From positions 124,001-188,000 of the forward strand of contig NZ_LGKO01000004.1 in assembly GCF_001306145.1 (NCBI RefSeq): a DNA stretch of 64,000 nucleotides, given 5' to 3'. The notes under the pieces are model-generated. The model searched no databases. It worked only from the letters and a program-made list of their open reading frames with translations, and was not told where the DNA came from. Below are positions 1 through 64,000 of the stretch, in pieces. The stretch is from Thermanaerothrix daxensis. GTDB lineage: Bacteria; Chloroflexota; Anaerolineae; Anaerolineales; Anaerolineaceae. The position numbers and the translations under genes are program-made. Each line of letters starts with the position of its first letter. The stretch's first letter is position 1.

Positions 1-661
1 CCAGGCGATGAACCTCGGTGGTAATGCGCTTACCCGGCACCCATATGGTGCCAACCGCCAGGCGAATTAAATCGGTGGTGGGAAGGGTCTCCGGAAACAG
101 GGCTTCATTACCCATCCATGCCATACGCCGCAGAGCAGGGAACCGACTCTCGGCCTGATAAACCCCCACATAGGCAACCCTAAAGAGACGGGCAAATGCA
201 CTCAGGGCCTCCCACACAGCCTGCTCCAGGGTGGGCTGACGAAAAAGGCGCGGCAGGTTTCCCAGAGATTCCAAAACCTGCAGCCACCAGCGCTGCATCA
301 TGGCAGAAGGATCCTCACCCGGGGTAAGGCGTAAAACCGCCCAGGGTTCAGGCAAACCCAGGGGCATCCACCGCCCTACCACGCTAATCACATTCCCGCT
401 TTTGGAGTGAAGCACCAGATCACGATCGCTGCCTTCAACGAACTCCGTTATATTTTCGCCACCTAGAATATCGTCTGGAGCCCGCTTTACCAATTCGCTC
501 AAGTAGTAGCCGCTTAATTCGCAAAAGCGAGGAGTAGCGTATAAAATTCGATTCTGACGGGTATCAAACAGCAGAACCGGTTCATTGCACAAATCCAGGA
601 GCAAAACCAGGCTGCGGAACAGGTTATTTTTGGTGTTGCGTCCAATGGAATAAAACGTCAT
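1..661 (-). CDS. PAS/GAF-domain sensor protein, N-terminal part (runs off the window)
   Basis: The frame is open for 220 codons from an ATG at 661 to the window edge, so only the N-terminus is present. Residues of about 15-110 look like a PAS domain (motif LLFDTRQNRILYATPRFCEL followed by SGYYLSEL), and about 125-220 look like a GAF-type domain. No membrane segment or signal peptide is seen, so a cytosolic sensor is likely. The missing C-terminus could be a histidine kinase or a GGDEF output; the visible part cannot decide this. It starts 20 bp after the stop of the sigma-54 gene on the same strand, so the two are probably co-transcribed. An NtrB-like role is possible but unproven. Confidence 0.6.
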   Translation of the reverse strand, partial: MTFYSIGRNTKNNLFRSLVLLLDLCNEPVLLFDTRQNRILYATPRFCELSGYYLSELVKRAPDDILGGENITEFVEGSDRDLVLHSKSGNVISVVGRWMPLGLPEPWAVLRLTPGEDPSAMMQRWWLQVLESLGNLPRLFRQPTLEQAVWEALSAFARLFRVAYVGVYQAESRFPALRRMAWMGNEALFPETLPTTDLIRLAVGTIWVPGKRITTEVHRL

Positions 662-680
662 TCGGCCTCGTTTGAGGAAT

Positions 681-2114
681 TCATAAGGTAGAGGTTGAGT
701 GGGAAGGTGAATGTCGCAAATGAGCAGGCAGGATACCCTCAATGGTTCGGTATTTGGCTACCGTCCGACGCGCTACCTTGAACCCCTGCTGGCGCAGGTG
801 TTCAGCAATCTCAGCATCACTCAGCGGATGGGATTCACTGGCGATGATCTCGCGCAAGGCGCTTCGCACATTGCCATGCCGATCAAAGAACGAAGCCAGC
901 GGCACAATGCGCTTATTTGGAAGTTGCACATTTTTCTGGGCCACCGCCCTGGAAATGGTAGATTCGTGCAGGTCCAGTTCGCGCGCAATTTGATGACGGG
1001 TAATGGGCCGTAGATAGCGCTCACCTTTCAGAATGTAATCGCGTTGCAACTCAACCACGCGGCGCATCAGGCGCAGTAAAGTGTGGTTGCGTTGCTGGAG
1101 GCACTTGATAAAAAGCGCCGCCCGGTCCAGATCGCTGCGCAGTTCCTCGCGTGCCTCACCCTCGGCCAGTTGGAGCCCCTGGCGAAAGGCCGGGTTGATG
1201 CGCAAAACACCTCTCAACGGCAGGATGATCTCCACCACCAGCGGCCCATTGGGATCATCGTTGAGGTGCGAGATGATAATATCAGGGTAGGTCAAAGTGC
1301 GCTGAGCCACAGCGGCTGGTGAGCGTACATCTCCCCAATGCCCCCGCGCGGGGAAGGGGTTCAGATTATCGCTGATAAACTGCGCCGCCTCTTTAACTGC
1401 ACGCAATGGAATGCCTAGGCGCCGCGCCAGATCCGCATAATGGCGCTTACCCAGGTCATCCAACCCCTCCCGTATCAAAAGGTCCACCACCGCGGGCACC
1501 TCTTGAGTTTCTTTCAACACCTCCAGTTGCACCAGCATGGCCTCCTGAGGGGTGCAGGAGCCCACCCCCAGCGGTTCGGCGTGTTGAATAGCCCGGCGAA
1601 TGCGTTCCACCCGCGAGGCCGGTATGTGAAAATAATCTGCCACCTCGGCCACATCCACCCTAAGCAGCCCATCTTCATCCAGATGCATGACCAGATGCGC
1701 TGCAATGAGCTGGTCGTCGTGCCCCAACTCGAAAGCCACCTGGCGCAGGACGTAAGTGGGCAGATCCAGCGGATCGGAGAAGAGCCGCTCTTCCGGGAGG
1801 CCCTCCTCGGTTTCCTCGCCGCTTTCCCCCGAGGAGGTGGGGAAAAAATCTTCGCGCGGGGAGATAAACACCACCACCTCATCCTGGGCATCGCTCCGCG
1901 GCTTGCTGCACACGGGACAGACGCTTTCGCCAGCTCTCAGCAGACGCTGACACATTGGACAACGCCGTTCCTCGACCAATTCAAGAGCGGGGTTGGCCAG
2001 TTCAGCCTGAATCTGCTGCCATAATTCCGTAACCGACTGGTGCAGCAGCGACATGGTTTGGGTCAGATGAGCCGTAATAACCGTTCGCGTGGAAGTTTGC
2101 TGAACCTGCAACAT
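681..2114 (-). CDS. rpoN: RNA polymerase sigma-54 factor
   Basis: Sigma-54 directs RNA polymerase to -24/-12 promoters that need an AAA+ activator. The 477-residue product has a glutamine/leucine-rich region I (about residues 5-45, TQTMSLLHQSVTELWQQI), a core-binding region, a helix-turn-helix near 370-390 (LDLHESTISRAV) and the RpoN box ARRTVAKYR at about 448-456, which reads -24 DNA. I chose the ATG at 2114 because GGGAGAG lies just upstream; an in-frame start 13 codons earlier lacks a ribosome site. Oddity: C52-x2-C55 and C66-x2-C69 form a zinc-ribbon-like insert right after region I, where ordinary sigma-54 has an acidic linker. No cognate activator is encoded in the window. Confidence 0.93.
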   Translation of the reverse strand: MLQVQQTSTRTVITAHLTQTMSLLHQSVTELWQQIQAELANPALELVEERRCPMCQRLLRAGESVCPVCSKPRSDAQDEVVVFISPREDFFPTSSGESGEETEEGLPEERLFSDPLDLPTYVLRQVAFELGHDDQLIAAHLVMHLDEDGLLRVDVAEVADYFHIPASRVERIRRAIQHAEPLGVGSCTPQEAMLVQLEVLKETQEVPAVVDLLIREGLDDLGKRHYADLARRLGIPLRAVKEAAQFISDNLNPFPARGHWGDVRSPAAVAQRTLTYPDIIISHLNDDPNGPLVVEIILPLRGVLRINPAFRQGLQLAEGEAREELRSDLDRAALFIKCLQQRNHTLLRLMRRVVELQRDYILKGERYLRPITRHQIARELDLHESTISRAVAQKNVQLPNKRIVPLASFFDRHGNVRSALREIIASESHPLSDAEIAEHLRQQGFKVARRTVAKYRTIEGILPAHLRHSPSHSTSTL

Positions 2115-2187
2115 GGACGCTCTCCCAGCCTGCTTCTGATAGTATATGCGCAATTGATTCGCGTTGCAAGTTTCATGCCTGATTAAA

Positions 2188-2219
2188 TCCAGCCCCCAGC
2201 GCTTTCGCTGGGAGCTGGA
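2188..2219 (-). terminator. Likely terminator downstream of nirS
   Basis: A GC-rich hairpin with a seven-pair inner stem (CCCAGCG/CGCTGGG) and a six-pair outer stem (TCCAGC/GCTGGA) starts about 30 bp after the nirS stop. On the minus strand it is followed by a short T-containing stretch (GGATTTAATC). The U-tract is weak, so termination may be partial and allow some read-through towards rpoN. Confidence 0.5.
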
Positions 2220-2250
2220 AGGTCCTGCCTCTCTGCTGAACAGCCGGGGC

Positions 2251-4317
2251 TCAGTAGATGTCGTTCACCGTGTTGTACACGTTAAACTTGCCGGTGGGGG
2301 TGATCAGGTTGGGGATGCGTTCCTTCTCCTGCAGGGTACGGTCATCGTAAATGACGATCTCGCCGGTCTGGCCCGGCTTATCCGCCGTGCCCCACACACT
2401 CACCCAAACCTCGGTGCCCTGCCGATTGTACTCAAAGTGTGTGGCTCGCCCGTAGTCGGCCACCTCCCAGCATTTATAGGGCTGGGTGGGGTCGGACTTG
2501 GCCACCACGCAGATGGTGCGCGCCAGTTTGGGGTCGGAATTCAGGGTCATATCCACCCAGATCCACGGGCTGGTGGGGTGTGTCTTGATGAACAGGCTAC
2601 CAGAGCCGGGCAACGCTATCTCGCGCACGGCTTTCCAGGCATATTGCGGGTGACCAACGGGGTCAGTGCCGATGGTGGTGATTGCCGCATCTCCCAGATG
2701 AGCCGTGCTCCAGACCGGCCCAAACTGCGGGTCTACCCAGTTCGCCCCGCGCCCAGGATGCGGAACTGCTGGTGTATCCACCAACGCCACCAGTTTGCCA
2801 TCCAGAGCGTCCACGACTGCCACCTTGTTTGATTGATTGGCAGCCACCAGGAAGTAGCGTTTGGTAGCATCCCATCCCCCATCATGCAGGTAGCGCGCTG
2901 CTTCAATCATCTTGATGGTCGGGTTATGGGGATCGCTGTAATCCACCAGCCAGATCTGACCAATTTCCTTGATATTGACAATCCACTCCGGCTTGAAGTG
3001 CGAAGCCACAATGGCGGCCACCCGGGGCTCGGGGTGATACTCCTCCATATCTATCGTGTACCCACGCGTACTCACGATTTTGAAAGGCTCCAGCGTCTGC
3101 CCATCCAGAATGACAAAGTGAGGCGGCCAGTAACAGCCCACAATGGCGTACCGATCCGTGAAATCACCCAATTCGCCTTTGTACTTACTGACCTCCACCG
3201 ACCGGGCATCGTAGCAGGTCTGCACCTCGGCAACTTTTTGCGGCACCTCGGGCCAGAGATCTACCATCACAAGGCGACCGTCGCGACCGATGACGTACAC
3301 ATAACGGCCAGTTGCCGACATGCGCGAGATGTGAACTGCGTAACCGGTATCCAGTTTGGCCACCACCTCATACGTATCTCCATCAATCACGGCCACCTGG
3401 CCGGCATCCCGCAAGGTCACCACAAAGTAATTCTGCCAGTTGCGCGTCGTCTGAGGCTGGGTGGGGCGCTGCTCGGGGGGTACCAGCACCTTCCAGGTCT
3501 GCTTCATCTGCTCTAGCGACATTTCCGGGGGCGCAGGCGGCTCCATCTGCAAGAATTTCGCCATGATCTCTGTCTGCTCCTGGGTCAAGAACCCCTGCTT
3601 GCCCCAATCCGGCATTCCGCGGGGTGTCCCATTGAAGATAATGGAAGCCAGAGCCAGCGTCCCCTTGGGCTGCGTCTTATCGGGGGTGAGCGCTGGGCCG
3701 GTCGCACCTTTGCGCAACGTCCCGTGACAACCAGCACAGCGCTCAAAGTACACCTGCTTGGCCCAGGCAAACTCCTCCTCACTCAAAAGGGGAACCTCAC
3801 CGGTAAGCGAGGGTTCTTCAGGCACGGATGTGGTTTGCTCTGCAACCTCCTCCGGTGGGTGATAGAGGTATTGAACCACGGCTTCAATTTCCGCTGGGCT
3901 AAGAAGCGCTCCCAGGTTTGCAGGCATCAGACCTTTCTGACAAGGTACCCCATTACAATCTGGGGCCACAAAGGCATCGGGCTCGACAATCGCCTCATGA
4001 AGATAATCAAGAACGCTCTTGGCCTTACCAGTGTACTCGCCCGATTCCAGCCGCTTCTCTGCCACTTCAGCAATTTGGGACAGATCCGGGCCAAGGGTGC
4101 CCTGCGCGCCCGGCACGCCTGGAATCACATGGCACGCCCCACAGGCCCCTTTCTTGAATCCCTCCATCGCCAGTTCCATGACGTCACTGCCAGCCACAGG
4201 AGAGGTCGCTGACAGCGCGGGGGTAGATGTTGGGGTTGGTTGGGAGCGTCCTGCACAAGCCGCCAATCCCAGCACACTAATCCCGAGCAGGATCCATGCC
4301 ATCCAATGGTGCTTCAT
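2251..4317 (-). CDS. nirS: Cytochrome cd1 nitrite reductase with an extra N-terminal cytochrome c domain (lipoprotein)
   Basis: NirS reduces nitrite to nitric oxide with heme c as electron entry and heme d1 as catalytic site. The 688-residue protein has a lipobox (LAAC, Cys21), a first c-type heme site CGACH (59-63) with a MPANL methionine ligand near 131, a second site CAGCH (194-198) typical of NirS, and a d1 propeller from about 285 to the end. The propeller keeps hallmark segments including ISRMSATGRYVYVIGRDG, the histidines in GYAVH, ASH and HPGRG, and the terminal TPTGKFNVYN. Ordinary NirS is about 560-600 residues with one heme c, so the first 160 residues are an added cytochrome domain. 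AAGGAGGTGA precedes the ATG. No heme d1 synthesis genes are nearby. Confidence 0.92.
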   Translation of the reverse strand: MKHHWMAWILLGISVLGLAACAGRSQPTPTSTPALSATSPVAGSDVMELAMEGFKKGACGACHVIPGVPGAQGTLGPDLSQIAEVAEKRLESGEYTGKAKSVLDYLHEAIVEPDAFVAPDCNGVPCQKGLMPANLGALLSPAEIEAVVQYLYHPPEEVAEQTTSVPEEPSLTGEVPLLSEEEFAWAKQVYFERCAGCHGTLRKGATGPALTPDKTQPKGTLALASIIFNGTPRGMPDWGKQGFLTQEQTEIMAKFLQMEPPAPPEMSLEQMKQTWKVLVPPEQRPTQPQTTRNWQNYFVVTLRDAGQVAVIDGDTYEVVAKLDTGYAVHISRMSATGRYVYVIGRDGRLVMVDLWPEVPQKVAEVQTCYDARSVEVSKYKGELGDFTDRYAIVGCYWPPHFVILDGQTLEPFKIVSTRGYTIDMEEYHPEPRVAAIVASHFKPEWIVNIKEIGQIWLVDYSDPHNPTIKMIEAARYLHDGGWDATKRYFLVAANQSNKVAVVDALDGKLVALVDTPAVPHPGRGANWVDPQFGPVWSTAHLGDAAITTIGTDPVGHPQYAWKAVREIALPGSGSLFIKTHPTSPWIWVDMTLNSDPKLARTICVVAKSDPTQPYKCWEVADYGRATHFEYNRQGTEVWVSVWGTADKPGQTGEIVIYDDRTLQEKERIPNLITPTGKFNVYNTVNDIY

Positions 4318-4372
4318 GTCACCTCCTTCAAATTTAATCGTTTTAGAGCAAAATAGGATGATTGAGTGACCT

Positions 4373-4385
4373 GAAATTTAGCATA
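4373..4385 (-). promoter_or_regulatory. Predicted nirS -10 element and start site
   Basis: On the minus strand TATGCT (4385-4380) lies 22 bp after the TTGCGC-N2-GCGCAA palindrome. A start near 4373 would place the palindrome centre at -41.5, the classic class II position for FNR/CRP activators, which overlaps the -35 and explains why no consensus -35 is seen. The start site itself is inferred. Confidence 0.5.
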
Positions 4386-4407
4386 TGACGTTTTATCCTC
4401 AGCATGA

Positions 4408-4421
4408 TTGCGCCAGCGCAA
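4408..4421. promoter_or_regulatory. FNR/CRP-type palindromic operator upstream of nirS
   Basis: TTGCGCCAGCGCAA is an inverted repeat with six-base arms around two bases; equivalently TTGCG-N4-CGCAA, the same arm spacing as an FNR/DNR box (TTGAT-N4-ATCAA). The identical 14-mer occurs at 57913-57926 upstream of the ywiC-like gene. It lies between nirS and the trmFO promoter; distance to the predicted nirS start (41.5 bp) favours nirS as the target. Confidence 0.62.
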
Positions 4422-4467
4422 ACAACGCCAGCCAAAGGGTCTGAGCCCTCACCGCGACCAGCACCAC

Positions 4468-4497
4468 TTGACACTTCTCCTCCTCCTGGGATACTAT
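4468..4497 (+). promoter_or_regulatory. Sigma-70 promoter of trmFO
   Basis: A consensus -35 TTGACA (4468-4473) and a -10 TACTAT (4492-4497) are separated by 18 bp, about 55 bp before the trmFO ATG. It points away from nirS, so the two genes have separate divergent promoters. Confidence 0.7.
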
Positions 4498-4555
4498 CAA
4501 CACCACAACGCCCAGGTGCCTTGAGCACCGTGGCGCAGAGAAACGAGGTAAACCC

Positions 4556-5932
4556 ATGGCAGTTGTTCATGTGATTGGTGGTGGATTAGCCGGAAGCGAG
4601 GCAGCCTGGCAGGCTGCGGAACTGGGAGCAGAGGTCATACTTTACGAAATGCGTCCCCTGGTCAGCACCGGGGCTCATCGCACAGACAAACTGGCCGAGT
4701 TAATCTGCTCCAATTCTCTCGGATCCCGCCTCTTGGACCGCGCCTCGGGGCTGCTCAAAGAAGAATTACGCTTGTTGCGTTCCCTGCTATTGGCGTGTGC
4801 CGAGGCTACCGCGGTACCCGCCGGGGGCGCCTTGGCTGTAGATCGAGATGCCTTCGCTGACCTGGTCACCCAGATTATCAGTCAGCACCCGCGCATCCGG
4901 GTGGTGCGCCAGGAAGTGACTCGCCTTCCCGAAGGGGTGGTCATCATCGCATCCGGCCCGCTGACCTCCCCCGCGCTGGCAGAGGAGATCCAGCGATTAA
5001 CAGGTGAAGATTATCTTTTCTTCTACGACGCCATCTCCCCGATTGTGACAGCCGATTCCATCAACATGGACATTGCTTTCAAGGGTTCACGCTACGGGCG
5101 CGGAGCACAAGAAGAAGGGGATTATATTAACTGCCCAATGAGCAAAGCCGAGTACAAGGCTTTTGTGGATGCACTGGTCCATGCCGAACGCATCCCTCTG
5201 CGCGATTTCGAGAAAGCCATCGAACACGGCGTCAAAGCCGGGGCCGACAAATACTTTGAGGGGTGCTTACCCATCGAGGTGCTGGCTGCACGTGGTGAAA
5301 AGGCTCTGGCATTCGGACCACTACGGCCGGTTGGTTTGATAGACCCGCGCACCGGGAAACAGCCTTACGCGGTGGTTCAACTGCGTCAGGACAACCTGCG
5401 TGGTACGCTTTACAGCCTAGTGGGATTTCAGACCAACCTGACCTACCCTGAGCAAAAACGGGTTTTCCGCATGATCCCGGGCCTGGAACAGGCAGAGTTT
5501 GTCCGCTACGGACAAATGCACCGCAATACTTACATCGCCTCTCCGCGCCTTCTGCTTCCCACCCTCCAATTGCGTCAGCACCACACGATCCTGTTTGCCG
5601 GGCAGATTACTGGCGTGGAGGGCTACATGGGGAACATCGCCACTGGGCTGCTGGCCGGCTGGAATGCAGTGCGCCTTTTGGGCGGTAGCGACCCCCTCAC
5701 CCCTCCAACCACCACCATGTTGGGAGCGCTATGCCGCTATATCACCGAGGCTCGCCTCGAGGACTTCCAGCCCATGAAAGCCAACTTTGGCTTACTGCCC
5801 GACCTGGACCATCCTCCGCGGGGCAAACAGGAAAGACACCAGCGCCTGGCCATGCGCGCCCTGGAGGATTTGAGCGCCTGGCTACGCCGTTTCCCAGAGC
5901 GCACCCAGGTCACACTTCCCTTACTGCACTGA
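4556..5932 (+). CDS. trmFO: Methylenetetrahydrofolate-tRNA (uracil-5-)-methyltransferase TrmFO
   Basis: TrmFO makes 5-methyluridine at position 54 of the tRNA T-loop, using methylenetetrahydrofolate and FADH2. The 458-residue length is normal. Residues 8-13 hold the FAD-binding glycine motif (GGGLAGSE), Cys51 sits in the conserved CSNSLGS segment and a second conserved Cys lies in GCLPIE near 237; these are the two redox/nucleophile cysteines of the family. The C-terminal half keeps [16 protein letters not shown], the second flavin-contact signature. Its own promoter lies upstream. The stop overlaps the ribosome site of the following peptidase gene, which suggests coupled translation. Confidence 0.95.
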
Positions 5933-5942
5933 GGTGATCACC

Positions 5943-6836
5943 ATGCGATCCCGAATTTATCGCCTGCGCCTCCTCCTGACGCTCCTTCTAGTAGCGAGTG
6001 TGTTGGTCATCGGACGTTGGATCCTCAACGCAACCCGGCCCGCCGAAGTGTTCAATGCCCAGCGCGCCTACCGTGATGTGCAAGACCAGGTGGCACTGGG
6101 GGCACGTACTCCCGGTAGTCCGGCTCACGCAGCCCTTCAGGATTATATTGTGAAAACCCTGCGCACCAACGCCTGGACAGTTGAAGTGCAATCGGGCACG
6201 TATAACAATCAGCCCATCACCAACATCATTGGAAAACGAGGCACCAACGGGCCGTGGATCATCCTGGCCGCTCATTATGACTCTCGCCTGCTCGCTGACC
6301 AAGACCCCGACCCCGCCAACCATTCCCAGCCGGTGCCCGGCGCCAACGATGGAGCCTCGGGGGTAGCCGTTTTATTGGAACTGGCACGCACCCTTCCCAC
6401 CTCCATTGAGAAGCGCATCTGGCTGGTCTTCTTTGATGCTGAAGACCAGGGCGGAATACCCGGCTGGGAATGGATTATGGGATCTCGCCACTTCGTCTCC
6501 CAACTTGAGGGACGTCCAGATGCAGTAGTCGTGGTAGATATGGTTGGCGATACCCACCTTAACCTGTTCAAAGAACGCCATTCCGATCCTAAATTGATGC
6601 GTGAAATCTGGGCAGTCGCTCACTCTCTGGGCTACCAGGAAAACTTTTTAGATGCCGATGGCCAAGCCATTTTGGATGACCACATCCCATTTCTGGAACA
6701 GGGAATCCCCGCTGTGGATTTGATTGACTTTGATTACCCCTACTGGCATACACTGCAAGACCTTCCTGATAAAGTTTCACCCTATAGTCTGGAGGTTGTG
6801 GGACGTACGTTGTACCACTGGCTCATTCAGCCCTGA
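5943..6836 (+). CDS. Membrane-anchored M28 zinc peptidase, glutaminyl-peptide cyclotransferase-like
   Basis: The 297-residue protein begins with a single membrane segment or uncleaved signal (about residues 7-25), so the catalytic domain should be outside the membrane. Zinc ligands of the M28 fold are visible: His111 (AAHYDSR), Asp136 (GANDGASG), Glu167 (FFDAEDQG), an Asp near 199, and His269 (YWHTLQD). The segments GSRHF and DDHIPFLEQG, and the PYWHTLQD ending, resemble glutaminyl cyclases, which form N-terminal pyroglutamate, more than classic aminopeptidases; both activities occur in this family. I chose the ATG with GAGGTG six bases upstream over an in-frame GTG at 5934. It follows trmFO by 10 bp. 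Confidence 0.82.
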   Translation: MRSRIYRLRLLLTLLLVASVLVIGRWILNATRPAEVFNAQRAYRDVQDQVALGARTPGSPAHAALQDYIVKTLRTNAWTVEVQSGTYNNQPITNIIGKRGTNGPWIILAAHYDSRLLADQDPDPANHSQPVPGANDGASGVAVLLELARTLPTSIEKRIWLVFFDAEDQGGIPGWEWIMGSRHFVSQLEGRPDAVVVVDMVGDTHLNLFKERHSDPKLMREIWAVAHSLGYQENFLDADGQAILDDHIPFLEQGIPAVDLIDFDYPYWHTLQDLPDKVSPYSLEVVGRTLYHWLIQP

Positions 6837-6842
6837 GAGCGC

Positions 6843-8129
6843 ATGCAGGAATTGGCAAATTTCACATCCTCGCTTAAACTTGAACCCATGAAAGGTCTTC
6901 CGGAATCCTGGCAGCAAATTCAAGCCGAGTGGATTGAAAATACGGTTCGGGTGGTGGGCCAGAGCACCTCAACGCGCGAGAACCTCCATTACCTGGTCCG
7001 TGAATTCGTCCACACCACTGCCCAGATCCTGGAAGGAGGGCCTCTTGATCTCCTGGATCCTATCTTAGCCCGGTGGGCCTCTTCGCTGACTCAGACAGAC
7101 CTTGAAAGCAGTGCCAGCGACCTAATGCGTTTCATGGGTGTGCTGGTCACTTCGGCCCTGGAAGCCCTTATCACCCATCTAGAACCTGCCACAGCCCTAG
7201 TGACATATAAAGCCTTGCTTCCCTGTTTCAATTACGCCTATGAACGCCTGGCTCAACATGAGATTGAAGCCAAAATCACCTACATCTCAAATCACCTTAG
7301 CGAGGTGCAACAGCGACTGGAACGGCTCGATAAAAGCAAATCCGATTTTATTGCCATTGCGGCGCATGAGCTGAAGACTCCGCTGACGCTGGTGGAAGGG
7401 TATACCGCCATGCTCCGCGAAGGGTTGAGTCAGCCGAATACTGACTCTGGTGAACTAACCCCAATGTTGGATGGGATTGAAAATGGCGCCAGGCGCTTGC
7501 GTAGCATCATCGAAGATATGATTGATGTTTCGCTCATTGACAATCAATTACTTTCCCTTAATTTTCAACCGGTTTGGTTGAACCATCTTTTTGCCATCCT
7601 GGAGCGCGAGTTTCAGCCGGCTATTGCAGAGAGGCACCAGACCCTCAAGATCCACGACTTTCCGGGCAGCCATGCGGTCCTGATGGGCGATCCCGAACGA
7701 TTGTTGCAGGCTTTTCGTAACCTGCTGAACAACGCGATCAAGTTCACCCCGGACGGGGGCAAAATTGAGGTGAACGGACGCGAGCTGCCGGGGTTCATCG
7801 AGGTTACCATCACCGACACTGGCATTGGTATTGATCCCGATGACCAGGCCATTATTTTTGAGAAGTTTTCACGCCTGGGAAATGTGGCCTTGCACTCCAG
7901 TGGTAAGACCAAATTTAAGGGAGGTGGCCCAGGGCTCGGATTGCCCATTGCCAAAGGCATTATTGAAGCCCATGGTGGCACAATTTGGGTAGAATCAGAG
8001 GGTTATGATGAAGTACGCTGCCCTGGCTCTACCTTCCATATCTTGATCCCCCAACAACACCCCTCCCTGGAAGGTCGCGTGGCCGATATCTTTGCTTCTC
8101 TTACCCCAACCCCTACCCCTTCAGAGTAG
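6843..8129 (+). CDS. Soluble sensor histidine kinase
   Basis: The 428-residue kinase has no membrane segment. Residues 1-145 form a helical domain I do not recognise, then a short coiled coil leads into HisKA with the phosphoacceptor His175 (AAHELKTPLTLVEGY). The HATPase domain follows with an N-box (NLLNNAIKFTPDGG), the DTGIGI G1 motif and a GLGLPIAKGIIEAHGG G2 motif. No response regulator is adjacent, so it is an orphan and its partner must be elsewhere. It starts 6 bp after the M28 peptidase stop and ends 7 bp before an aminotransferase, so these genes are probably one transcript, although a functional link is not evident. Confidence 0.88.
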   Translation: MQELANFTSSLKLEPMKGLPESWQQIQAEWIENTVRVVGQSTSTRENLHYLVREFVHTTAQILEGGPLDLLDPILARWASSLTQTDLESSASDLMRFMGVLVTSALEALITHLEPATALVTYKALLPCFNYAYERLAQHEIEAKITYISNHLSEVQQRLERLDKSKSDFIAIAAHELKTPLTLVEGYTAMLREGLSQPNTDSGELTPMLDGIENGARRLRSIIEDMIDVSLIDNQLLSLNFQPVWLNHLFAILEREFQPAIAERHQTLKIHDFPGSHAVLMGDPERLLQAFRNLLNNAIKFTPDGGKIEVNGRELPGFIEVTITDTGIGIDPDDQAIIFEKFSRLGNVALHSSGKTKFKGGGPGLGLPIAKGIIEAHGGTIWVESEGYDEVRCPGSTFHILIPQQHPSLEGRVADIFASLTPTPTPSE

Positions 8130-8136
8130 ATAAACC

Positions 8137-9321
8137 ATGAGTAACGCATTTATTCAACCCGCTGACCGCATTGCTTCGTTCAAACCTTACTTCTTCGCGA
8201 GCCTGAATCAGAAAATCGCCGAACTTAAGGCCCGCAAGGTGGATGTGATCCGAATTGACATGGGTTCTCCCGACCTGCCGCCAGCCGACTTTATCATCGA
8301 AACCCTGGTTGAAAATGCTCGCCGACCGGATACCCATGGCTATACACCCAATGGGGGCTTTCCCGCCTTCCGGGAAGCCGTTGCCTCTTACTATCACCGA
8401 CGCTTTAACGTCGAACTGGATCCCATGCGCGAAACCCTTGCGCTGATCGGCTCCAAGGAAGGCCTTTTCAACCTGGCGCAGGTTCTGCTCAATCCGGGCG
8501 ATCTAGCCCTGGTGCCGGATCCCGCCTATCCCGTATATGAAGCAGCCAGCCTGATCGCGGGGGCCGAGGTGATTAAACTGCCCCTCAAACGCGAGAACGG
8601 CTTTCTGCCTGCATTGGATGAGATTGCTCCCGAGGTTCTCGATCGGGCTAAAATCTTATGGCTCAACTACCCCAACAATCCGACCGGTGCAGTTGCTCCC
8701 TATGAGTACCTCGCACGGGTGGTAGACCTGGCTCATCGCCATCGCTTTGTAATTGCCTTTGATGCCCCCTATACTGACATTTGCTTTGGCGGCTATAAAG
8801 CCCCTAGCATCCTGCAGGTTCCAGGCGCTAAGGATGTGGCCGTTGAATTTAACTCGCTTTCTAAAACCTATAACATGGCTGGCTGGCGTGTGGGCATGGC
8901 AGTGGGTAACCCCCGGATTATCCAGTATCTCCACGTTTACAAGAGCCAGATGGATTCGTCGCACTTCCAGCCCATTTTGCTGGCCGGAATTGCTGCCCTT
9001 ACAGGTGATCAATCCTGGATTGAGGCACGCAACCGGATCTACGAGCAGCGCCGCGATTTAGTGGTTCAAGCGCTTCAAAGGGCCGGTTTTGGTGTCGAGC
9101 CTCCCGCTGCCGCCATTTACGTTTGGGCACATCTTCCTCCCGGTTTCAGCAATAGCACCGAGTTCTGCACGCGTTTGCTGGAAGACACTGGAGTTAGCAT
9201 TACTCCTGGGGTTGTCTATGGGCAGTATGGCGAAGGCTATGTGCGCATCTCATTGGGAGCACCCACAGAGCGCCTGGAAGAGGCCATGGAACGCCTGCTT
9301 TCATGGATTCAAAGGGCGTAG
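8137..9321 (+). CDS. PLP-dependent class I/II aminotransferase, DapL/AspC-like
   Basis: This 394-residue fold-type I aminotransferase carries the pyridoxal-phosphate lysine in NSLSKTYNMAGWR (Lys243), the NYPNNPTG motif (177-184) that contacts PLP, and DAPYTDI with the Asp and Tyr that bind the cofactor ring. The C-terminal Arg that binds the substrate alpha-carboxylate lies in GYVRISLG. The family includes LL-diaminopimelate aminotransferases, aspartate and alanine/glutamate aminotransferases; the sequence is close to the DapL-type group, but substrate cannot be assigned and no lysine-pathway genes are nearby. There is no strong ribosome site, which fits translation coupled to the kinase gene 7 bp upstream. 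Confidence 0.85.
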   Translation: MSNAFIQPADRIASFKPYFFASLNQKIAELKARKVDVIRIDMGSPDLPPADFIIETLVENARRPDTHGYTPNGGFPAFREAVASYYHRRFNVELDPMRETLALIGSKEGLFNLAQVLLNPGDLALVPDPAYPVYEAASLIAGAEVIKLPLKRENGFLPALDEIAPEVLDRAKILWLNYPNNPTGAVAPYEYLARVVDLAHRHRFVIAFDAPYTDICFGGYKAPSILQVPGAKDVAVEFNSLSKTYNMAGWRVGMAVGNPRIIQYLHVYKSQMDSSHFQPILLAGIAALTGDQSWIEARNRIYEQRRDLVVQALQRAGFGVEPPAAAIYVWAHLPPGFSNSTEFCTRLLEDTGVSITPGVVYGQYGEGYVRISLGAPTERLEEAMERLLSWIQRA

Positions 9322-9323
9322 AG

Positions 9324-9336
9324 TATAATGAAAGCA
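9324..9336 (+). promoter_or_regulatory. -10 element giving a possible leaderless hflX transcript
   Basis: A perfect TATAAT (9324-9329) lies six bases before the ATG at 9336, exactly where transcription would start, and no ribosome site is present. The -35 position is poor, so the promoter may depend on other contacts. The same TATAAT-6 nt-ATG arrangement is seen at 40721-40733. Confidence 0.45.
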
Positions 9337-10712
9337 TGAGCCCTAAGATTCCAGAACCCACCGGATTCCCACGTGAGCGCGCCTTCCTGGTAGGGGTAGA
9401 AATCCGCAGCGAGCCTTCGCCGCTCTCCATGGAAGACTCGCTTGCCGAGTTGCGCCTCCTGGCCCAAACTGCCGATCTGGAGGTGGTGGGGGAAGCCTAC
9501 CAACGCCTCGATCGGCCCCATCCGGACACATTGATCGGTAAAGGCAAAGTTGAAGAGATAAAGGTGCTGCTAGAGGAAACTGCTGCCGACGTGGTGATCT
9601 TCGACACCGAGCTTTCGCCCCGCCATCAGCGCGAACTGGAAGAACAATTTGGTAATCAGGTGCGAGTGTTAGATCGCACCGCACTGATCCTGGATATTTT
9701 TGCCCGCCACGCCCACACTCGTGAGGGCATCCTGCAGGTTGAATTGGCCTTCTACGAATACCGACTGCCCCGCCTGACCCGTGCTTGGACCAACCTGGCC
9801 CAGCAAACAGGTGGCGGTGGAGGTCGAACGGGAAGCCAGGGCGGGGTAGGATTGCGTGGACCCGGCGAAACCCAGCTGGAGGTAGATCGCCGCGAAATTC
9901 GTCGCCGCATTGCCTTCCTCAAGCGCGAACTCGAGAAGGTACGCGCACATCGCCAGCGCTACCGCCAGCAACGGCGCAAATCCCAAGTCCCGGTCATTTC
10001 ACTGGTAGGCTACACCAACGCGGGAAAGTCCACTCTGCTGAATCGACTGGCCCGTGCGCAGGTGTATGTGGCCGATCAACTCTTTGCCACACTCGATCCC
10101 ACCACCCGGCGCGTGGAGCTTCCCGGTGGTCACATCGTTCTCTTCACTGATACCGTAGGCTTTATCCAGAAACTGCCGACCCAGCTTGTGGCCGCCTTCC
10201 GAGCCACCCTTGAGGAGATCACCGAATCGGATCTTCTGGTACACGTTCTCGACGTTACCCACCCCAACGCTGTAGAGCAGTGGAAAGTGGTCCAGCAAAC
10301 CCTCGAGGAGATCGGTGCGGGGGCTATCCCGGTGATCACGGCATTGAATAAGATTGATCGGTTGCCCAATCCCTCTGCTATCCAGGCACTCTCAGAAACT
10401 TTTCTGCACTCGGTCCCCATCTCTGCACTCACTGGGGAGGGCATTCCCGAATTGCTCCGTGTCATTGAGACTGCCCTCTTTGAGGATTACAGCCCCATGA
10501 CAGTGCACATCCCTTACACAGAAGGGCACATGATTTCACTCTTCCACGAGCACGGGAAAGTGGAACGCGTCACGCACCATGATGGTTATGTGACCATTCG
10601 GGGACTACTGCCGGGCCGTCTGATCGCCCGCTTCCAGCCCTTCACGCGTCGCATCAAAACTGTGACCCAACCGGATAACGTCCATGAGCCAGTTGATCTC
10701 TCGGATTCTTGA
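9336..10712 (+). CDS. hflX: Ribosome-associated GTPase HflX
   Basis: HflX splits stalled or hibernating ribosomes and binds the 50S subunit. The 458-residue product (from the ATG at 9336) has the N-terminal HflX domain with the GKGKVEEI segment, the glycine-rich linker GGRTGSQGGVGLRGPGETQL, a coiled arm, then a Ras-like G domain: G1 GYTNAGKST (225-233), G2/G3 with DTVGFIQKLP, and G4 NKID. A C-terminal domain of about 80 residues follows. An upstream in-frame ATG at 9303 lies inside the aminotransferase gene and has no ribosome site; I prefer 9336 because of the perfectly placed TATAAT. It overlaps the next small gene by 29 bp. Confidence 0.94.
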   Translation: MSPKIPEPTGFPRERAFLVGVEIRSEPSPLSMEDSLAELRLLAQTADLEVVGEAYQRLDRPHPDTLIGKGKVEEIKVLLEETAADVVIFDTELSPRHQRELEEQFGNQVRVLDRTALILDIFARHAHTREGILQVELAFYEYRLPRLTRAWTNLAQQTGGGGGRTGSQGGVGLRGPGETQLEVDRREIRRRIAFLKRELEKVRAHRQRYRQQRRKSQVPVISLVGYTNAGKSTLLNRLARAQVYVADQLFATLDPTTRRVELPGGHIVLFTDTVGFIQKLPTQLVAAFRATLEEITESDLLVHVLDVTHPNAVEQWKVVQQTLEEIGAGAIPVITALNKIDRLPNPSAIQALSETFLHSVPISALTGEGIPELLRVIETALFEDYSPMTVHIPYTEGHMISLFHEHGKVERVTHHDGYVTIRGLLPGRLIARFQPFTRRIKTVTQPDNVHEPVDLSDS

Positions 10713-10893
10713 TCACCTTTCCGAATTCCTGGCAGCCCGCAAAGGACTTCTGCCACTTCTCGGCCTTGGGTTGATCCTGCTTAATTTGATCATTCAGTTT
10801 CTTAGTGATGGATGGGTGGCCCAAACGCATCTTCTGCTTCATCTAGGGCTGATTATTGCAATTTTGGGCTTCATGCTGGCACGAGCCTTATAA
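10684..10893 (+). CDS. Small two-helix membrane protein
   Basis: The 69-residue frame overlaps the end of hflX by 29 bp and encodes two hydrophobic helices (about 22-41 and 47-67) separated by a short polar loop, with an amphipathic N-terminus. I do not recognise a family. Overlap with hflX and the tidy fit to the space before the next terminator support a real gene translated by coupling, but there is no ribosome site of its own. Its last codons lie in a 15-bp tandem duplication. Confidence 0.5.
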   Translation: MSQLISRILDHLSEFLAARKGLLPLLGLGLILLNLIIQFLSDGWVAQTHLLLHLGLIIAILGFMLARAL

Positions 10894-10910
10894 TCACGAG
10901 CCTTATAAAA
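10881..10910 (+). repeat. 15-bp tandem duplication
   Basis: The unit ACGAGCCTTATAATC occurs at 10881-10895 and again (with only the last two bases different) directly after it. It spans the stop codon of the small membrane protein gene, so the second copy is non-coding. It looks like a recent replication slippage event. Confidence 0.7.
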
Positions 10911-10943
10911 GAGAAACGCGACTCTGAATCAAGTCGCGTTTCT
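10904..10943 (-). terminator. Bidirectional terminator between hflX operon and rpmF
   Basis: A perfect 12-bp stem (AGAAACGCGACT/AGTCGCGTTTCT) with an eight-base loop ends the rpmF transcript; on the minus strand it is followed by CTTTTATAAG. It can also stop the convergent hflX transcript. Confidence 0.75.
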
Positions 10944-10966
10944 TACAACGCCAAATATCCACGCAC

Positions 10967-11161
10967 CTATTTTTTGGTTTCTTTCTCAAGGCTGACAACT
11001 TCGCGACCTTGATAATAACCACAATTAGGGCAAACGGTGTGGGGCAGTCGCAGTTCCCCGCAGTTGCTGCACTGAACCAGGTTCGCGGCTTTCAAGGCAT
11101 CATGCGCACGCCGGCGATCCCGTCGTCCTTTCGAAAGTTTTCGCTTTGGTAGAGGCACCAT
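10967..11161 (-). CDS. rpmF: 50S ribosomal protein L32
   Basis: The 64-residue basic protein has the L32 start VPLPKRKLSKGRRDRRRAH and keeps all four zinc cysteines (C31-x2-C34, C44-x2-C47), so this is the zinc-binding form rather than the cysteine-free paralogue found in some bacteria. AGGAGA precedes the ATG. In many bacteria rpmF is next to the yceD and plsX genes; here it stands alone, ended by a strong terminator and read divergently from the beta-glucosidase gene. Confidence 0.95.
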   Translation of the reverse strand: MVPLPKRKLSKGRRDRRRAHDALKAANLVQCSNCGELRLPHTVCPNCGYYQGREVVSLEKETKK

Positions 11162-11270
11162 AGTTTATTCTCCTGAACCTTTTCTTGCTCCCAATCTCCA
11201 GTGACCGCCGAATTATAATGAGAACCAGGTAAAAACGTCAAGTCTTTGAGAAAAGTTCCACGATTTCCCC

Positions 11271-11298
11271 TTGCATTTCGCCCCAAAACCCCTATAAT
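11271..11298 (+). promoter_or_regulatory. Promoter of the beta-glucosidase gene
   Basis: TTGCAT (11271-11276) and TATAAT (11293-11298) are 16 bp apart and predict a start near 11305, which coincides with the first sugar-type operator. Confidence 0.6.
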
Positions 11299-11304
11299 TG
11301 GAAT

Positions 11305-11318
11305 TGAGAGCGCTCCTA
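11305..11318. promoter_or_regulatory. LacI/CelR-type operator O1 at the start site
   Basis: TGAGAGCGCTCCTA is a slightly degenerate version of the palindrome TGGGAGCGCTCCCA, the known operator of the LacI-family regulator CelR. It covers the predicted start of transcription of the GH1 gene, a position suited to repression. Confidence 0.7.
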
Positions 11319-11319
11319 A

Positions 11320-12813
<1,494 letters not shown>

Positions 12814-12834
12814 ATTCGTCTCTTCCTCCTTGAA

Positions 12835-12868
12835 AAGGAAGCCCCCACGTCGACGTGGGGGCTTCCTT
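12835..12868. terminator. Bidirectional terminator
   Basis: A near-perfect 34-bp palindrome (arms AAGGAAGCCCCCACG and its complement) separates the convergent GH1 and BMP-family genes and can end both transcripts. Confidence 0.8.
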
Positions 12869-12889
12869 CTTTGGCTACAAGACTTCGAA

Positions 12890-13897
12890 CTACTTCACAT
12901 CTACCACGATGCTCCCGTCCTTAATGCCCTGGATGGTAGCTTCCGCTTTAGCCTTGACCTCAGGTGGCACTAATTTGTCGTTATAAACCATCTCCAGGCC
13001 ACCGTTTTTGAACGAGAGGTAGAAAACTTTTCCACCCGGCTCGCCTGCCTTATTACTGGCAATCATATCCCGCAAAACCACTTCCCAGCGATAGATCAGG
13101 TTAGCGGCCACCGTATCAGGAGCCAGCGAATCCTGATACCAGGCAGATGCCAGCCACAGAATGCCATGTTGCTTTGCCACACTGATCGCGCCCGTGACCG
13201 ATTGAGAAGTGCCGGTTAACACATCTGCTCCAGCCCGGACATGCGTCTCTGCTGCCGCCGACATCAATGACACATCCGAAAAAGACCCCGTGTAACTGAT
13301 ATTAACCTGAATAGTAGGATCTACCGACTTTACCCCGGCTTCAAAGCCCAGGTTATATAGTCGAGCATCTCCTGCTTCCACAGGTCCGGTAACGCCTACC
13401 ACCTTGGTTTTAGTCAGCATTCCGGCAATCACCCCGTTGACGTATCCCCCTTCTTGAGCCTGGGGTTGATAGGCAAAGATGTTGTTAATCCCCTCATCTT
13501 TGTAAGTCTGGTTGGTTGTACCCCAGGCAAACGATGTCTGTGGGAATTCAGGCGCAATTTGTTGTAGTGAGGTGCCGTACTGGGCTCCGTGGGCAATGAT
13601 CAGGTTATACCCCTGGCTGGCGTAATCGCGGATCGCCGCAGCCGCATTGGTAACATCCCAGGCATCCTCGGAAATGGCGATTTCAAGTTTTTCAGGGCCG
13701 CCCATCTCCTGTTGAACTTTTAGCAGCCCCTCATAGAGCGATTGACTCCATTCCAGATCCCGAACAGTACTGGGCAAGATCAAGGCTACCTTGAAGGGTT
13801 TCTCCTCGGTCTTGGGGGGTTCTGTGGCTTGCGAGCATGCTCCAAGCAAAAACGAAGCCAAGACCGACCACAAAACAAGCCATTTTGTCGTTTTCAT
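12890..13897 (-). CDS. BMP/PnrA-family substrate-binding lipoprotein
   Basis: The 335-residue protein has a lipobox (LLGAC, Cys21) and then the periplasmic-binding fold of the basic membrane protein family, which binds nucleosides in PnrA/TmpC and other ligands in relatives. Family landmarks include VALILPSTVRDLEWSQ at the start of the mature domain, DYASQGYNLIIAHG, and GYVNGVIAGMLTKT. AAGGAGGAATTT precedes the ATG. No ABC permease or ATPase gene is adjacent, so it works with distant components or serves as a sensor. It lies downstream of hpdA on the same strand, separated by 234 bp with a hairpin, so co-regulation with the decarboxylase locus is possible but unproven. Confidence 0.85.
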   Translation of the reverse strand: MKTTKWLVLWSVLASFLLGACSQATEPPKTEEKPFKVALILPSTVRDLEWSQSLYEGLLKVQQEMGGPEKLEIAISEDAWDVTNAAAAIRDYASQGYNLIIAHGAQYGTSLQQIAPEFPQTSFAWGTTNQTYKDEGINNIFAYQPQAQEGGYVNGVIAGMLTKTKVVGVTGPVEAGDARLYNLGFEAGVKSVDPTIQVNISYTGSFSDVSLMSAAAETHVRAGADVLTGTSQSVTGAISVAKQHGILWLASAWYQDSLAPDTVAANLIYRWEVVLRDMIASNKAGEPGGKVFYLSFKNGGLEMVYNDKLVPPEVKAKAEATIQGIKDGSIVVDVK

Positions 13898-13935
13898 AAA
13901 TTCCTCCTTGATGTGTAAATTGGTAAAACGCTCGA

Positions 13936-13948
13936 AACACCCGGTGTT
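13936..13948. promoter_or_regulatory. Small palindrome in the BMP gene leader
   Basis: AACACC-C-GGTGTT is a perfect inverted repeat with a one-base centre, about 40 bp before the BMP-family ATG. Position and symmetry suit a repressor site, but nothing identifies the regulator. Confidence 0.3.
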
Positions 13949-14065
13949 GTTCCCCCTATTTCATTTTACACCTTACACACCATTTCACCATCCAAATAGT
14001 GTCCCTAAAAAACACAACGCGGCTAGGGGCTCAAACTCCCTATCCGAGCCTCCTCTATTCCTCCT

Positions 14066-14094
14066 CCGAGGCGGCCCATAGAAGGCCGCCTCGG
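14066..14094 (-). terminator. GC-rich hairpin after hpdA
   Basis: CCGAGGCGGCC and GGCCGCCTCGG form an 11-pair stem with a seven-base loop just downstream of the hpdA stop. No U-tract follows on the minus strand, so it may protect the 3' end or only partly terminate the hpd transcript. Confidence 0.45.
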
Positions 14095-14131
14095 TTCCAA
14101 GTGGATGGCTACTTCTTTTACATAGTTACGG

Positions 14132-15094
14132 TTAGAACGGGGTTTCAGACCCCACGTAACACGCAATTTGCTGGTCTAAAAGGAGTTTCTGGAGGTGCGC
14201 CATTTTCTCCTCGGGGGTGCCTTCATAATCCCGATAGGGATAAACGGCTCCAAGTTGTGTCCATTTTGAATCCCCCAGGCGGTGGAAGGGCAGAATGTTC
14301 ATCTCTACCAATCCCACTTCACGCAGAAATTCGGCTGTTTTCAGGATGTTCTCATCATCGTCATTGAATCCCGGAATAACCGGCATTCGAATTATCAGAC
14401 GCCCCGACCAACCTGAACGTGCAAGTAATGCAATGTTGCTAAGGATCAATTCGTTGGAGACACCGGTACCTGCCCTATGCTTCTCCGGATCCATGTGTTT
14501 AATATCAATAAATGCCCAATCCACAAACCTCATTAATTCCAAGAACGCGCCCGGCTCAATATAAGCGCTGGTCTCAACGGCTATGTGAATATAGGCATCA
14601 CGACAAGCCTCCAATACGGCGCGCATAAAGCGGCGCTGCATGAGAGGTTCTCCTCCCGAAAACGTGACCCCTCCCATGCCGCCCCAATATTGCTGATCTC
14701 GCTTCAGCACCCGCATCAATTCTGAAACCGAGTACCATCGGCCGCAGACTTTCAAGGCCTCAAAGTAACATAGCGCCACACAATCCAGATCCCGACAGTG
14801 CTGGCATTTTGAACGATCTAACACCAGTGGCGCGATTTCTTGATCTCCATTTCCCGAAAGGTTCTTTTGAATCGCCCCTTCTGGACAAGCCGTTATGCAA
14901 CGTTCACATCCTTGGGTCAAATAAGTGCATTTTGTCGCCCGATACATGATCTCGGGTTTAAATAGTTTTCCCTCCGGATTAGAACACCACGCACAATCCA
15001 GAGGGCATCCTTTCAAAAACACCAGCGTTCGGCAACCTGGTCCATCGTGAACTGAATAACCCTGAATATCGAAAATTAGCCCTTTTTCCTCCAT
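14132..15094 (-). CDS. hpdA: Glycyl radical enzyme activase of 4-hydroxyphenylacetate decarboxylase
   Basis: This radical SAM enzyme uses S-adenosylmethionine to install the glycyl radical on HpdB. The 320-residue protein has the radical SAM cluster motif C30-x3-C34-x2-C37 (GCPLDCAWCSNPEG) and the SAM-binding FSGGEPL. Between them is a ferredoxin-like insert with two further four-cysteine sets (C56, C63, C66, C70 and C97, C100, C105, C109), matching the two extra [4Fe-4S] clusters known for activases of hydroxyphenylacetate decarboxylase, glycerol dehydratase and benzylsuccinate synthase. It follows the MFS transporter by about 70 bp, separated by a hairpin, on the hpd transcript. Confidence 0.9.
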   Translation of the reverse strand: MEEKGLIFDIQGYSVHDGPGCRTLVFLKGCPLDCAWCSNPEGKLFKPEIMYRATKCTYLTQGCERCITACPEGAIQKNLSGNGDQEIAPLVLDRSKCQHCRDLDCVALCYFEALKVCGRWYSVSELMRVLKRDQQYWGGMGGVTFSGGEPLMQRRFMRAVLEACRDAYIHIAVETSAYIEPGAFLELMRFVDWAFIDIKHMDPEKHRAGTGVSNELILSNIALLARSGWSGRLIIRMPVIPGFNDDDENILKTAEFLREVGLVEMNILPFHRLGDSKWTQLGAVYPYRDYEGTPEEKMAHLQKLLLDQQIACYVGSETPF

Positions 15095-15114
15095 GATCTC
15101 TCCTTATATCTCAT

Positions 15115-15150
15115 TGGACCTGGGAGATAGAACCCTATCTACCAGGTCCA
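15115..15150 (-). other. Intercistronic hairpin between MFS gene and hpdA
   Basis: A stem of nine plus six pairs (TGGACCTGG/CCAGGTCCA outside, AGATAG/CTATCT inside) with a four-base loop sits in the 70-bp gap. It has no U-tract and is followed by the hpdA ribosome site, so an mRNA processing or stability element is more likely than a terminator. Confidence 0.5.
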
Positions 15151-15164
15151 TAACCCCAGGCTGG

Positions 15165-16469
15165 CTAATCTGCAGTGACACCCTCAACGGCTTTCACAGC
15201 AACGGATTTTGGAACAGCCGCCAAAGGCAGGAAAGAAGCCACAATCGCCGAAACCACATAGGCCGATAGGGCAAAGATGATTGAGTAGCGATAGGTCCCG
15301 GATACGTCAAAGAGATAGCCTCCCATGAATGAACCCACCGCCGGACCGATGCCCATTACAATCAGCGTCGCCAACCCCCAGATTTTACCCAGGGTTTTGC
15401 GCCCATAAACGGAGCCTGCATAACCCGCGCAACCACCGGGTTCAATTGCCCAATAGATTGCGAACAGAAGACAGGCAATCAGACCCGCGATAATGGTCAT
15501 TCCGGGTGTCAGGCTGACCAGCAACAACACACATGCAACAGCGCCGCAAATGGGAGCGAAGATCAACATTGTCTTGCGTGCCTTGCTCTCCAACCCCAGT
15601 TTCGCCACCAATTTATCCGCCACAACCCCCATCAAGGGCATGGTAACGATGCCAGCCAAACCAATGGCCACATAGAGGTTCGTTGCAGAGGAAAGGCTTA
15701 GTTTGGCATCCTCGGTCCAGAAGCGTACAACCTGGGTCCAGATCAAGAATTCCGCCAGCATACTGGTCAAGAATGCCAGAATGGTGCCCCAAATGGCGAA
15801 ATTGCTGAACGCCTCCTTGATAGACCAGTTATATTCCTCCTTCGCCGCAGCACCACTAGCGGTTAACCCAAAGGGCTTTAAGCCGTACCCTTCTGGATTC
15901 TTGCGAGCCAAAATCCCCGCCAGGACCAGAGCCACAAAAACCACAATGGCCAGAACCTGCATCGCCGCCCGCCAATCTGTACGCAGAAGCGCTGCCTTCA
16001 CCCCCAGGCTAAGCACTACCTGGGCGATTGGAGCACCGGCAAAGGCAATACCCCACATGGTAGCATAAGTTCGTCCCACATACCATTTGCGCACCGAAAC
16101 CGTGGAAGAGACCCAAAGCATCCCGGTACCGATTCCGGCAAACAAAGCGTAAACCAGCAGGTATTGCCAGTACTCCTGAACCCGACTGGTGACAAAGAAG
16201 CCCAGTGAAGCAAACACGGCCCCAATGAAATAAGCGGGGCGAGTCCCCCACCGATCAATGATCATACCGCTGAAAAACGCGGTGATCGCGTAAACCGTCA
16301 TCATCAGCGAATAGCCCAGGGAAGTCTGGGAAGTCGTCCAGCCCATGGCTTTGGCCATCGGTCCCTGCAACACCGAGAATGTCGAGCGGTATCCAAAGAG
16401 GCAGAACACGGCCAACCATGAGGCGGCAACCACCATATAACCTAACCGCTTTGCTGTTTTCTCGTCCAT
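15165..16469 (-). CDS. MFS transporter, oxalate/formate antiporter-like, in the hpd operon
   Basis: The 434-residue protein has about twelve membrane helices and the cytoplasmic MFS motif DRWGTRPAYF after helix 2. The layout resembles the oxalate/formate antiporter group, whose members exchange organic anions. Sitting between hpdC and hpdA, it most likely imports 4-hydroxyphenylacetate or a related arylacetate, or exports p-cresol; this role is inferred only from context. The start is uncertain: the ATG at 16469 is reached from an AGAGG with a long spacer, while an ATG four codons upstream overlaps that site. A longer in-frame extension towards 16535 runs through the preceding hairpin and is unlikely. 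Confidence 0.82.
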   Translation of the reverse strand: MDEKTAKRLGYMVVAASWLAVFCLFGYRSTFSVLQGPMAKAMGWTTSQTSLGYSLMMTVYAITAFFSGMIIDRWGTRPAYFIGAVFASLGFFVTSRVQEYWQYLLVYALFAGIGTGMLWVSSTVSVRKWYVGRTYATMWGIAFAGAPIAQVVLSLGVKAALLRTDWRAAMQVLAIVVFVALVLAGILARKNPEGYGLKPFGLTASGAAAKEEYNWSIKEAFSNFAIWGTILAFLTSMLAEFLIWTQVVRFWTEDAKLSLSSATNLYVAIGLAGIVTMPLMGVVADKLVAKLGLESKARKTMLIFAPICGAVACVLLLVSLTPGMTIIAGLIACLLFAIYWAIEPGGCAGYAGSVYGRKTLGKIWGLATLIVMGIGPAVGSFMGGYLFDVSGTYRYSIIFALSAYVVSAIVASFLPLAAVPKSVAVKAVEGVTAD

Positions 16470-16507
16470 TTTTTTGATCATCCTCTGGTCTTGAGATTTA
16501 GGGGCGT

Positions 16508-16534
16508 TGGGGGTGCCTGTGCAGGGCACCCCCA
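16508..16534 (-). other. Intercistronic hairpin between hpdC and the MFS gene
   Basis: TGGGGGTGCC and GGCACCCCCA form a ten-pair GC-rich stem with a seven-base loop right after the hpdC stop. On the minus strand no U-tract follows. It could stabilise the upstream hpdBC message and lower expression of the transporter. Confidence 0.5.
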
Positions 16535-16552
16535 TTTTGCCATTTCAGGCGA

Positions 16553-16819
16553 TTATTTTGTGGCGTACATCTCGCAGGTAACCGCGATCAAATCCTTGTA
16601 CGTCCATGGCTGGTTCTTCTCGGCAGTGCAGGTTCCAATCGTCTCCTGGCCATCTTCCTTGAAGAAAGCGCAGTTTTTGCACTTAGGCAGCGGAGTGAAG
16701 CAATCACACACCTCCGAGTCAATCAGTACCAGTTCGTTTGTGCGGCGGCAAATGCCTTTAGTCACATCCACCGCAACGAAGTTCAAGCAATCATTGTGCC
16801 GTAAGGTTTCCTGGCTCAC
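16553..16819 (-). CDS. hpdC: 4-hydroxyphenylacetate decarboxylase small subunit
   Basis: HpdC is the small iron-sulfur subunit found only with hydroxyphenylacetate-type decarboxylases. The 88-residue protein carries His8, Cys11, Cys24, Cys38/Cys40, then Cys47, Cys50, Cys64 and Cys82. From memory of the Clostridium enzyme (one His/Cys cluster, one all-Cys cluster), the spacing of these residues agrees with a constant offset of five. The motifs DCLNFVAVDVTKGICR and KCKNC are typical. The start is GTG with AAGGAG nine bases upstream. It follows hpdB by 45 bp. Eight or nine cysteines in 88 residues and this position leave little doubt. Confidence 0.9.
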   Translation of the reverse strand: MSQETLRHNDCLNFVAVDVTKGICRRTNELVLIDSEVCDCFTPLPKCKNCAFFKEDGQETIGTCTAEKNQPWTYKDLIAVTCEMYATK

Positions 16820-16864
16820 GTTAGTTTCTCCTTCTTGTGATAAGTTTCGTCTCTCACTGTAGCC

Positions 16865-19603
16865 TTAGACTTCCTCGTACTCCGTGCGCGCGATCACTTC
16901 ATCCTGGATCTGCTTGCCCAATTCAACCCAGTACTGGGTGAAGCCGGCCACACGGATGAGCAAGTCGCGGTAGTTTTCAGGGTGGGCCTGCGCGTCCTTC
17001 AAAATCTTCGAGTCCACGATGTTGTACTGAATGTGGAAGGCACCACGGCGCATGTAAGCCCGAGTCAGTTCCAGCAACTTGCGTGACCCTTCGATGCCTT
17101 TAACCGCGCTTGGGTGGATCTTGAGGTTCATCTGGCTGTTCTGGGATTTGGCATGATCCCACACCGTAGCCGAATTGAACAAGGCGTACGGGCCATTGCG
17201 ATCCGTGCCCGGATACGCAGACATCGAACCATCCGCATAAGTGGTGCCCGCAAGACGACCATCCGGCGTTGCCAGAGTAGCAGCCCCCTGAGGCCCATGA
17301 GTTGAGACGGAGATCTGGCAGGCGTAGAGCGGTTTCCCGTACAGCGACTCAAACTTGTGGCACATGGCGCAGAACCAATCTTCGTATTCGCGCAAGATGC
17401 CATCTACGTAGGGGTCATCGTTCCCATACTTATTGGCCAGCAAGCAGTCGCTGTGGATCTTATCGTACTTTTCACCACCTACTTTCTTGACCTGTGAGAA
17501 CAAGGAGAAGGATCCCACTTCGTGAGCGGTCTTGAAGCCGAAGTTCTCAAGAATGGCCTCACGCATCTGGTCGAGAGTGTACTTCTTATCCTCATAGACC
17601 AGTTTCTTAAGCGCCGCCAGCGAGTTCACCATATTGATGGTGCCGCAGGACTCGACATTGAAAGTGGCGTTATAGCGGTACCCCAGTTGCCCAATATGGC
17701 GGCCCTTTTCCAGGCAATCCGGCTTCAAGAACGAGTTGATAACCGTCATATTATTCTTGCGCCAGATATCGTGCTGGATGTTGTTGCACTTGCACAGGGC
17801 GTCAACCGCCATTTCGTAGTACTGCTTGTAAACCTCCCACAGTTCCTCGTAGGTTTCCAGTTTGCGATTGTGCGGCGGGAAGATCTGCTCTTTGAGACGG
17901 TGATCGTAACCGTTGAACAGCACGCACTCGAGGATCTTGGGATTGGCAATGAAGTGTACACCCACCGAAGTCGGTTGACCAGCACCGCCCGGGATCCAAT
18001 ACTTCTTCCCATTCAGCGTGAGCGGATGCCAGGTGCAGGGTGAGGTTTCCAAACAACCACCAATTGCAATGGCACGCGCCTCTGGGAGGGTCATTCCCTC
18101 GGGGCCATACTGGCTCAGCAAGAACTGAATACCGATCTGGTTATTCATCCAGGCCGGATAGCCTGTTCCCGTCTTGACACACTCAATCGCTTTCAGCAAG
18201 AAGTCTTCCGGTAGTTTCTCATCATAGAGGACCGAGAGCGTGGGCTGCGGTGACTGCAAGCTCATCGCTGATTCAAGGATCAGTTTCTCCAAGTCATTGC
18301 TGGCCGGGTCGCCGTCTTTGGTCAAACCGCCCATGCTCAGGTTATTGAAGGTATTTCCAGAGAGCACGCCACCGACTACACCGGTTGAGGCGAAGCAGTC
18401 AATGCAAGTAAACTTGACGCGATGGCACTCAAGCAACTCAAGGGTCTTTTCTTTTGTCAAGCGTCCAGCCTCTGTATCCTGCTCGTACCACGGCCACAAG
18501 ACCTGCCCCAAACGCCCAGGGGACATACCCGAAATGGCATCCTCGTTGAGCACGGCGATGTGGAGCGTGTAGGTGAGTTGCAGCGCCTCACGGAAAGTGC
18601 GGGGCTGATAATGCGCGATCCATTCCAGGGTTTCAGCAATTTCTTCGTACTCTCTCTTCTGAACCGCGTCCTCGGTGATACCTGCCAGACGGCGTGCCTC
18701 TTTCGCGTAATTGAGGATCCACGTCTGCAAACCTTCGATAACGTGAATCACGGCATCGTAATAGTACAGCCGGTCCATGCCGGTGATTCCATCACCATCC
18801 GCCTTACCAGCCACCTCGGCCTTGCGCTGCTTGCAAATTTCAATCAGGCCATCGAAACCGTACTGGAGCGGGTAGTAGTAATTGATAACTTCGCGTCCCT
18901 GGGGTAGGGTAAAGCCCGAATCGAACATACAGATGAGCGAGCGCATTAATTTCTCTTTCAGCTCATACTCGGGCACCATCATCTCGTACTTATGCCCCAG
19001 ATCTTCCACCGACTTACCCACCCACTGCTTAGCCAGTTTAATCAGGGCAGGCACTTCCTCACTGCGAATACCGAATTTTCCGGCGATGGAAACCACATTC
19101 CCAAAGGACTTAGTGACGTTGCCACCACCCGATCCAAACTTGGAAAGCTCACCCGATGAAGCGCTCCCGCGTTTCAGAGCCTCCTGGTAGAGCTCATCCT
19201 CTTTTGCAACGTAGAAGGACTCAGAAAGCCAGGGCATCGGGAAAGAACCGCGGTAGTAATGCGCTTTCCCCATCACCAGAAGCTCACCCGGGTAGATGCT
19301 GGGCGTCAGGTGGCTAAAGGCATGCTTCAGGGCCAACGCGCGGCGTACAATCGGAACCTCGTTGTCCAATTCCATGTACTTGCGCGTGTACCAGTACGGG
19401 AACTCCAGATCAACCGAAGAGTAGGTATTAAAATACAGATCGCGAAGTTTCTTTGCACGCGGGGTCGGCTCGCGCTTAACCTCGCGATCTACCATCTCTT
19501 CCGGGGCTTTCCCATACTGGAAACTGATGGGGATCCCCTTCTCCTGCAGTATGTCAGCCAGGCTCCTGGTGACTTCCTGCACACCTACGGATTTTTCTGA
19601 CAT
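16865..19603 (-). CDS. hpdB: 4-hydroxyphenylacetate decarboxylase large subunit (glycyl radical enzyme)
   Basis: HpdB removes CO2 from 4-hydroxyphenylacetate to give p-cresol. The 912-residue product has the thiyl cysteine in GGCLE (Cys517, Glu519) and the glycyl radical site RVAGF (Gly887) near the C-terminus. Distances from Cys517 to His550 (+33), Glu651 (+134) and Gly887 (+370) equal those I recall for Cys503, His536, Glu637 and Gly873 of the Clostridium scatologenes enzyme, where His and Glu hold the substrate phenol group. This favours a hydroxylated substrate over phenylacetate or indoleacetate. I chose the ATG at 19603 (AAGGAG six bases upstream); a longer frame adds 41 non-conserved residues. 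The adjacent small subunit supports the assignment. Confidence 0.9.
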
Positions 19604-19661
19604 GTTCCACTCCTTTCCTACGAAAATTTGGGAGGGTGACTCCGTAAACACTTTAACCAAA

Positions 19662-19695
19662 TCCGATACCCGACTCAATCGGGGATTCCTCCGAT
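19662..19695 (-). promoter_or_regulatory. Repeat cluster upstream of hpdB, candidate response-regulator site
   Basis: Two copies of TCCGAT (19662-19667 and 19690-19695) flank an inverted repeat CCCGA-N5-TCGGG (19669-19683), 60-90 bp before the hpdB ATG. This is the only structured DNA between hpdB and the terminator of the response regulator, so it is the best candidate for the operator. I see no convincing -35/-10 pair. Confidence 0.35.
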
Positions 19696-19706
19696 CTTGC
19701 AGACAG

Positions 19707-19738
19707 AAAAAAGGCCGATTGAACAATCAGCCTTTTTT
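19707..19738 (-). terminator. Terminator of the response regulator gene
   Basis: On the minus strand a stem (AAAAAAGGC, mismatch, GATTG) with a two-base loop ends in CCTTTTTT, a classic intrinsic terminator about 55 bp after the regulator stop. It insulates hpdB from the regulator gene. Confidence 0.82.
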
Positions 19739-19791
19739 CCGATTCGTGCATCCCCCATTTGACCGATGGGACGCCCTAAGCCAGATGTAAA

Positions 19792-20439
19792 TTAGCCTTG
19801 CAGAATGCCTTTGCGTATCGCTTTGGCAACGGCTTCAGCACGATCATTAACCTCAAGTTTTTGATATATGTTACTTACATGGGTCTTTACTGTATGACTA
19901 CTAATTGAAAGACGGACTGCAATCTGCTTGTTTGACGCCCCATTTGCCATCAGGCGTAAGATCTCAATCTCACGCTCCGTTAGCGTACTCTCCTGCTCCG
20001 CTTCGGTGCTGCTCGAAACCCGTTCAAGCAATTTGCGCGTAATCCGCGGGTGAAGCAAGGATTGTCCGCTGTGAACTTCACGAATAGCATTAATCAATTC
20101 TTCTCGTGACACATCCTTTAAGAGATATGCCGATGCTCCAGCCCGTATCCCCTCAAAGATATACTCATCATTATCATAGACCGTCAAAATGATAAAACGC
20201 ACTGACTCGCACTGAGCGTGGATTAACCGCATGGCTTGAACACCGTCCATGCCCGGCATTCGCAAATCCATTAGCACGACATCCGGCTTTAAGCGCAGGG
20301 CCAAATCGAGCACCTCCTGCCCATCCTTGGCTTCCCCCACCACCTCAAAACCCTCCACACTGGAGAGCATTGCACTCAAACCCTCGCGTATGACTGGGTG
20401 GTCGTCAGCGATTAAAATGCGCACTTTCGGATTTTCCAC
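19792..20439 (-). CDS. NarL/LuxR-family response regulator
   Basis: The 215-residue regulator has a receiver domain with the acidic pocket (ADDHP), the phosphoacceptor Asp58 in LMDLRMPG, and a C-terminal GerE-type helix-turn-helix (TEREIEILRLMANGASNKQI, then SSHTVKTHVSNIY). I place the start at a GTG with AGGAGG upstream; the longer frame to 20499 has no ribosome site. It is divergent from the sensor kinase at 20580 and upstream of hpdB on the same strand, so it probably controls the hpd operon in response to an aromatic acid. A TATAAT on the minus strand (20485-20490) is a likely -10. Confidence 0.88.
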   Translation of the reverse strand: MENPKVRILIADDHPVIREGLSAMLSSVEGFEVVGEAKDGQEVLDLALRLKPDVVLMDLRMPGMDGVQAMRLIHAQCESVRFIILTVYDNDEYIFEGIRAGASAYLLKDVSREELINAIREVHSGQSLLHPRITRKLLERVSSSTEAEQESTLTEREIEILRLMANGASNKQIAVRLSISSHTVKTHVSNIYQKLEVNDRAEAVAKAIRKGILQG

Positions 20440-20579
20440 CGGACCTCCTGTAATAAGGGTGTTAACCAGAATCGGGACAATCTGATTATAAACTGGCAAC
20501 CCATTTTGAGGTAGAATACCACCATACCCATTATTCTTGGCTATCAGATTCCCTCAACAAGTTTTATAAACCACGAAAC

Positions 20580-22289
20580 ATGAGCAACCCCATGACCATT
20601 TCCCAAACGTTTGAATCGCCTCTCGAAGACAGCTTTCAGATAGGTCAACAAGCCGCCAACCTCGCCGCTGAAGCCATGGAAGCGTTGGGCAAGCAACTGA
20701 TTCGCCAGAAAGCATCGGATATCGCCAAACAAATCGAGATCTACCTTTCCTGCCACACTTATTCGTCTCTTGAAGCGCTAAGCGCGGACTCAACCCTGGC
20801 GGCTATTGCCGTGCAGCGGGTCGGTCAGACCGGTTACTCGGCAGTTCATGATACCCAGGGCATCAACCGATTTCACACCAATCCAGAGTTGATCGGTGCA
20901 GATTTACGCCAACTTGCTGGTCAATTCCAAAATTTCTGGGAAATTATTGAAAACTCTCTGAGCGGGGAATCTGAGGGCTACTACGAATTTAAAGATCGAG
21001 AAGGGAAAGTACGTAAAAAGTTCATGGCATGTTATCCCGTATGGCCACCCTCACTGCATCCCCATGGTCTGGTTGTTGCTGTTACCACCTTCATGGATGA
21101 ATTCCTTCAGCCTTCCCGAGAGATTCATCGTAGCATTCTCACCCTCTTGAATCACTTAGAAGAACGCACCCGCGCTGAAAAACGTCGGGCAGATCAACTT
21201 CGTGCCATTAACGAGGTGGGCCAGAAAATAAGTGCGGTAGTGGATGTGGAACAGGTCTTACCCACCATTGTTGAGTTTCTCCAAAAAACTTTTGCATTTA
21301 GTAGCATTCGTGTATATCTTAAGCAACCCCAAACCCGCTTTCTGGTATTGGTCGCTCAAGCCGGTCATGTCAAAGATAAACCGGTGGGCACACTTATAAG
21401 CATGGAAGAAGGGGTTGAAGGTCATGTGGCCCGTTCCGGCCAACCCCACCTTGAAAACGAAACCCTCTCTGCCTTAAAGACCGTTGGCCCCAAGGCCGAA
21501 GCGCTCTCGCGCATTGTGGTTCCAATCAAAATTGGTTGTGATACCCTGGGGATCTTGGATATTCAAAGCCCACGCTACAGCAGCCTCGATGCTCACGATC
21601 TTTTCACAGTTCAAACCCTGGCCGATCAAATCGCCATTGCCCTGGAAAATTCGCGCATGTACCAGGAACTGCGAGAAATGGCGGTGGTTGAAGAACGCAA
21701 TCGCATCGCGCGTGAAATACACGATACCCTGGCCCAGGGCTTTGCCGGTATCCTCATGCAAGTCGAAGCCCTGCGCCAGGCTTTAGTGCAGGGTAATGCT
21801 GACCTGACGAATGATCACCTGTTTCGCATTCAAAGCATCGCCCGTGAAAACTTAAACGAAGCGCGCCGCTCAGTGCTTTCCTTAAGGCCGCCCACAGTAA
21901 GCAGCCAGTCCCTGGAAGATCTCATCCGCAACGAAGTCGAGAAGCTCACTCGCGACTTGGCCATAGAAGTTCGATTTCAGGTATTTGGAAGTCAGCCATT
22001 ATTCACCACTGATGTCAAACAGGCCCTCTACCGCATTGCTCAAGAAGCGCTCTCGAATGTACGCAAACATTCTCAGGCAACCGAGGTACAAATCACGCTG
22101 AATTACAGCGAACGATCTGTCTCATTGTGTGTTCAGGATAATGGGATTGGCTTCGACAGCCAGGCTCAATTTGAGCAATCCTTTGGCATTACCTGCATGC
22201 GTGAACGGGCACGCATGTTTGGAGGCGTTGTAAATGTTCATAGTGAAAGGGGCAAGGGGACAACTATCGAAGCCGTACTTCCTGTTTAG
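20580..22289 (+). CDS. Cytosolic Cache-GAF sensor histidine kinase (HisKA_3 type), partner of the divergent regulator
   Basis: The 569-residue kinase contains a Cache-like module (about 45-175, with [19 protein letters not shown] and later [12 protein letters not shown]), a coiled coil, a GAF domain (about 215-360), a HisKA_3 dimerisation helix with phosphoacceptor His381 ([13 protein letters not shown]) and a HATPase domain to the end (DNGIGF motif). HisKA_3 kinases pair with NarL-type regulators such as the divergent neighbour. There is no membrane helix or signal peptide, unusual for a Cache domain, which normally senses ligands outside the cell. An intracellular ligand such as 4-hydroxyphenylacetate is therefore plausible but inferred. 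Its end overlaps the convergent chemoreceptor gene by 26 bp. Confidence 0.85.
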
Positions 22290-24534
22290 AGGGGGTGCTT
22301 ACCATCTCCCAGCGCACATCATACTCACAAATGGGATCACCGTTGTACACACAACGTGTCTTCCGAATGTAAGGTACCCCTCCTGCTGCCTCGATTACCC
22401 CTTCCATCCAACCCACATGGTTGTACGTGCACCGCTCGCGAGGCTGTTTCTTACCCATATCCACTTCCATGCGCACGTGGTTCTCCGCCAAATCGAAAAT
22501 CCGCACAATCACCCCATCGCCCCAGTTATGCCGCAGGCCCAAATCCATCCGGCGAATGATGTAACCTGGATCGCCGGGTTTGAAGTACTTTGCCAGAGCG
22601 GCACCTGGCTGAATATCGTATTTGGCCCGGTAACGCGTCATCTCACGCAGGATGTCATCCTTACCTCCCGCCAGGGTATCTTTAATGGCTGCCGTGAGTG
22701 CCCCCAGTACTTCAGGTGGATACTCCCCCTCGGGGTCTATTTTCCCACGTAGAATCTGCTGAACCTCAGCCGGCACCCGACTTATAACCTGATCCAGAGC
22801 AGCCTGTCCGTATTTCTCACGTACAAAATCCAATCGTCCAATTAAAGCACTTCCCCGGCTGACCTTTCCGCTCACCTGCTGGGTAACGATCCGGGCAATT
22901 TGTTGCTGCAAAAGGGTTGTTTGTTCACTCATCCGCTGGATAGATGATGTGACCGCCGCAACCTGGTCACGAATTTGTTCCGAAGCCTGTGCCACGTTGT
23001 TGAGCACACCCATATTTTGCTCACTGGCACCAACATAGGCACGGACAGTAGTGGTCACCTCCGCAGCACTGGCAGCAAGCTCCTCGGTGGCCGCTGTATT
23101 CTCTTCAACAACCGCGGAAACCGTTTCCATGGCGACCATCAGCCCACGAGTGGCTTCATGGATCTCGTCAGCAGCCTCAGAAATATCCTGGATCCTGCTT
23201 TCTACTTCTCCAATTCCCTTCAGAATGGCATCCAGTGCTTCACCCGCATGAAGGCTCTGTTGCACCCCTGCATCTATTTCTTTGCCTTGTTCCTGGATGG
23301 CCACCCCCATCTCGGATACTGACATCTGAATATCACGGATCAAGCCTGCAATTTCCTTGGTCGCCTGGACCGATTTCTCAGCCGGTTTGCGCACCTCATC
23401 GGCTACAACCGCAAACCCTTTCCCTTGCTCACCAGCGCGGGCAGCCTCTATGGCTGCATTAAGAGCCAGGAGATTCGTTTGAGCCGCCAATTCTTGGGTG
23501 GTTTCAAGGATGATCCCGATTTGCCGTGTGTTTTGCCCCACCCATTCAGCCTTCTCTTGCACATGCTGGGTGCTTTCTACAATTCGTCGCATGCGCTCAA
23601 TACTTTCCCCAATAACTTGCGAGCCACGCCGGGCTGAAACGGAGACCTCTCCAGTAACTTGTTCGGCTAGATGCGCTCGCTCCGCGACCACTTGAATCTT
23701 CTCTGTAATTTGTTGCATCCTTCGCGATGCCTCCGCCACGGCTTGGGCCTGCTCCTGGGCACCTTTACTCACTCCATTGATAGCCAGAGCCATTTGTTCA
23801 ATGGCCTGCAATGTGGCTCGCAAGCGCTCAATTTGCTCATTAGTCTGTTGGGCCACGTGATGTAGATTATCGCTAATTTCACGCGTTGCCTGACGCGTCT
23901 GATCAGCCGCGAAGGCAATGTTGCCATATTCGCGGCTGATCTGATCAATGTTCTGGGTCATCTTGCTAATGACTTCCCGCAGGGACTTCACCATCCTTAC
24001 CAGGGCTTGTCCAATGGCATCGTTTTCAGAACGTGCACCAATGTCTTGCGCCAGGTTGCCCCCGGCGATTTTCTCCGCAATCGAATTAATTTGCAACAAG
24101 TATTCCCGTATCTGACGCTGAGCCTGAAGCAAGTCTCGGATCTCATCCCAGCCCTCAATCGAACGGTTTTGCCCTAAATCCCCCTGCGACAGTTGAAGAG
24201 CCGATTCGGCCACAGATTGTATGGGCAACACAATGCGTTTGAGAGCCAGCAACAGCAAGAAATAAGCAGGCGCTACCGAAACCACCGCCAGTCCCAAACC
24301 TGCAAGGGTTAACCCTTGCTTCCCCAAAATAAAGCCCGCTGTTGCCGCCAACGATGTCATGCCCACCACAATGGCATTGAGACGAAGCGCTATACCCCGC
24401 CGGAAGACCAGATACACAATTCCTAACGTCAACAGCGCGACTAGCAAAATTAATCCTGCAAAAGTCAGCCCGTCCATCTGCGCCATTACTCCCTTGAATT
24501 CACCCCAGAACGCTGCCATGCACTCTTTTCCCAT
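22264..24534 (-). CDS. Methyl-accepting chemotaxis protein with C-terminal V4R-like domain
   Basis: The 756-residue protein has hydrophobic helices near 23-43, 52-72 and 78-98, a HAMP-like linker, and a long cytoplasmic coiled coil with the kinase-binding hairpin tip (about 350-390, [21 protein letters not shown]). Instead of a periplasmic sensor it has a C-terminal domain of about 190 residues ending in [17 protein letters not shown], resembling V4R/heme-NO-binding-like small-molecule domains. Just past the tip the usual VRKLAE reads VRKPAE (Pro384), which may affect signalling. No che genes are nearby. The ATG at 24534 is the longest start; an ATG five codons later is equally possible. Confidence 0.83.
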
Positions 24535-24629
24535 TGCGTTGATATTGGCGGCTCCACCTCAGCCATTTGTAATTTACCGATGGTCCCTTACCAAAATCGT
24601 AAATAGTGGCTAAAAACCCGATAAATTCC

Positions 24630-24666
24630 CAATTAAAATAAAAGGCGCCCTCTACCCGGGCGCCTT
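24630..24666 (-). terminator. Terminator of the branched-chain amino acid operon
   Basis: On the minus strand AAGGCGCCC and GGGCGCCTT form a nine-pair stem followed by TTTTATTTTAATT, a strong intrinsic terminator about 28 bp after the ilvE stop. Confidence 0.88.
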
Positions 24667-24693
24667 CGTTCAACCATTGCGCACGCAAACAGA

Positions 24694-25614
24694 CTACCCA
24701 TTTACATAACTCAGCCATTCCGCTGAGCGTGGATGTTCTCCTCTAACTACCTCTCGGAACGCCCTGGCTAAGGCGCGGGTCACCGGTCCGGCTTTGCCAT
24801 CGCCAATGATCCGGAAATCAATCTCCGTCACCGGTACCACTTCGGCCGCCGTTCCACACACAAACATTTCATCCGCAATATAAAGGTGATCCCGGCTAAT
24901 CTGCGTCTCCACTACCGGATAACCGAGATCCCTGGCCAGGACGATTAGCGAATCACGGGTAATGCCTTCCAAAACCGCCCAAGTTCCCGGCGTATAAATG
25001 ACCCCTTTGCGAACAATAAAGAGGTTTTCGCCCGTGCATTCCGCAACATATCCTTGGGGATCCAGCATAACTGCTTCATCAAAGCCCAATCGCACCGACT
25101 CGGTCTTAGCCAGCACGCTATTGGCATAGTTTCCAGTAACCTTGGCCTTGGTCATCATCACGTTGGGGTGGTGGCGAGTGTAGGACGAAACATTCATCCT
25201 CACCCCTTTTTCCTCGGAATCTTCTCCCAGATAAGCCCCCCACGCCCAGGCCGCAATGCCTACCCGCGCTACGCCGCTATCTAGATTCAGATCACGTTTC
25301 TCACTCTCGTGAAAGATCAGCGGACGGATATAACATGCCTGAAAACCGTTTGCCCGCACCACCTCTTTACACGCCTCCCCCAATTGATCAGCGGTAAAAG
25401 GCAGGGAGCGAAAGCCCAAAATTTTGGCCGAGTTGACCAGTCGCTCCATGTGCTCCTTCAACCGAAAGATGGCCGGACCGCGAGATGTGCTGTAGCAGCG
25501 AATCCCCTCAAACACCCCCAGCCCATAATGCAGGGCTGTGTTCAGAAAATGAACAGTGGCCTTCTCGTACTCAACGAGCTGGCCATCCAACCAGATGTAA
25601 CGTGACTCAGCCAT
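24694..25614 (-). CDS. ilvE: Branched-chain amino acid aminotransferase
   Basis: IlvE makes the last step to valine, leucine and isoleucine, transferring the amino group from glutamate to the 2-oxo acids. The 306-residue fold-type IV PLP enzyme shows the start IWLDGQLV, the segment HYGLGVFEGIRCY, the PLP lysine in the TKAKVTGNY region, and the phosphate-binding GITRDS and CGTAAEV motifs. I place the start at the ATG with GGAGGA seven bases upstream rather than five codons earlier. It is the last gene of the operon, 26 bp after leuB, and is followed by a strong terminator. Confidence 0.93.
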   Translation of the reverse strand: MAESRYIWLDGQLVEYEKATVHFLNTALHYGLGVFEGIRCYSTSRGPAIFRLKEHMERLVNSAKILGFRSLPFTADQLGEACKEVVRANGFQACYIRPLIFHESEKRDLNLDSGVARVGIAAWAWGAYLGEDSEEKGVRMNVSSYTRHHPNVMMTKAKVTGNYANSVLAKTESVRLGFDEAVMLDPQGYVAECTGENLFIVRKGVIYTPGTWAVLEGITRDSLIVLARDLGYPVVETQISRDHLYIADEMFVCGTAAEVVPVTEIDFRIIGDGKAGPVTRALARAFREVVRGEHPRSAEWLSYVNG

Positions 25615-25639
25615 AGATGATTCCTCCATATCTGAAAAG

Positions 25640-26701
25640 TTATCCTAACCGCTCAATGACCGCATCCGTCATCGCGGTTGTGCTCAACGACCCGCCCAAG
25701 TCTCGTGTACGGCATCCCTCCTCAATTGCACGATCCACTGCCCTTTCGATGGCTCGAGCTTCCTGTTCCAACCCCAATGAGTACCGCAACAGCATTGCCG
25801 CACTCAGAATGGTGCCAATAGGGTTGGCAATTCCCTGGCCTGCGATATCAGGAGCCGAGCCGTGAATGGGCTCATACAGCCCGCCGTGCTTCCCGTTCAA
25901 CGAAGCCGAGGGGAGCATTCCCATTGACCCCACAAGTACGGCAGCCTCATCGGTGAGAATATCCCCAAACATATTCTCGGTAACCACCACATCAAAAGAA
26001 TGGGGGGCACTGATCAAGCGCATGGCTGCGGTATCTACCAATACATGTTCCAGCAGAATGTCCGGATATCGCTGTGCAACCCGATTGGTAACTTCGCGCC
26101 ACAAGCGTGAAGATTCTAGCACATTCGCTTTGTCCACCGAACTCACTTTCTTCCGACGCTGACACGCCAGCCGGAATGCTAAATCCACAATGCGTTCGAT
26201 CTCGGTTTCGCTGTATTCCAGAGTGTCTACAGCATGGTACTGACCATTTACCCATTCGCGCTTCTTAGGTTGCCCAAAATAAAGCCCACCTGTCAATTCG
26301 CGCACAACGATCAAATCCACACCCTGAAGCCGATCCGGCTTTAGTGGAGAGGCTTCGATCAGTGCTGGGTGTACCCGAACCGGACGAAGGTTTGCAAACA
26401 CCCCTAAACCTCTGCGCAAACCCAAGAGCCCCTGCTCCGGACGCACGGAGGCTCGCGGATCATCCCATTTGGGCCCTCCAACCGCCCCCAATAGAACTGC
26501 ATCCGCTGTCCGGCAGGCTTCCAGCGTTGCCTCGGGTAGGGGATTCCCGGTCTGGTCAATGGCACATCCACCAATCAGATGTTCGGTGAACTTAAATGTG
26601 TGGCCAAAGCGTTGCCCGATTGCCTCCAAAACTCGCACCGCTGCACTCACAACCTCCGGACCAATGCCATCTCCTGGCAAGAGAACAATGTTAGCCTTCA
26701 T
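25640..26701 (-). CDS. leuB: 3-isopropylmalate dehydrogenase
   Basis: LeuB oxidises and decarboxylates 3-isopropylmalate to 2-oxoisocaproate with NAD; with a CimA pathway it can also act on 3-methylmalate. The 353-residue protein shows the family start [32 protein letters not shown], the substrate-loop [10 protein letters not shown], the DNMFGD-like metal site (here [12 protein letters not shown]) and the NAD-binding [14 protein letters not shown]. It overlaps the end of cimA by 11 bp, so translation is coupled. AGGAGA lies before the ATG. Confidence 0.95.
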
Positions 26702-28268
26702 GTGTCTTTCTCCTGCTCAATTCCCAGAGTCCATATTCCACAGAATCCGCCAATGCTAGCCAGGAAGCTTCAATGATATTAGTAGAAGCTCCCACCGTAC
26801 TCCACTGGCTCACCCCATTGCTGGTATCAATGAGCACACGTGTGGTTGCCATCGTGCCATGGTTTCCATCCAAGATACGCACCTTATAGTCCTTGAGATG
26901 GAAATGATCAATTTCAGGATAAAAGGGTCGCAGAGCCTTACGCAATGCCCGGTCCAGTGCATTGACCGGCCCGTTCCCATCCGCAGCAGTATGAATGACC
27001 TCACCGTTGACCCGCACTTTCACGGTGGCCTCTGCGATCATCCCGCGCCCTTGGCGATGTTCCACACTTGCCGTGAAGTCAATCAATTCAAACGGTGGCT
27101 GATAATCCGGCTGTCGGCGACGCAACATCATCACCACTGAGGCCTCGGCGGCCTCAAATGAGAACCCCTGAGCCTCCAACCCCTTGAGGTCTTTTAGCGC
27201 CGAACTCACATCAAACTGTTCATCCAGGTTCAGTCCATACTCTTCTGCCTTGCTGAGCAAATTGCCTCGCCCTGATAGTTCTGAGACCACCACCCGACTG
27301 CGGTTGCCCACCAATTCTGGATCAATGTGCTGATAAGAGCGAGAAGTGCGCCGCATGGCGGCTACGTGGATGCCACCTTTATGGGCAAATGCGGCCCGGC
27401 CAACATAAGGGAGGTGCTCATCCGGCGCAAGGTTGGCCACCTCCGCCACATAGTGCGAAAGTTCGGTCAGTTTTGCCAGGTGCCCTTCGGGGAGGGCTTT
27501 GAGCCCCATTTTTAATTCCAAATCGGGGATGATCGAACAGAGATTTGCATTTCCACAACGCTCACCGTAACCGTTGATCGTGCCCTGCACCTGAATACAC
27601 CCCTCACGCACCGCTACCAACGAGTTCGCCACCGCGCACTCGCTATCGTTGTGAGCATGAATACCCAATTGGGCTGCGGGGAAGTGTTTCCGAACTGTCC
27701 GTACAATCTCACCCACCTCCCAGGGTAGTGTGCCTCCGTTGGTATCGCAAAGCACCAGCGTTTCAGCACCTCCCCGCAAGGCTGCCTCTAGGGTCTGAAG
27801 GGCGTAGTTTGCATCCTCTTTGTAGCCATCGAAGAAGTGCTCGGCATCGTAAATAACTTTGCGCCCGTTTTGAACCAGGTAAGCCACACTCTCTTCGATC
27901 ATCCGAAGGTTATTTTGCGGTGTCGTTCGAATGACCTCATGCACATGCAGAAGTGAGGATTTGCCCACAACCGCACAATAGGGGGTCTGCGCATCCAACA
28001 ACGCCCGAATGTTCTCATCCTCGTGCGCGCGCTTTTCTGCCGCGCAGGTCATTCCAAACGCTACAATCTTGGCATGACGCCATTCCATTTTGGCAGCCCG
28101 GCGAAAGAACTCAGCATCTTTTGGGTTAGATCCAGGCCATCCCCCCTCAATAAACGCCACGCCCAGATCATCCAAGCGCCGTGCGATGTTCAATTTATCA
28201 TCCACAGAGAACGAGATATCGGTCCGCTGGGAGCCATCTCTCAAGGTGGTATCATAGATCTGGATCAT
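26691..28268 (-). CDS. cimA: (R)-citramalate synthase
   Basis: CimA condenses pyruvate and acetyl-CoA to citramalate, giving 2-oxobutyrate for isoleucine without threonine deaminase. The 525-residue protein belongs to the DRE-TIM group: [10 protein letters not shown] at the N-terminus, a metal-binding HAHND motif and [10 protein letters not shown]. The longer [19 protein letters not shown] and [13 protein letters not shown] segments are typical of CimA rather than leuA, and a C-terminal LeuA-type allosteric domain is present (about 400-525). A separate leuA in the same operon supports the division of labour. It follows leuD by about 14 bp. Confidence 0.92.
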
Positions 28269-28282
28269 GGCCGCAACTCCCT

Positions 28283-28873
28283 CTACCTGGTAAGATATCT
28301 GGACTCAAAAGCCGCAATTTCAGGTTCTAAACTGAGCAAATAGCCGAGTTCGTCAACACCGCGTAATAAACAGTCTTTTGAAAATGGGTCAATGGGGAAC
28401 TGCACCTCTCGGTCAAGCCAGCGCAGAGTTTGGGTTTCAAGATCAATCGTCAACGTCTGAGCCGGGTCTTGCAGGAAAAGGCGCATTAAATCCTGGTGCA
28501 CCTCGGGCGATACAATCACCGGTAGCAAACCGTTTTTGAGCGCATTATTGCGGAAGATATCCGCAAATGATGTGGAAATCACGGCGCGAAAGCCCCAGCC
28601 CAACAAAGCCCAGGCAGCGTGTTCGCGCGAGGAGCCACACCCAAAGTTATCGCCCGTCAGAAGGATCTGAGCTCCCTGGCTTTCGGGGCGATTCAAGACA
28701 AACGCGGGATCAGGTTGCCCATCGGCAAGGTAACGCCAATCTGCAAAAAGGCTGGCTCCCAGACCATGTTTATCTGTGGTTTTCAAGAAACGGGCTGGGA
28801 TGATCTGGTCGGTATCGATGTTATCCACCGGTAACACCACAACCCGCGAGGTCAAACACTTAAAGGCTTCCAT
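28283..28873 (-). CDS. leuD: 3-isopropylmalate dehydratase small subunit
   Basis: With LeuC this isomerises 2- to 3-isopropylmalate (and probably citramalate to 3-methylmalate). The 196-residue swivel-domain protein shows [15 protein letters not shown] near the N-terminus and [13 protein letters not shown], both diagnostic. The ATG follows AGGAGG by a rather long spacer of eleven bases; the alternative ATG nearer the ribosome site is in another frame and stops at once. It lies 15 bp after leuC. Confidence 0.94.
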
Positions 28874-28888
28874 AGGTCTTCATACCTC

Positions 28889-30316
28889 CTAGAGCAAGGT
28901 ACGGGGATCGGTAATCACACCATTAATGGCCGTTGCCGCTGCCGTGAGCGGACTGGCTAAGAAAGTGCGCCCGCCTCGCCCCTGCCGTCCTTCGAAATTT
29001 CGATTGCTGGTACTCACGGCATATTGTCCTGGCGCTAGGGCATCCCCGTTCATTGCAATGCACATTGAACAGCCCGGCTCGCGCCACTCTGCTCCGGCCT
29101 CCTTGAAAATACGATCTAGACCTTCAGCTTCAGCCGCCCGTTTGACCTGCTGAGAACCCGGTACAACCAGAACCCGCACATTGGGAGCCACCTTGCGACC
29201 TTTAATCAGGCTGGCCGCTTGGCGCAAATCCGTCAACCGCCCGTTGGTGCACGATCCGATAAAAACCACATCCACTGGATGCCCCAGTAAGGGCTCACCG
29301 GGGCGCAATCCCATGTACGCCAATGCCTTCTCTAGAGCGGCTCGCTGAGCCGGATCGGTTATTGCGTCTGGATCGGGAATGCGGCCAGTGATGGGCATCC
29401 CCATTCCTGGGTTTGTGCCGTAGGTAATCATTGGCTCCAAACGGCTCACATCCAGGGTGACCACTTTATCGTAAACCGCTTCCTCATCACTGGGCAGTGT
29501 GCGCCAATCAGCCAAGGCTTTTTCCCAGGCAGCCCCCTGGGGAGCAAAGGGGCGTCCTGCCAGATATTCAAACGTGACATCATCAGGGGCTACCATACCC
29601 GCCCGCGCCCCAGCCTCTATGGACATGTTACACAAAGTCATGCGCTCCTCCATAGAAAGCGCACGCACCGCCGGGCCGGCATACTCCAGAACGTGTCCCG
29701 TGCCCCCACCTGTGCCAATCTGGGCAATAAGCGCCAGTATCATATCCTTGGCGGTTACCCCTTTGCCCGGGTAGCCCTCCATGTTCACTAAACAGGTCTT
29801 AGGGCGACGCTGTAGCAGGCATTGCGTAGCGAGAACATGCTCAACCTCGCTGGTGCCAATTCCAAAAGCCAGAGCCCCAAAAGCCCCATGGGTAGAGGTA
29901 TGGCTATCCCCACAGACAATGGTCAAACCCGGTTGGGTTAACCCCAATTCCGGTCCCACAACGTGCACAATACCCTGATAGGGACTATCTAACCCCATTA
30001 GCTGAATGCCAAATTCACGGCAGTTTTCCTCCAACTGACGGATCTGCCGCCGGCTCATTTCATCGGCAAACGCCAACCGCCCTTCAGGTCGTCCATCCGG
30101 CGATGGAATTGTGGGTACACCATGATCCACCGTTGCGAAGGTACGTTCTGGTCGCCGGACCCGCAACCCCTTTTCACGCAGAGCGCTAAATGCCTGGGGG
30201 GAAGTTACCTCATGAATAAGATGCAGGTCTATATAAAGCACTGCGGGTGACTGGGGAGGTTCTACGACAACGTGTCGCTCCCAGATTTTTTCAAACAGCG
30301 TCTTTGGGGTCATCAT
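28889..30316 (-). CDS. leuC: 3-isopropylmalate dehydratase large subunit
   Basis: This aconitase-family catalytic subunit carries a [4Fe-4S] cluster. Landmarks in the 475 residues are [27 protein letters not shown], the cluster cysteine in FIGSCTNGR and the paired cysteines in [11 protein letters not shown]. The start overlaps the preceding 71-codon gene by 26 bp in another frame, so its translation is probably coupled to that small gene; no independent ribosome site is clear. Confidence 0.95.
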
Positions 30317-30506
30317 AGGCGTCTACACTCGATGTGAAGGATTGTTCAAAGGCCGTGCCATTCATGTCCGCCATGCTATTCAGCGGATGGGGTGGATTTA
30401 GGTAGGCGCTCATATCCCACCGCCCCGGAATGGTGCGGGGCATATCAAACCAATGGCGATAACCCGTTGGACCGGGATTCTCAGAACTTACACGTCGCGG
30501 ATTCAT
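30291..30506 (-). CDS. Small conserved-looking gene between leuA and leuC
   Basis: The 71-residue frame has an excellent ribosome site (AAAGGAGGAATGAC before the ATG) and ends inside the first codons of leuC, an arrangement typical of translational coupling. The product is proline- and acidic-rich (starting [20 protein letters not shown]), without cysteines, membrane helices or a domain I recognise. It sits exactly between leuA (stop at 30540) and leuC. It may be a small protein of the leucine pathway or serve mainly to load ribosomes onto leuC. Confidence 0.62.
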
Positions 30507-30539
30507 GTCATTCCTCCTTTGGCAAATGGCTTGGAAATC

Positions 30540-32162
30540 CTAACCGACCGTTTCGGCCGAAGGTCGTTCTACAGGGCCGTACTGACCACTGGCCACCAAC
30601 AATTTGTTCAACGCCGAAAGGTACGCCTTAGCGCTGGCGACTACTATGTCTGTATCTGCTCCATACCCGCCAAACGTACGCGGGTGGTCAACCGCCTCAT
30701 CCCCGTCGCTGGGCAAGTACCCTTCACCGGCTTCAATCCGAACCGTTACCTCGCCCAGCGCATCTATCCCTTCAGTGACTGCATGAATGACGAACTCTTG
30801 TAGAACGTTTGGCGCCCCAATGATCGCATCAATGGCCTTGTAGGTTGCATCCACCGGTCCGGTCCCAATAGCTGCCTGGACGCGCAAGCGCCCCTCCGGA
30901 TCACGTAAACGCACCGTGGCAGTGGGCATTCCCATCGTACCGCAGGTTACCTGCAGGCCATCCAGAGCAAACAACTCGCGAGGCTGGTAGAGTTCATCCG
31001 AAACCAGCGCTTCCAGATCGGCATCTGTGATGACCTTCTTACGATCCGCCAGATGTTTGAACCTTGCAAAAATCTGATCCAGTTCCTCGTCGCTCAATTG
31101 ATAACCCAACGAAGCCAGACGCGCACGCAAAGCATGGCGGCCGGAATGCTTGCCAAGTACCAGACGCGTTTGGGGCACGCCTACAGTTTCCGGACGGATG
31201 ATCTCGTAGGTCATGCTGTGTTTGAGCATCCCATCCTGGTGAATTCCCGCCTCATGAGCAAAGGCATTTGCCCCTACAATGGCCTTATTGGGCTGAACTG
31301 GGATGCCAGTGTAATTGCTAACCAGTTTACTCACCCGATAAATCTGGGTCGTATCAATCCCCGTGCGCAGGTTATAAAACTGCCGTCGGGTATACAGAGC
31401 CATTACGACCTCTTCCAGCGCGGTGTTTCCGGCACGTTCCCCAATCCCATTTATGGTCACTTCTGCCTGTCGAGCCCCTGCCCGTAAGCCGGCCAGCGTG
31501 TTAGCCGTAGCCAGCCCCAGGTCATTGTGACAGTGCACCGAAACAATACAATTCTCAATTCCCGGCGTATTACGAATGATGCCCGCAATCAGCGCCCCAA
31601 ATTCTTCCGGGGTTGTGTAGCCCACCGTGTCCGGTATATTCAGCGTAGTGGCTCCGGCTTGAATAGCTTCTCCTAGCACATAGTAAAGAAACTCCGGATC
31701 ACTACGCCCGGCATCCTCGGGGCTGAATTCCACATCTGGGCACAACTGACGCGCGTAAGCCACCATTTCGCGTACCCGCTGCACAACCTCTTCACGCGTC
31801 ATGCGTAACTTGTACTTCATGTGAATTTCAGAGGTGGCCAGGAAAACATGAATGCGTGGCTTGGCGGCATGACGCACTGCCTCCCAGGCCTTATCAATGT
31901 CATTGACCGAAGCACGCGCCAACCCGCATATTACCGGTGTCTTTCCGTTGTAGTCAGCATTGCCCACCTCTATGGCGATGCGACGCACTGCTTCCAGGTC
32001 ATCGGGAGAAGCCGCCGGGAAACCGGCTTCAATAATGTCTACGCCCAACGAAGCCAGTGCCCGTGCAACCTCTAACTTTTCCGCACTGGTCATGGTCGCA
32101 CCGGGGGATTGCTCGCCATCACGTAACGTGGTATCGAAAATACGAACATAATCATCATTCAT
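30540..32162 (-). CDS. leuA: 2-isopropylmalate synthase
   Basis: LeuA condenses 2-oxoisovalerate with acetyl-CoA, the committed step to leucine. The 540-residue long form has the DRE-TIM motif [16 protein letters not shown], metal ligands in [24 protein letters not shown], and a C-terminal regulatory domain (about 400-530) for leucine feedback. GGAGGTG precedes the ATG. It lies 21 bp after ilvC and 34 bp before the small gene upstream of leuC. Confidence 0.95.
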
Positions 32163-32183
32163 TCGACACCTCCATTTGATTCG

Positions 32184-33269
32184 CTATGCCGAGGCAGTGG
32201 TTTCAGCCTGTTTTTCCGCAGCGTTCCAATTCTCAGGACGCAACGAACGCACTTTGGCTCCGGCCCGCCACATCTCGGACTCCCGCATCTCGCGCAATTC
32301 AGCCTCCAGTTTCTCCTTGTAATCTGGGGCACTGTTCGCCTTTAAGACGATTCGTGTCTCCTCCCCAGAGACCACCGACTGATAAAGACGTTCAAAAACT
32401 GGCAAAGTCACGCGACGGAACTCATGGCGCCAATCCAAAGCCCCACGCTGCGCCGTGGTGGAACAGTTAGCATACATCCAATCCATACCATGCTCCGCCA
32501 CCAGGCGGATCAGGCTTTGCGTGAGTTCCTCAACCGTTTCATTGAAGGCTTCAGAGGGCGAATGCCCATGGGCACGCAGGACTTGATATTGGGCCTCCAT
32601 AATCCCCGCCAGAGCGCCCATCAACACCCCACGCTCCCCAGTCAAATCGCTATAAACCTCATGCTCAAAGGTGGTTTCAAAGAGGTAACCCGAACCAATT
32701 GCGATACCCAAAGCCAGCGTGCGCTCGCGTGCGCGCCCGGTGTAGTCCTGCGCTACCGCAAACGAAGCGTTGATGCCACTACCAGCCAAGAAGTTAGCCC
32801 GCACGCTGGTGCCCGAACCCTTTGGCGCCACCATAATCACATCTACATAGGGCGGTGGTACGACCCCGGTCTGATCCTTATAAACAACGGAGAACCCATG
32901 CGAGAAATAAAGTGCATTACCGGGCTTCAGGCAAGGTTCAATTTTGGGCCACATTTGCTTTTGGGCGGCATCTGAAACCAGATACTGGACGATGGTCCCG
33001 CGCTCGGCGGCTTCCTCCAGGGAGAAGAGGGTTTCGCCGGGCACCCAGCCATCCTTCTGGGCCTTTTCCCAAGACCGCCCACCCGGCCGCACTCCCACAA
33101 TGACCTGTATGCCGTTGTCTCGCATGTTTAGGGACTGTGCCATTCCCTGCACCCCGTATCCCAACACGGCTACTACTTCATCCTTTAAAACCTCACGCGC
33201 TTTTTCTAGAGGGAACTCCTCACGAGTAACTACTTCTTCCAGAACACCTGCAAAATCCATTTTGGCCAT
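32184..33269 (-). CDS. ilvC: Ketol-acid reductoisomerase, fungal/Ilv5-like type
   Basis: IlvC isomerises and reduces acetolactate or acetohydroxybutyrate with NADPH. The 361-residue protein (start at the ATG behind AGGAGG; longer frames run back into the gap) has GYGVQGMAQSLNMRDNG, YFSHGFSVVYKD, VAPKGSGTSVR, the metal-site glutamates in GERGVLMG and SPSEAFNETVEE, and NCSTTAQRGALDW. These segments follow the pattern of yeast mitochondrial Ilv5, not the short bacterial IlvC (about 330 residues). The C-terminal RKLRPEN-like tail (here RSLRPENW) agrees. It is embedded in a normal bacterial operon between ilvH and leuA. Confidence 0.92.
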   Translation of the reverse strand: MAKMDFAGVLEEVVTREEFPLEKAREVLKDEVVAVLGYGVQGMAQSLNMRDNGIQVIVGVRPGGRSWEKAQKDGWVPGETLFSLEEAAERGTIVQYLVSDAAQKQMWPKIEPCLKPGNALYFSHGFSVVYKDQTGVVPPPYVDVIMVAPKGSGTSVRANFLAGSGINASFAVAQDYTGRARERTLALGIAIGSGYLFETTFEHEVYSDLTGERGVLMGALAGIMEAQYQVLRAHGHSPSEAFNETVEELTQSLIRLVAEHGMDWMYANCSTTAQRGALDWRHEFRRVTLPVFERLYQSVVSGEETRIVLKANSAPDYKEKLEAELREMRESEMWRAGAKVRSLRPENWNAAEKQAETTASA

Positions 33270-33300
33270 ATGAATACCTCCTGAAGTCTTTGAAGAAAAT

Positions 33301-33831
33301 TTATTCAGAGTATGCCAGCGCAGTGTGGTAACCATTGCCATTAGCGTACAAGGGCATGTTCCCGCGCGCCATGCTGACCACACCCGTACGGACCATCTCA
33401 ATAATCCCAATCGGGCGGAGCACCTCTAAAAATCCCTCAATTTTTTCTTCATCTCCGGTGATCTCAACAATCATGGAGTCCGTGGCCACATCCACCACAT
33501 GAGCCCGGAACACCTCAACGATTTGCATGACATGCCCGCGGTTTTCCGGCGTCGCCCTTACCTTGATCAAGGCCAGGTCTCGGGTAACCTTGGGCACCGA
33601 GGTTAGGTCGGATACCTGAATGACGTTGATGAGCTTATAGAGATATGCCGTTAAGCGTTCCGCGTTGACATTGTCACTATCCACCACAATCGTCATGCGC
33701 GAAATTCCCGGTTGTTCGGTATGCCCCACCGTCAGTGACTCAATGTTGAAGTTGCGCCGTCGGAACAAAGACGCCACTCGATTCAGCACCCCTGGTTTAT
33801 CCTCCACCAATGCCACAATAATGTGTTGCAT
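33301..33831 (-). CDS. ilvH: Acetolactate synthase small (regulatory) subunit
   Basis: This 176-residue subunit binds valine through its ACT domain and activates IlvB. The ACT start HIIVALVEDKPGVLNRVASLF is clear, followed by the second domain ending in a VVSMARG segment. I place the start at the ATG with GGAGGG six bases upstream; an in-frame TTG lies six codons earlier. It starts 14 bp after the ilvB stop and precedes ilvC by about 31 bp. Confidence 0.94.
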   Translation of the reverse strand: MQHIIVALVEDKPGVLNRVASLFRRRNFNIESLTVGHTEQPGISRMTIVVDSDNVNAERLTAYLYKLINVIQVSDLTSVPKVTRDLALIKVRATPENRGHVMQIVEVFRAHVVDVATDSMIVEITGDEEKIEGFLEVLRPIGIIEMVRTGVVSMARGNMPLYANGNGYHTALAYSE

Positions 33832-33845
33832 CGCGCCCTCCCCAA

Positions 33846-35567
33846 TCAAATCTCGTCTTCTGCCGTCTCAATCATGCGGTTGACCAATGGCCGCCGGATC
33901 ATGGCATGCAGATCGGCACCAGCGGGTACCATCGGGTACACGTTGTCCTCCTGCTCTACCCTGAAATCAATCACTACAGTGCCCTCTATTTCGCGAGCAC
34001 GCTGCAAGGCCGCATCCACTTCATCCCGAGAAGTGACCCGCAGACCAGCCAGACCGTGAGCCTCAGCAAGTTTCACAAAGTCGGGGCTACGCATGGGAGT
34101 GGCCGCATAGCGTCGCTCGTAGAAAAGCTCTTGCCACTGACGCACCATGCCCAGATAGCCATTATTGATGATCGCCACATTGACCTTCACACCCTCCTGA
34201 GCCGCGGTTGAGAGTTCGGCGGCGGTCATCTGGAAACCCCCATCACCTACAACCGCCCAAACCTCCGCATCGGGGCAGGCGATTTTTGCCCCAATGGCCG
34301 CAGGCAACCCAAACCCCATGGTTCCCAGTCCTCCCGAGGTAATGAACCGGTTGGGATGATCCTGTTTGTAATATTGCGCTGCCCACATCTGATGCTGACC
34401 TACGTCGGTCACTACAATGGCATTACCCTGCGTAAAGCGCCATAACGCATCAATTACATGGGCTGCGTAGAGTTTTCCATTTTCCGGCACCAGTTTGAGG
34501 ATATCCTCATCTTCCGCCTCACGGCGCAGTGATGCAATATGCTCCAACCAATCTGCATGTTCCAGGTTCGGCGTTTCTTCCAGCAATAGGCATAGGGCTT
34601 CACGAAGGTCGCCTATCACTGAAACATCTACCTTGACGTTCTTATTGAGTTCCGTGGGATCAATATCCACATGAATCTTGCGCGCACCAGTTGCATAGGT
34701 TTTGACATTGCCGGTTACCCGGTCATCAAAGCGCATACCAAAAGCCAGCAGCAGATCGGCCTCCTGAATGGCCTGGTTGACCCACGCTTGCCCGTGCATT
34801 CCCATCATGCCTAGATTCAGCGGATGAGAAGCTGGAAAGCCACCGATTCCCAAGAGAGTCATCGCCACTGGAATTTGTGTCTGCTCGGCAAAAGCGCGCA
34901 ATTCCTCTGTTGCACGGCTGAGCAGCACCCCCCGACCCGCTAAAATCAGAGGGCGCTTAGCCTCACGGATCAACTGGGCGGCCTGGGCGATTCGAGCCCG
35001 ATCGGGAATCCGATAAGGACGATACCCACGCAACTGAATCGGTTTGGGATCGTAGGTCCAATCTGTGCTATTTTGCTGCGCATCCTTGGCGATATCCACC
35101 AACACCGGGCCAGGGCGACCGGTGCGTGCAATGTAAAACGCCTCCCGCAACACTGGGCCGACATCTTCTACCCGAGTGACCAGGTAATTGTGCTTGGTAA
35201 TAGGGAGCGTAATCCCCGTCACATCTGTTTCTTGAAATGCATCGTAACCGATCAAATGACTGGCAACCTGCCCGGTAATAAAAACTGTGGGCGATGAATC
35301 CATCATTGCAGTTGCGATCCCGGTGACGAGGTTTGTGGCACCCGGACCGGAGGTTGCCAACGCGACTCCCACCTTACCGCTCGCCCGAGCATACCCGTCC
35401 GCCATGTGCGCTGCACCCTGCTCATGTCGCACTAAAACATGGCGAACCGGATAGTCTAGCATGGCATCATAAATCGGCAGGTTCGCTCCTCCCGGATAAC
35501 CGAAGACAACTTCCACCCCCTCACGCACCAACACTTCCCACACAATTTGTGCACCCGTCCGTTTCAT
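33846..35567 (-). CDS. ilvB: Acetolactate synthase large (catalytic) subunit
   Basis: IlvB is a thiamine-diphosphate enzyme joining two pyruvates, or pyruvate and 2-oxobutyrate. In the 573 residues the catalytic Glu lies in [20 protein letters not shown], and the ThDP/Mg motif [19 protein letters not shown] and [12 protein letters not shown] follow near 440-480. [14 protein letters not shown] is the family signature. AAGGAGGAGC precedes the ATG. It lies 36 bp after ilvD. Confidence 0.96.
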
Positions 35568-35603
35568 CGCTGCTCCTCCTTCGACAAAGCCATTCCACTG
35601 ATA

Positions 35604-37280
35604 TCAGACGCCGGGGTATTCCAACACGGCGCCTCGATCCGCACCACTCACAAAATAGGCATACCGCTTTAACCACCTGCTGTTTGTGCGCGGCTCGAAA
35701 GGTGGCAAAGCCTCAAGCCGTTGCCGAATCTCCTCATCGCTTAAACGCACGTTTAGCGTGTGGGCATCCAAATCAATCTCAATAATGTCGCCTTGACGCA
35801 AGGCTGCAATCGGCCCACGCGCAGCCGCCTCGGGAGCCACATGGCCCACGCAGGCGCCTCGCGTTCCTCCGGAAAAACGACCATCGGTGATCAGAGCTAC
35901 TTTGTCACCCAACCCCATTCCCATAATTGCGCTGGTGGGGCTAAGCATTTCCTGCATTCCCGGCCCACCTCGGGGGCCCTCATAACGGATCACTACCACC
36001 TCGCCAGGCTGAACCTCCCGAGCCAGGATGCCGCGCAGCGCATCCTCTTGGGATTCATAAATCCGTGCTGGCCCGCTGAAACGGCGCATACCAGGTAGGA
36101 CACCTGCTGTCTTCACCACGGAGCCACGTGGAGCGAGATTGCCAAAGAGAATGGCCAGTCCACCCGTTTGAGAATGCGCGTTTTCACAGCGACGAATTAC
36201 TTCCTCGTCTTTGATCTCGGCCCCATTTAACGCATCCCCCAGGGTGGTACCGGTGACCGTGATGCGATCCAGGTGCAGCAAACCGGTACCACGATGCACC
36301 TCCTTGAGAATGGCCGGCACACCACCAGCGCGATGGACATCCTCCATGTGCCAGGGGCCTGAGGGGCTAACCTTGCACAGATGAGGCACCCTGGCTGAAA
36401 TCGTATTGATGCGTTCCAACGAATAATCCAACCCGGCCTCATGAGCAATTGCCAACCCATGCAGGAGGGTATTGGTGGACCCTCCCATAGCCATATCCAG
36501 TACAAAGGCATCATCCAGGGCCTCTAAAGTGACAATGTCACGGGGCTTAATCTGCCGCCGCACTAATTCAATAATTAAGTGCCCCGCGCGCCGCGCTAGT
36601 GCCTCACGCTCAGAGGTCAGCGCCAGCGCCGAACCGTTGTAAGGCAATGCCAGCCCCAAAGCCTCCATCAAGCAGTTCATGCTATTGGCAGTGAACATCC
36701 CCGAGCACGAGCCGCAAGAAGGGCAGGCATAATCTTCAAGGGATTTCAAGCGCTTCTGATCAATCTTTCCCGCCTGATAAGCCCCAACCCCCTCAAACAC
36801 CGAGATGAGATCCACTACCTCGCCTTCGGGCGTGCGCCCGGCCGCCATTGGACCACCGGAAACGAAGATGGTGGGGATATTTAACCGCACGGCCGCCATA
36901 AGCATGCCGGGGACGATTTTGTCACAATTGGGAATGCAAACCATACCATCAAACTGATGGGCTTCGATCATGGTTTCCACAGAGTCGGCAATCAGTTCCC
37001 GCGAGGGAAGGGAGTATTTCATCCCTGCATGTCCCATGGCAATGCCATCATCTACTGCAATGGTGTTGAACTCAAACGGCACTCCGCCAGCCTGACGAAC
37101 GGCTTCCTTGACAATCCGTGCAAATGCTTGCAAGTGAACGTGACCCGGTACGATATCGGCATAAGAATTGACAATGGCAATAAACGGTTTATCAAAATCC
37201 TCGTCCTTTACCCCCGTGGCTTTCAGTAATGCCCGATGCGGCGCGTGTTCTATGCCTCTTTTTACCTGATCTGATCGCAT
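35604..37280 (-). CDS. ilvD: Dihydroxy-acid dehydratase
   Basis: IlvD dehydrates dihydroxy acids to the 2-oxo acids of valine and isoleucine, using an Fe-S cluster. About 558 residues, with the cluster cysteines in [10 protein letters not shown] and [18 protein letters not shown], and a C-terminal GRFSGGTRG. It is the first structural gene of the operon, directly downstream of the attenuator. GGAGGAG lies six bases before a GTG and nine before the ATG at 37280; either could be used. Confidence 0.95.
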
Positions 37281-37303
37281 CACCGGTCTCCTCCGTGCTG
37301 GTA

Positions 37304-37329
37304 TAAAAAAACCGCCCTTGCGGGCGGTT
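37304..37329 (-). terminator. Attenuator terminator of the ilv-leu operon
   Basis: On the minus strand AACCGCCC-GCAA-GGGCGGTT is followed by seven T residues, just before ilvD. Its 5' arm can instead pair with ten bases inside the leader peptide gene, so this is a regulated terminator. Confidence 0.88.
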
Positions 37330-37459
37330 GGTATGTACTTTGGTCTGGGTTTGCGTAAGGGTTTAGGCTAGTTCCACTTCGCTCGCTCCAACCGCCCAAA
37401 AGGGAGCCAGGCTCTCAATAAGGACGAGAACCAGAATAAGGCTAAGGGCGAGGAGCGAG
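37322..37459 (-). promoter_or_regulatory. Attenuation region: mutually exclusive RNA stems 1:2, 2:3 and 3:4
   Basis: Reading the RNA, segment 1 is CTCGCTCC (37459-37452), segment 2 is GGGCGGTTGG plus GGAGCGAG (37397-37382), segment 3 is CCAACCGCCC (37331-37322) and segment 4 is GGGCGGTT in the terminator. Segment 2 pairs perfectly with segment 1 (eight bases) or with segment 3 (ten bases). The Leu/Ile/Val codon run lies on and just after segment 1, so stalled ribosomes would free segment 2 to pair with segment 3 and block the terminator. Confidence 0.8.
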
Positions 37460-37473
37460 TAAATGTAAGACAT
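37363..37473 (-). CDS. Leader peptide of the ilv-leu operon (attenuator)
   Basis: A 36-codon frame starting ATG-TCT-TAC-ATT and ending GCC-TAA encodes a peptide in which residues 7-19 ([13 protein letters not shown]) contain eleven Leu, Ile or Val residues out of thirteen. It starts about 30 bp after the predicted transcription start and ends about 35 bp before the terminator hairpin in front of ilvD. There is no good ribosome site. Composition, position and overlap with the alternative RNA stems identify it as a branched-chain leader peptide like ivbL/ilvL of enterobacteria. Confidence 0.82.
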
Positions 37474-37510
37474 TTTTGACCGAATGGGTTCTTTTAGAAG
37501 TTATTGCGCA

Positions 37511-37538
37511 ATTCTATACACCATCGAGAATTTGTCAA
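37511..37538 (-). promoter_or_regulatory. Promoter of the ilv-leu operon
   Basis: On the minus strand a consensus TTGACA (37538-37533) and TAGAAT (37516-37511) are 16 bp apart, predicting a start near 37504, about 30 bp before the leader peptide ATG. Confidence 0.78.
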
Positions 37539-37601
37539 GAGGTTAAATCTTAAAAAATCCTGATTATCAGAGGAGATTTACCATCCGCTGGTATTTGCGA
37601 G

Positions 37602-37607
37602 TATACT
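37602..37607 (+). promoter_or_regulatory. Likely -10 element of the SGNH hydrolase gene
   Basis: TATACT lies 18 bp after TTACCA (37578-37583) and 17 bp before the gene's ATG, with the ribosome site GAGGT in between. The -35 is only a partial match. Confidence 0.4.
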
Positions 37608-37624
37608 TGAGCCACGAGGTAACA

Positions 37625-38314
37625 ATGTGGTTTAATGTGATCATTTCTTCCCTACTTGTCATTACACTGATCTACTTGATGCTGGCACGCATGGCCGCCG
37701 AACGATTGGCACGCACGCATCACGAACAAAAGTGCGATTTTTTTGCCCACCATCCGGTTCAGAAAGGAGATATAGTCTTTCTGGGGGATAGCATCACCGA
37801 CGGCGCCCGTTGGGATGAGTTGTTTCCGGGCCTCCCTGTAAAAAACCGGGGGATTAATGCCGACACAACCCGTGGCGTGCTAGCACGCCTGGATAGCATC
37901 CTTCCCGGACAGCCGGCTGCAATTTTTCTACTGATTGGCACAAACGACCTGCCCTGGTTTATGTTCCGCAGCGACCACGACATTCTCGAAACCTATGCTG
38001 CCATTTTAGAACGTTGCCGAAGGGAAAGTCCATCCACCCAGATATTCGTCCAGTCAATTCTTCCACGTGCTCGCGGCTATGCGAAACGCATTCAGCGCTT
38101 GAATGTTGAACTCGAAAAACTGGCCCGGCGTTTTGGTTATCCGTTCGTTAATCTCTTCCCTCACTTCGCTGATCGCGAAGGCCAGATTCGTCCTGAGCTT
38201 TCCAATGACCGACTCCACCTAATGGCTATTGGGTACGATCTTTGGGTTGAACAAATTAAGCCGCTGATCGCCAACCTGAGCCCCACAACCCTGGTGGAAG
38301 AGGTTACTTCTTAG
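37625..38314 (+). CDS. Membrane-anchored SGNH/GDSL hydrolase
   Basis: The 229-residue protein starts with one hydrophobic helix (about residues 3-22), so it is probably exported and anchored. The SGNH blocks are visible: Ser in FLGDSITDG, Gly in NRGINADTT, Asn in IGTNDLPW and the Asp-x-x-His pair in SNDRLHLMAIGY. Such enzymes are esterases, lysophospholipases or acetyl-hydrolases acting on lipids or glycans; the substrate cannot be told. I chose the ATG with GAGGT four bases upstream over a longer frame. It is divergent from the ilv-leu operon. Confidence 0.85.
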   Translation: MWFNVIISSLLVITLIYLMLARMAAERLARTHHEQKCDFFAHHPVQKGDIVFLGDSITDGARWDELFPGLPVKNRGINADTTRGVLARLDSILPGQPAAIFLLIGTNDLPWFMFRSDHDILETYAAILERCRRESPSTQIFVQSILPRARGYAKRIQRLNVELEKLARRFGYPFVNLFPHFADREGQIRPELSNDRLHLMAIGYDLWVEQIKPLIANLSPTTLVEEVTS

Positions 38315-38487
38315 TAACTTTTCTCCCAACAAGGGGTTACATAATATAACTCTCTTGTGACCGTGTTGTTTTTCTATAACTCGTTTTATCTCCCAAGATC
38401 ATCCCCAGGCTATGACCAGAGTGAGATACAACTGAGCCATTCTTTTGTTAACATCAACCCAATCCTTTAGAACGGAACCCCCTCCCC

Positions 38488-39186
38488 ATGATTTCTGAAA
38501 AACTCCTCTACTGGGCCTCCCATCCGGTGGTACGTACTTTCGTTGCTCTCGCCCTTCGAATGGAAGTCAAGCGCTACCAAACTTTTCCCCACGGAGGCAA
38601 AATTTTTGCGGCCAATCACCCCAGCACTGCCGATCCTTTCTTTGTCGCCGCGGCTATACGCGAACATTCGTTTATCCTGATCAACAACCTCTTATTCCAA
38701 GTGCCGCTGTTGGGTCCTTACTTGCGCTTTTCGGGTCATATTCCGGTCAAAGCCGGAGAAGGTCAAAATGCCATTGAGACCGCACTCAAACGCCTTGCCG
38801 CTGGACACAACATTATGATATTCCCTGAGGGGGATCTCAGCCCGGCCGAAGGGGGTTTCCACAAACCTCGCACGGGAGTCGCTCGGCTGGCCATCGCCAG
38901 CGGTGCCCCTGTCATTCCCATTGGGATCCACCTGCAACGCGAACGCTTGCATTTCATTCGCTCAACCGTGCGGGGTGAAGTTACTTATGGCCGATGGTAC
39001 CTGCGTGGCCCCTACCAGGTCACAGTGGGTGCTCCCCTCCAATTCACTGGCGATGTAGAAGATCGCCCCTTTGTGCGCTCGGTGGCCGAGACAATCATGC
39101 ACTATATCATTGAATTGGCACGCGAAAGCGAAAATCGCCTGAATCCCCTCCAGGCTCACCTCGACCTGGCCCAACAAACCGGCTAA
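38488..39186 (+). CDS. 1-acyl-glycerol-3-phosphate acyltransferase family protein
   Basis: The 232-residue PlsC-like enzyme would acylate lysophosphatidic acid or a related lipid at the inner membrane. It has the catalytic H-x4-D motif NHPSTAD (His44, Asp49) and the acceptor-binding FPEGDLSPAEGG near 114. The N-terminus is amphipathic without a clear helix span. The ATG at 38488 lacks a ribosome site (upstream bases are C-rich), so the start could be wrong or the transcript short-leadered. It stands alone in a 170-bp upstream gap in which I see no clear promoter. Confidence 0.85.
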   Translation: MISEKLLYWASHPVVRTFVALALRMEVKRYQTFPHGGKIFAANHPSTADPFFVAAAIREHSFILINNLLFQVPLLGPYLRFSGHIPVKAGEGQNAIETALKRLAAGHNIMIFPEGDLSPAEGGFHKPRTGVARLAIASGAPVIPIGIHLQRERLHFIRSTVRGEVTYGRWYLRGPYQVTVGAPLQFTGDVEDRPFVRSVAETIMHYIIELARESENRLNPLQAHLDLAQQTG

Positions 39187-39371
39187 ACTTTCCCTTCATA
39201 TCCACCAATCGAATGATATTACCCCCGTAGGAAGGCTCTAAAAAGGGGAAAATTGAGCCGTTTGGATTAAATCACCTCCTCTCCATGAAAGTTTCTTTTT
39301 GACATGATCTTATAAAATATAAAGAGAGCACCCATTTTACGTATGAACTGCTCCCACCCTGGAGGTAGCCG

Positions 39372-40688
39372 ATGATTCAACGGTTGCGCAATTCTCCCTG
39401 GAGTTATGCTTTGGGAATGCTGGCTCTCATGATCCCAGGCCAGGCGTTTTCCTCTTTTTACACTTACTTTTACGTTGAAAAACTGGGATTGGCTGTTGGC
39501 CTGGTCACCCTCGGACGCACTATTTATATGATCTGGGATGCCATTAATGATCCCATCTTTGGCTACTTCTCAGACCGTACACGCACACGCATTGGACGCC
39601 GTAAACCCTGGCTGATCGCGACGCTCCCTCTCTTTGCTCTCTTTTTTGTACTGATCTTCTCCCCACCCCCTCTCAAAGGTCAAGCCCTTTTCTTCTGGTT
39701 TACATTGGCTCTCATTCTATATGAGACCACGGCTTCGATCCAGTGGGTCAACTACGGTTCACTTTTTCCAGAAATCTTCCGCGGTGATCAGCAACGTGCC
39801 AAAGCCTCTGCCATCCAGCAGGGCTTCCAAATCGTTGCTCTCCTTATTGGAACGGCAGTAGCCCCACTTCTATTTGCCGCGCTGGGTTTTGCAAAAATGG
39901 CGTTAATTTTTGCAGCCGCCTATGGCATCCTAATGAGCCTGTGCCTGTCGCTTATCCAAGAAGATCCACAGGCTCGCGCAACTTCTCCTCTGGGGTTTAT
40001 GGATGCTTTCCGAATCACGTTGAGCAACGCTGAGTTCTGGGTCTTTAACATCGCCAATTCTTTCGGCCAGACCGTTAATGGACTGCTCAGTTCCATCATC
40101 CCATTTTATGCAAAATACGCGTTGAAAATTCCCGAGAGCCAGGTCTCGGCCCTTCTGGCCTCAATATTTGTGTCAGTGATTCCCTTAGTTGCTTTTTGGG
40201 CCTGGATGATCCGTCGTTTTGGGGCAAAGATGGCCTGGCGTGTTGCCTTTGCTGTGTACGGACTCTCCGTGCTGCCCCTTGCGTTGGCATCCAACTTGTG
40301 GCAGGGGATCATTGCGGGCATCCTGGTCGGGTTTGGGCTTTCAGGCTTCCTGGTAACACCTGGAGTTCTAAATGCCCAGATCATTGACCGCGATTTTTTG
40401 CGCACCGGGCGGCGGCGTGAGGGCGTTTACAGTGCCGTCGGTGGCTTCATCACTCGCGCTAGTGCCCTGATCTCTGCGGCTGCATTCTGGGTGGTTGGCC
40501 TCACCTTTGGTTACGTCAGCGGAGATAATCCAGGTCCTAATCCCGAAGGGGCTTTCCGTTTCTTAACCAGCGGGGTAACTTTCGGCTTGCTGGTCATCGC
40601 TTTTCTGGTATCTCTGATTTTTCGGGAAAGACCTGTGCCAGGGTTGGGCTCTTCTGAGCCCTCCCCAACAGCCTTGCTACCCGATTAA
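39372..40688 (+). CDS. MFS transporter of the GPH (glycoside-pentoside-hexuronide:cation symporter) type
   Basis: The 438-residue protein has twelve predicted membrane helices and the GPH features of MelB relatives: WDAINDPIFGYFSDRTRTRIGRR after helix 2 with the Asp and Arg residues, and a long central loop (LIQEDPQAR). It probably carries a sugar or glycoside with a cation; the exact substrate is unknown and no sugar gene is adjacent. CTGGAGGTAGCCG precedes the ATG. The 185-bp gap upstream is AT-rich with a TTGACA at 39299, but no well-spaced -10. Confidence 0.82.
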   Translation: MIQRLRNSPWSYALGMLALMIPGQAFSSFYTYFYVEKLGLAVGLVTLGRTIYMIWDAINDPIFGYFSDRTRTRIGRRKPWLIATLPLFALFFVLIFSPPPLKGQALFFWFTLALILYETTASIQWVNYGSLFPEIFRGDQQRAKASAIQQGFQIVALLIGTAVAPLLFAALGFAKMALIFAAAYGILMSLCLSLIQEDPQARATSPLGFMDAFRITLSNAEFWVFNIANSFGQTVNGLLSSIIPFYAKYALKIPESQVSALLASIFVSVIPLVAFWAWMIRRFGAKMAWRVAFAVYGLSVLPLALASNLWQGIIAGILVGFGLSGFLVTPGVLNAQIIDRDFLRTGRRREGVYSAVGGFITRASALISAAAFWVVGLTFGYVSGDNPGPNPEGAFRFLTSGVTFGLLVIAFLVSLIFRERPVPGLGSSEPSPTALLPD

Positions 40689-40720
40689 ACCAGAAGCAGA
40701 AATTCTCTGCGCAACTCGTT

Positions 40721-40733
40721 TATAATGAGGATA
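40721..40733 (+). promoter_or_regulatory. -10 element giving a possible leaderless recombinase transcript
   Basis: TATAAT (40721-40726) is followed by GAGGAT and the ATG at 40733. The start of transcription would fall at or next to the ATG. The GAGG is too close to the ATG to be a normal ribosome site. Confidence 0.45.
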
Positions 40734-41785
40734 TGCCTCCCCCACGTACTCGCCCTTCATCGGCCGAAAACAACCCTCTCCCCCTCCCCGTTCCAGAGCG
40801 CGAGATTCAAATCGGGAATGCGGCCAATGAGGCTGCCGCCCGTCATCGCTTCAACGATTATCGTGCCCGCCGCGCCGACCACACTCTTCGCCGACAGGAT
40901 GCTGATTTAGCCCTTTTTGCCTCTTTTCTTTCCTCCCTTGGGATTCAGGTAGGCGACCTGGCCCACGAACCCGCCGCCTGGCGCGGAATTACTTGGGGAT
41001 TAGTGGAAGCTTTCGTCAAATGGCAACTGAGCCTGGGATATGCGATCCCCTCTATTAACGTCCGGCTTTCTACCGTAAAAACGTATGCCCGCCTTGCTCT
41101 TCAGAGCGGAACCCTGCCCCCCGAAGAATATGCACTAATTCGCAGCGTTAAGGGGTTTTCCCATCGTGAACAGCAACGCCTGGATCAACGCCGACCACGC
41201 CAACGCGTTGGCACCAAAAAGCCTGCCCCGGTTGCTCTGACCCCCCAGCAGGCCACAGCCCTTAAGACGCAGCCCAACACCCCTCAGGGCCGACGCGATG
41301 CTCTGCTCATGTGCTTGCTCCTCGATCACGGATTACGTGTTGGCGAGGTCGCTGCTCTACGGGTTGAAAACCTGGACCTGGACGCCGGAATTTTGCGTTT
41401 CTTCCGGCCAAAGGTGGGCAAAACCCAGACCCATCGCCTGAGCCCGGATACGCTGGAGATTTTACATCGCTGTGTTGCTTTAAACGATCTCCCCACCAAT
41501 CCGCATGCGCCCCTTTTACGGGCAAGCCTGAAAGATGGAAGCCTAGGCAAGGCTGGGATGACCACCCGGGCCATTACCCAGCGAGTACGCTTTCTGGGCG
41601 AACAATTGGGCATTACCGGGTTGAGCGCCCACGATTGCCGCCATTACTGGGCCACCCAGGCAGCCCGAAGAGGGGTAGACCCGTTTGCACTGCAACAAGC
41701 CGGTGGTTGGGCTTCACTGGCCATGCCCCGCCGTTACATTGCAGACAACGAGATTGCAAACGCGGGATTATTGGACGAAGAATAA
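40733..41785 (+). CDS. Tyrosine recombinase, Xer-like
   Basis: Tyrosine recombinases cut and rejoin DNA through a 3'-phosphotyrosine. The 350-residue protein has an N-terminal SAM-like DNA-binding domain (about 40-140), a charged linker, then a catalytic domain with Arg202 (DHGLRVGE), a Lys near 227-230, His300 and Arg303 (HDCRHYW), Trp326 in place of the second His (GGWAS) and Tyr335 (RRYI). Trp at that position is known to be tolerated in active family members. There are no phage, integron or transposon partners and no att-like repeats around it, so a chromosomal role such as dimer resolution is possible. Confidence 0.85.
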   Translation: MPPPRTRPSSAENNPLPLPVPEREIQIGNAANEAAARHRFNDYRARRADHTLRRQDADLALFASFLSSLGIQVGDLAHEPAAWRGITWGLVEAFVKWQLSLGYAIPSINVRLSTVKTYARLALQSGTLPPEEYALIRSVKGFSHREQQRLDQRRPRQRVGTKKPAPVALTPQQATALKTQPNTPQGRRDALLMCLLLDHGLRVGEVAALRVENLDLDAGILRFFRPKVGKTQTHRLSPDTLEILHRCVALNDLPTNPHAPLLRASLKDGSLGKAGMTTRAITQRVRFLGEQLGITGLSAHDCRHYWATQAARRGVDPFALQQAGGWASLAMPRRYIADNEIANAGLLDEE

Positions 41786-41923
41786 AAAGGATATCCATCA
41801 CCTCGCCTCAGGAGGTCCTTCCTGCTAAATCCTGAAGATTTTCACGCGGCGAAAGGGCCAATCAGGGGTAGACTCAGGTGGGGAGATCAGGCTCCCTTCA
41901 TACTCTTCTGAAGGAGACGGCAC

Positions 41924-42805
41924 TTGGATTGGAGCATCCCAATCGTCATTTTGCAACTCATCCTGTTGGAGGGGCTGCTTTCGATTGATAATGCGGCTGT
42001 CCTTGGAGCCATGGTAGCCCATTTGCCGGATGATCAGCCCATTCGCTGGCCACGTGCCCTGGAAAAAATCGGTCAACGGCTTCATAGGGTATTGGGCAAT
42101 CAACGCACCGCCGCCTTACGAGTAGGGTTGTTAGGAGCCTACCTGGGGCGAGGGCTGATGCTGGCGCTTGCCGCCTGGGTAATTCAATACCCATGGCTTC
42201 GCATCATTGGAGCCGCCTACCTTATTCGCCTGGCTTTCGACAACCTGGGCCAACCCGAGCCAGGCGAAGAAGATGCCCATGCCCATCCCCTGGAGCAACA
42301 TTCCTTCTGGATAGTGGTTTTGACGGTTGAAATGACCGATCTTGTTTTCAGCCTGGATAACGTGGTAGCCGCCGTTTCCCTTTCTAATCGGTTATGGGTG
42401 GTCATGACCGGTGTCGCCATTGGCATCCTGATGATGCGTTTCGCGGCTGGCTTATTCAGTTACGCCGTAGAGCGAGAACCCATCCTCAAGCCCGCTGCCT
42501 ACCTTCTGGTGCTGGCTATTGGGGTGGAACTCCTGCTGGAAGAGTGGGTGGGTCTGGACCTCAATGACTGGCTGAGGTTCGGAATTTCTATCTCGATTAT
42601 CCTGATCTCACTTCTATATGCCCACAGCAGGGTGCTTCAACTCCTTCGCCCGGTATTGCTCTGGATCGGTCAGGGATTTGCCAACATTAATGAGTTAGTG
42701 GATTGGGCTTTAGTACCGCTTATGGTAGCATTACGTCTACTCGGAGCCTTTCCTCGGGTGGTCTACAAAATCCTGATGCGCTCCTATGCCCGCCCACGAC
42801 CGTAG
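41924..42805 (+). CDS. TerC-family integral membrane protein
   Basis: The 293-residue protein has about seven to nine hydrophobic helices and the two family acidic motifs, SIDNA (about 20-24) and SLDNV in the middle, which in TerC/Alx/YkoY proteins bind divalent metal, probably for manganese export. The start is a TTG with AAGGAG seven bases upstream; no ATG fits. I searched the 138-bp leader for the manganese riboswitch often found before such genes and did not find its signature. It follows the recombinase by 138 bp and may be co-transcribed. Confidence 0.85.
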   Translation: MDWSIPIVILQLILLEGLLSIDNAAVLGAMVAHLPDDQPIRWPRALEKIGQRLHRVLGNQRTAALRVGLLGAYLGRGLMLALAAWVIQYPWLRIIGAAYLIRLAFDNLGQPEPGEEDAHAHPLEQHSFWIVVLTVEMTDLVFSLDNVVAAVSLSNRLWVVMTGVAIGILMMRFAAGLFSYAVEREPILKPAAYLLVLAIGVELLLEEWVGLDLNDWLRFGISISIILISLLYAHSRVLQLLRPVLLWIGQGFANINELVDWALVPLMVALRLLGAFPRVVYKILMRSYARPRP

Positions 42806-42839
42806 GAACATTTCTCCAGAAAACTCAAATACGCGCTTC

Positions 42840-42876
42840 TTAAGCCATCCTTAAGGTTGCCTTGAGGATGGCTTAA
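42840..42876. terminator. Long hairpin between terC-like gene and htrA
   Basis: TTAAGCCATCCTTAAGG pairs with CCTTGAGGATGGCTTAA across a three-base loop with one mismatch. There is no U-tract, so it may be a weak terminator or structural element. Confidence 0.5.
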
Positions 42877-42979
42877 GGACAAATCAGCAGTTTCCGCATT
42901 AAACTCAGGGCGCAGAGGATGGGAATAAACCCATTTATCCCATTCCTGCTTAACTCATGGATGGATATGGAGGTGAACA

Positions 42980-44638
42980 ATGCGAGCTCAATCCCGTGTA
43001 TTGACCCTGGTGATTGTGGTTCTGCTACTGAGCATGCTGGTCTCGGCATGTGCTTCCTTCGACCTACGCAGCTTTCAATTACCTAAGATTCAAATAGAAC
43101 GCAGTACACAACAAAAAGACTCTCAAACCCCTATCCCCGTTCCAACAGCCACACTCGCCCCCTCAACAAGTATCTCGGGACCCGAGAGCAATTCGGCTGC
43201 CACTGCTATATCGGCATTAGAAGAAACTCTTACCCAAATCTATGCCCAGGCCAATCCTTCCGTGGTTAACATCCAAACGACCCAGCGTTTGGCCCCCTCA
43301 TTCAACCTGCCTTTCAACTTCCCCGGCCAGAGCCCCGATCAGGCACCGGTAACACATAGTCTGGGATCGGGCTTTGTATGGGACACCCAGGGACACATTG
43401 TAACCAACAACCATGTTGTGGAAGGAGCTGACCGCATCACTGTGACTTTCTCCGACGGGAGCACCTTTGAGGCCCAGGTGGTTGGAGCGGACAGTGATGC
43501 GGACCTGGCTGTGCTCAAAGTGGAGGTAACACCTGATAAATTGGTACCCGTCCGCCTGGCCGATTCCAAACAGGTTAAGGTGGGGCAAATTGCCATTGCC
43601 ATTGGAAACCCCTACGGGTTAGAGGGCACTATGACCGTGGGCTTTATCAGCGCGCTGGGGCGCTCGTTGCCGGTCCAAAGCACTTCAACCGATGGAGCAA
43701 CCTATACCATTCCCGATGTGATTCAAACAGACGCTCCCATCAATCCGGGTAATTCGGGAGGTGTGCTGGTCAACATTCGTGGTGAGGTGATCGGTGTTAC
43801 AGCAGCCATTGAATCGCCCGTCCGTGCCAATGCCGGCATTGGATTTGTGATCCCATCAAACATTGTCCGCCGTGTTGTACCGGCTTTGATCACCAACGGG
43901 CGTTATGATCACCCTTATTTGGGTATTAGCGGCACCACGTTAACCTCCGACCTCGCCAAAGCAATGGGGCTGAGCCAGGATCAGCGGGGCGCCCTGGTCA
44001 TAGACGTCACTCCGAATAGCCCCGCCGATAAAGCCGGTTTGCGTGGCAGCGATCGTCAGATCACGCTGGATGGCAACACGGCTCGAGTTGGCGGAGATGT
44101 GATCATTGCCATTGACGGCACACCCGTGCAAAAATTTGAGGATTTGGCCAGTTACCTTGCCACCTCGACCTCAGTAGGGCAAAAGGTGACCCTTACAATC
44201 TTGCGTAATGGCCGCGAGCAGACTCTTGAGGTCACTCTTGGTGCCCGACCTCGTGGCCAAAGCATAGCCTCCACCACCAGCCGGGAAGGAGGGGCTTATC
44301 TCGGCATTACCGGCCGTACCCTGACCCCGGAGATTGCCCAGGCTATGGGGTTGGACCGGAACCAACAAGGTGTCTTGGTAGTTAATGTGCTCAATGGTAG
44401 CCCAGCCGACAAAGCAGGCTTGCGGGGAAGCTTCAAACCAGCTACGATTAATGGTGAACAAATGCTCATCGGAGGTGATGTGATTACCGCTTTCAATGGT
44501 CAGTCTATCACCTCATTTGAAGACCTTCAAGCGGCGTTAGCGCAAGCCAGCCCAGGCCAAAAAGTTACCCTGACCCTTTTGCGCGAGGGCAAAACCCAAA
44601 CCGTAGACGTGACCCTTGGTGAGCGCCCTAATCCCTAA
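42980..44638 (+). CDS. HtrA/DegQ-type serine protease with two PDZ domains, probable lipoprotein
   Basis: HtrA proteases degrade or refold damaged envelope proteins. The 552-residue protein has a lipobox (SAC, Cys24), a Pro/Thr/Ser-rich linker and a trypsin-like domain with His145 (TNNHVVEG), Asp175 (DADLAVLK) and Ser259 (NPGNSGG). Two PDZ domains follow (about 310-425 and 432-550). They share long stretches such as SPADKAGLRGS and GQKVTLT and are clearly a tandem duplication. Each PDZ contains an insertion after SPADKAGLRG, common in actinobacterial and chloroflexal homologues. A GGAGGTGAAC ribosome site precedes the ATG. Confidence 0.92.
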   Translation: MRAQSRVLTLVIVVLLLSMLVSACASFDLRSFQLPKIQIERSTQQKDSQTPIPVPTATLAPSTSISGPESNSAATAISALEETLTQIYAQANPSVVNIQTTQRLAPSFNLPFNFPGQSPDQAPVTHSLGSGFVWDTQGHIVTNNHVVEGADRITVTFSDGSTFEAQVVGADSDADLAVLKVEVTPDKLVPVRLADSKQVKVGQIAIAIGNPYGLEGTMTVGFISALGRSLPVQSTSTDGATYTIPDVIQTDAPINPGNSGGVLVNIRGEVIGVTAAIESPVRANAGIGFVIPSNIVRRVVPALITNGRYDHPYLGISGTTLTSDLAKAMGLSQDQRGALVIDVTPNSPADKAGLRGSDRQITLDGNTARVGGDVIIAIDGTPVQKFEDLASYLATSTSVGQKVTLTILRNGREQTLEVTLGARPRGQSIASTTSREGGAYLGITGRTLTPEIAQAMGLDRNQQGVLVVNVLNGSPADKAGLRGSFKPATINGEQMLIGGDVITAFNGQSITSFEDLQAALAQASPGQKVTLTLLREGKTQTVDVTLGERPNP

Positions 44639-44672
44639 ATCCCTAAATCGTGCGGCAAGGTGCTGCGTTAAA

Positions 44673-44710
44673 CCGAAAGCCCCAGCGGCTCCGCTTGCCG
44701 GGGCTTTCGG
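44673..44710. terminator. Bidirectional terminator between htrA and the beta-helix lipoprotein gene
   Basis: CCGAAAGCCCC and GGGGCTTTCGG form an eleven-pair stem with a loop of about sixteen bases between two convergent genes. U-tracts are short on both sides. Confidence 0.65.
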
Positions 44711-44725
44711 CCTCCCACCACACCT

Positions 44726-46381
44726 TTAGGGGGCCAGTACAATAAACACTCCAAACTCGGGTAAAGTCACCGGACGCAAGGGTTCGGGCCAACCAATGGG
44801 TTTAGCCACACTCCAGCCATTCATGGGCAAGGCGACCGGCTCTCCCTGGTATGTTCCAGTCAAGGTTTCATCATAGTTCTGAGCGTTGTGAATCTCATAG
44901 CGGTCACCAACCTTGTAGCCTAACCCGCTCAGGTCCACCATCACCTGAGATTGCAGGGCCCAGTTATATACGATGATGTGACCTCGTTTCGCTTCATAGC
45001 GGTTGGAACGAATGATCACCTGACTATAGGTAGGCCAACCATTAACCATGGAACTATGGGCATCAAAACCGGTGCTTGATCTCCACTGATTCCAGGTCCG
45101 TGCCTGCCCATTGATAAGAAAGGGCGCCCGTGTAGAAGCAAAGTAATACTGGTTCTCATCCCAGGTAGCCCCCGAGGTACTGACGAAATTCAACAAGGGC
45201 GCATTCTGCCCACCCAAAGTGTTGTGATCCACGGTGACTCCCTGCCACCACTTTACCTCCAGGGCATAATCCCCCCGATTGAACAAATACGAAGCCTGGA
45301 GGCGCACATTCTGGTTCTGGGTCTCCGCAAAACCCAGCGCCACGGTTTCGTTGTAAGTATGCTGGTGGGTTAGGATCACATTCCGTGCTGGCTGTCGTCC
45401 GCCGATCAGAAAGGTGCCGTTAAAAGTAACATTCCCGTCCAGGTTGAAATTCAATAAGGGGTAGTCGTTTTCACGATAAACATGCAGGCTGTAACCGCTG
45501 AAGTTATTGAAGATGATGTTCTCTTCAATCCATTTGCTGCCCTGTTGATTCTGAGCATAAATCCCATGCCCATGACCGCGGTCCGGTCCCTTCCAACCGT
45601 TATTGTAGATCAGGTTACCGTAAATGACCGGATCAATAGCCCGGTCATCGGCATACACTCCTTCGGCAGCGTCGTGCATGATGTTGTTGATAAGCGCGAC
45701 ATTACTAGCGTAAATGCTAAATGCATCCTCACGGTAAATGTCATTGGGAAAAGAACCACTGTAAGCAGAGGTACGGCGGGGATCCGTGTTGACGACCTCT
45801 AATCCCCAGAAAATCACATTGGATTTGTAGATTTTAACATTGCCGTTGATTATGGGTCGTTCACCAGGATAAGCGCGCACCACAATTGGACGATCTGGAG
45901 TGCCCTGAAGGTGACTGTTGAAATACGTAAGACCACCCCCACCATAAGTGCCTCCGCGCACCCAAATGACATCACCGGGTTGAAAGAAACCCGTCTTGGC
46001 TTTATCTTCAATGGCGTAAGCCAGATCAAAAGGGCGCTCCATGCTTCCATCGCCGTTACGGGACCCATTAGGTGCAGCAAAGAAAGCCCGCCCACCACCA
46101 ATAGGGGGTAAGGTAGGGGCTTGGGTAATCACCGGCAGGAAGATCTTCATGGTTGCACTGGCTTCCAGAGTGACTTCAGGGGGCAACGTAGGCGAAGCCG
46201 ATTCGGCTGGGAGTTCATTTGTTGCCAGTAAAGGACTTTCTATAGATTCCGGAATGGGTGGTGGCGATTGAGTGCGCCCCACCGTATCGGGTGAGGTAAG
46301 GGCCGCACAACCAACCAGTAACATGACCAGGATCAAATACCCCCTGCGCAGGCGCCAGAATTTTCGTTTCTTAAGGGACAT
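44726..46381 (-). CDS. Right-handed parallel beta-helix lipoprotein
   Basis: The 551-residue protein has a basic N-terminus and lipobox (LVGC, Cys25), a Pro/Ser/Thr-rich linker to about residue 90, and then the pattern of a pectate-lyase-like beta helix: FFAAPNGSRNGDGSMERPF at the start, GDVIWVRGGTY, and repeating rungs rich in Asn, Ile and Val (NVIFWGLEVVN, NVALINNIMHDA, NIIFNNFSGYS). Such proteins bind or cleave acidic polysaccharides, but no catalytic residues can be assigned. AAGGAG precedes the ATG. It is convergent with htrA. Confidence 0.82.
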   Translation of the reverse strand: MSLKKRKFWRLRRGYLILVMLLVGCAALTSPDTVGRTQSPPPIPESIESPLLATNELPAESASPTLPPEVTLEASATMKIFLPVITQAPTLPPIGGGRAFFAAPNGSRNGDGSMERPFDLAYAIEDKAKTGFFQPGDVIWVRGGTYGGGGLTYFNSHLQGTPDRPIVVRAYPGERPIINGNVKIYKSNVIFWGLEVVNTDPRRTSAYSGSFPNDIYREDAFSIYASNVALINNIMHDAAEGVYADDRAIDPVIYGNLIYNNGWKGPDRGHGHGIYAQNQQGSKWIEENIIFNNFSGYSLHVYRENDYPLLNFNLDGNVTFNGTFLIGGRQPARNVILTHQHTYNETVALGFAETQNQNVRLQASYLFNRGDYALEVKWWQGVTVDHNTLGGQNAPLLNFVSTSGATWDENQYYFASTRAPFLINGQARTWNQWRSSTGFDAHSSMVNGWPTYSQVIIRSNRYEAKRGHIIVYNWALQSQVMVDLSGLGYKVGDRYEIHNAQNYDETLTGTYQGEPVALPMNGWSVAKPIGWPEPLRPVTLPEFGVFIVLAP

Positions 46382-46535
46382 GATCTACTCCTTGAGATTG
46401 GTAAAGCCGAGCCAAGTTAATAGGAACCCGGTTGGCTGAAGGAATGATGGCACGAAGATGGGATTAGCATTAAGGTACGCAAGAGAGATTTTTGAGCTAT
46501 CATCAGGATTTCGATCTGCCCGCCAGTGGTCACCA

Positions 46536-46562
46536 GTATACCCCTAATTAAGGGGTTTATAC
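46536..46562. promoter_or_regulatory. Palindromic element in the divergent gap before the DUF493 gene
   Basis: ACCCCT-AATTA-AGGGGT (46540-46556) is a perfect inverted repeat, framed by GTATA and TATAC. It lies midway between the beta-helix gene and the DUF493 gene, suited to an operator for either. The rest of the gap holds no other structure that I can see. Confidence 0.4.
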
Positions 46563-46653
46563 AACCATTAGTGGTCCGATTTTTACAGGCGCATATGCTT
46601 CCAGGTTTTTATGGTATAAATTTCATTCAGAACCATATCGAGGCTATTGAAGA

Positions 46654-46923
46654 ATGCATCGTTCGTTACGTGACTTGATGGACTTTCCCACCGTGTTTCG
46701 TCTACGAGTCATCGGTTATAACCAGGATGACTTTGCCACTTATATTATGGTCAGGGTTCGACGGTTTGCTCCCGAGATCAACGAAGATAATATTAATGCC
46801 CGATTGAGTAATGGCGGAAAATATTGTGCCGTGACGGTCTCGTTTGTGGCTGAGTCGGAAGAACAGCTTTACGCCATTTATGCCGACCTGAGCCAGGATC
46901 AACGTGTCTTATTCCTGCTCTAA
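46654..46923 (+). CDS. DUF493 (YbeD-like) family protein
   Basis: The 89-residue protein shows the start FPTVFRLRVIGYN of the DUF493/YbeD family, a small ACT-like fold of unknown function; E. coli YbeD lies between dacA and lipB. Here it stands alone and its stop overlaps the convergent regulator gene by four bases. The ATG at 46654 or the one nine codons later (just before FPTVF) could be the start. Confidence 0.78.
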   Translation: MHRSLRDLMDFPTVFRLRVIGYNQDDFATYIMVRVRRFAPEINEDNINARLSNGGKYCAVTVSFVAESEEQLYAIYADLSQDQRVLFLL

Positions 46924-47450
46924 GAAAGCCTTTTCCCTGAGGCTGAACGAAGGCGCTTATTCCTCTTCGGTTTAGACTCAGACGCAAAAAGAGGCAAAGT
47001 CCCCTCTTCGGGGTTGCATAAGCCCAACGCAGTGCCCCGCAAGATCGCTTGAGCCAATGTGCGACACTTCAAGTGCCGCTTAATGCTTCGAATATGAGCG
47101 GCTACGGTACTCGGGGATATTTCCAGGCGTCTGGCGATTGCCTTCAGGCTAAGCCCCTCCGCCAACCCTTGCAACACCAAGCGTTGCTTTTCAGAAAGAT
47201 GCACCTCATGCAGTGGGTAATCCGCCTCCTCCTTTTCCAACCCCGACGGGTAAATCACAACCAGATTACCCAGGCGCACCCCGTGAAGAGGCGTATTCGT
47301 GGCTCGCGCCTCTTGGGAAAGCAATCCCATAATTCCCGGTGGAGGTTGCCAGTTACCACGGTTAACGGCAACCAGCAGATCCTGCGGGCTTAGCGAAACA
47401 TCAAAGGAGAAAAAAGCGTTCTCATGCGCCAACCAAAGTACACGCGTCAT
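46920..47450 (-). CDS. LuxR-type transcriptional regulator with unknown N-terminal domain
   Basis: The 176-residue protein ends in a GerE helix-turn-helix (about 85-140: [36 protein letters not shown]). The N-terminal 80 residues do not resemble a receiver, PAS or autoinducer domain. It may respond to an unknown signal or act constitutively. An inverted repeat overlaps its -10 (see below), which suggests autoregulation. Convergent with the DUF493 gene. Confidence 0.75.
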
Positions 47451-47462
47451 AAGGCCTTCCAG

Positions 47463-47485
47463 AATAGAACTTTTGTTCTATTATA
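47463..47485 (-). promoter_or_regulatory. -10 element overlapped by an inverted repeat, LuxR-type gene promoter
   Basis: On the minus strand TATAAT (47485-47480) overlaps one arm of the perfect repeat AATAGAAC-TTTT-GTTCTATT (47463-47482), about 15-30 bp before the regulator's ATG. This is a good place for autorepression. Confidence 0.5.
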
Positions 47486-47604
47486 GCAAAGTATTTTTGA
47501 AAGGCTCATTGGCGTTGCCCCAGATGGAGTTCTCTTCCCGGAGCCATCAAAATATGTTTTCCTCCTGGCAAGGGGTTGATAATCTTTTTCTTATGCATTC
47601 ACTC

Positions 47605-47610
47605 TATAAT
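47605..47610 (+). promoter_or_regulatory. -10 element of the disulfide oxidoreductase gene
   Basis: A perfect TATAAT lies about 40 bp before the ATG; a TTGATA at 47576 is too far upstream (23 bp) to be a normal -35. Confidence 0.45.
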
Positions 47611-47652
47611 ATACCCAAGCAGATTCCCAAGCGAATCTCGAAGGAGGGAAGT

Positions 47653-48366
47653 ATGGCACTTTTAAATGCCCAAGTCAGAGAACAAGTGCGAAGTATGTTG
47701 AGCGAAATGGAGCACCCAGTAAAGTTGCTGATGTTTACCCAGGGCGAAGGTGGGGCGATTGAATGCGCGTTTTGCGCAGAAACACGCCAATTAGCAGAGG
47801 AACTCACTTCACTTTCGGATAAACTCACCCTCGAGGTTCACGATTTCATCCGTGATAAAGCCCTCGCCGAGAACCTGAAAGTGGATAAAATCCCCGCGCT
47901 TATCATCCAGAGCGCAGGCGAACATCCCAAGGACTATGGAGTGCGCTTCTTCGGCATTCCTTCGGGTTACGAATTCGGAACGCTGATTGAGGACATCCTC
48001 ATGGTCAGTCGAAGAAAACCTGATCTCAGTCTGGTCACCTTACAACAATTGGCTCGTCTCGATCGCCCGGTGCACCTTCAGGTCTTCGTAACCCCAACCT
48101 GCCCCTACTGCCCACGAGCGGTTCTGCTGGCTCATAAACTGGCCTTAGCCAGCGATTGGATCACCGCTGATATGGTGGAGGTGAGCGAGTTCCCCCACCT
48201 GGCCAATCGGTATCACGTCTATGGTGTCCCACGTACGGTCATCAACGAGGTCATTCACATTGAGGGTGCTGTCCCCGAGAATGTGCTGATGGCAAAATTG
48301 ATGCTTGTCATGGACGACCAGGTGATGGAGGAGTTAAAACGTTCCTGGAGCCGTGCAGGCTCCTAA
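47653..48366 (+). CDS. Protein disulfide oxidoreductase (two thioredoxin folds, glutaredoxin-like)
   Basis: The 237-residue protein has two thioredoxin-like units: the first with CAFC (Cys38, Cys41) and a cis-proline loop DKIPALII, the second with CPYC (Cys150, Cys153) and YGVPRTVI. This double-unit architecture is the PDO family, typical of thermophilic archaea and bacteria that stabilise cytosolic proteins with disulfides; it also accepts electrons from a thioredoxin reductase. The ATG follows GGAGG. No signal peptide is present. A long upstream in-frame extension overlaps the regulator gene and is not used. Confidence 0.88.
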
Positions 48367-48396
48367 ACCGTACGAACCCGCAATTCCAGTAAATCG

Positions 48397-48434
48397 AACG
48401 TGCCCTCCGGGGAAGGCTACCTGGAGAGCACGTT
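48397..48434 (+). terminator. Terminator after the disulfide oxidoreductase gene
   Basis: AACGTGC and GCACGTT, with an inner CTCC/GGAG, form a hairpin followed by TCTTATT. It lies about 30 bp after the stop. Confidence 0.6.
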
Positions 48435-48439
48435 TCTTA

Positions 48440-48468
48440 TTGACAATCTCCTAAATTTCGCTTATGAT
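48440..48468 (+). promoter_or_regulatory. Promoter of the rhodanese gene
   Basis: TTGACA (48440-48445) and TATGAT (48463-48468) are exactly 17 bp apart, directly after the preceding terminator; a start near 48475 leaves a short leader containing GAGGTG. Confidence 0.78.
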
Positions 48469-48506
48469 ATTTTATGGATAAAAATTATCCTAATTAGAGG
48501 TGCACA

Positions 48507-49355
48507 ATGAGCGAGGATCGTTATGCCTATCCCGATTACCTGGTCGAAACGGCCTGGGTCGCCGAGCATCTCCAGGATCCCACAATCCGTTTGGTGGAAT
48601 CCAATGAAGACCCCTTGCTTTACGAAACCGGCCACATTCCTGGTGCCGTCAAAGTAGACTGGTTTACCATGCTCCAGCATCCTCTACGCCGGGATTTTAT
48701 TGACCAGGCTGAGTTTGAAGCCTTGTGCTCGCGACTGGGTATCCGCAATGACACGACCGTTGTTTTCTACGGAGATAAGCACAACTGGTTCGCCTGTTAT
48801 GCTTTCTGGCTTTTTGCATACTACGGACACGAGAACCTGAAAATTATGAACGGTGGACGTGCTAAATGGGTAGCAGAAGGACGACCCCTGACCCAGGAAG
48901 TTCCCACCTACCCTCCCACTCAGTACCGGGCAAAAGCCCCGGATGCTTCTATACGGGCTTTTCGAGATGAGGTCTTCCGCCACATGGAACAGAGACTCCC
49001 GTTAATTGACGTGCGCTCACCTCAGGAATATTCGGGAGAACTGCTCCACATGCCCGGCTACCCCCAAGAAGGCGCCCAGCGTGGCGGGCATATCCCGGGA
49101 GCGATTAACATTCCCTGGGCTCAAGCGGTAAACCCCAACGATAGCACCTTTAAGCCGCCTAGTGAATTACGCACTTTATTCGAAAGTCACGGTATTACCC
49201 CAGATAAGGAAGTCATCGCTTATTGCCGCATTGGCGAGCGATCCTCCCTTACCTGGTTTGTCCTTAAGTACCTCCTGGGCTACCCAAAGGTAAAAAATTA
49301 CGACGGCTCCTGGACCGAATGGGGCAACCTGGTCAATGCTCCCATTGAAAAGTAA
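48507..49355 (+). CDS. Two-domain sulfurtransferase (rhodanese / thiosulfate:cyanide type)
   Basis: The 282-residue enzyme has two rhodanese domains. The N-terminal one lacks the active cysteine, while the C-terminal one carries Cys240 in the loop CRIGERS, the six-residue loop pattern of thiosulfate sulfurtransferases. It would pass sulfane sulfur from thiosulfate to acceptors. The 3' end is followed within 8 bp by a SufE-like gene, so together they probably feed sulfur to Fe-S cluster or thio-cofactor assembly. GAGGTG precedes the ATG. Confidence 0.9.
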
Positions 49356-49362
49356 TGGCTTT

Positions 49363-49830
49363 ATGGAAATATCCACCTCAATCCCTCCACGTCTCTCCGA
49401 GATTCTTGATGACTTCCAGCTGAGCGATCGTCACGAAAAGATGGAACTCCTGCTCGATTTTTCCGGGCGCCTCCTCCCACTCCCTGAAGGGCTGGCCACC
49501 GCAAACGTTCAGCCCGAACCCGTTCCCGAATGCATGACGCCAGTGACGGTTACGATGCTCAATCAGGGTGGTCGTTTGCGTTTTTACTTTGACGTGCCCG
49601 CAGAAGCCCCCACCATCCGTGGTTACGCTGCCATCATCCAGCAGGGGCTGTGGGATGAGACACCCGAAACCATCCTCCAGATCCCCGATGACTTTTATCT
49701 AAGAATGGGGTTGCATCAGATCCTAACCCCACAGCGTCTTAACGGCCTCATTGCTATTGTGGCTCACGTCAAACGCCTGGCTGCACAGGTCCTGAACATG
49801 CCTGCCAATCCAAAGCCAACAATTTTGTAA
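49363..49830 (+). CDS. SufE-like cysteine desulfuration protein
   Basis: SufE accepts persulfide sulfur from SufS on a single cysteine. The 155-residue protein has the family start PPRLSEILDDF, the acceptor Cys57 in VPECMTPV (usually C-Q-S-x-V), a hydrophobic core ending IRGYAAIIQQGL, and the C-terminal LTPQRLNGLIAIVAHVK. It directly follows the rhodanese gene. No sufS or sufBCD genes lie in the window. Confidence 0.88.
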   Translation: MEISTSIPPRLSEILDDFQLSDRHEKMELLLDFSGRLLPLPEGLATANVQPEPVPECMTPVTVTMLNQGGRLRFYFDVPAEAPTIRGYAAIIQQGLWDETPETILQIPDDFYLRMGLHQILTPQRLNGLIAIVAHVKRLAAQVLNMPANPKPTIL

Positions 49831-49854
49831 AGACAGCCTCGCCCTTTTTGCACT

Positions 49855-49860
49855 TATAAT
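49855..49860 (+). promoter_or_regulatory. -10 element of the DUF3048 hybrid gene
   Basis: TATAAT lies about 20 bp before the ATG, with AAGGAGG in between. The -35 region is poor. Confidence 0.45.
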
Positions 49861-49879
49861 GTCTTTAAGGAGGCTCTCG

Positions 49880-51466
49880 ATGAATAAAGAGCGAGGCACT
49901 TTACTGTTGGTTTCGTTTATCCTGGTACTGGGGATCAGTCTGGGATCCATACCCCCTCACGTTTCGGCAGCAACCCCAACACCCCTTTCACCTGTCTATC
50001 CACTAGGACCCGATCAATCCCAGTTTCCGAGTGGATACAACCCCCTGACCGGACTGCCAGTCTCGGACCCATCCTGGCTCGATTTGCCCGCCGTGCTGGT
50101 CTCTCTTTCTAATTTTCCGCCCAGTGTACGCCCTCAGACAGGGCTTTCCTTCGCTTCTCAGGTCTATGAGATCTACATTACCGAGGGAATGACGCGCTTT
50201 CTAACTGTGTTCTACGGCGAACCACCCCGCCGACTGCCCACTCCCTCTGAACTCACTCCCCGCACCGAACCCCTGGGACTCTCTGGCATTTTGCTGGGCA
50301 ACCGGGTTTGGTGGGATGAAAACGCAGATGGACTGCAACAACCCTGGGAAGCCGGGCTTGGGGGTATTGAAGTACAACTTTTGGACAGCCAGGGCAACGT
50401 ACTTCAAACTGCCCGAACGGATGGTAACGGGTATTATGCCTTCTCACCCCTGAGCGGCAACCCATATCGCTTGCGCATTCAACTGCCTGAGGGTTTCACG
50501 CTGACGCGTGCACATGCTGGTGACGAAGTAGAAGATAGTGATGCCGATCCGCGTACTGGGCAGACCGAATTATTTGAGTTCATAACCTCGGACTTGACCC
50601 GAGACTTTGGCCTACTCTGGCAGCCCCCTGCGGTTTCTACCCCCAGCGGAAGTACCGCCGGTGATTCTAGCCTGCGTGGAATTGAGCAGCCCCAGGATGC
50701 CGGTCTTGCGGGGGTTCGTTCCGGGCGCGAAGCCTATGTGCCCATCGTTAATGCGTTCCCCAGTGGGTGTCTGGTTGCGGCTAGCAAATCGGCAGACGTC
50801 AATCTCCGCATTTGTCGCAATGTGTTCGGCATAAATGCCCAGGATATTAACAGCGCGGGACTCACTACAGCCCAAATGCGCGCCCTCGCAGAAGCCAACC
50901 GCAATCCCCAATTCCCTCCCAATTATTCCGGGAACCTCTTTGATCCCATTCCACCCGCAGGTGGTCAACCAGCCACACAACTTAATGTATTTTATGCTTA
51001 CCTCAATCAAGCCCAGTGGGTTTATGACGAAAGCGCTCAGGCTTATTGGCGCTATCAGGATTATGGAACAGAAAATCGAGTTGGCCAGTTTACCCCAGCT
51101 ACCGACCGTCTCACCCAACGCCCTCTGATTTTTGAAAACATTGTTATTCTGTTTGTTGAACACACTGCTCGTCGTCCTACCATCATTGACTTGAACATGG
51201 GGCCAGGCAGTAAAGGGCGAGCCATTGTCTTCCGCAACGGTCAGGTTTACACCAATCTGATCTGGAGCATGGTAGGGGAGGAGTACGAAAAGAAAACCGG
51301 ATTGGCCCGCCCGGTCCGCTTGCGCTATCTTGATGGACGACCTTTCCCGCTGGCCCCCGGACAAACCTGGTTCCATGTCGCTACCCCAGGCTCAACAGTT
51401 CGCCAAGATTCAACTCGGCCCGACCTCTGGAAATTCCGCTATTACCCACCTGTTGGGGCCAAATGA
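49880..51466 (+). CDS. Secreted DUF3048 protein with an inserted SdrD-B-like domain
   Basis: The 528-residue protein has a signal peptide (cleavage near VSAATP) and the DUF3048 (YerB-like) N-terminal module with YNPLTGLPV and RPQTGLSFASQVYEIYITEG. At about residue 136 it is interrupted by a 110-residue segment (GNRVWWDENADG, then GIEVQLLD, DGNGYYAF, DADPRTG) that matches the SdrD B-type Ig-like repeat of surface adhesins, and DUF3048 resumes after about 250 to the C-terminus. DUF3048 has no known function. The ATG was chosen because of AAGGAGG. A strong terminator follows. Confidence 0.82.
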   Translation: MNKERGTLLLVSFILVLGISLGSIPPHVSAATPTPLSPVYPLGPDQSQFPSGYNPLTGLPVSDPSWLDLPAVLVSLSNFPPSVRPQTGLSFASQVYEIYITEGMTRFLTVFYGEPPRRLPTPSELTPRTEPLGLSGILLGNRVWWDENADGLQQPWEAGLGGIEVQLLDSQGNVLQTARTDGNGYYAFSPLSGNPYRLRIQLPEGFTLTRAHAGDEVEDSDADPRTGQTELFEFITSDLTRDFGLLWQPPAVSTPSGSTAGDSSLRGIEQPQDAGLAGVRSGREAYVPIVNAFPSGCLVAASKSADVNLRICRNVFGINAQDINSAGLTTAQMRALAEANRNPQFPPNYSGNLFDPIPPAGGQPATQLNVFYAYLNQAQWVYDESAQAYWRYQDYGTENRVGQFTPATDRLTQRPLIFENIVILFVEHTARRPTIIDLNMGPGSKGRAIVFRNGQVYTNLIWSMVGEEYEKKTGLARPVRLRYLDGRPFPLAPGQTWFHVATPGSTVRQDSTRPDLWKFRYYPPVGAK

Positions 51467-51496
51467 CCCTCCGCAATCTCAAAACCAGCACAGAAC

Positions 51497-51528
51497 AAAA
51501 AGCACCAGTCCTTGACTGGTGCTTTTTT
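51497..51528 (+). terminator. Strong intrinsic terminator
   Basis: AAAAAGCACCAGTC-CTT-GACTGGTGCTTTTTT: a perfect stem with a three-base loop and six T residues, about 30 bp after the DUF3048 gene. Confidence 0.92.
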
Positions 51529-51624
51529 CACCCCTGGTATGGTTACCTTCTCATCCACCTGAGGGATTTGCATTTATCCCTGGCTTATTAAAATTTGAGG
51601 TAAATAGGCTATGGAGGAGGCCTC

Positions 51625-52143
51625 ATGAAACGCTGGTATTGGCTGTCTGGCTTGGTGGCTCTGGTGGTTACCCTTGGCATTATTCTTATCCGTTTCATCT
51701 TTACCGCCTCCCCCTCAGTGCCCTCGATCCAAGTCGAAAACGCATGGGCACGTCCGACAGAAGCAATGCTAACATCTTCTTCGAGCCACGATTCCCACAG
51801 TATGAACCCACAAGCCGAATCCACAGAAACGACATCAACAGCGGTTTACATGGTAATCCGCAATTTGGGACGTACCCCGGATCGCCTGGTTGAAGTCAGT
51901 ACTGATATGGCAGCCAAATCTGAAATTCACCAGACCGTGAGGAGCGGTGATATGATGCAAATGCAACCCATCAGCGCGCTGGAAATCCCACCTCAAGGTG
52001 AAGTACGCTTGGAACCAGGTGGGTACCACATCATGTTGATGGGGCTAAGGCAGTCTCTCAGGGTTGGCGATTCCCTGATTTTGACTCTAAATTTTGAAAA
52101 AAGCGGTCGAGTCGAGGTAAAGGTTACAGTACGTCAGCCCTGA
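51625..52143 (+). CDS. Membrane-anchored PCuAC-type copper chaperone
   Basis: The 172-residue protein has one N-terminal membrane helix (about 5-25) and an extracytoplasmic PCu(A)C domain. Copper-binding residues of the family are visible: His102, methionines near 110-113, and His135-x-Met137 (YHIMLMGL). A histidine/methionine-rich stretch near 55-60 (SSHDSHSM) may bind extra metal. Such chaperones deliver Cu(I) to the CuA site of cytochrome oxidase or to other copper enzymes; none is nearby. GGAGG precedes the ATG. The 3' end overlaps the convergent aldehyde oxidoreductase gene by 20 bp. Confidence 0.87.
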   Translation: MKRWYWLSGLVALVVTLGIILIRFIFTASPSVPSIQVENAWARPTEAMLTSSSSHDSHSMNPQAESTETTSTAVYMVIRNLGRTPDRLVEVSTDMAAKSEIHQTVRSGDMMQMQPISALEIPPQGEVRLEPGGYHIMLMGLRQSLRVGDSLILTLNFEKSGRVEVKVTVRQP

Positions 52144-53962
52144 GCACAAAATCTAAACCCAGCGACCTCAATTTTTCCGGGGTAGGCCAGCCGGTTGTGC
52201 GATCCCAGCCGCTAACAACATAGTACTCGCTCAATAACTTCTCCACATCGGGCACATATCCCTGTTGCCCCCCCTCTGGCAAAGGTTGGAGCAAGAGGCG
52301 TGGCAACTTCTCATACTCAGGTCTCAAACCCAGACGCAAATTGATGAGGCGCTTCATATTCCAACCCCGCTCTCCAGCGCGGAGCATGGTTTCCACGTCC
52401 CAATCCAATCCCAAAGCCGCATTCAACAATTCGCAGATTGTCATTGGCGAAACCACTGCAAAATAACAGGTGACCAGGCTGTTGCAGACCGTTCGCCAGT
52501 GCTGGTGGCGCGCCACCAACCCGGCTTTTCCTTCATCCCGGAAGCGCTCCGGGAGTGAAATTCCAATTTCCTCCAGGGTTCCTCCCATTTCGACCTGGAA
52601 GAAATCGCTTTGATTATGACATGCGCCTCTAGGCGAGGTCAGGTAAGATAGGGTTTGTCCGCTAAATGCACGTGGATCGTGCATGGGAACTTCCAGTCCA
52701 TTGACCTCGACGGCTAATTCTGGCATGCCAAAATGGGCCGCTAGGGCTCGCGTCCCCTGAGCCAGCAAGGCACCAAATCCCTCACGCCGGGCCATTTTCT
52801 CCAAAAGCACAAAACACGGCGAAGGATCACCCCAACGTAACGTCCATCCTTCGGTCTCTTTTTCGGTTATAACCCCTCTCTCAAACAGGAGGTAAGCCAG
52901 TGCTAACGTATTGCCCGCTGAAATCGAATCCAACCCTAACCGATCACATACCTCCCCCAGCGCAGTAATCGCCGCCAGGTCATCCACCAACAACTGCGAG
53001 CCGAACGAACAAATGGTCTCATACTCCGGCCCTTTCGTCTTCCCTTTGGTTGCATAGGGACCTTGAACAATCTCCACTTCTCGCCCACACGCAATGACAC
53101 ACCCCTGACAGGCCTTGGTACCGGTCAGAATGGTTTCAGCCATGGTCGAACCGCTAATACTCGCAGCCCCCTCAAATGTGGCTTGCGTCCAGTATTTTTG
53201 GGGCATATCCCCAAGAAATTGAAGATACTCAGCAGCCCCTGAAGTTCCTGTTGCCCTCAATACAGCGGTCATGTTCTGCTCAAGCAGGCTTTTATTCGAG
53301 GCTACACGCAATTTTGCGTACTCATCCCCTCGTGCAAGGGGGATTTTTCCGGTTCCACGCACCACAATTGCCTTGAGATTCTTGGCGCCCATCAGAGCCC
53401 CCATGCCGGTACGTGCTGCCAGTCGCCCATGATCTGAGAGAATGCCCGCCATCGGCACCCTATTCTCCCCGGCTAAGCCAATACAGGCAACCCGCGCTCG
53501 CGGTTCCCCCACTTCTTCCCGCAATAGGGCCTGGGTCGCATACGTGTCTGCTTGTCCCCAAACATGTCTGGCTGACCGAAGGGTCACGTTTTCGTCATGG
53601 ATATATAAATAAGCGGGTTCCGGCGCCCTTCCGATAATCCATAGCACGTCTATACCGGCCTGGCGCAATTCGGGTCCCACAAATCCCCCTATGTTCGATT
53701 CCCCCCATAAACCGGTTTGGGGAGAGCGCCCGCAAATGGTAAACCGCCCGGTGGTTGGGCCTCCCGTTCCGGTCATCGGTCCGGTGATAAAGATTAAAGG
53801 ATTGTCAGGATGTAACGGATTATGCTGAGGATTTAGAGCATCCCAGAGCAAACGGGATGCCAGACTACTGCCACCGATAAACCCTTCCACATAGTCGCGG
53901 GGCAGCATGGAGAAGGCCACATCCCCACGGCTCAAGTCCACCTTAAGCATTCGGCCGTACAT
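52124..53962 (-). CDS. Tungsten-dependent aldehyde:ferredoxin oxidoreductase family enzyme
   Basis: AOR enzymes oxidise aldehydes to acids, or reduce acids, with a W-bispterin cofactor and ferredoxin. The 612-residue protein has the AOR N-terminal domain (GRMLKVDLSRGDV, ITGPMTGTG), the cofactor-binding segment near 160-200 (LSDHGRLAARTGMGALMG) and the [4Fe-4S] cysteines C285-x2-C288-x3-C292 with a fourth near 493-499. It is 16 bp downstream of an iron-type alcohol dehydrogenase gene, so together they can interconvert alcohol, aldehyde and acid. The adjacent SCP2 gene hints at hydrophobic substrates. No pterin-synthesis or W-transport genes are in the window. Confidence 0.9.
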   Translation of the reverse strand: MYGRMLKVDLSRGDVAFSMLPRDYVEGFIGGSSLASRLLWDALNPQHNPLHPDNPLIFITGPMTGTGGPTTGRFTICGRSPQTGLWGESNIGGFVGPELRQAGIDVLWIIGRAPEPAYLYIHDENVTLRSARHVWGQADTYATQALLREEVGEPRARVACIGLAGENRVPMAGILSDHGRLAARTGMGALMGAKNLKAIVVRGTGKIPLARGDEYAKLRVASNKSLLEQNMTAVLRATGTSGAAEYLQFLGDMPQKYWTQATFEGAASISGSTMAETILTGTKACQGCVIACGREVEIVQGPYATKGKTKGPEYETICSFGSQLLVDDLAAITALGEVCDRLGLDSISAGNTLALAYLLFERGVITEKETEGWTLRWGDPSPCFVLLEKMARREGFGALLAQGTRALAAHFGMPELAVEVNGLEVPMHDPRAFSGQTLSYLTSPRGACHNQSDFFQVEMGGTLEEIGISLPERFRDEGKAGLVARHQHWRTVCNSLVTCYFAVVSPMTICELLNAALGLDWDVETMLRAGERGWNMKRLINLRLGLRPEYEKLPRLLLQPLPEGGQQGYVPDVEKLLSEYYVVSGWDRTTGWPTPEKLRSLGLDFVLRADVL

Positions 53963-53978
53963 GATGCAATCTCCCCGA

Positions 53979-55148
53979 TCAAAGATCTATCTCACCCGAA
54001 TAGATTTGCCAGAAGATAGTTTGCATTTCAGATTCATCCGGAATGCGCGGGCTCATAATGGTTTGAGTATCGTTCATGGCATGAGCAACCAGCCATTCCA
54101 TTTCACGTGCCAGATCGTCACGCGAGATGCCTGCCTCGGCCAGGGTCACCGGCTGATCCACCTGTTTCATCAGATCCCAGACTGCCCTTAACAAGGATTG
54201 AGCAGCGGTTTGCTCGTTCCCCGCCGGCAACCCAAGGTAAGCAGCCAGCTCCGCATAACGAGTAGAGCCCGGCTCACCGCTAGCACAATAAGCGATTGTG
54301 TATGGCAATGCCAGAGCAACAGCCCGCCCGTGAGGAATGTGGAAAATGGCGCCTAGTGCATGCCCCATGCCATGCGCCAGGGCTGCCATTGCGTTACCAA
54401 ACCCCAGTCCGGCAATGGTAGCCGCAAAATGCATATGAGCACGCGCTTCGGCATCCTCCCGCCCATAGCGGTAAGCGCGAGGAAGGTATTCAAAGACCAA
54501 TTTCGCTGCTTTCAAACACAATCCATCCGTAAAATCATTGTGATAGGTGCTGGTAAAACCCTCAATTGCATGAGTCAACGCATCCAAACCCGTATCGGCC
54601 GTGAGACGGGGGGGCAAATCCAGCACCAGTGCTGGGTCCACAATCGCAATATCCGCAATGGCCTCGCGACTTCCCAGTCCCAATTTACGCCGTTCTGCCC
54701 GATTGGTTAACACAATGGCCCAAGTCACCTCAGAGCCAGTACCACTGGTTGTGGGTATGGCCACAAAACGTGCCCTCTCCCGCAGGTTGAAGCGCTCAAT
54801 TGGGTTAATGGCTTCGGGTTCCAGATCCGGCCGAGCATAGAGGATCCACATGGCTTTGGCAGCATCAATGACAGACCCACCTCCCAAAGCCACAATCCAA
54901 TCCGGTTGATGTTCTAGGAGGAATCGTGCCCCGGCTTGGACTTGCTCCAGACTTGGCTCTGGCTCGACGTGATCATAACAAACCACCTGCAAGCCCGCCT
55001 GCTGAAGGTTTTGAATCACACGTGCGGCAAACCCTAACCGAACCAACGTATCATCGGTAATCAAGGCCGCACGATGTCCCTCTAATGTAGTCAAGTGAGA
55101 GAGCGCATCCTCACCATATACAATGAGCGGAGAAGAGAAATACCACAT
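53979..55148 (-). CDS. Iron-containing (type III) alcohol dehydrogenase
   Basis: The 389-residue enzyme shows the NAD(P)-binding GGGSVIDAAKA, the GTGSEVTWA segment and the metal-binding histidines in GLDALTHAIEGF and MAHGMGHALGA. It would oxidise alcohols to aldehydes, or the reverse, feeding the AOR encoded 16 bp downstream. AAGCGAGGGAGGC lies upstream of the ATG. The gap to the preceding SCP2 gene is only 59 bp. The substrate is not identifiable. Confidence 0.9.
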   Translation of the reverse strand: MWYFSSPLIVYGEDALSHLTTLEGHRAALITDDTLVRLGFAARVIQNLQQAGLQVVCYDHVEPEPSLEQVQAGARFLLEHQPDWIVALGGGSVIDAAKAMWILYARPDLEPEAINPIERFNLRERARFVAIPTTSGTGSEVTWAIVLTNRAERRKLGLGSREAIADIAIVDPALVLDLPPRLTADTGLDALTHAIEGFTSTYHNDFTDGLCLKAAKLVFEYLPRAYRYGREDAEARAHMHFAATIAGLGFGNAMAALAHGMGHALGAIFHIPHGRAVALALPYTIAYCASGEPGSTRYAELAAYLGLPAGNEQTAAQSLLRAVWDLMKQVDQPVTLAEAGISRDDLAREMEWLVAHAMNDTQTIMSPRIPDESEMQTIFWQIYSGEIDL

Positions 55149-55207
55149 GCAAGCCTCCCTGAAACGACAGTTTTGGGGTTTCTCAAGTGATTAGCGTCTT
55201 TGAGGGG

Positions 55208-55618
55208 TTACACCGGAAAAATGGTGGGAATGCGCGTGCACGACTCGACCAGTTCCTTGGCGGCACGGACGTTCTTCATCACCATAGCCATGTTCCCTCG
55301 CAAGCGTAGTTGCCCAGTCATCATCGCCTGAATGGGATCTAATTGACGTGTCATCACTTTCTTCCAAGTCTGCACGGGCCCACTTAACCAAAAAGCCGGT
55401 TGGCGAGCCTCCGGGTCTTTAACCTCATAGGCTTCACGACACTTGCCATGCCACAGGTCCATATACAGTATCACCGTGTGATCCAGACTGCCACCGGGTT
55501 CAATGACAAAATAAAAATCCCCTTCCCAATTCTTTGCTGCCTCTTCATAAGCCTGGCTTTGGTTCAGATCCTCCATCATGGCCTTAATCCAGGCATCACT
55601 GGGAAACGGAATACTCAT
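55208..55618 (-). CDS. SCP2 sterol-binding/lipid-transfer domain protein
   Basis: The 136-residue protein matches the SCP2 fold: a mixed alpha/beta start (NWEGDFYFVIEPGGSLD), a central DLWHGKCREAYEV, and the C-terminal LDPIQAMMTGQLRLRGNMAM pattern typical of the bacterial SCP2 group. It forms the first gene of an operon with the alcohol and aldehyde dehydrogenases, suggesting that the substrate is a hydrophobic alcohol or acyl compound. AGGAGGCTGTC precedes the ATG and a TATAAT (minus strand, 55659-55654) is a likely -10. Confidence 0.8.
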   Translation of the reverse strand: MSIPFPSDAWIKAMMEDLNQSQAYEEAAKNWEGDFYFVIEPGGSLDHTVILYMDLWHGKCREAYEVKDPEARQPAFWLSGPVQTWKKVMTRQLDPIQAMMTGQLRLRGNMAMVMKNVRAAKELVESCTRIPTIFPV

Positions 55619-55653
55619 GACAGCCTCCTGGGCGTGAAATGGGTTTGTAAACT

Positions 55654-55659
55654 ATTATA
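55654..55659 (-). promoter_or_regulatory. -10 element of the SCP2-adh-aor operon
   Basis: On the minus strand GAATTATATAATAG contains a TATAAT about 35 bp before the SCP2 start. The -35 is weak (TTTGCG). Confidence 0.5.
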
Positions 55660-55741
55660 TAATTCCTCTCCCCTCCGCAAACCCAAACGCCTCACCTTTT
55701 AGAGAGTTTTTTCGATGAGTGCTTAAATCTTCCCTAAAAGA

Positions 55742-55766
55742 AACACCCGGCGGTGAGCCGGGTGTT
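55742..55766 (-). terminator. Terminator of the ptsH-ptsI operon
   Basis: AACACCCGGC and GCCGGGTGTT form a ten-pair stem with a five-base loop; the minus strand continues TTCTTTTAGGG. It is 11 bp after the ptsI stop. Confidence 0.82.
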
Positions 55767-55776
55767 GGGTACATTC

Positions 55777-57501
55777 TCAAGAAAGGACAAGGAACGGCAA
55801 GCGCTCTCGCACCCGTTCTTTGACTGCCTGAGCGCTCTCCAATTTTAAAACCTCCCGGGCCAGTTCCTGGCATTGAGGCAGGCTTAGCGAGCGGATGATT
55901 TGCTTGGCTAACGGGATAGCACTGGGGTTCATGCTGAACTCATCCAATCCCAGGCCCAGAAGAATCGGAATCCCCAGGGGTTCACCCGCTAATTCGCCAC
56001 ATAACCCCACCCACTTCCCGTGACGATGGGCCGCCTGAATAACCTGCCCAATCAGAATTAAGACGGCAGGTGAAAAGGCGCTGATCAGATCTGCCAGTTG
56101 CGCATTGGCACGATCCGCTGCCAACGTGTACTGGGTCAGATCATTGGTACCGATGGAAAAGAAATCCACCTCACGAGCAAAGTGCTCGGCCATCACCGCC
56201 GCGGAAGGCACCTCCACCATGATTCCAATTTCAATGCTTTCAGCCACGGGCTTACCATCGCGGTGTAACTCCTCCCGGCATTCCTCCACAATGCGCTTGG
56301 CTGCCCGAACCTCATCCAGTGTCGCAATCATTGGGAACATGAGCTTCAGATTATATCCCACACCCGCACGCAATGCTGCCCGGATCTGGGGACGAAAGAG
56401 TTCCGGATGCGCCAAACACAGGCGGATTCCGCGTACTCCCAAGAAGGGATTTTCCTCCTTGGGGAGTTCCATGTAAGCCAGCTCTTTATCGCCACCGATA
56501 TCGAGCGTCCGCAACACAACTGGTTGTTGGCCAAACGCCTCTAAAATGGCGCGGTAGGCCTGATACTGTTCTTCTTCATCCGGGAGAGTGGAGCGTTCTA
56601 AATATAGAAACTCAGTTCGAAGCAATCCCACCCCTTCTGCGCCATGCTCCAGAGCAATACGTGCCCCTTCCACATTCCCAATATTGGCAACGACCTCCAC
56701 CCGATGCCCATCTAATGTCACTGCCGGTTCTTTACAATGCGCAAAGGCTTCCTGCCGCAAACGGGCCAAGGCTTCCCGGCGCTGTATGAAGGTGATTTGA
56801 GTCGGCTCATCAGGTTCAACGATCAACAGCCCTTGCACCCCATCCACAATCACCTGTGTGCCACTCGGAATTTCAAGCACTTCGGGCCCCGCCGCTACCA
56901 CCGCCGGCAGACCCAAACTGCGGGCAAGAATGGCTGTGTGCGAGGTCTCACCACCCCCAGCAGTACAGAATCCCAGCACCATGGATTTATCCAGGCTTAC
57001 CGTATCCGAGGGACTTAGATCCTGGGCCAACACCACCACTGACTGGGTCAATTGCACGGGCTCCTCAGTAATACCTTTCAGAATGCGCAAAACCCGCCGT
57101 CCCACATCACGAATATCGGCTGCGCGGGCGCGAAAATACTCACTTTCCATTTCTTCCAGAATGGATGCAAATCGCTCAACCGTGCTCCACCAGGCAGCCT
57201 CAGCATTCAAACGCTGATCGCGAATGGCTGCCTGGGTCTCTCCCAGGAGTTCCGGATCACGCAACATTTCCAACTGGGCTTCAAAAATAGCCGCCTGATC
57301 TGCGCCGGCCTCCCGGCGTGCCTTTTCATGCACCAACCGCAACTGCCCCTCTGCCATTTCAAGGGCCTGGAAGAACCGAGCAAATTCGGCGTCCACATCG
57401 TGCACGGTGCGTGCCTCCACATGCAGGTCCATCCGCTGGAAGCGATAGGCGGGCCCAATGGCAATTCCCGGCGAGGCGCCAATCCCCTGAATGGTTTTCA
57501 T
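55777..57501 (-). CDS. ptsI: PTS enzyme I (phosphoenolpyruvate-protein phosphotransferase)
   Basis: Enzyme I takes phosphate from PEP onto its active-site His and passes it to HPr. The 574-residue protein has the N-terminal HPr-binding domain, the phospho-His188 in GGGETSHTAILA, and the PEP-binding domain with LRTEFLYLER, the RTLDIGGDK motif and the SIGTNDLTQY signature near 440-455. Its start overlaps the HPr stop by four bases. No EII permease, dihydroxyacetone kinase or HPr kinase gene lies in the window, so its sugar target is unknown. Confidence 0.94.
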   Translation of the reverse strand: MKTIQGIGASPGIAIGPAYRFQRMDLHVEARTVHDVDAEFARFFQALEMAEGQLRLVHEKARREAGADQAAIFEAQLEMLRDPELLGETQAAIRDQRLNAEAAWWSTVERFASILEEMESEYFRARAADIRDVGRRVLRILKGITEEPVQLTQSVVVLAQDLSPSDTVSLDKSMVLGFCTAGGGETSHTAILARSLGLPAVVAAGPEVLEIPSGTQVIVDGVQGLLIVEPDEPTQITFIQRREALARLRQEAFAHCKEPAVTLDGHRVEVVANIGNVEGARIALEHGAEGVGLLRTEFLYLERSTLPDEEEQYQAYRAILEAFGQQPVVLRTLDIGGDKELAYMELPKEENPFLGVRGIRLCLAHPELFRPQIRAALRAGVGYNLKLMFPMIATLDEVRAAKRIVEECREELHRDGKPVAESIEIGIMVEVPSAAVMAEHFAREVDFFSIGTNDLTQYTLAADRANAQLADLISAFSPAVLILIGQVIQAAHRHGKWVGLCGELAGEPLGIPILLGLGLDEFSMNPSAIPLAKQIIRSLSLPQCQELAREVLKLESAQAVKERVRERLPFLVLS

Positions 57502-57767
57502 TCGGCCTCCCCAAAATTTGACTCAATTAGACTGATCAGCGCCTGCACGGCCTCTTCCGCATCTTCGCCTTCAGCCTGAAGGACCAATTCCGCTCCTTGA
57601 TCGGCCCCTAGCGTCAAGACACTAAGAATGCTTTTGGCATTTGCCTTGCGTTCACCGTGAATGGCTGTGATCGCGCTCTTAAACTTGTTAGCCGTCTGAA
57701 CAAACAAGGAAGCCGGACGAGCATGCAGACCAACTTTATTTTTGATCAACACTTTTGCTTCAACCAT
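57498..57767 (-). CDS. ptsH: Phosphocarrier protein HPr
   Basis: The 89-residue HPr carries phosphate on His15 (GLHARPAS). It also keeps Ser46 in the KSILSVLTLG regulatory motif, the site phosphorylated by HPr kinase in Gram-positive bacteria, so it may have catabolite-control functions. GAGGTGAGG lies upstream of the ATG. The gene is immediately before and coupled to ptsI. Confidence 0.95.
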   Translation of the reverse strand: MVEAKVLIKNKVGLHARPASLFVQTANKFKSAITAIHGERKANAKSILSVLTLGADQGAELVLQAEGEDAEEAVQALISLIESNFGEAE

Positions 57768-57912
57768 GGGCGTGCCTCACCTCAGTGGATATCTGTTTCT
57801 TTACCCCAGGTCAGGGGGAACCCTCCCCACCCCAGCATGCTCCTAATTTTACCGAATTTTCCTCTGCATGGAATGGACAACTTTGTGAAAAATTCTGCAT
57901 ACTCAAACCTTT

Positions 57913-57926
57913 TTGCGCTGGCGCAA
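57913..57926. promoter_or_regulatory. FNR/CRP-type palindromic operator upstream of the ywiC-like gene
   Basis: TTGCGCTGGCGCAA, exactly the minus-strand form of the site before nirS, so the two are identical in the direction of transcription. Its centre (57919.5) is 41.5 bp before the start (57961) predicted from the CATGAT -10 at 57949-57954. A site for the HPr gene, read the other way, is possible. Confidence 0.62.
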
Positions 57927-57948
57927 CCACCCCCAGGAAAAATCATGG

Positions 57949-57954
57949 CATGAT
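57949..57954 (+). promoter_or_regulatory. Predicted -10 of the ywiC-like gene
   Basis: CATGAT (a 4/6 match) lies at the position required for a class II activator bound at 57913-57926; start site near 57961, 47 bp before the ATG. Confidence 0.4.
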
Positions 57955-58007
57955 TATCACATAATTCTCGAATAAAATCATCTCTATCGTCATGATTAGG
58001 AGGCACG

Positions 58008-58886
58008 ATGGACTCAGGCACTCTATCCAGAAATCGGCCAGCGATCTCCTCCTTCCTCCGCCGCGACCTGGCTCTTCCTCAGGAACACGGCGCTTGGGTC
58101 TTTCTTTTGAGCCCACTTACGATTGGCCTGGCAACAGCAAGCCAGGTTCTAAATTCCACCTCCCTCATCCTGCTCCTGACTGCATTAGCTGCTTTTCTGG
58201 CCCGTCACCCTCTGACCCTTGTGGTCAAGGTTTATAGCGGCCGTCGTCCTCGTGCAGATCTTCCGGGTGCGTTTTTCTGGTTGACTGTTTATGGATTGCT
58301 TGCCCTGCTTGGCTTAGGGGTGCTGATTATCAGGAATCACACTTTCCTGCTCTGGCTTGTCCTACCTGCTTTTCCCCTTTTGGGAACCTACCTCTACCTT
58401 GTTAGCCAACGCGCTGAGCGCCATCGCCCTATCCTGGATATTGCCACAGCCTCAGTGCTAGCACTAGGAGCCCCTGCCGCCCACTGGACCGCCCAGGGAG
58501 GCTACTCACCGAGCGGTTGGTGGTTATGGGGATTATGCTGTTTGCACGCCCTCGGTTCAATCTCGCACGCCTTTATGCGCCTGGAGCAACGCCGTTGGGT
58601 TTCTGTACCTCCTCTTGTGATCCAATTGAAAACCGCCCTCCCGGCTTTGATCAGTAACTTTGTGGCCTTGGGACTGGTCGGTTGGCTCGCTGCTCAACAC
58701 ACTTTGCCCCAGGCCCTCCCCCTGCCTTATGCCTTACAAACCGCAGAAACCCTACTAGGGGCATGGAAACCGGCACTGGGGCACAAGCCCACCCAAATTG
58801 GACTGCGCCAGCTAGGTATAAGCGCCCTTTTCACCCTACTTTTCATCGTATTGTGGCGCCTTACCCCACCCTCTTTCAGCCCTTAA
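58008..58886 (+). CDS. YwiC-like integral membrane protein
   Basis: The 292-residue protein has about nine or ten hydrophobic helices and the N-terminal signature PQEHGAWVFLLSPL of the YwiC family. Its function is unknown; in Bacillus subtilis ywiC lies beside fnr, arfM and the nitrate reductase genes. Here the upstream region has the same operator as nirS, supporting a role in nitrite or NO respiration. TAGGAGG precedes the ATG. Its end overlaps the ABC permease remnant on the other strand. Confidence 0.8.
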   Translation: MDSGTLSRNRPAISSFLRRDLALPQEHGAWVFLLSPLTIGLATASQVLNSTSLILLLTALAAFLARHPLTLVVKVYSGRRPRADLPGAFFWLTVYGLLALLGLGVLIIRNHTFLLWLVLPAFPLLGTYLYLVSQRAERHRPILDIATASVLALGAPAAHWTAQGGYSPSGWWLWGLCCLHALGSISHAFMRLEQRRWVSVPPLVIQLKTALPALISNFVALGLVGWLAAQHTLPQALPLPYALQTAETLLGAWKPALGHKPTQIGLRQLGISALFTLLFIVLWRLTPPSFSP

Positions 58887-59217
58887 GGGCTCCAGCCAGA
58901 ATGCCGCGGATAAAATAGCGCCTTAGGAGCAAGAAGAAAGTCAAGGGAATCGGCACAAAAATTAACGCAGCCGCCATCTTGCGGGTTATATAAAGCAATA
59001 AAGCTCCCTTTGACTTCGGCGAGTTTAACCCGGATGGTGGTTGCCAACGGAGTAGAAAGCGTTAATGCCAGCAAGAATTCATTCCATACCTGGGTGAAAA
59101 TTATGATCGCCACCGAGGCATACGCCGGGAGAGATATGGGAGTAACTACTCGGAAGAAAATCTGAATCTTACCGGCGCCATCCACCTCGGCTGCTTCTTC
59201 GAGTTCGCGGGGAACCA
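58876..59217 (-). pseudogene. Remnant of a carbohydrate ABC transporter permease (CUT1, MalG-like)
   Basis: The minus strand encodes the last third of a sugar-type permease: the EAA loop (PRELEEAAEVDGAG) and FTQVWNEFLLALTLS. The N-terminal 160 or more residues are absent. A one-base shift near 58996 breaks the frame: reading on in the shifted frame gives RKMAAALIFVPIPLTFFLLL, then RRYFIRGILAGALKG and a stop at 58876, the normal permease C-terminus. The 5' boundary abuts the membrane-protein gene at 59226. It is a clear decayed gene; no cognate ATPase or binding protein remains. Confidence 0.85.
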
Positions 59218-59225
59218 CAGATCAA

Positions 59226-59627
59226 TCATCTTGTCCGGTTTACAACCCACCCGCTTAGCAAAACAGCAAACACCGGAGGCAAGCCAATAAGCAAAGCCCA
59301 CAATACAACTGCCATCTGGTTCAAACGCAAGGGCTCCGCTAACGCCATGAGCCCTACTATGGCCAACCCGCTCCCTGCCCAGGCTCGCCAGGGACTGGCG
59401 GGCAATCCTAGCCGCCAACGGGTCAAATAGACCCCCAACCCTGCGCCTAGTGCAATCCCCACCAGCGCCCCCAGGATCGCCAGGCCCAGGTCCGCGAGAC
59501 CGCCCCCGCCTCGTCCGCGCCCAATGATGCTCCCCAGGAGAATTCCAAGCACCATCAGCAACCCTTCTCCCAGGAGCCCCCCGACCCCCATCAGAAGATA
59601 GAACCGCCACAAATTAGAACGCACACC
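59226..59627 (-). CDS. Small hypothetical membrane protein
   Basis: The 133-residue product has about four hydrophobic helices, glycine-rich (GRGRGGGGLADLGLAILGAL), with no recognised family. I prefer the GTG start at 59627 because GGGAGG lies five bases upstream; the frame extends six codons further. Its end abuts the permease remnant. It could be the product of a rearrangement or a true small membrane protein; confidence is moderate. Confidence 0.5.
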   Translation of the reverse strand, partial: GVRSNLWRFYLLMGVGGLLGEGLLMVLGILLGSIIGRGRGGGGLADLGLAILGALVGIALGAGLGVYLTRWRLGLPASPWRAWAGSGLAIVGLMALAEPLRLNQMAVVLWALLIGLPPVFAVLLSGWVVNRTR

Positions 59628-59766
59628 AACCTCCCGCCTGCACACCCAATTTTTGCCATTCTACCACGCACCTTGCGCTTCCTGCTGATCCTGGAAGTAA
59701 AATGCCCCGGCGCAGGGTTGCCACGCCAGGGCAAGGGATTCTCATTCCTGTTTAGGTCTCGGACTC

Positions 59767-60867
59767 TTAGGGTACCAGCGGTCGGGGTTGCTGCTGAGTA
59801 ATGCAGTGGATGTTGCCCCCACCCAACAAGATCTCCCGCGCATATACCCCCACCACCTTACGCTCCGGCATCAGTTCCTGCAGGGCTGCCAAGGCCTGTT
59901 TATCATGGGGATCGTTGAAAACAGGTACAACTGCCCCTCCATTGGCCATATAAAAGTTGATGTAAGAGGCAGCCAACCGATCACCTTCGCGGCGCGGAAG
60001 GGTGCCCTCAATCGCATCCACCCACTCGCTTTCCTCCTTGGTGATGTAAACCGGGTTGGGTTGATGGATCTTATGCACCTCAAGCCGCCGTCCGCGTGCG
60101 TCCTTAGCCTGACATAAAATTTCATAGGCCTCTGCCGAAATCTCATACTGCGGATCGCTCTTATCTTCTGTCCAGGTCAAGGCCACCACGCCAGGGCGGA
60201 TAAAACAGCACAAGTTATCCACATGGCCGCTAGTTTCATCGTTGTATACCCCGCGAGGAAGCCAGATAATCGTCTCTACGTTGAGATATTCCTGAAGGAA
60301 CGCCTCGATTTGCTCCCGCGTGAGTTCAGGGTTGCGGTTGGGATTGAGCAGACACTCCTCAGTGGTAATCAACGTCCCCTCACCATCCACATGAATGGAT
60401 CCCCCCTCTAACACCAGCGGGGCTTTGTAAACATCCACGCGTTCAATTTCAGCCACCTTGCGGGCCACCAGGTTATCCTGATCCCAAGGAAAGTACAAAC
60501 CGCCTTGCAGTCCGCCCCAGGCGTTGAATTCCCAATCAATGGCCCGAATCTCCTTACCATTCGTTACAAATGTCGGGCCACAGTCGCGCATCCATGAGTC
60601 ATTGTAAGACATCTCAACTACACGTACCTCTGGGGGCAACAGCGAGCGAGCGTTGAGAAACTGCCCGGCTGAAACTCCCATAGTTACCGGCTCAAACTGG
60701 GAAATGGCCTTTGCTACCTCCACAAAGGCACGCTGGGCGGGCTTGGCGCCTAGGCGCCAGTTATCCGGCCGTTCTGGCCAGAGCATCCAACAGCCCGCAT
60801 GCGGCTCAAATTCACCCGGCATTCGAAAACCATCCTGTCTTGGTGTGGAGTTCAATCGTCGTGACAT
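59767..60867 (-). CDS. aguA: Agmatine deiminase
   Basis: AguA converts agmatine to N-carbamoylputrescine and ammonia. The 366-residue protein shows the family segments [29 protein letters not shown], the catalytic Cys355 in [11 protein letters not shown], and conserved His/Asp in [20 protein letters not shown] precedes the ATG. It is the last gene of a three-gene agmatine catabolism operon following the permease by 24 bp. Confidence 0.93.
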
Positions 60868-60891
60868 GGGCGAATCCTCCTAATATTTATC

Positions 60892-62313
60892 CTAAATCGT
60901 TTCACGGGCACGCTCAGATTGTAATATCCGGCGACGTTGAGCCACCAGAATCTCTCCAATGACCAGAGTCACCACCACGCCAACGATTACAGGGAGTGCA
61001 AAATCCCAGTCCACCGGTTGTCCCGGCACCCAGACAAAGAAGAGAATGGCTTGACCAATGAAGATCTCACATAGAACGGTCAAGATCCATGCCATCGGGG
61101 TTCCGCCCGGTACCTGATAGGGCCGTGGGCGGGAAGTGTCCGTAAGGCGCAACTTCAAGAAAGTCGGGAACATGACCAGATAGGGCATTAGAAAGACGAT
61201 TGAACTAAAGGCAAAAAGGCTCCAGAACAGATCCTCCGCTGTGGATGCGAGAAAGCCGTAAAGGATGATGACCCCCGTCGAGATAAGCCCGGTAATGAGA
61301 TAAGCCCCCAAGGGAGTTTGGTTAACCGGATGCAGACGACCGAAGACTTCTGGTAGCACGCCCTCATTGGCAGCCTCGGCGGCGCTTCGGTTTGCCCCCA
61401 TGGTCCAGACCACCATATTGGTCAGGAAAGTATATAACGCCCCAATTCCCAGGATTGTTACAATCCCCTGGCCCAACGGACTATTCCCGAACAATACGCG
61501 TAAGGTATCAATGATGCCCGAGACCAAACCCAACTGGTCCAGGGGTAGTGCCATGAGCATTCCCACGGTGCCAAGCAGGTAAAAGAAGGCAATTAGCACC
61601 CCGGCTGTTATGACCGCAATGGGCACGTCCCGCTGCGGATCGGTCATCTCCTCGCCCGCGCTGGACATTAATTCAAACCCCATAAAGTTGAACACAATGA
61701 CTGGCAAAAAGGCCAAACCGGCATCCCAGGTGGGCAATAGGGCGCGAAAAGAGAGATCGTTGGCAACGCCATGATTCAAGGCGTAGTAAAACGCCCCCAT
61801 ACCAATGATCATGATGATCGCCACTTTTAAGATTGCCCCCACGTTTGGCACCCACTTCCCCACATCCAGCGCAATAATTCCAATCCAAACGGTAATCCAG
61901 GTCATCAAAATCCCGATCCCAATTTGTCCCCATAACGGAAGCTCGGGAACAAACAATTGCGAGAATATCCCGGCAAACAAAATGTACACCGATGGCATCC
62001 AGAGTGCGACATTAACCCAGTAGAGCCAGGTGACTCGTGCCGCCCAGGTTTCCCCAAAAGCCCGCCGCACCCAGGCATAAATGCCCCCCTGCTCAGGGTA
62101 TGTGGAACCCAACTCGGCTGTGATCAGTCCGTAGGGAATAAAGAAAAGCACCAGGGTGATGATCCACCATGAGACAGCCGAAGGCCCAATGGCCGCAGCC
62201 GGCGCCAGGGTATCCACAACCAAAATAGCCGCTACGGTGAATAAAATCATATCCAGCCGCCGCAGAGTTTTTTTGAAACTTCCCCCTTTTGTTACCTCAT
62301 TTCCCGTCGTCAT
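60892..62313 (-). CDS. APC-family amino acid/polyamine transporter, probable agmatine-putrescine antiporter
   Basis: The 473-residue protein has about twelve membrane helices with the APC signature near helix 1 (LAPAAAIGPSAVSWW) and an FMGFELMSSAGEEMTDPQRD loop. Between the carbamoyltransferase and deiminase genes, it most likely exchanges agmatine for putrescine; a related exchanger such as a glutamate:GABA antiporter is the alternative by sequence class. GGGAGGG precedes the ATG. Confidence 0.82.
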   Translation of the reverse strand: MTTGNEVTKGGSFKKTLRRLDMILFTVAAILVVDTLAPAAAIGPSAVSWWIITLVLFFIPYGLITAELGSTYPEQGGIYAWVRRAFGETWAARVTWLYWVNVALWMPSVYILFAGIFSQLFVPELPLWGQIGIGILMTWITVWIGIIALDVGKWVPNVGAILKVAIIMIIGMGAFYYALNHGVANDLSFRALLPTWDAGLAFLPVIVFNFMGFELMSSAGEEMTDPQRDVPIAVITAGVLIAFFYLLGTVGMLMALPLDQLGLVSGIIDTLRVLFGNSPLGQGIVTILGIGALYTFLTNMVVWTMGANRSAAEAANEGVLPEVFGRLHPVNQTPLGAYLITGLISTGVIILYGFLASTAEDLFWSLFAFSSIVFLMPYLVMFPTFLKLRLTDTSRPRPYQVPGGTPMAWILTVLCEIFIGQAILFFVWVPGQPVDWDFALPVIVGVVVTLVIGEILVAQRRRILQSERARETI

Positions 62314-62363
62314 CTTTCCCTCCCAATATAAGAATCAAGTCCCTGGCTAGTGGAGGGATGGGC

Positions 62364-63383
62364 TTATATGCCCATCCGCTCCGCCAAAAAGGCCTGAATG
62401 CGCCCGCGGTAGTGGGCTTCAAGTTCGGTGCTTGGGCGCTTCAGCCGGGGATAGACCAGCCATACTAAAATTCCCTTCTCAGTATGCAATCGGTTCTCTG
62501 CCTGGTCAAAAATAATAGATCGCTCAGAGTCCATTACCTCATCGGTAACCTCGACCCCACGTGAGGCTGGCAAGCAGTGCATGAATTTGCAGTGTGCCGG
62601 CGCGTGCTTAAACAGGTCCATATTGACCTGGTAACGAGGCATGAAGGCTTTACTGCGTTCGGGAATTTCAGCCTCCTGACCGACCCACCACCACAAATCG
62701 GTGTAAATGAAATCAGCATCTCGCACCGCCTCTATCGGGTCCTCAGTGATGCGCAGGGTCCCGCCGGAAATCTTGCAATTTTCTAACGCCATCTTCACCC
62801 AGGTCTCGGGAGGCTGGTAACGCTTGGGAGCGGCGTGTGTGAAGTGCATTCCCAGGCGTGTGCAGATTAACATTAGCGACGAGAGAACGTTAGTAGCATC
62901 TCCGATAAAGGTGACCCGTAAATCCTCCAAGCGTTTCCCCTCTGGCATGTGCTCCATCATGGTCAACACATCACAGACCACCTGCGTGGGGTGGTTATAA
63001 TCGGTTAGCCCGTTGATGACCGGCACAGTAGCCGCCTGGGCCAGCCCCAGGATTGTCTCGTGCTTCAGCGTGCGCGCCATGATCACATCCACCATGCGCG
63101 AGAGCACCCGCGCTGTGTCAGCCAGGGATTCACGCACACCCAGATGGATCTCGCCCGGCTTCAGATACAACGCATGTCCCCCCAACTCCGTCATGGCTAC
63201 CTCGAACGAAACACGCGTACGGGTAGAGGGTTCCTCAAAAATCATTGCCAGGCTGGCATCTTGAAGCAATTTGGGTGTACAACCTTGCTTGTCCGCCTCT
63301 TTGATCAATCGGGTCAGGGCGATCAAATCCAGAAGTTCTTGTTTGGTAAAATCCTGTGTGTCAATGAAATGTCGTAAAGTCAT
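62364..63383 (-). CDS. ptcA: Putrescine carbamoyltransferase
   Basis: PtcA splits N-carbamoylputrescine to putrescine and carbamoyl phosphate, whose phosphate can yield ATP. The 339-residue protein has the carbamoyl phosphate motif STRTR (SFEVAM follows), the HPTQ motif, and in place of the ornithine SMG loop the segment TDLWWWVGQEAEIPER. It also has the HCLPASRGVEVTDEV segment and a C-terminal extension typical of putrescine carbamoyltransferases. An ornithine carbamoyltransferase is less likely because the operon partners are deiminase and permease. No carbamate kinase gene is present here. AAAGGAGCGAG precedes the ATG. Confidence 0.88.
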   Translation of the reverse strand: MTLRHFIDTQDFTKQELLDLIALTRLIKEADKQGCTPKLLQDASLAMIFEEPSTRTRVSFEVAMTELGGHALYLKPGEIHLGVRESLADTARVLSRMVDVIMARTLKHETILGLAQAATVPVINGLTDYNHPTQVVCDVLTMMEHMPEGKRLEDLRVTFIGDATNVLSSLMLICTRLGMHFTHAAPKRYQPPETWVKMALENCKISGGTLRITEDPIEAVRDADFIYTDLWWWVGQEAEIPERSKAFMPRYQVNMDLFKHAPAHCKFMHCLPASRGVEVTDEVMDSERSIIFDQAENRLHTEKGILVWLVYPRLKRPSTELEAHYRGRIQAFLAERMGI

Positions 63384-63397
63384 ATCTCGCTCCTTTA

Positions 63398-63424
63398 TTC
63401 CGTTTCGGAAGTTATATATTCCGA
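63398..63424. promoter_or_regulatory. CGGAA/TTCCG operator cluster before ptcA
   Basis: TTCCG-TTT-CGGAA (63398-63410) overlaps TCGGAA-N8-TTCCGA (63405-63424), a set of three half-sites at the predicted start of the ptcA transcript; a fourth CGGAA lies upstream at 63471-63475. A repressor or activator of the agmatine operon probably binds here; it is not encoded in the window. Confidence 0.5.
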
Positions 63425-63429
63425 TTACG

Positions 63430-63457
63430 TATATATGATAGCGATATTAACCATCAA
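63430..63457 (-). promoter_or_regulatory. Promoter of the agmatine operon
   Basis: On the minus strand TTGATG (63457-63452) and TATATA (63435-63430) are 16 bp apart; the start near 63423 falls in the operator cluster. Confidence 0.55.
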
Positions 63458-63607
63458 TTTCAAGCATTTTCGGAAGACTTAAGAACAACATCCCAATCCA
63501 AGGTGACAAAACACACCTTGAGTCGCAAAAGAGAACGAATTCATCACTTGCAGGCTTCTCATCAATCTGTTAGAGTATGAATCACCCGCAAGAAGGAAAC
63601 ACAACCC

Positions 63608-64000
63608 ATGAAAGCCCACCAACCATCTTATATCCGGGTCAGTTGGAAAAAGCGAACGTTAGTTATTACTCTCCTTCTGGTCATCGCCATAGGTGCTTTT
63701 CTAATACCGGCTGCAGCCCAATCGGCATCCCAGGTTCGCGTGGTGTTCATCGACGTAAGTCAAGGCGACAGCATTTGGATTCACGACCAGGAAAACCGAG
63801 ATGTGCTTGTAGACGGCGGACCTTTGTCGGCGGGGCCAACGGTGGTGGCTTACCTGCAAAGCCAGGCCATTGATGATATTGACCTGCTGGTTCTCACTCA
63901 CGGGGACGCCGACCATGTGGCCGGGCTGATCCATGTATTGCGTTCCAGTATTCCCATCCAGGCTGTTGCCGATAGCGGACAAACCTGCTCAACCGACACC
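63608..64000 (+). CDS. ComEC-like secreted metallo-beta-lactamase, N-terminal part (runs off the window)
   Basis: The frame is open for 131 codons to the edge. Residues 15-38 are a signal peptide or membrane anchor. Then comes RVVFIDVSQGDSIWI, the D-V-x-Q-G-D-S/A start of the ComEC/Rec2 C-terminal beta-lactamase fold, and the metal motif THGDADHVAGL. Stand-alone secreted proteins of this type are common; their substrates are unknown. Its ATG is preceded by AAGGAA. It is divergent from the agmatine operon. Confidence 0.8.
   Translation, partial: MKAHQPSYIRVSWKKRTLVITLLLVIAIGAFLIPAAAQSASQVRVVFIDVSQGDSIWIHDQENRDVLVDGGPLSAGPTVVAYLQSQAIDDIDLLVLTHGDADHVAGLIHVLRSSIPIQAVADSGQTCSTDT

Follow-up and report, generated by a model that had tools for sequence, protein, structure and literature searches.

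A very probable ribosome-mediated attenuator sensing leucine, isoleucine and valine upstream of the ilv-leu operon of Thermanaerothrix daxensis, and its relatives in Chloroflexota

The region upstream of ilvD in Thermanaerothrix daxensis is, in our opinion, very probably a classical ribosome-mediated transcription attenuator that senses leucine, isoleucine, and valine. It lies on the minus strand of the 64,000-nucleotide stretch of DNA analysed here (the window), ahead of a ten-gene biosynthetic operon. An earlier note on this DNA had read the region in the same way, and that reading is now supported by the anatomy of the leader, its conservation, tests of its pairings, a simulated folding switch, and the correspondence between leader codons and pathway.

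The leader is preceded by a promoter-like site with the -35 element TTGACA (37533-37538) and the -10 element TAGAAT (37511-37516; both minus strand, as are all features of the leader and operon below), separated by a 16-nt spacer. Both elements were read from the sequence and recovered by a promoter scan, in which this site was the top scorer (11/12) among the 8 promoter-like sites of positions 24300-37700, a count no higher than in shuffles. Sites scoring at least 9/12 are found no more than 100 nt 5' of 107 of 131 related leaders, the control, 100 nt taken from within the downstream gene, giving 1 case; the median distance from the -10 element to the leader start is 27 nt. The leader peptide ORF, which has homologous ORFs in relatives, consists of 36 codons and a TAA (37363-37473), its ATG being located 190 nt 5' of the ilvD start. 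Eleven of the 13 residues at positions 7-19 are Leu, Ile, or Val; the sequence and the ribosome simulation described below mark these codons (37417-37455) as regulatory. In 37 of 38 representative leaders the run contains all three amino acids, and 127 of 132 leaders begin with ATG.

None of the motifs GGAG, GAGG, and AGGA occurs 4-16 nt 5' of the window leader ATG. Because a Shine-Dalgarno core is rare before leaders (16 of 132, absent in 116) and usual before ilvD (82 of 100 starts), the missing ribosome site appears to be common to the leader family; among representatives only, the core precedes 9 of 38 leaders versus 20 of 27 ilvD starts. It should be noted that the missing motif is a point counted against the attenuation reading. 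Shared as it is, it makes the family a natural test case for translation initiation on attenuator leaders.

The pairing segments are arranged as in a textbook attenuator, with one addition. Segment 1 (CTCGCTCCTCGCCC, 37446-37459) is supported by partner-swap and synonymous-shuffle tests, and the internal hairpin P (GGTTCTCG..TGAGAGCC, codons 14-22, 37410-37432) by synonymous shuffles; segments 2 (GGGCGGTTGGAGCGAG, 37382-37397) and 3 (CCAACCGCCC, 37322-37331) were read from the sequence. The 1:2 pairing has 8 pairs (CTCGCTCC/GGAGCGAG) and, after a bulge, 5 more (CGCCC/GGGCG), 13 in total; 2:3 consists of 10 perfect pairs (CCAACCGCCC/GGGCGGTTGG), to which segment 2 contributes positions 37388-37397. 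The 3:4 hairpin (AACCGCCC-GCAA-GGGCGGTT) together with its U run constitutes an intrinsic terminator (37305-37329), recognised by a terminator scan and by covarying columns in 28 leaders, with 7 T, 2 of them inside the stem; its end is 26 nt from the ilvD start. The 201-nt leader folds with -63.8 kcal/mol compared with -47.3 (sd 3.9) for shuffles (z -4.2), and none of 200 shuffles folds as well. The stretch scanned has 13 terminator-like sites, a count not above that of shuffles, and just two of those on the minus strand have at least 6 G-C pairs, namely the attenuator and a hairpin 3' of ilvE (24641-24667), which is terminator-like by consensus match only. Thus, the TTGACA/TAGAAT promoter, the 36-codon leader whose residues 7-19 are eleven-thirteenths Leu/Ile/Val, the lack of a clear ribosome site, the eight-base 1:2 pairing, the perfect ten-base 2:3 pairing, and the terminator with seven U, all claimed in the earlier note, are borne out by our recount, with the additions that 1:2 extends past a bulge and that two of the seven U belong to the stem.

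The first structural gene, ilvD (35604-37283; NCBIfam TIGR00110 and NF002068), is followed by ilvB (33846-35567; TIGR00118), ilvN (33301-33849; TIGR00119), ilvC (32184-33410; TIGR00465), leuA (30540-32162; TIGR00973), leuC (28889-30316; TIGR00170), leuD (28283-28873; TIGR00171), the citramalate synthase gene cimA (26691-28268; TIGR00977), leuB (25640-26701; TIGR00169), and ilvE (24694-25629; TIGR01122), all matching above cut-off. The operon ilvDBNC-leuACD-cimA-leuB-ilvE thus spans 37283-24694, approximately 12.6 kb and ten genes, presumably in one transcript; the previously described 12-kb ilv-leu-cim operon had the gene content right, and its last gene is ilvE. By its gene content, the operon is predicted to make leucine, valine, and, via citramalate, isoleucine, and these end products are the three residues of the leader run. 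Between leuA and leuC there is a further ORF (30291-30506, minus strand), 71 codons long, which has a good ribosome site (AAAGGAGG).

These features suggest the following sequence of events. RNA polymerase would start approximately 30 nt 5' of the leader ATG, judging from the -10 element, and a ribosome would begin the leader peptide without a Shine-Dalgarno motif. Immediately ahead of segment 2, hairpin P may detain the polymerase, giving the ribosome time to draw level. A shortage of charged Leu-, Ile-, or Val-tRNA would stall the ribosome in codons 7-19, where it would cover segment 1; segment 2 would then pair with segment 3, and transcription would continue through ilvD-ilvE. If Leu, Ile, and Val are plentiful, the ribosome would move over segment 2, 3:4 would form, and transcription would end at about 37305. 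We infer leader translation, stalling, pausing, and the change in termination from sequence features.

Simulation of the ribosome on the leader, its leading edge being placed 13 nt 3' of the first nucleotide of the codon in the A site, reproduces such a switch for the window. The probability of 2:3 is 0.90-1.00 with the ribosome at codons 3-20, except for 0.56 at codon 12, and the probability of 3:4 is 0.90-0.95 at codon 2, at codons 21-37 (37 being the stop), or without a ribosome. The Leu/Ile/Val run, codons 7-19, lies within the 2:3 zone and ends one codon short of its edge. In the model, the choice between 2:3 and 3:4 in the window clearly depends on where in the regulatory codons the ribosome sits. 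In relatives, the equilibrium fold with the full terminator places 2:3 ahead in only 5 of 38 leaders with the ribosome in the first half of the run, and in 6 of 38 with it in the second, the stems in this folding also counting A-U pairs with the U run. Because this fold is uninformative for most relatives, folding stopped at segment 4 was also run. When folding is stopped as segment 4 starts, the mean probability of 2:3 over the 38 leaders is approximately 0.74 through the run, falls from 15 codons after the first residue of the run, and is down to 0 at 23. Taken leader by leader, the probability within the run is above 0.5 in 33 of 38 (the mean in the run being at or below 0.5 in 5), and at the stop codon in none of the 38, segment 4 not yet being made. 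Without a ribosome, 2:3 exceeds 0.5 before segment 4 is made in 17 of 38 leaders; termination without translation is therefore not clear in all. Since equilibrium favours 3:4 even with a stalled ribosome, antitermination in most relatives must be kinetic, and the choice between 2:3 and 3:4 in the modelled relatives would accordingly be a kinetic decision.

Hairpin P, located between segments 1 and 2, is formed by the last regulatory codons and often by codons for E-S, E-N, or K-D. A hairpin of -4 kcal/mol or lower is found at this position in 114 of 132 leaders and is absent at that cut-off in 18. The distance between P and the pyrimidine that precedes GG in segment 2 is 11 nt in 61 of the 114, 10-12 nt in 85, and 12 nt in the window; a review places the paused RNA 3' end 11-12 nt from a pause hairpin (PMC12288461). 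P may therefore resemble a pause hairpin. Nevertheless, a pausing role stays a proposal: the leaders share a common ancestry, and pyrimidine-G occurs as often at offsets 7 (54/114) and 16 (48) as at 11 (47). Because P separates a possible pausing role from 1:2, ribosome-polymerase synchronisation is testable here by mutation.

The attenuators of enterobacterial ilvGMEDA and leuABCD likewise combine a Leu/Ile/Val leader peptide with 1:2, 2:3, and 3:4 pairings, and their pause hairpin is 1:2; the window differs in belonging to another phylum and in having a separate hairpin between segments 1 and 2. Comparison with other systems follows the accessible portions of the papers cited in this paragraph. 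Listeria monocytogenes Rli60, located before ilvD, is similar in its branched-chain-residue-rich leader peptide, its terminator/antiterminator switch, and its ilv-leu operon with ilvD, and attenuation was shown there by mutants and reporters; unlike that of the window, its 13-residue peptide has a ribosome binding site, and the portions in question mention no P-like internal hairpin (PMC5864092). The ilvD attenuator of S. aureus, for which a T-box was first tested as an alternative, also has an Ile/Leu-rich leader (26 residues) and a terminator before an ilv-leu operon, but it has a putative ribosome site, and its predicted antiterminator pairs with the poly-U tail, leaving the terminator stem intact, whereas the window uses 2:3; leader peptides of this kind are named there for E. 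coli and Salmonella (PMC5794164). Actinobacterial ilvB leaders are similar in their terminators and in their short ORFs, which contain runs of Ile, Val, and Leu, and differ in that the runs overlap the terminator hairpins; in S. coelicolor, substituting possible regulatory codons had no effect (PMC1262725). A 2010 survey stated that, as far as its authors knew, leader-peptide systems had been demonstrated in no phyla other than Proteobacteria and Actinobacteria, and added Firmicutes (PMC2965389); in a survey of leader genes, Chloroflexi figure only as a taxon represented by few genomes (PMC4833913). Among the open-access papers listed on attenuation in Chloroflexi, Chloroflexota, or Anaerolineae, none reported this system, a search that does not establish its absence from print. 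Thus, the mechanism is known, being classical attenuation, and it is its occurrence in Chloroflexota for which we found no open-access report; the present results would extend ribosome-mediated attenuation to one class of this phylum and to some members beyond.

The conservation of the leader was assessed in 61 genomes, including that of the window, 34 of which match the N-terminal part of the window ilvD. A Leu/Ile/Val-rich ORF and a terminator are found 5' of ilvD in 26 of 30 loci, the window included, and at a 27th locus (L030) the leader sits further upstream (L221). Of the three remaining, L027 begins at a contig end, an ilvC-like gene (by eye) precedes ilvD in L026, and L028 has a divergent ilvD (49% identity). 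The 26 loci hold 28 leaders, two being in tandem in each of L011 and L025. Tandem units of leader and terminator before ilvD were seen in at least L011, L025, L130, L137, L195, L216, L225, and L236. The L006, L008, and L010 loci contain ORFs of 42-63 residues between attenuator and ilvD, with similar C-termini that carry A(L/M).D.YN(N/G) at most a few residues after a W.

A covariance model built on the 28 leaders and covering only hairpin P and 3:4 was then applied more broadly. At E <= 0.001 it has hits in 240 of the 400 genomes from the order, in 163 of the 298 from the class (147 of the 163 outside the order), and in 53 of the 301 from the phylum (27 of the 53 outside the class, including 5 at E <= 1e-6), tallies that are somewhat inflated because some matches weaker than about 1e-5 are chance, as appears to be the case for L157, L158, L162, L240, L242, L243, and L245. 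Twenty-five class and phylum loci among the best-scoring were inspected; L271, L284, and L287, near contig ends, were left out, and all 22 readable loci have a Leu/Ile/Val-rich ORF, 17 of them preceding ilvD or ilvB, as judged by the N-terminus of the next gene, and one a leuC-like gene. The window genome has one convincing site only, the runner-up having an E of 0.06. Among genomes without a close ilvD, the good matches in G009 and G011 are transporter leaders; G008 has transporter leaders as well, and ilvD leaders occur elsewhere in its genus.

For the tests of pairing, 174 leader candidates were reduced to 146 by discarding those that shared more than 85% identity or did not fit a simple pattern of Leu/Ile/Val, and then to 132 by discarding 6 ORFs that were in the wrong frame or due to chance, together with 8 leaders whose targets were transporters, ilvE, or other genes; 38 representatives no more than 70% identical were taken from these. 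L140, L173, L222, L232, and L233 contain a leader by eye, failed the strict terminator rule, and are uncounted. Because the 132 leaders were picked for a Leu/Ile/Val ORF and a terminator, many of them from matches of the P and 3:4 model, the set is no test of these two features.

Covariation of the three stems in related genomes had been suggested in the earlier note as a check, and register shifts blurred the MAFFT column counts for P; for this reason, partner-swap and synonymous-shuffle tests were used. In the 38 representatives, the mean energy of 2:3 is -24.1 kcal/mol with its own partner versus -19.7 with swapped partners (z -7.7), and that of 1:2 is -28.5 versus -21.9 (z -10.7). None of 5000 permutations, which ignore relatedness, reaches the observed mean for either pairing; with P excluded, 1:2 gives z -9.0. 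Moreover, synonymous codon shuffles within each leader, which preserve the peptide and its codon make-up, weaken P in 35 of 38 leaders, 1:2 in 36, 2:3 in 34 (z<0), and 1:2 without P in 32. The paired columns of 3:4 covary in the first 28 leaders, with 23 G-C to 5 A-T in one pair of columns and 16 G-C, 11 A-T, and 1 T-A in a second. The suggested check thus favours all three stems, and the contrary outcome named alongside it, retention of ilvD with loss of the leader codons or stems, was not observed, 26 of 30 loci and L221 keeping the leader.

These results also bear on the possibility that the leader acts on ilvD translation or on Rho-dependent termination instead of through an intrinsic terminator, as the position of ilvD just 26 nt past the terminator stem might suggest. 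However, the 3:4 stem has a U run and is maintained by compensating changes, the terminator lies more than 150 nt 5' of ilvD in 6 of the first 28 leaders, and an extra small ORF separates the two in L006, L008, and L010. We consider this explanation very unlikely.

Another line of evidence for attenuation by a translating ribosome comes from leaders located before other genes. Such leaders were found in the family of the window by the 28-leader model and by a second covariance model, based on 16 transporter leaders, which has hits in 52 of 147 genomes (E <= 1e-6), ilv leaders accounting for some of the sites. Twenty-seven leaders, some closely related to each other, precede genes for lipoprotein-type substrate-binding (Liv-type) proteins (L144-L147, L149, L151, L154, L160, L161, L163, L165, L241, and 15 more); these genes were recognised by their start, and Pfam, run on four (L144, L146, L149, L163), identifies Peripla_BP_6. 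Residues 5-24 of these leaders contain on average 7.9 Leu/Ile/Val and 6.6 Met/Phe/Tyr/Trp (minimum 4), compared with a mean of 1.18 Met/Phe/Tyr/Trp in the 132 branched-chain leaders, none of which has 5 or more. L322, L332, L335, and L336 were noticed but stand outside the transporter count. In one genome, a mostly-Ile leader precedes a cimA-like gene and a Leu/Val leader precedes an ilvB-like gene (L327, L328), and in L155 and L159 leaders precede class IV aminotransferase (ilvE-like) genes. A Thr/Met/Ile-rich leader (L244:139-222; ..TATTMMIAMTTMTMVM.., with an upstream ATG) is found before an aspartokinase-like amino-acid kinase, and a Tyr-rich leader with the same terminator type (L239:127-231; MKQLFPYYRYYHYYYSCF...) before a beta-eliminating lyase, by its start of the tryptophanase or tyrosine phenol-lyase type. 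The apparent tracking of gene function by codon content is, in our opinion, the strongest evidence that the leader ORFs are sensors.

Hydrophobic-residue-rich leaders are also seen before ECF-like S-component genes (L153, L156, L164, L238, L329, L337, L339). No terminator was found in L337, which was left out of the count; the other six are mixed, with 5-7 Met/Phe/Tyr/Trp in four and 1 in two. The L153 S-component, the one tested with Pfam, scores below its cut-off (28.2 vs 30.7 bits); an ABC ATPase gene comes next. The leaders suggest that the substrate of these transporters is related to amino acids.

We lean slightly towards the view that these leaders constitute a Chloroflexota attenuator family in which regulatory codons have been retargeted gene by gene (Leu/Ile/Val for ilvD and ilvB, mostly Ile for the cimA-like gene, Thr/Met for the aspartokinase-like gene, Tyr for the lyase, and a pool of Ile/Leu/Val with Met/Phe/Tyr/Trp for Liv-type and some ECF-like transporters), while the chassis has been kept: an ORF mostly without a Shine-Dalgarno motif, a pause-like hairpin P, and segments 2-3-4. 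The family would be common in one class and extend beyond it. If this is true, the pooled leaders would sense the whole hydrophobic amino-acid class together, and leader codons would predict the substrates of poorly known transporters from sequence alone.

An alternative is that the operon is controlled by a T-box or by some other riboswitch that binds a tRNA or a ligand, the Leu/Ile/Val ORF being incidental. T-boxes do occur in this group: matches are present in all 41 genomes searched (E <= 0.001; 33 over cut-off), and the window genome has 8 at E <= 0.001, the six listed being on other contigs. At the ilvD site itself, a T-box (RF00230) is rejected, staying below the Rfam threshold in the window and in ten related loci, in agreement with the earlier statement that the operon is not controlled in this way. 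No Rfam family reaches threshold in these sequences, and at E <= 10 the attenuator site has only four chance-like matches (two sRNAs, a CRISPR repeat, and RNAI). Moreover, the leader ORF and its Leu/Ile/Val run are conserved, and codon content shifts with the target gene. A riboswitch therefore seems highly improbable. Because these genomes use T-boxes too, the attenuator reading bears on when lineages choose an attenuator or a T-box; in Dehalococcoides, according to the accessible text of the source, T-boxes are associated with the ile tRNA ligase and tryptophan genes, not with ilv (PMC2494555).

The choice of synonymous codons in the leaders is also skewed. CTT accounts for 41% of Leu codons in leaders versus 6% in downstream genes, ATT for 74% versus 32% of Ile codons, and codons ending in a pyrimidine for 1582 of 2123 versus 5481 of 10073 Leu/Ile/Val codons. 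Either rare-codon sensing or structure avoidance could explain this skew. That the terminator merely insulates the operon from upstream transcription, the ORF encoding a small membrane peptide for which it is by eye hydrophobic enough, has hardly any probability, since the upstream ORF (37595-38314) is divergent, with the promoter between that ORF and the leader, and since a peptide function needs neither the pairing constraint on synonymous positions nor the skew of Leu and Ile codons.

The 28-leader model was also compared with 80 named ilvD loci. Of the seven titled Chloroflexi or Anaerolineae, only four (L031, L032, L041, L051) have a match before ilvD, and three (L035, L037, L044) have none there, which counts against the attenuator reading. 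Other named loci gave no convincing match, the best being L104 (19.6 bits) and L100 (19.1 bits). In L100, from Labilibaculum, which we take to be a member of Bacteroidota, two weak matches (19.1 and 12.2 bits) lie directly 5' of ilvD (L100:2628-2936) and possibly represent an unrelated attenuator.
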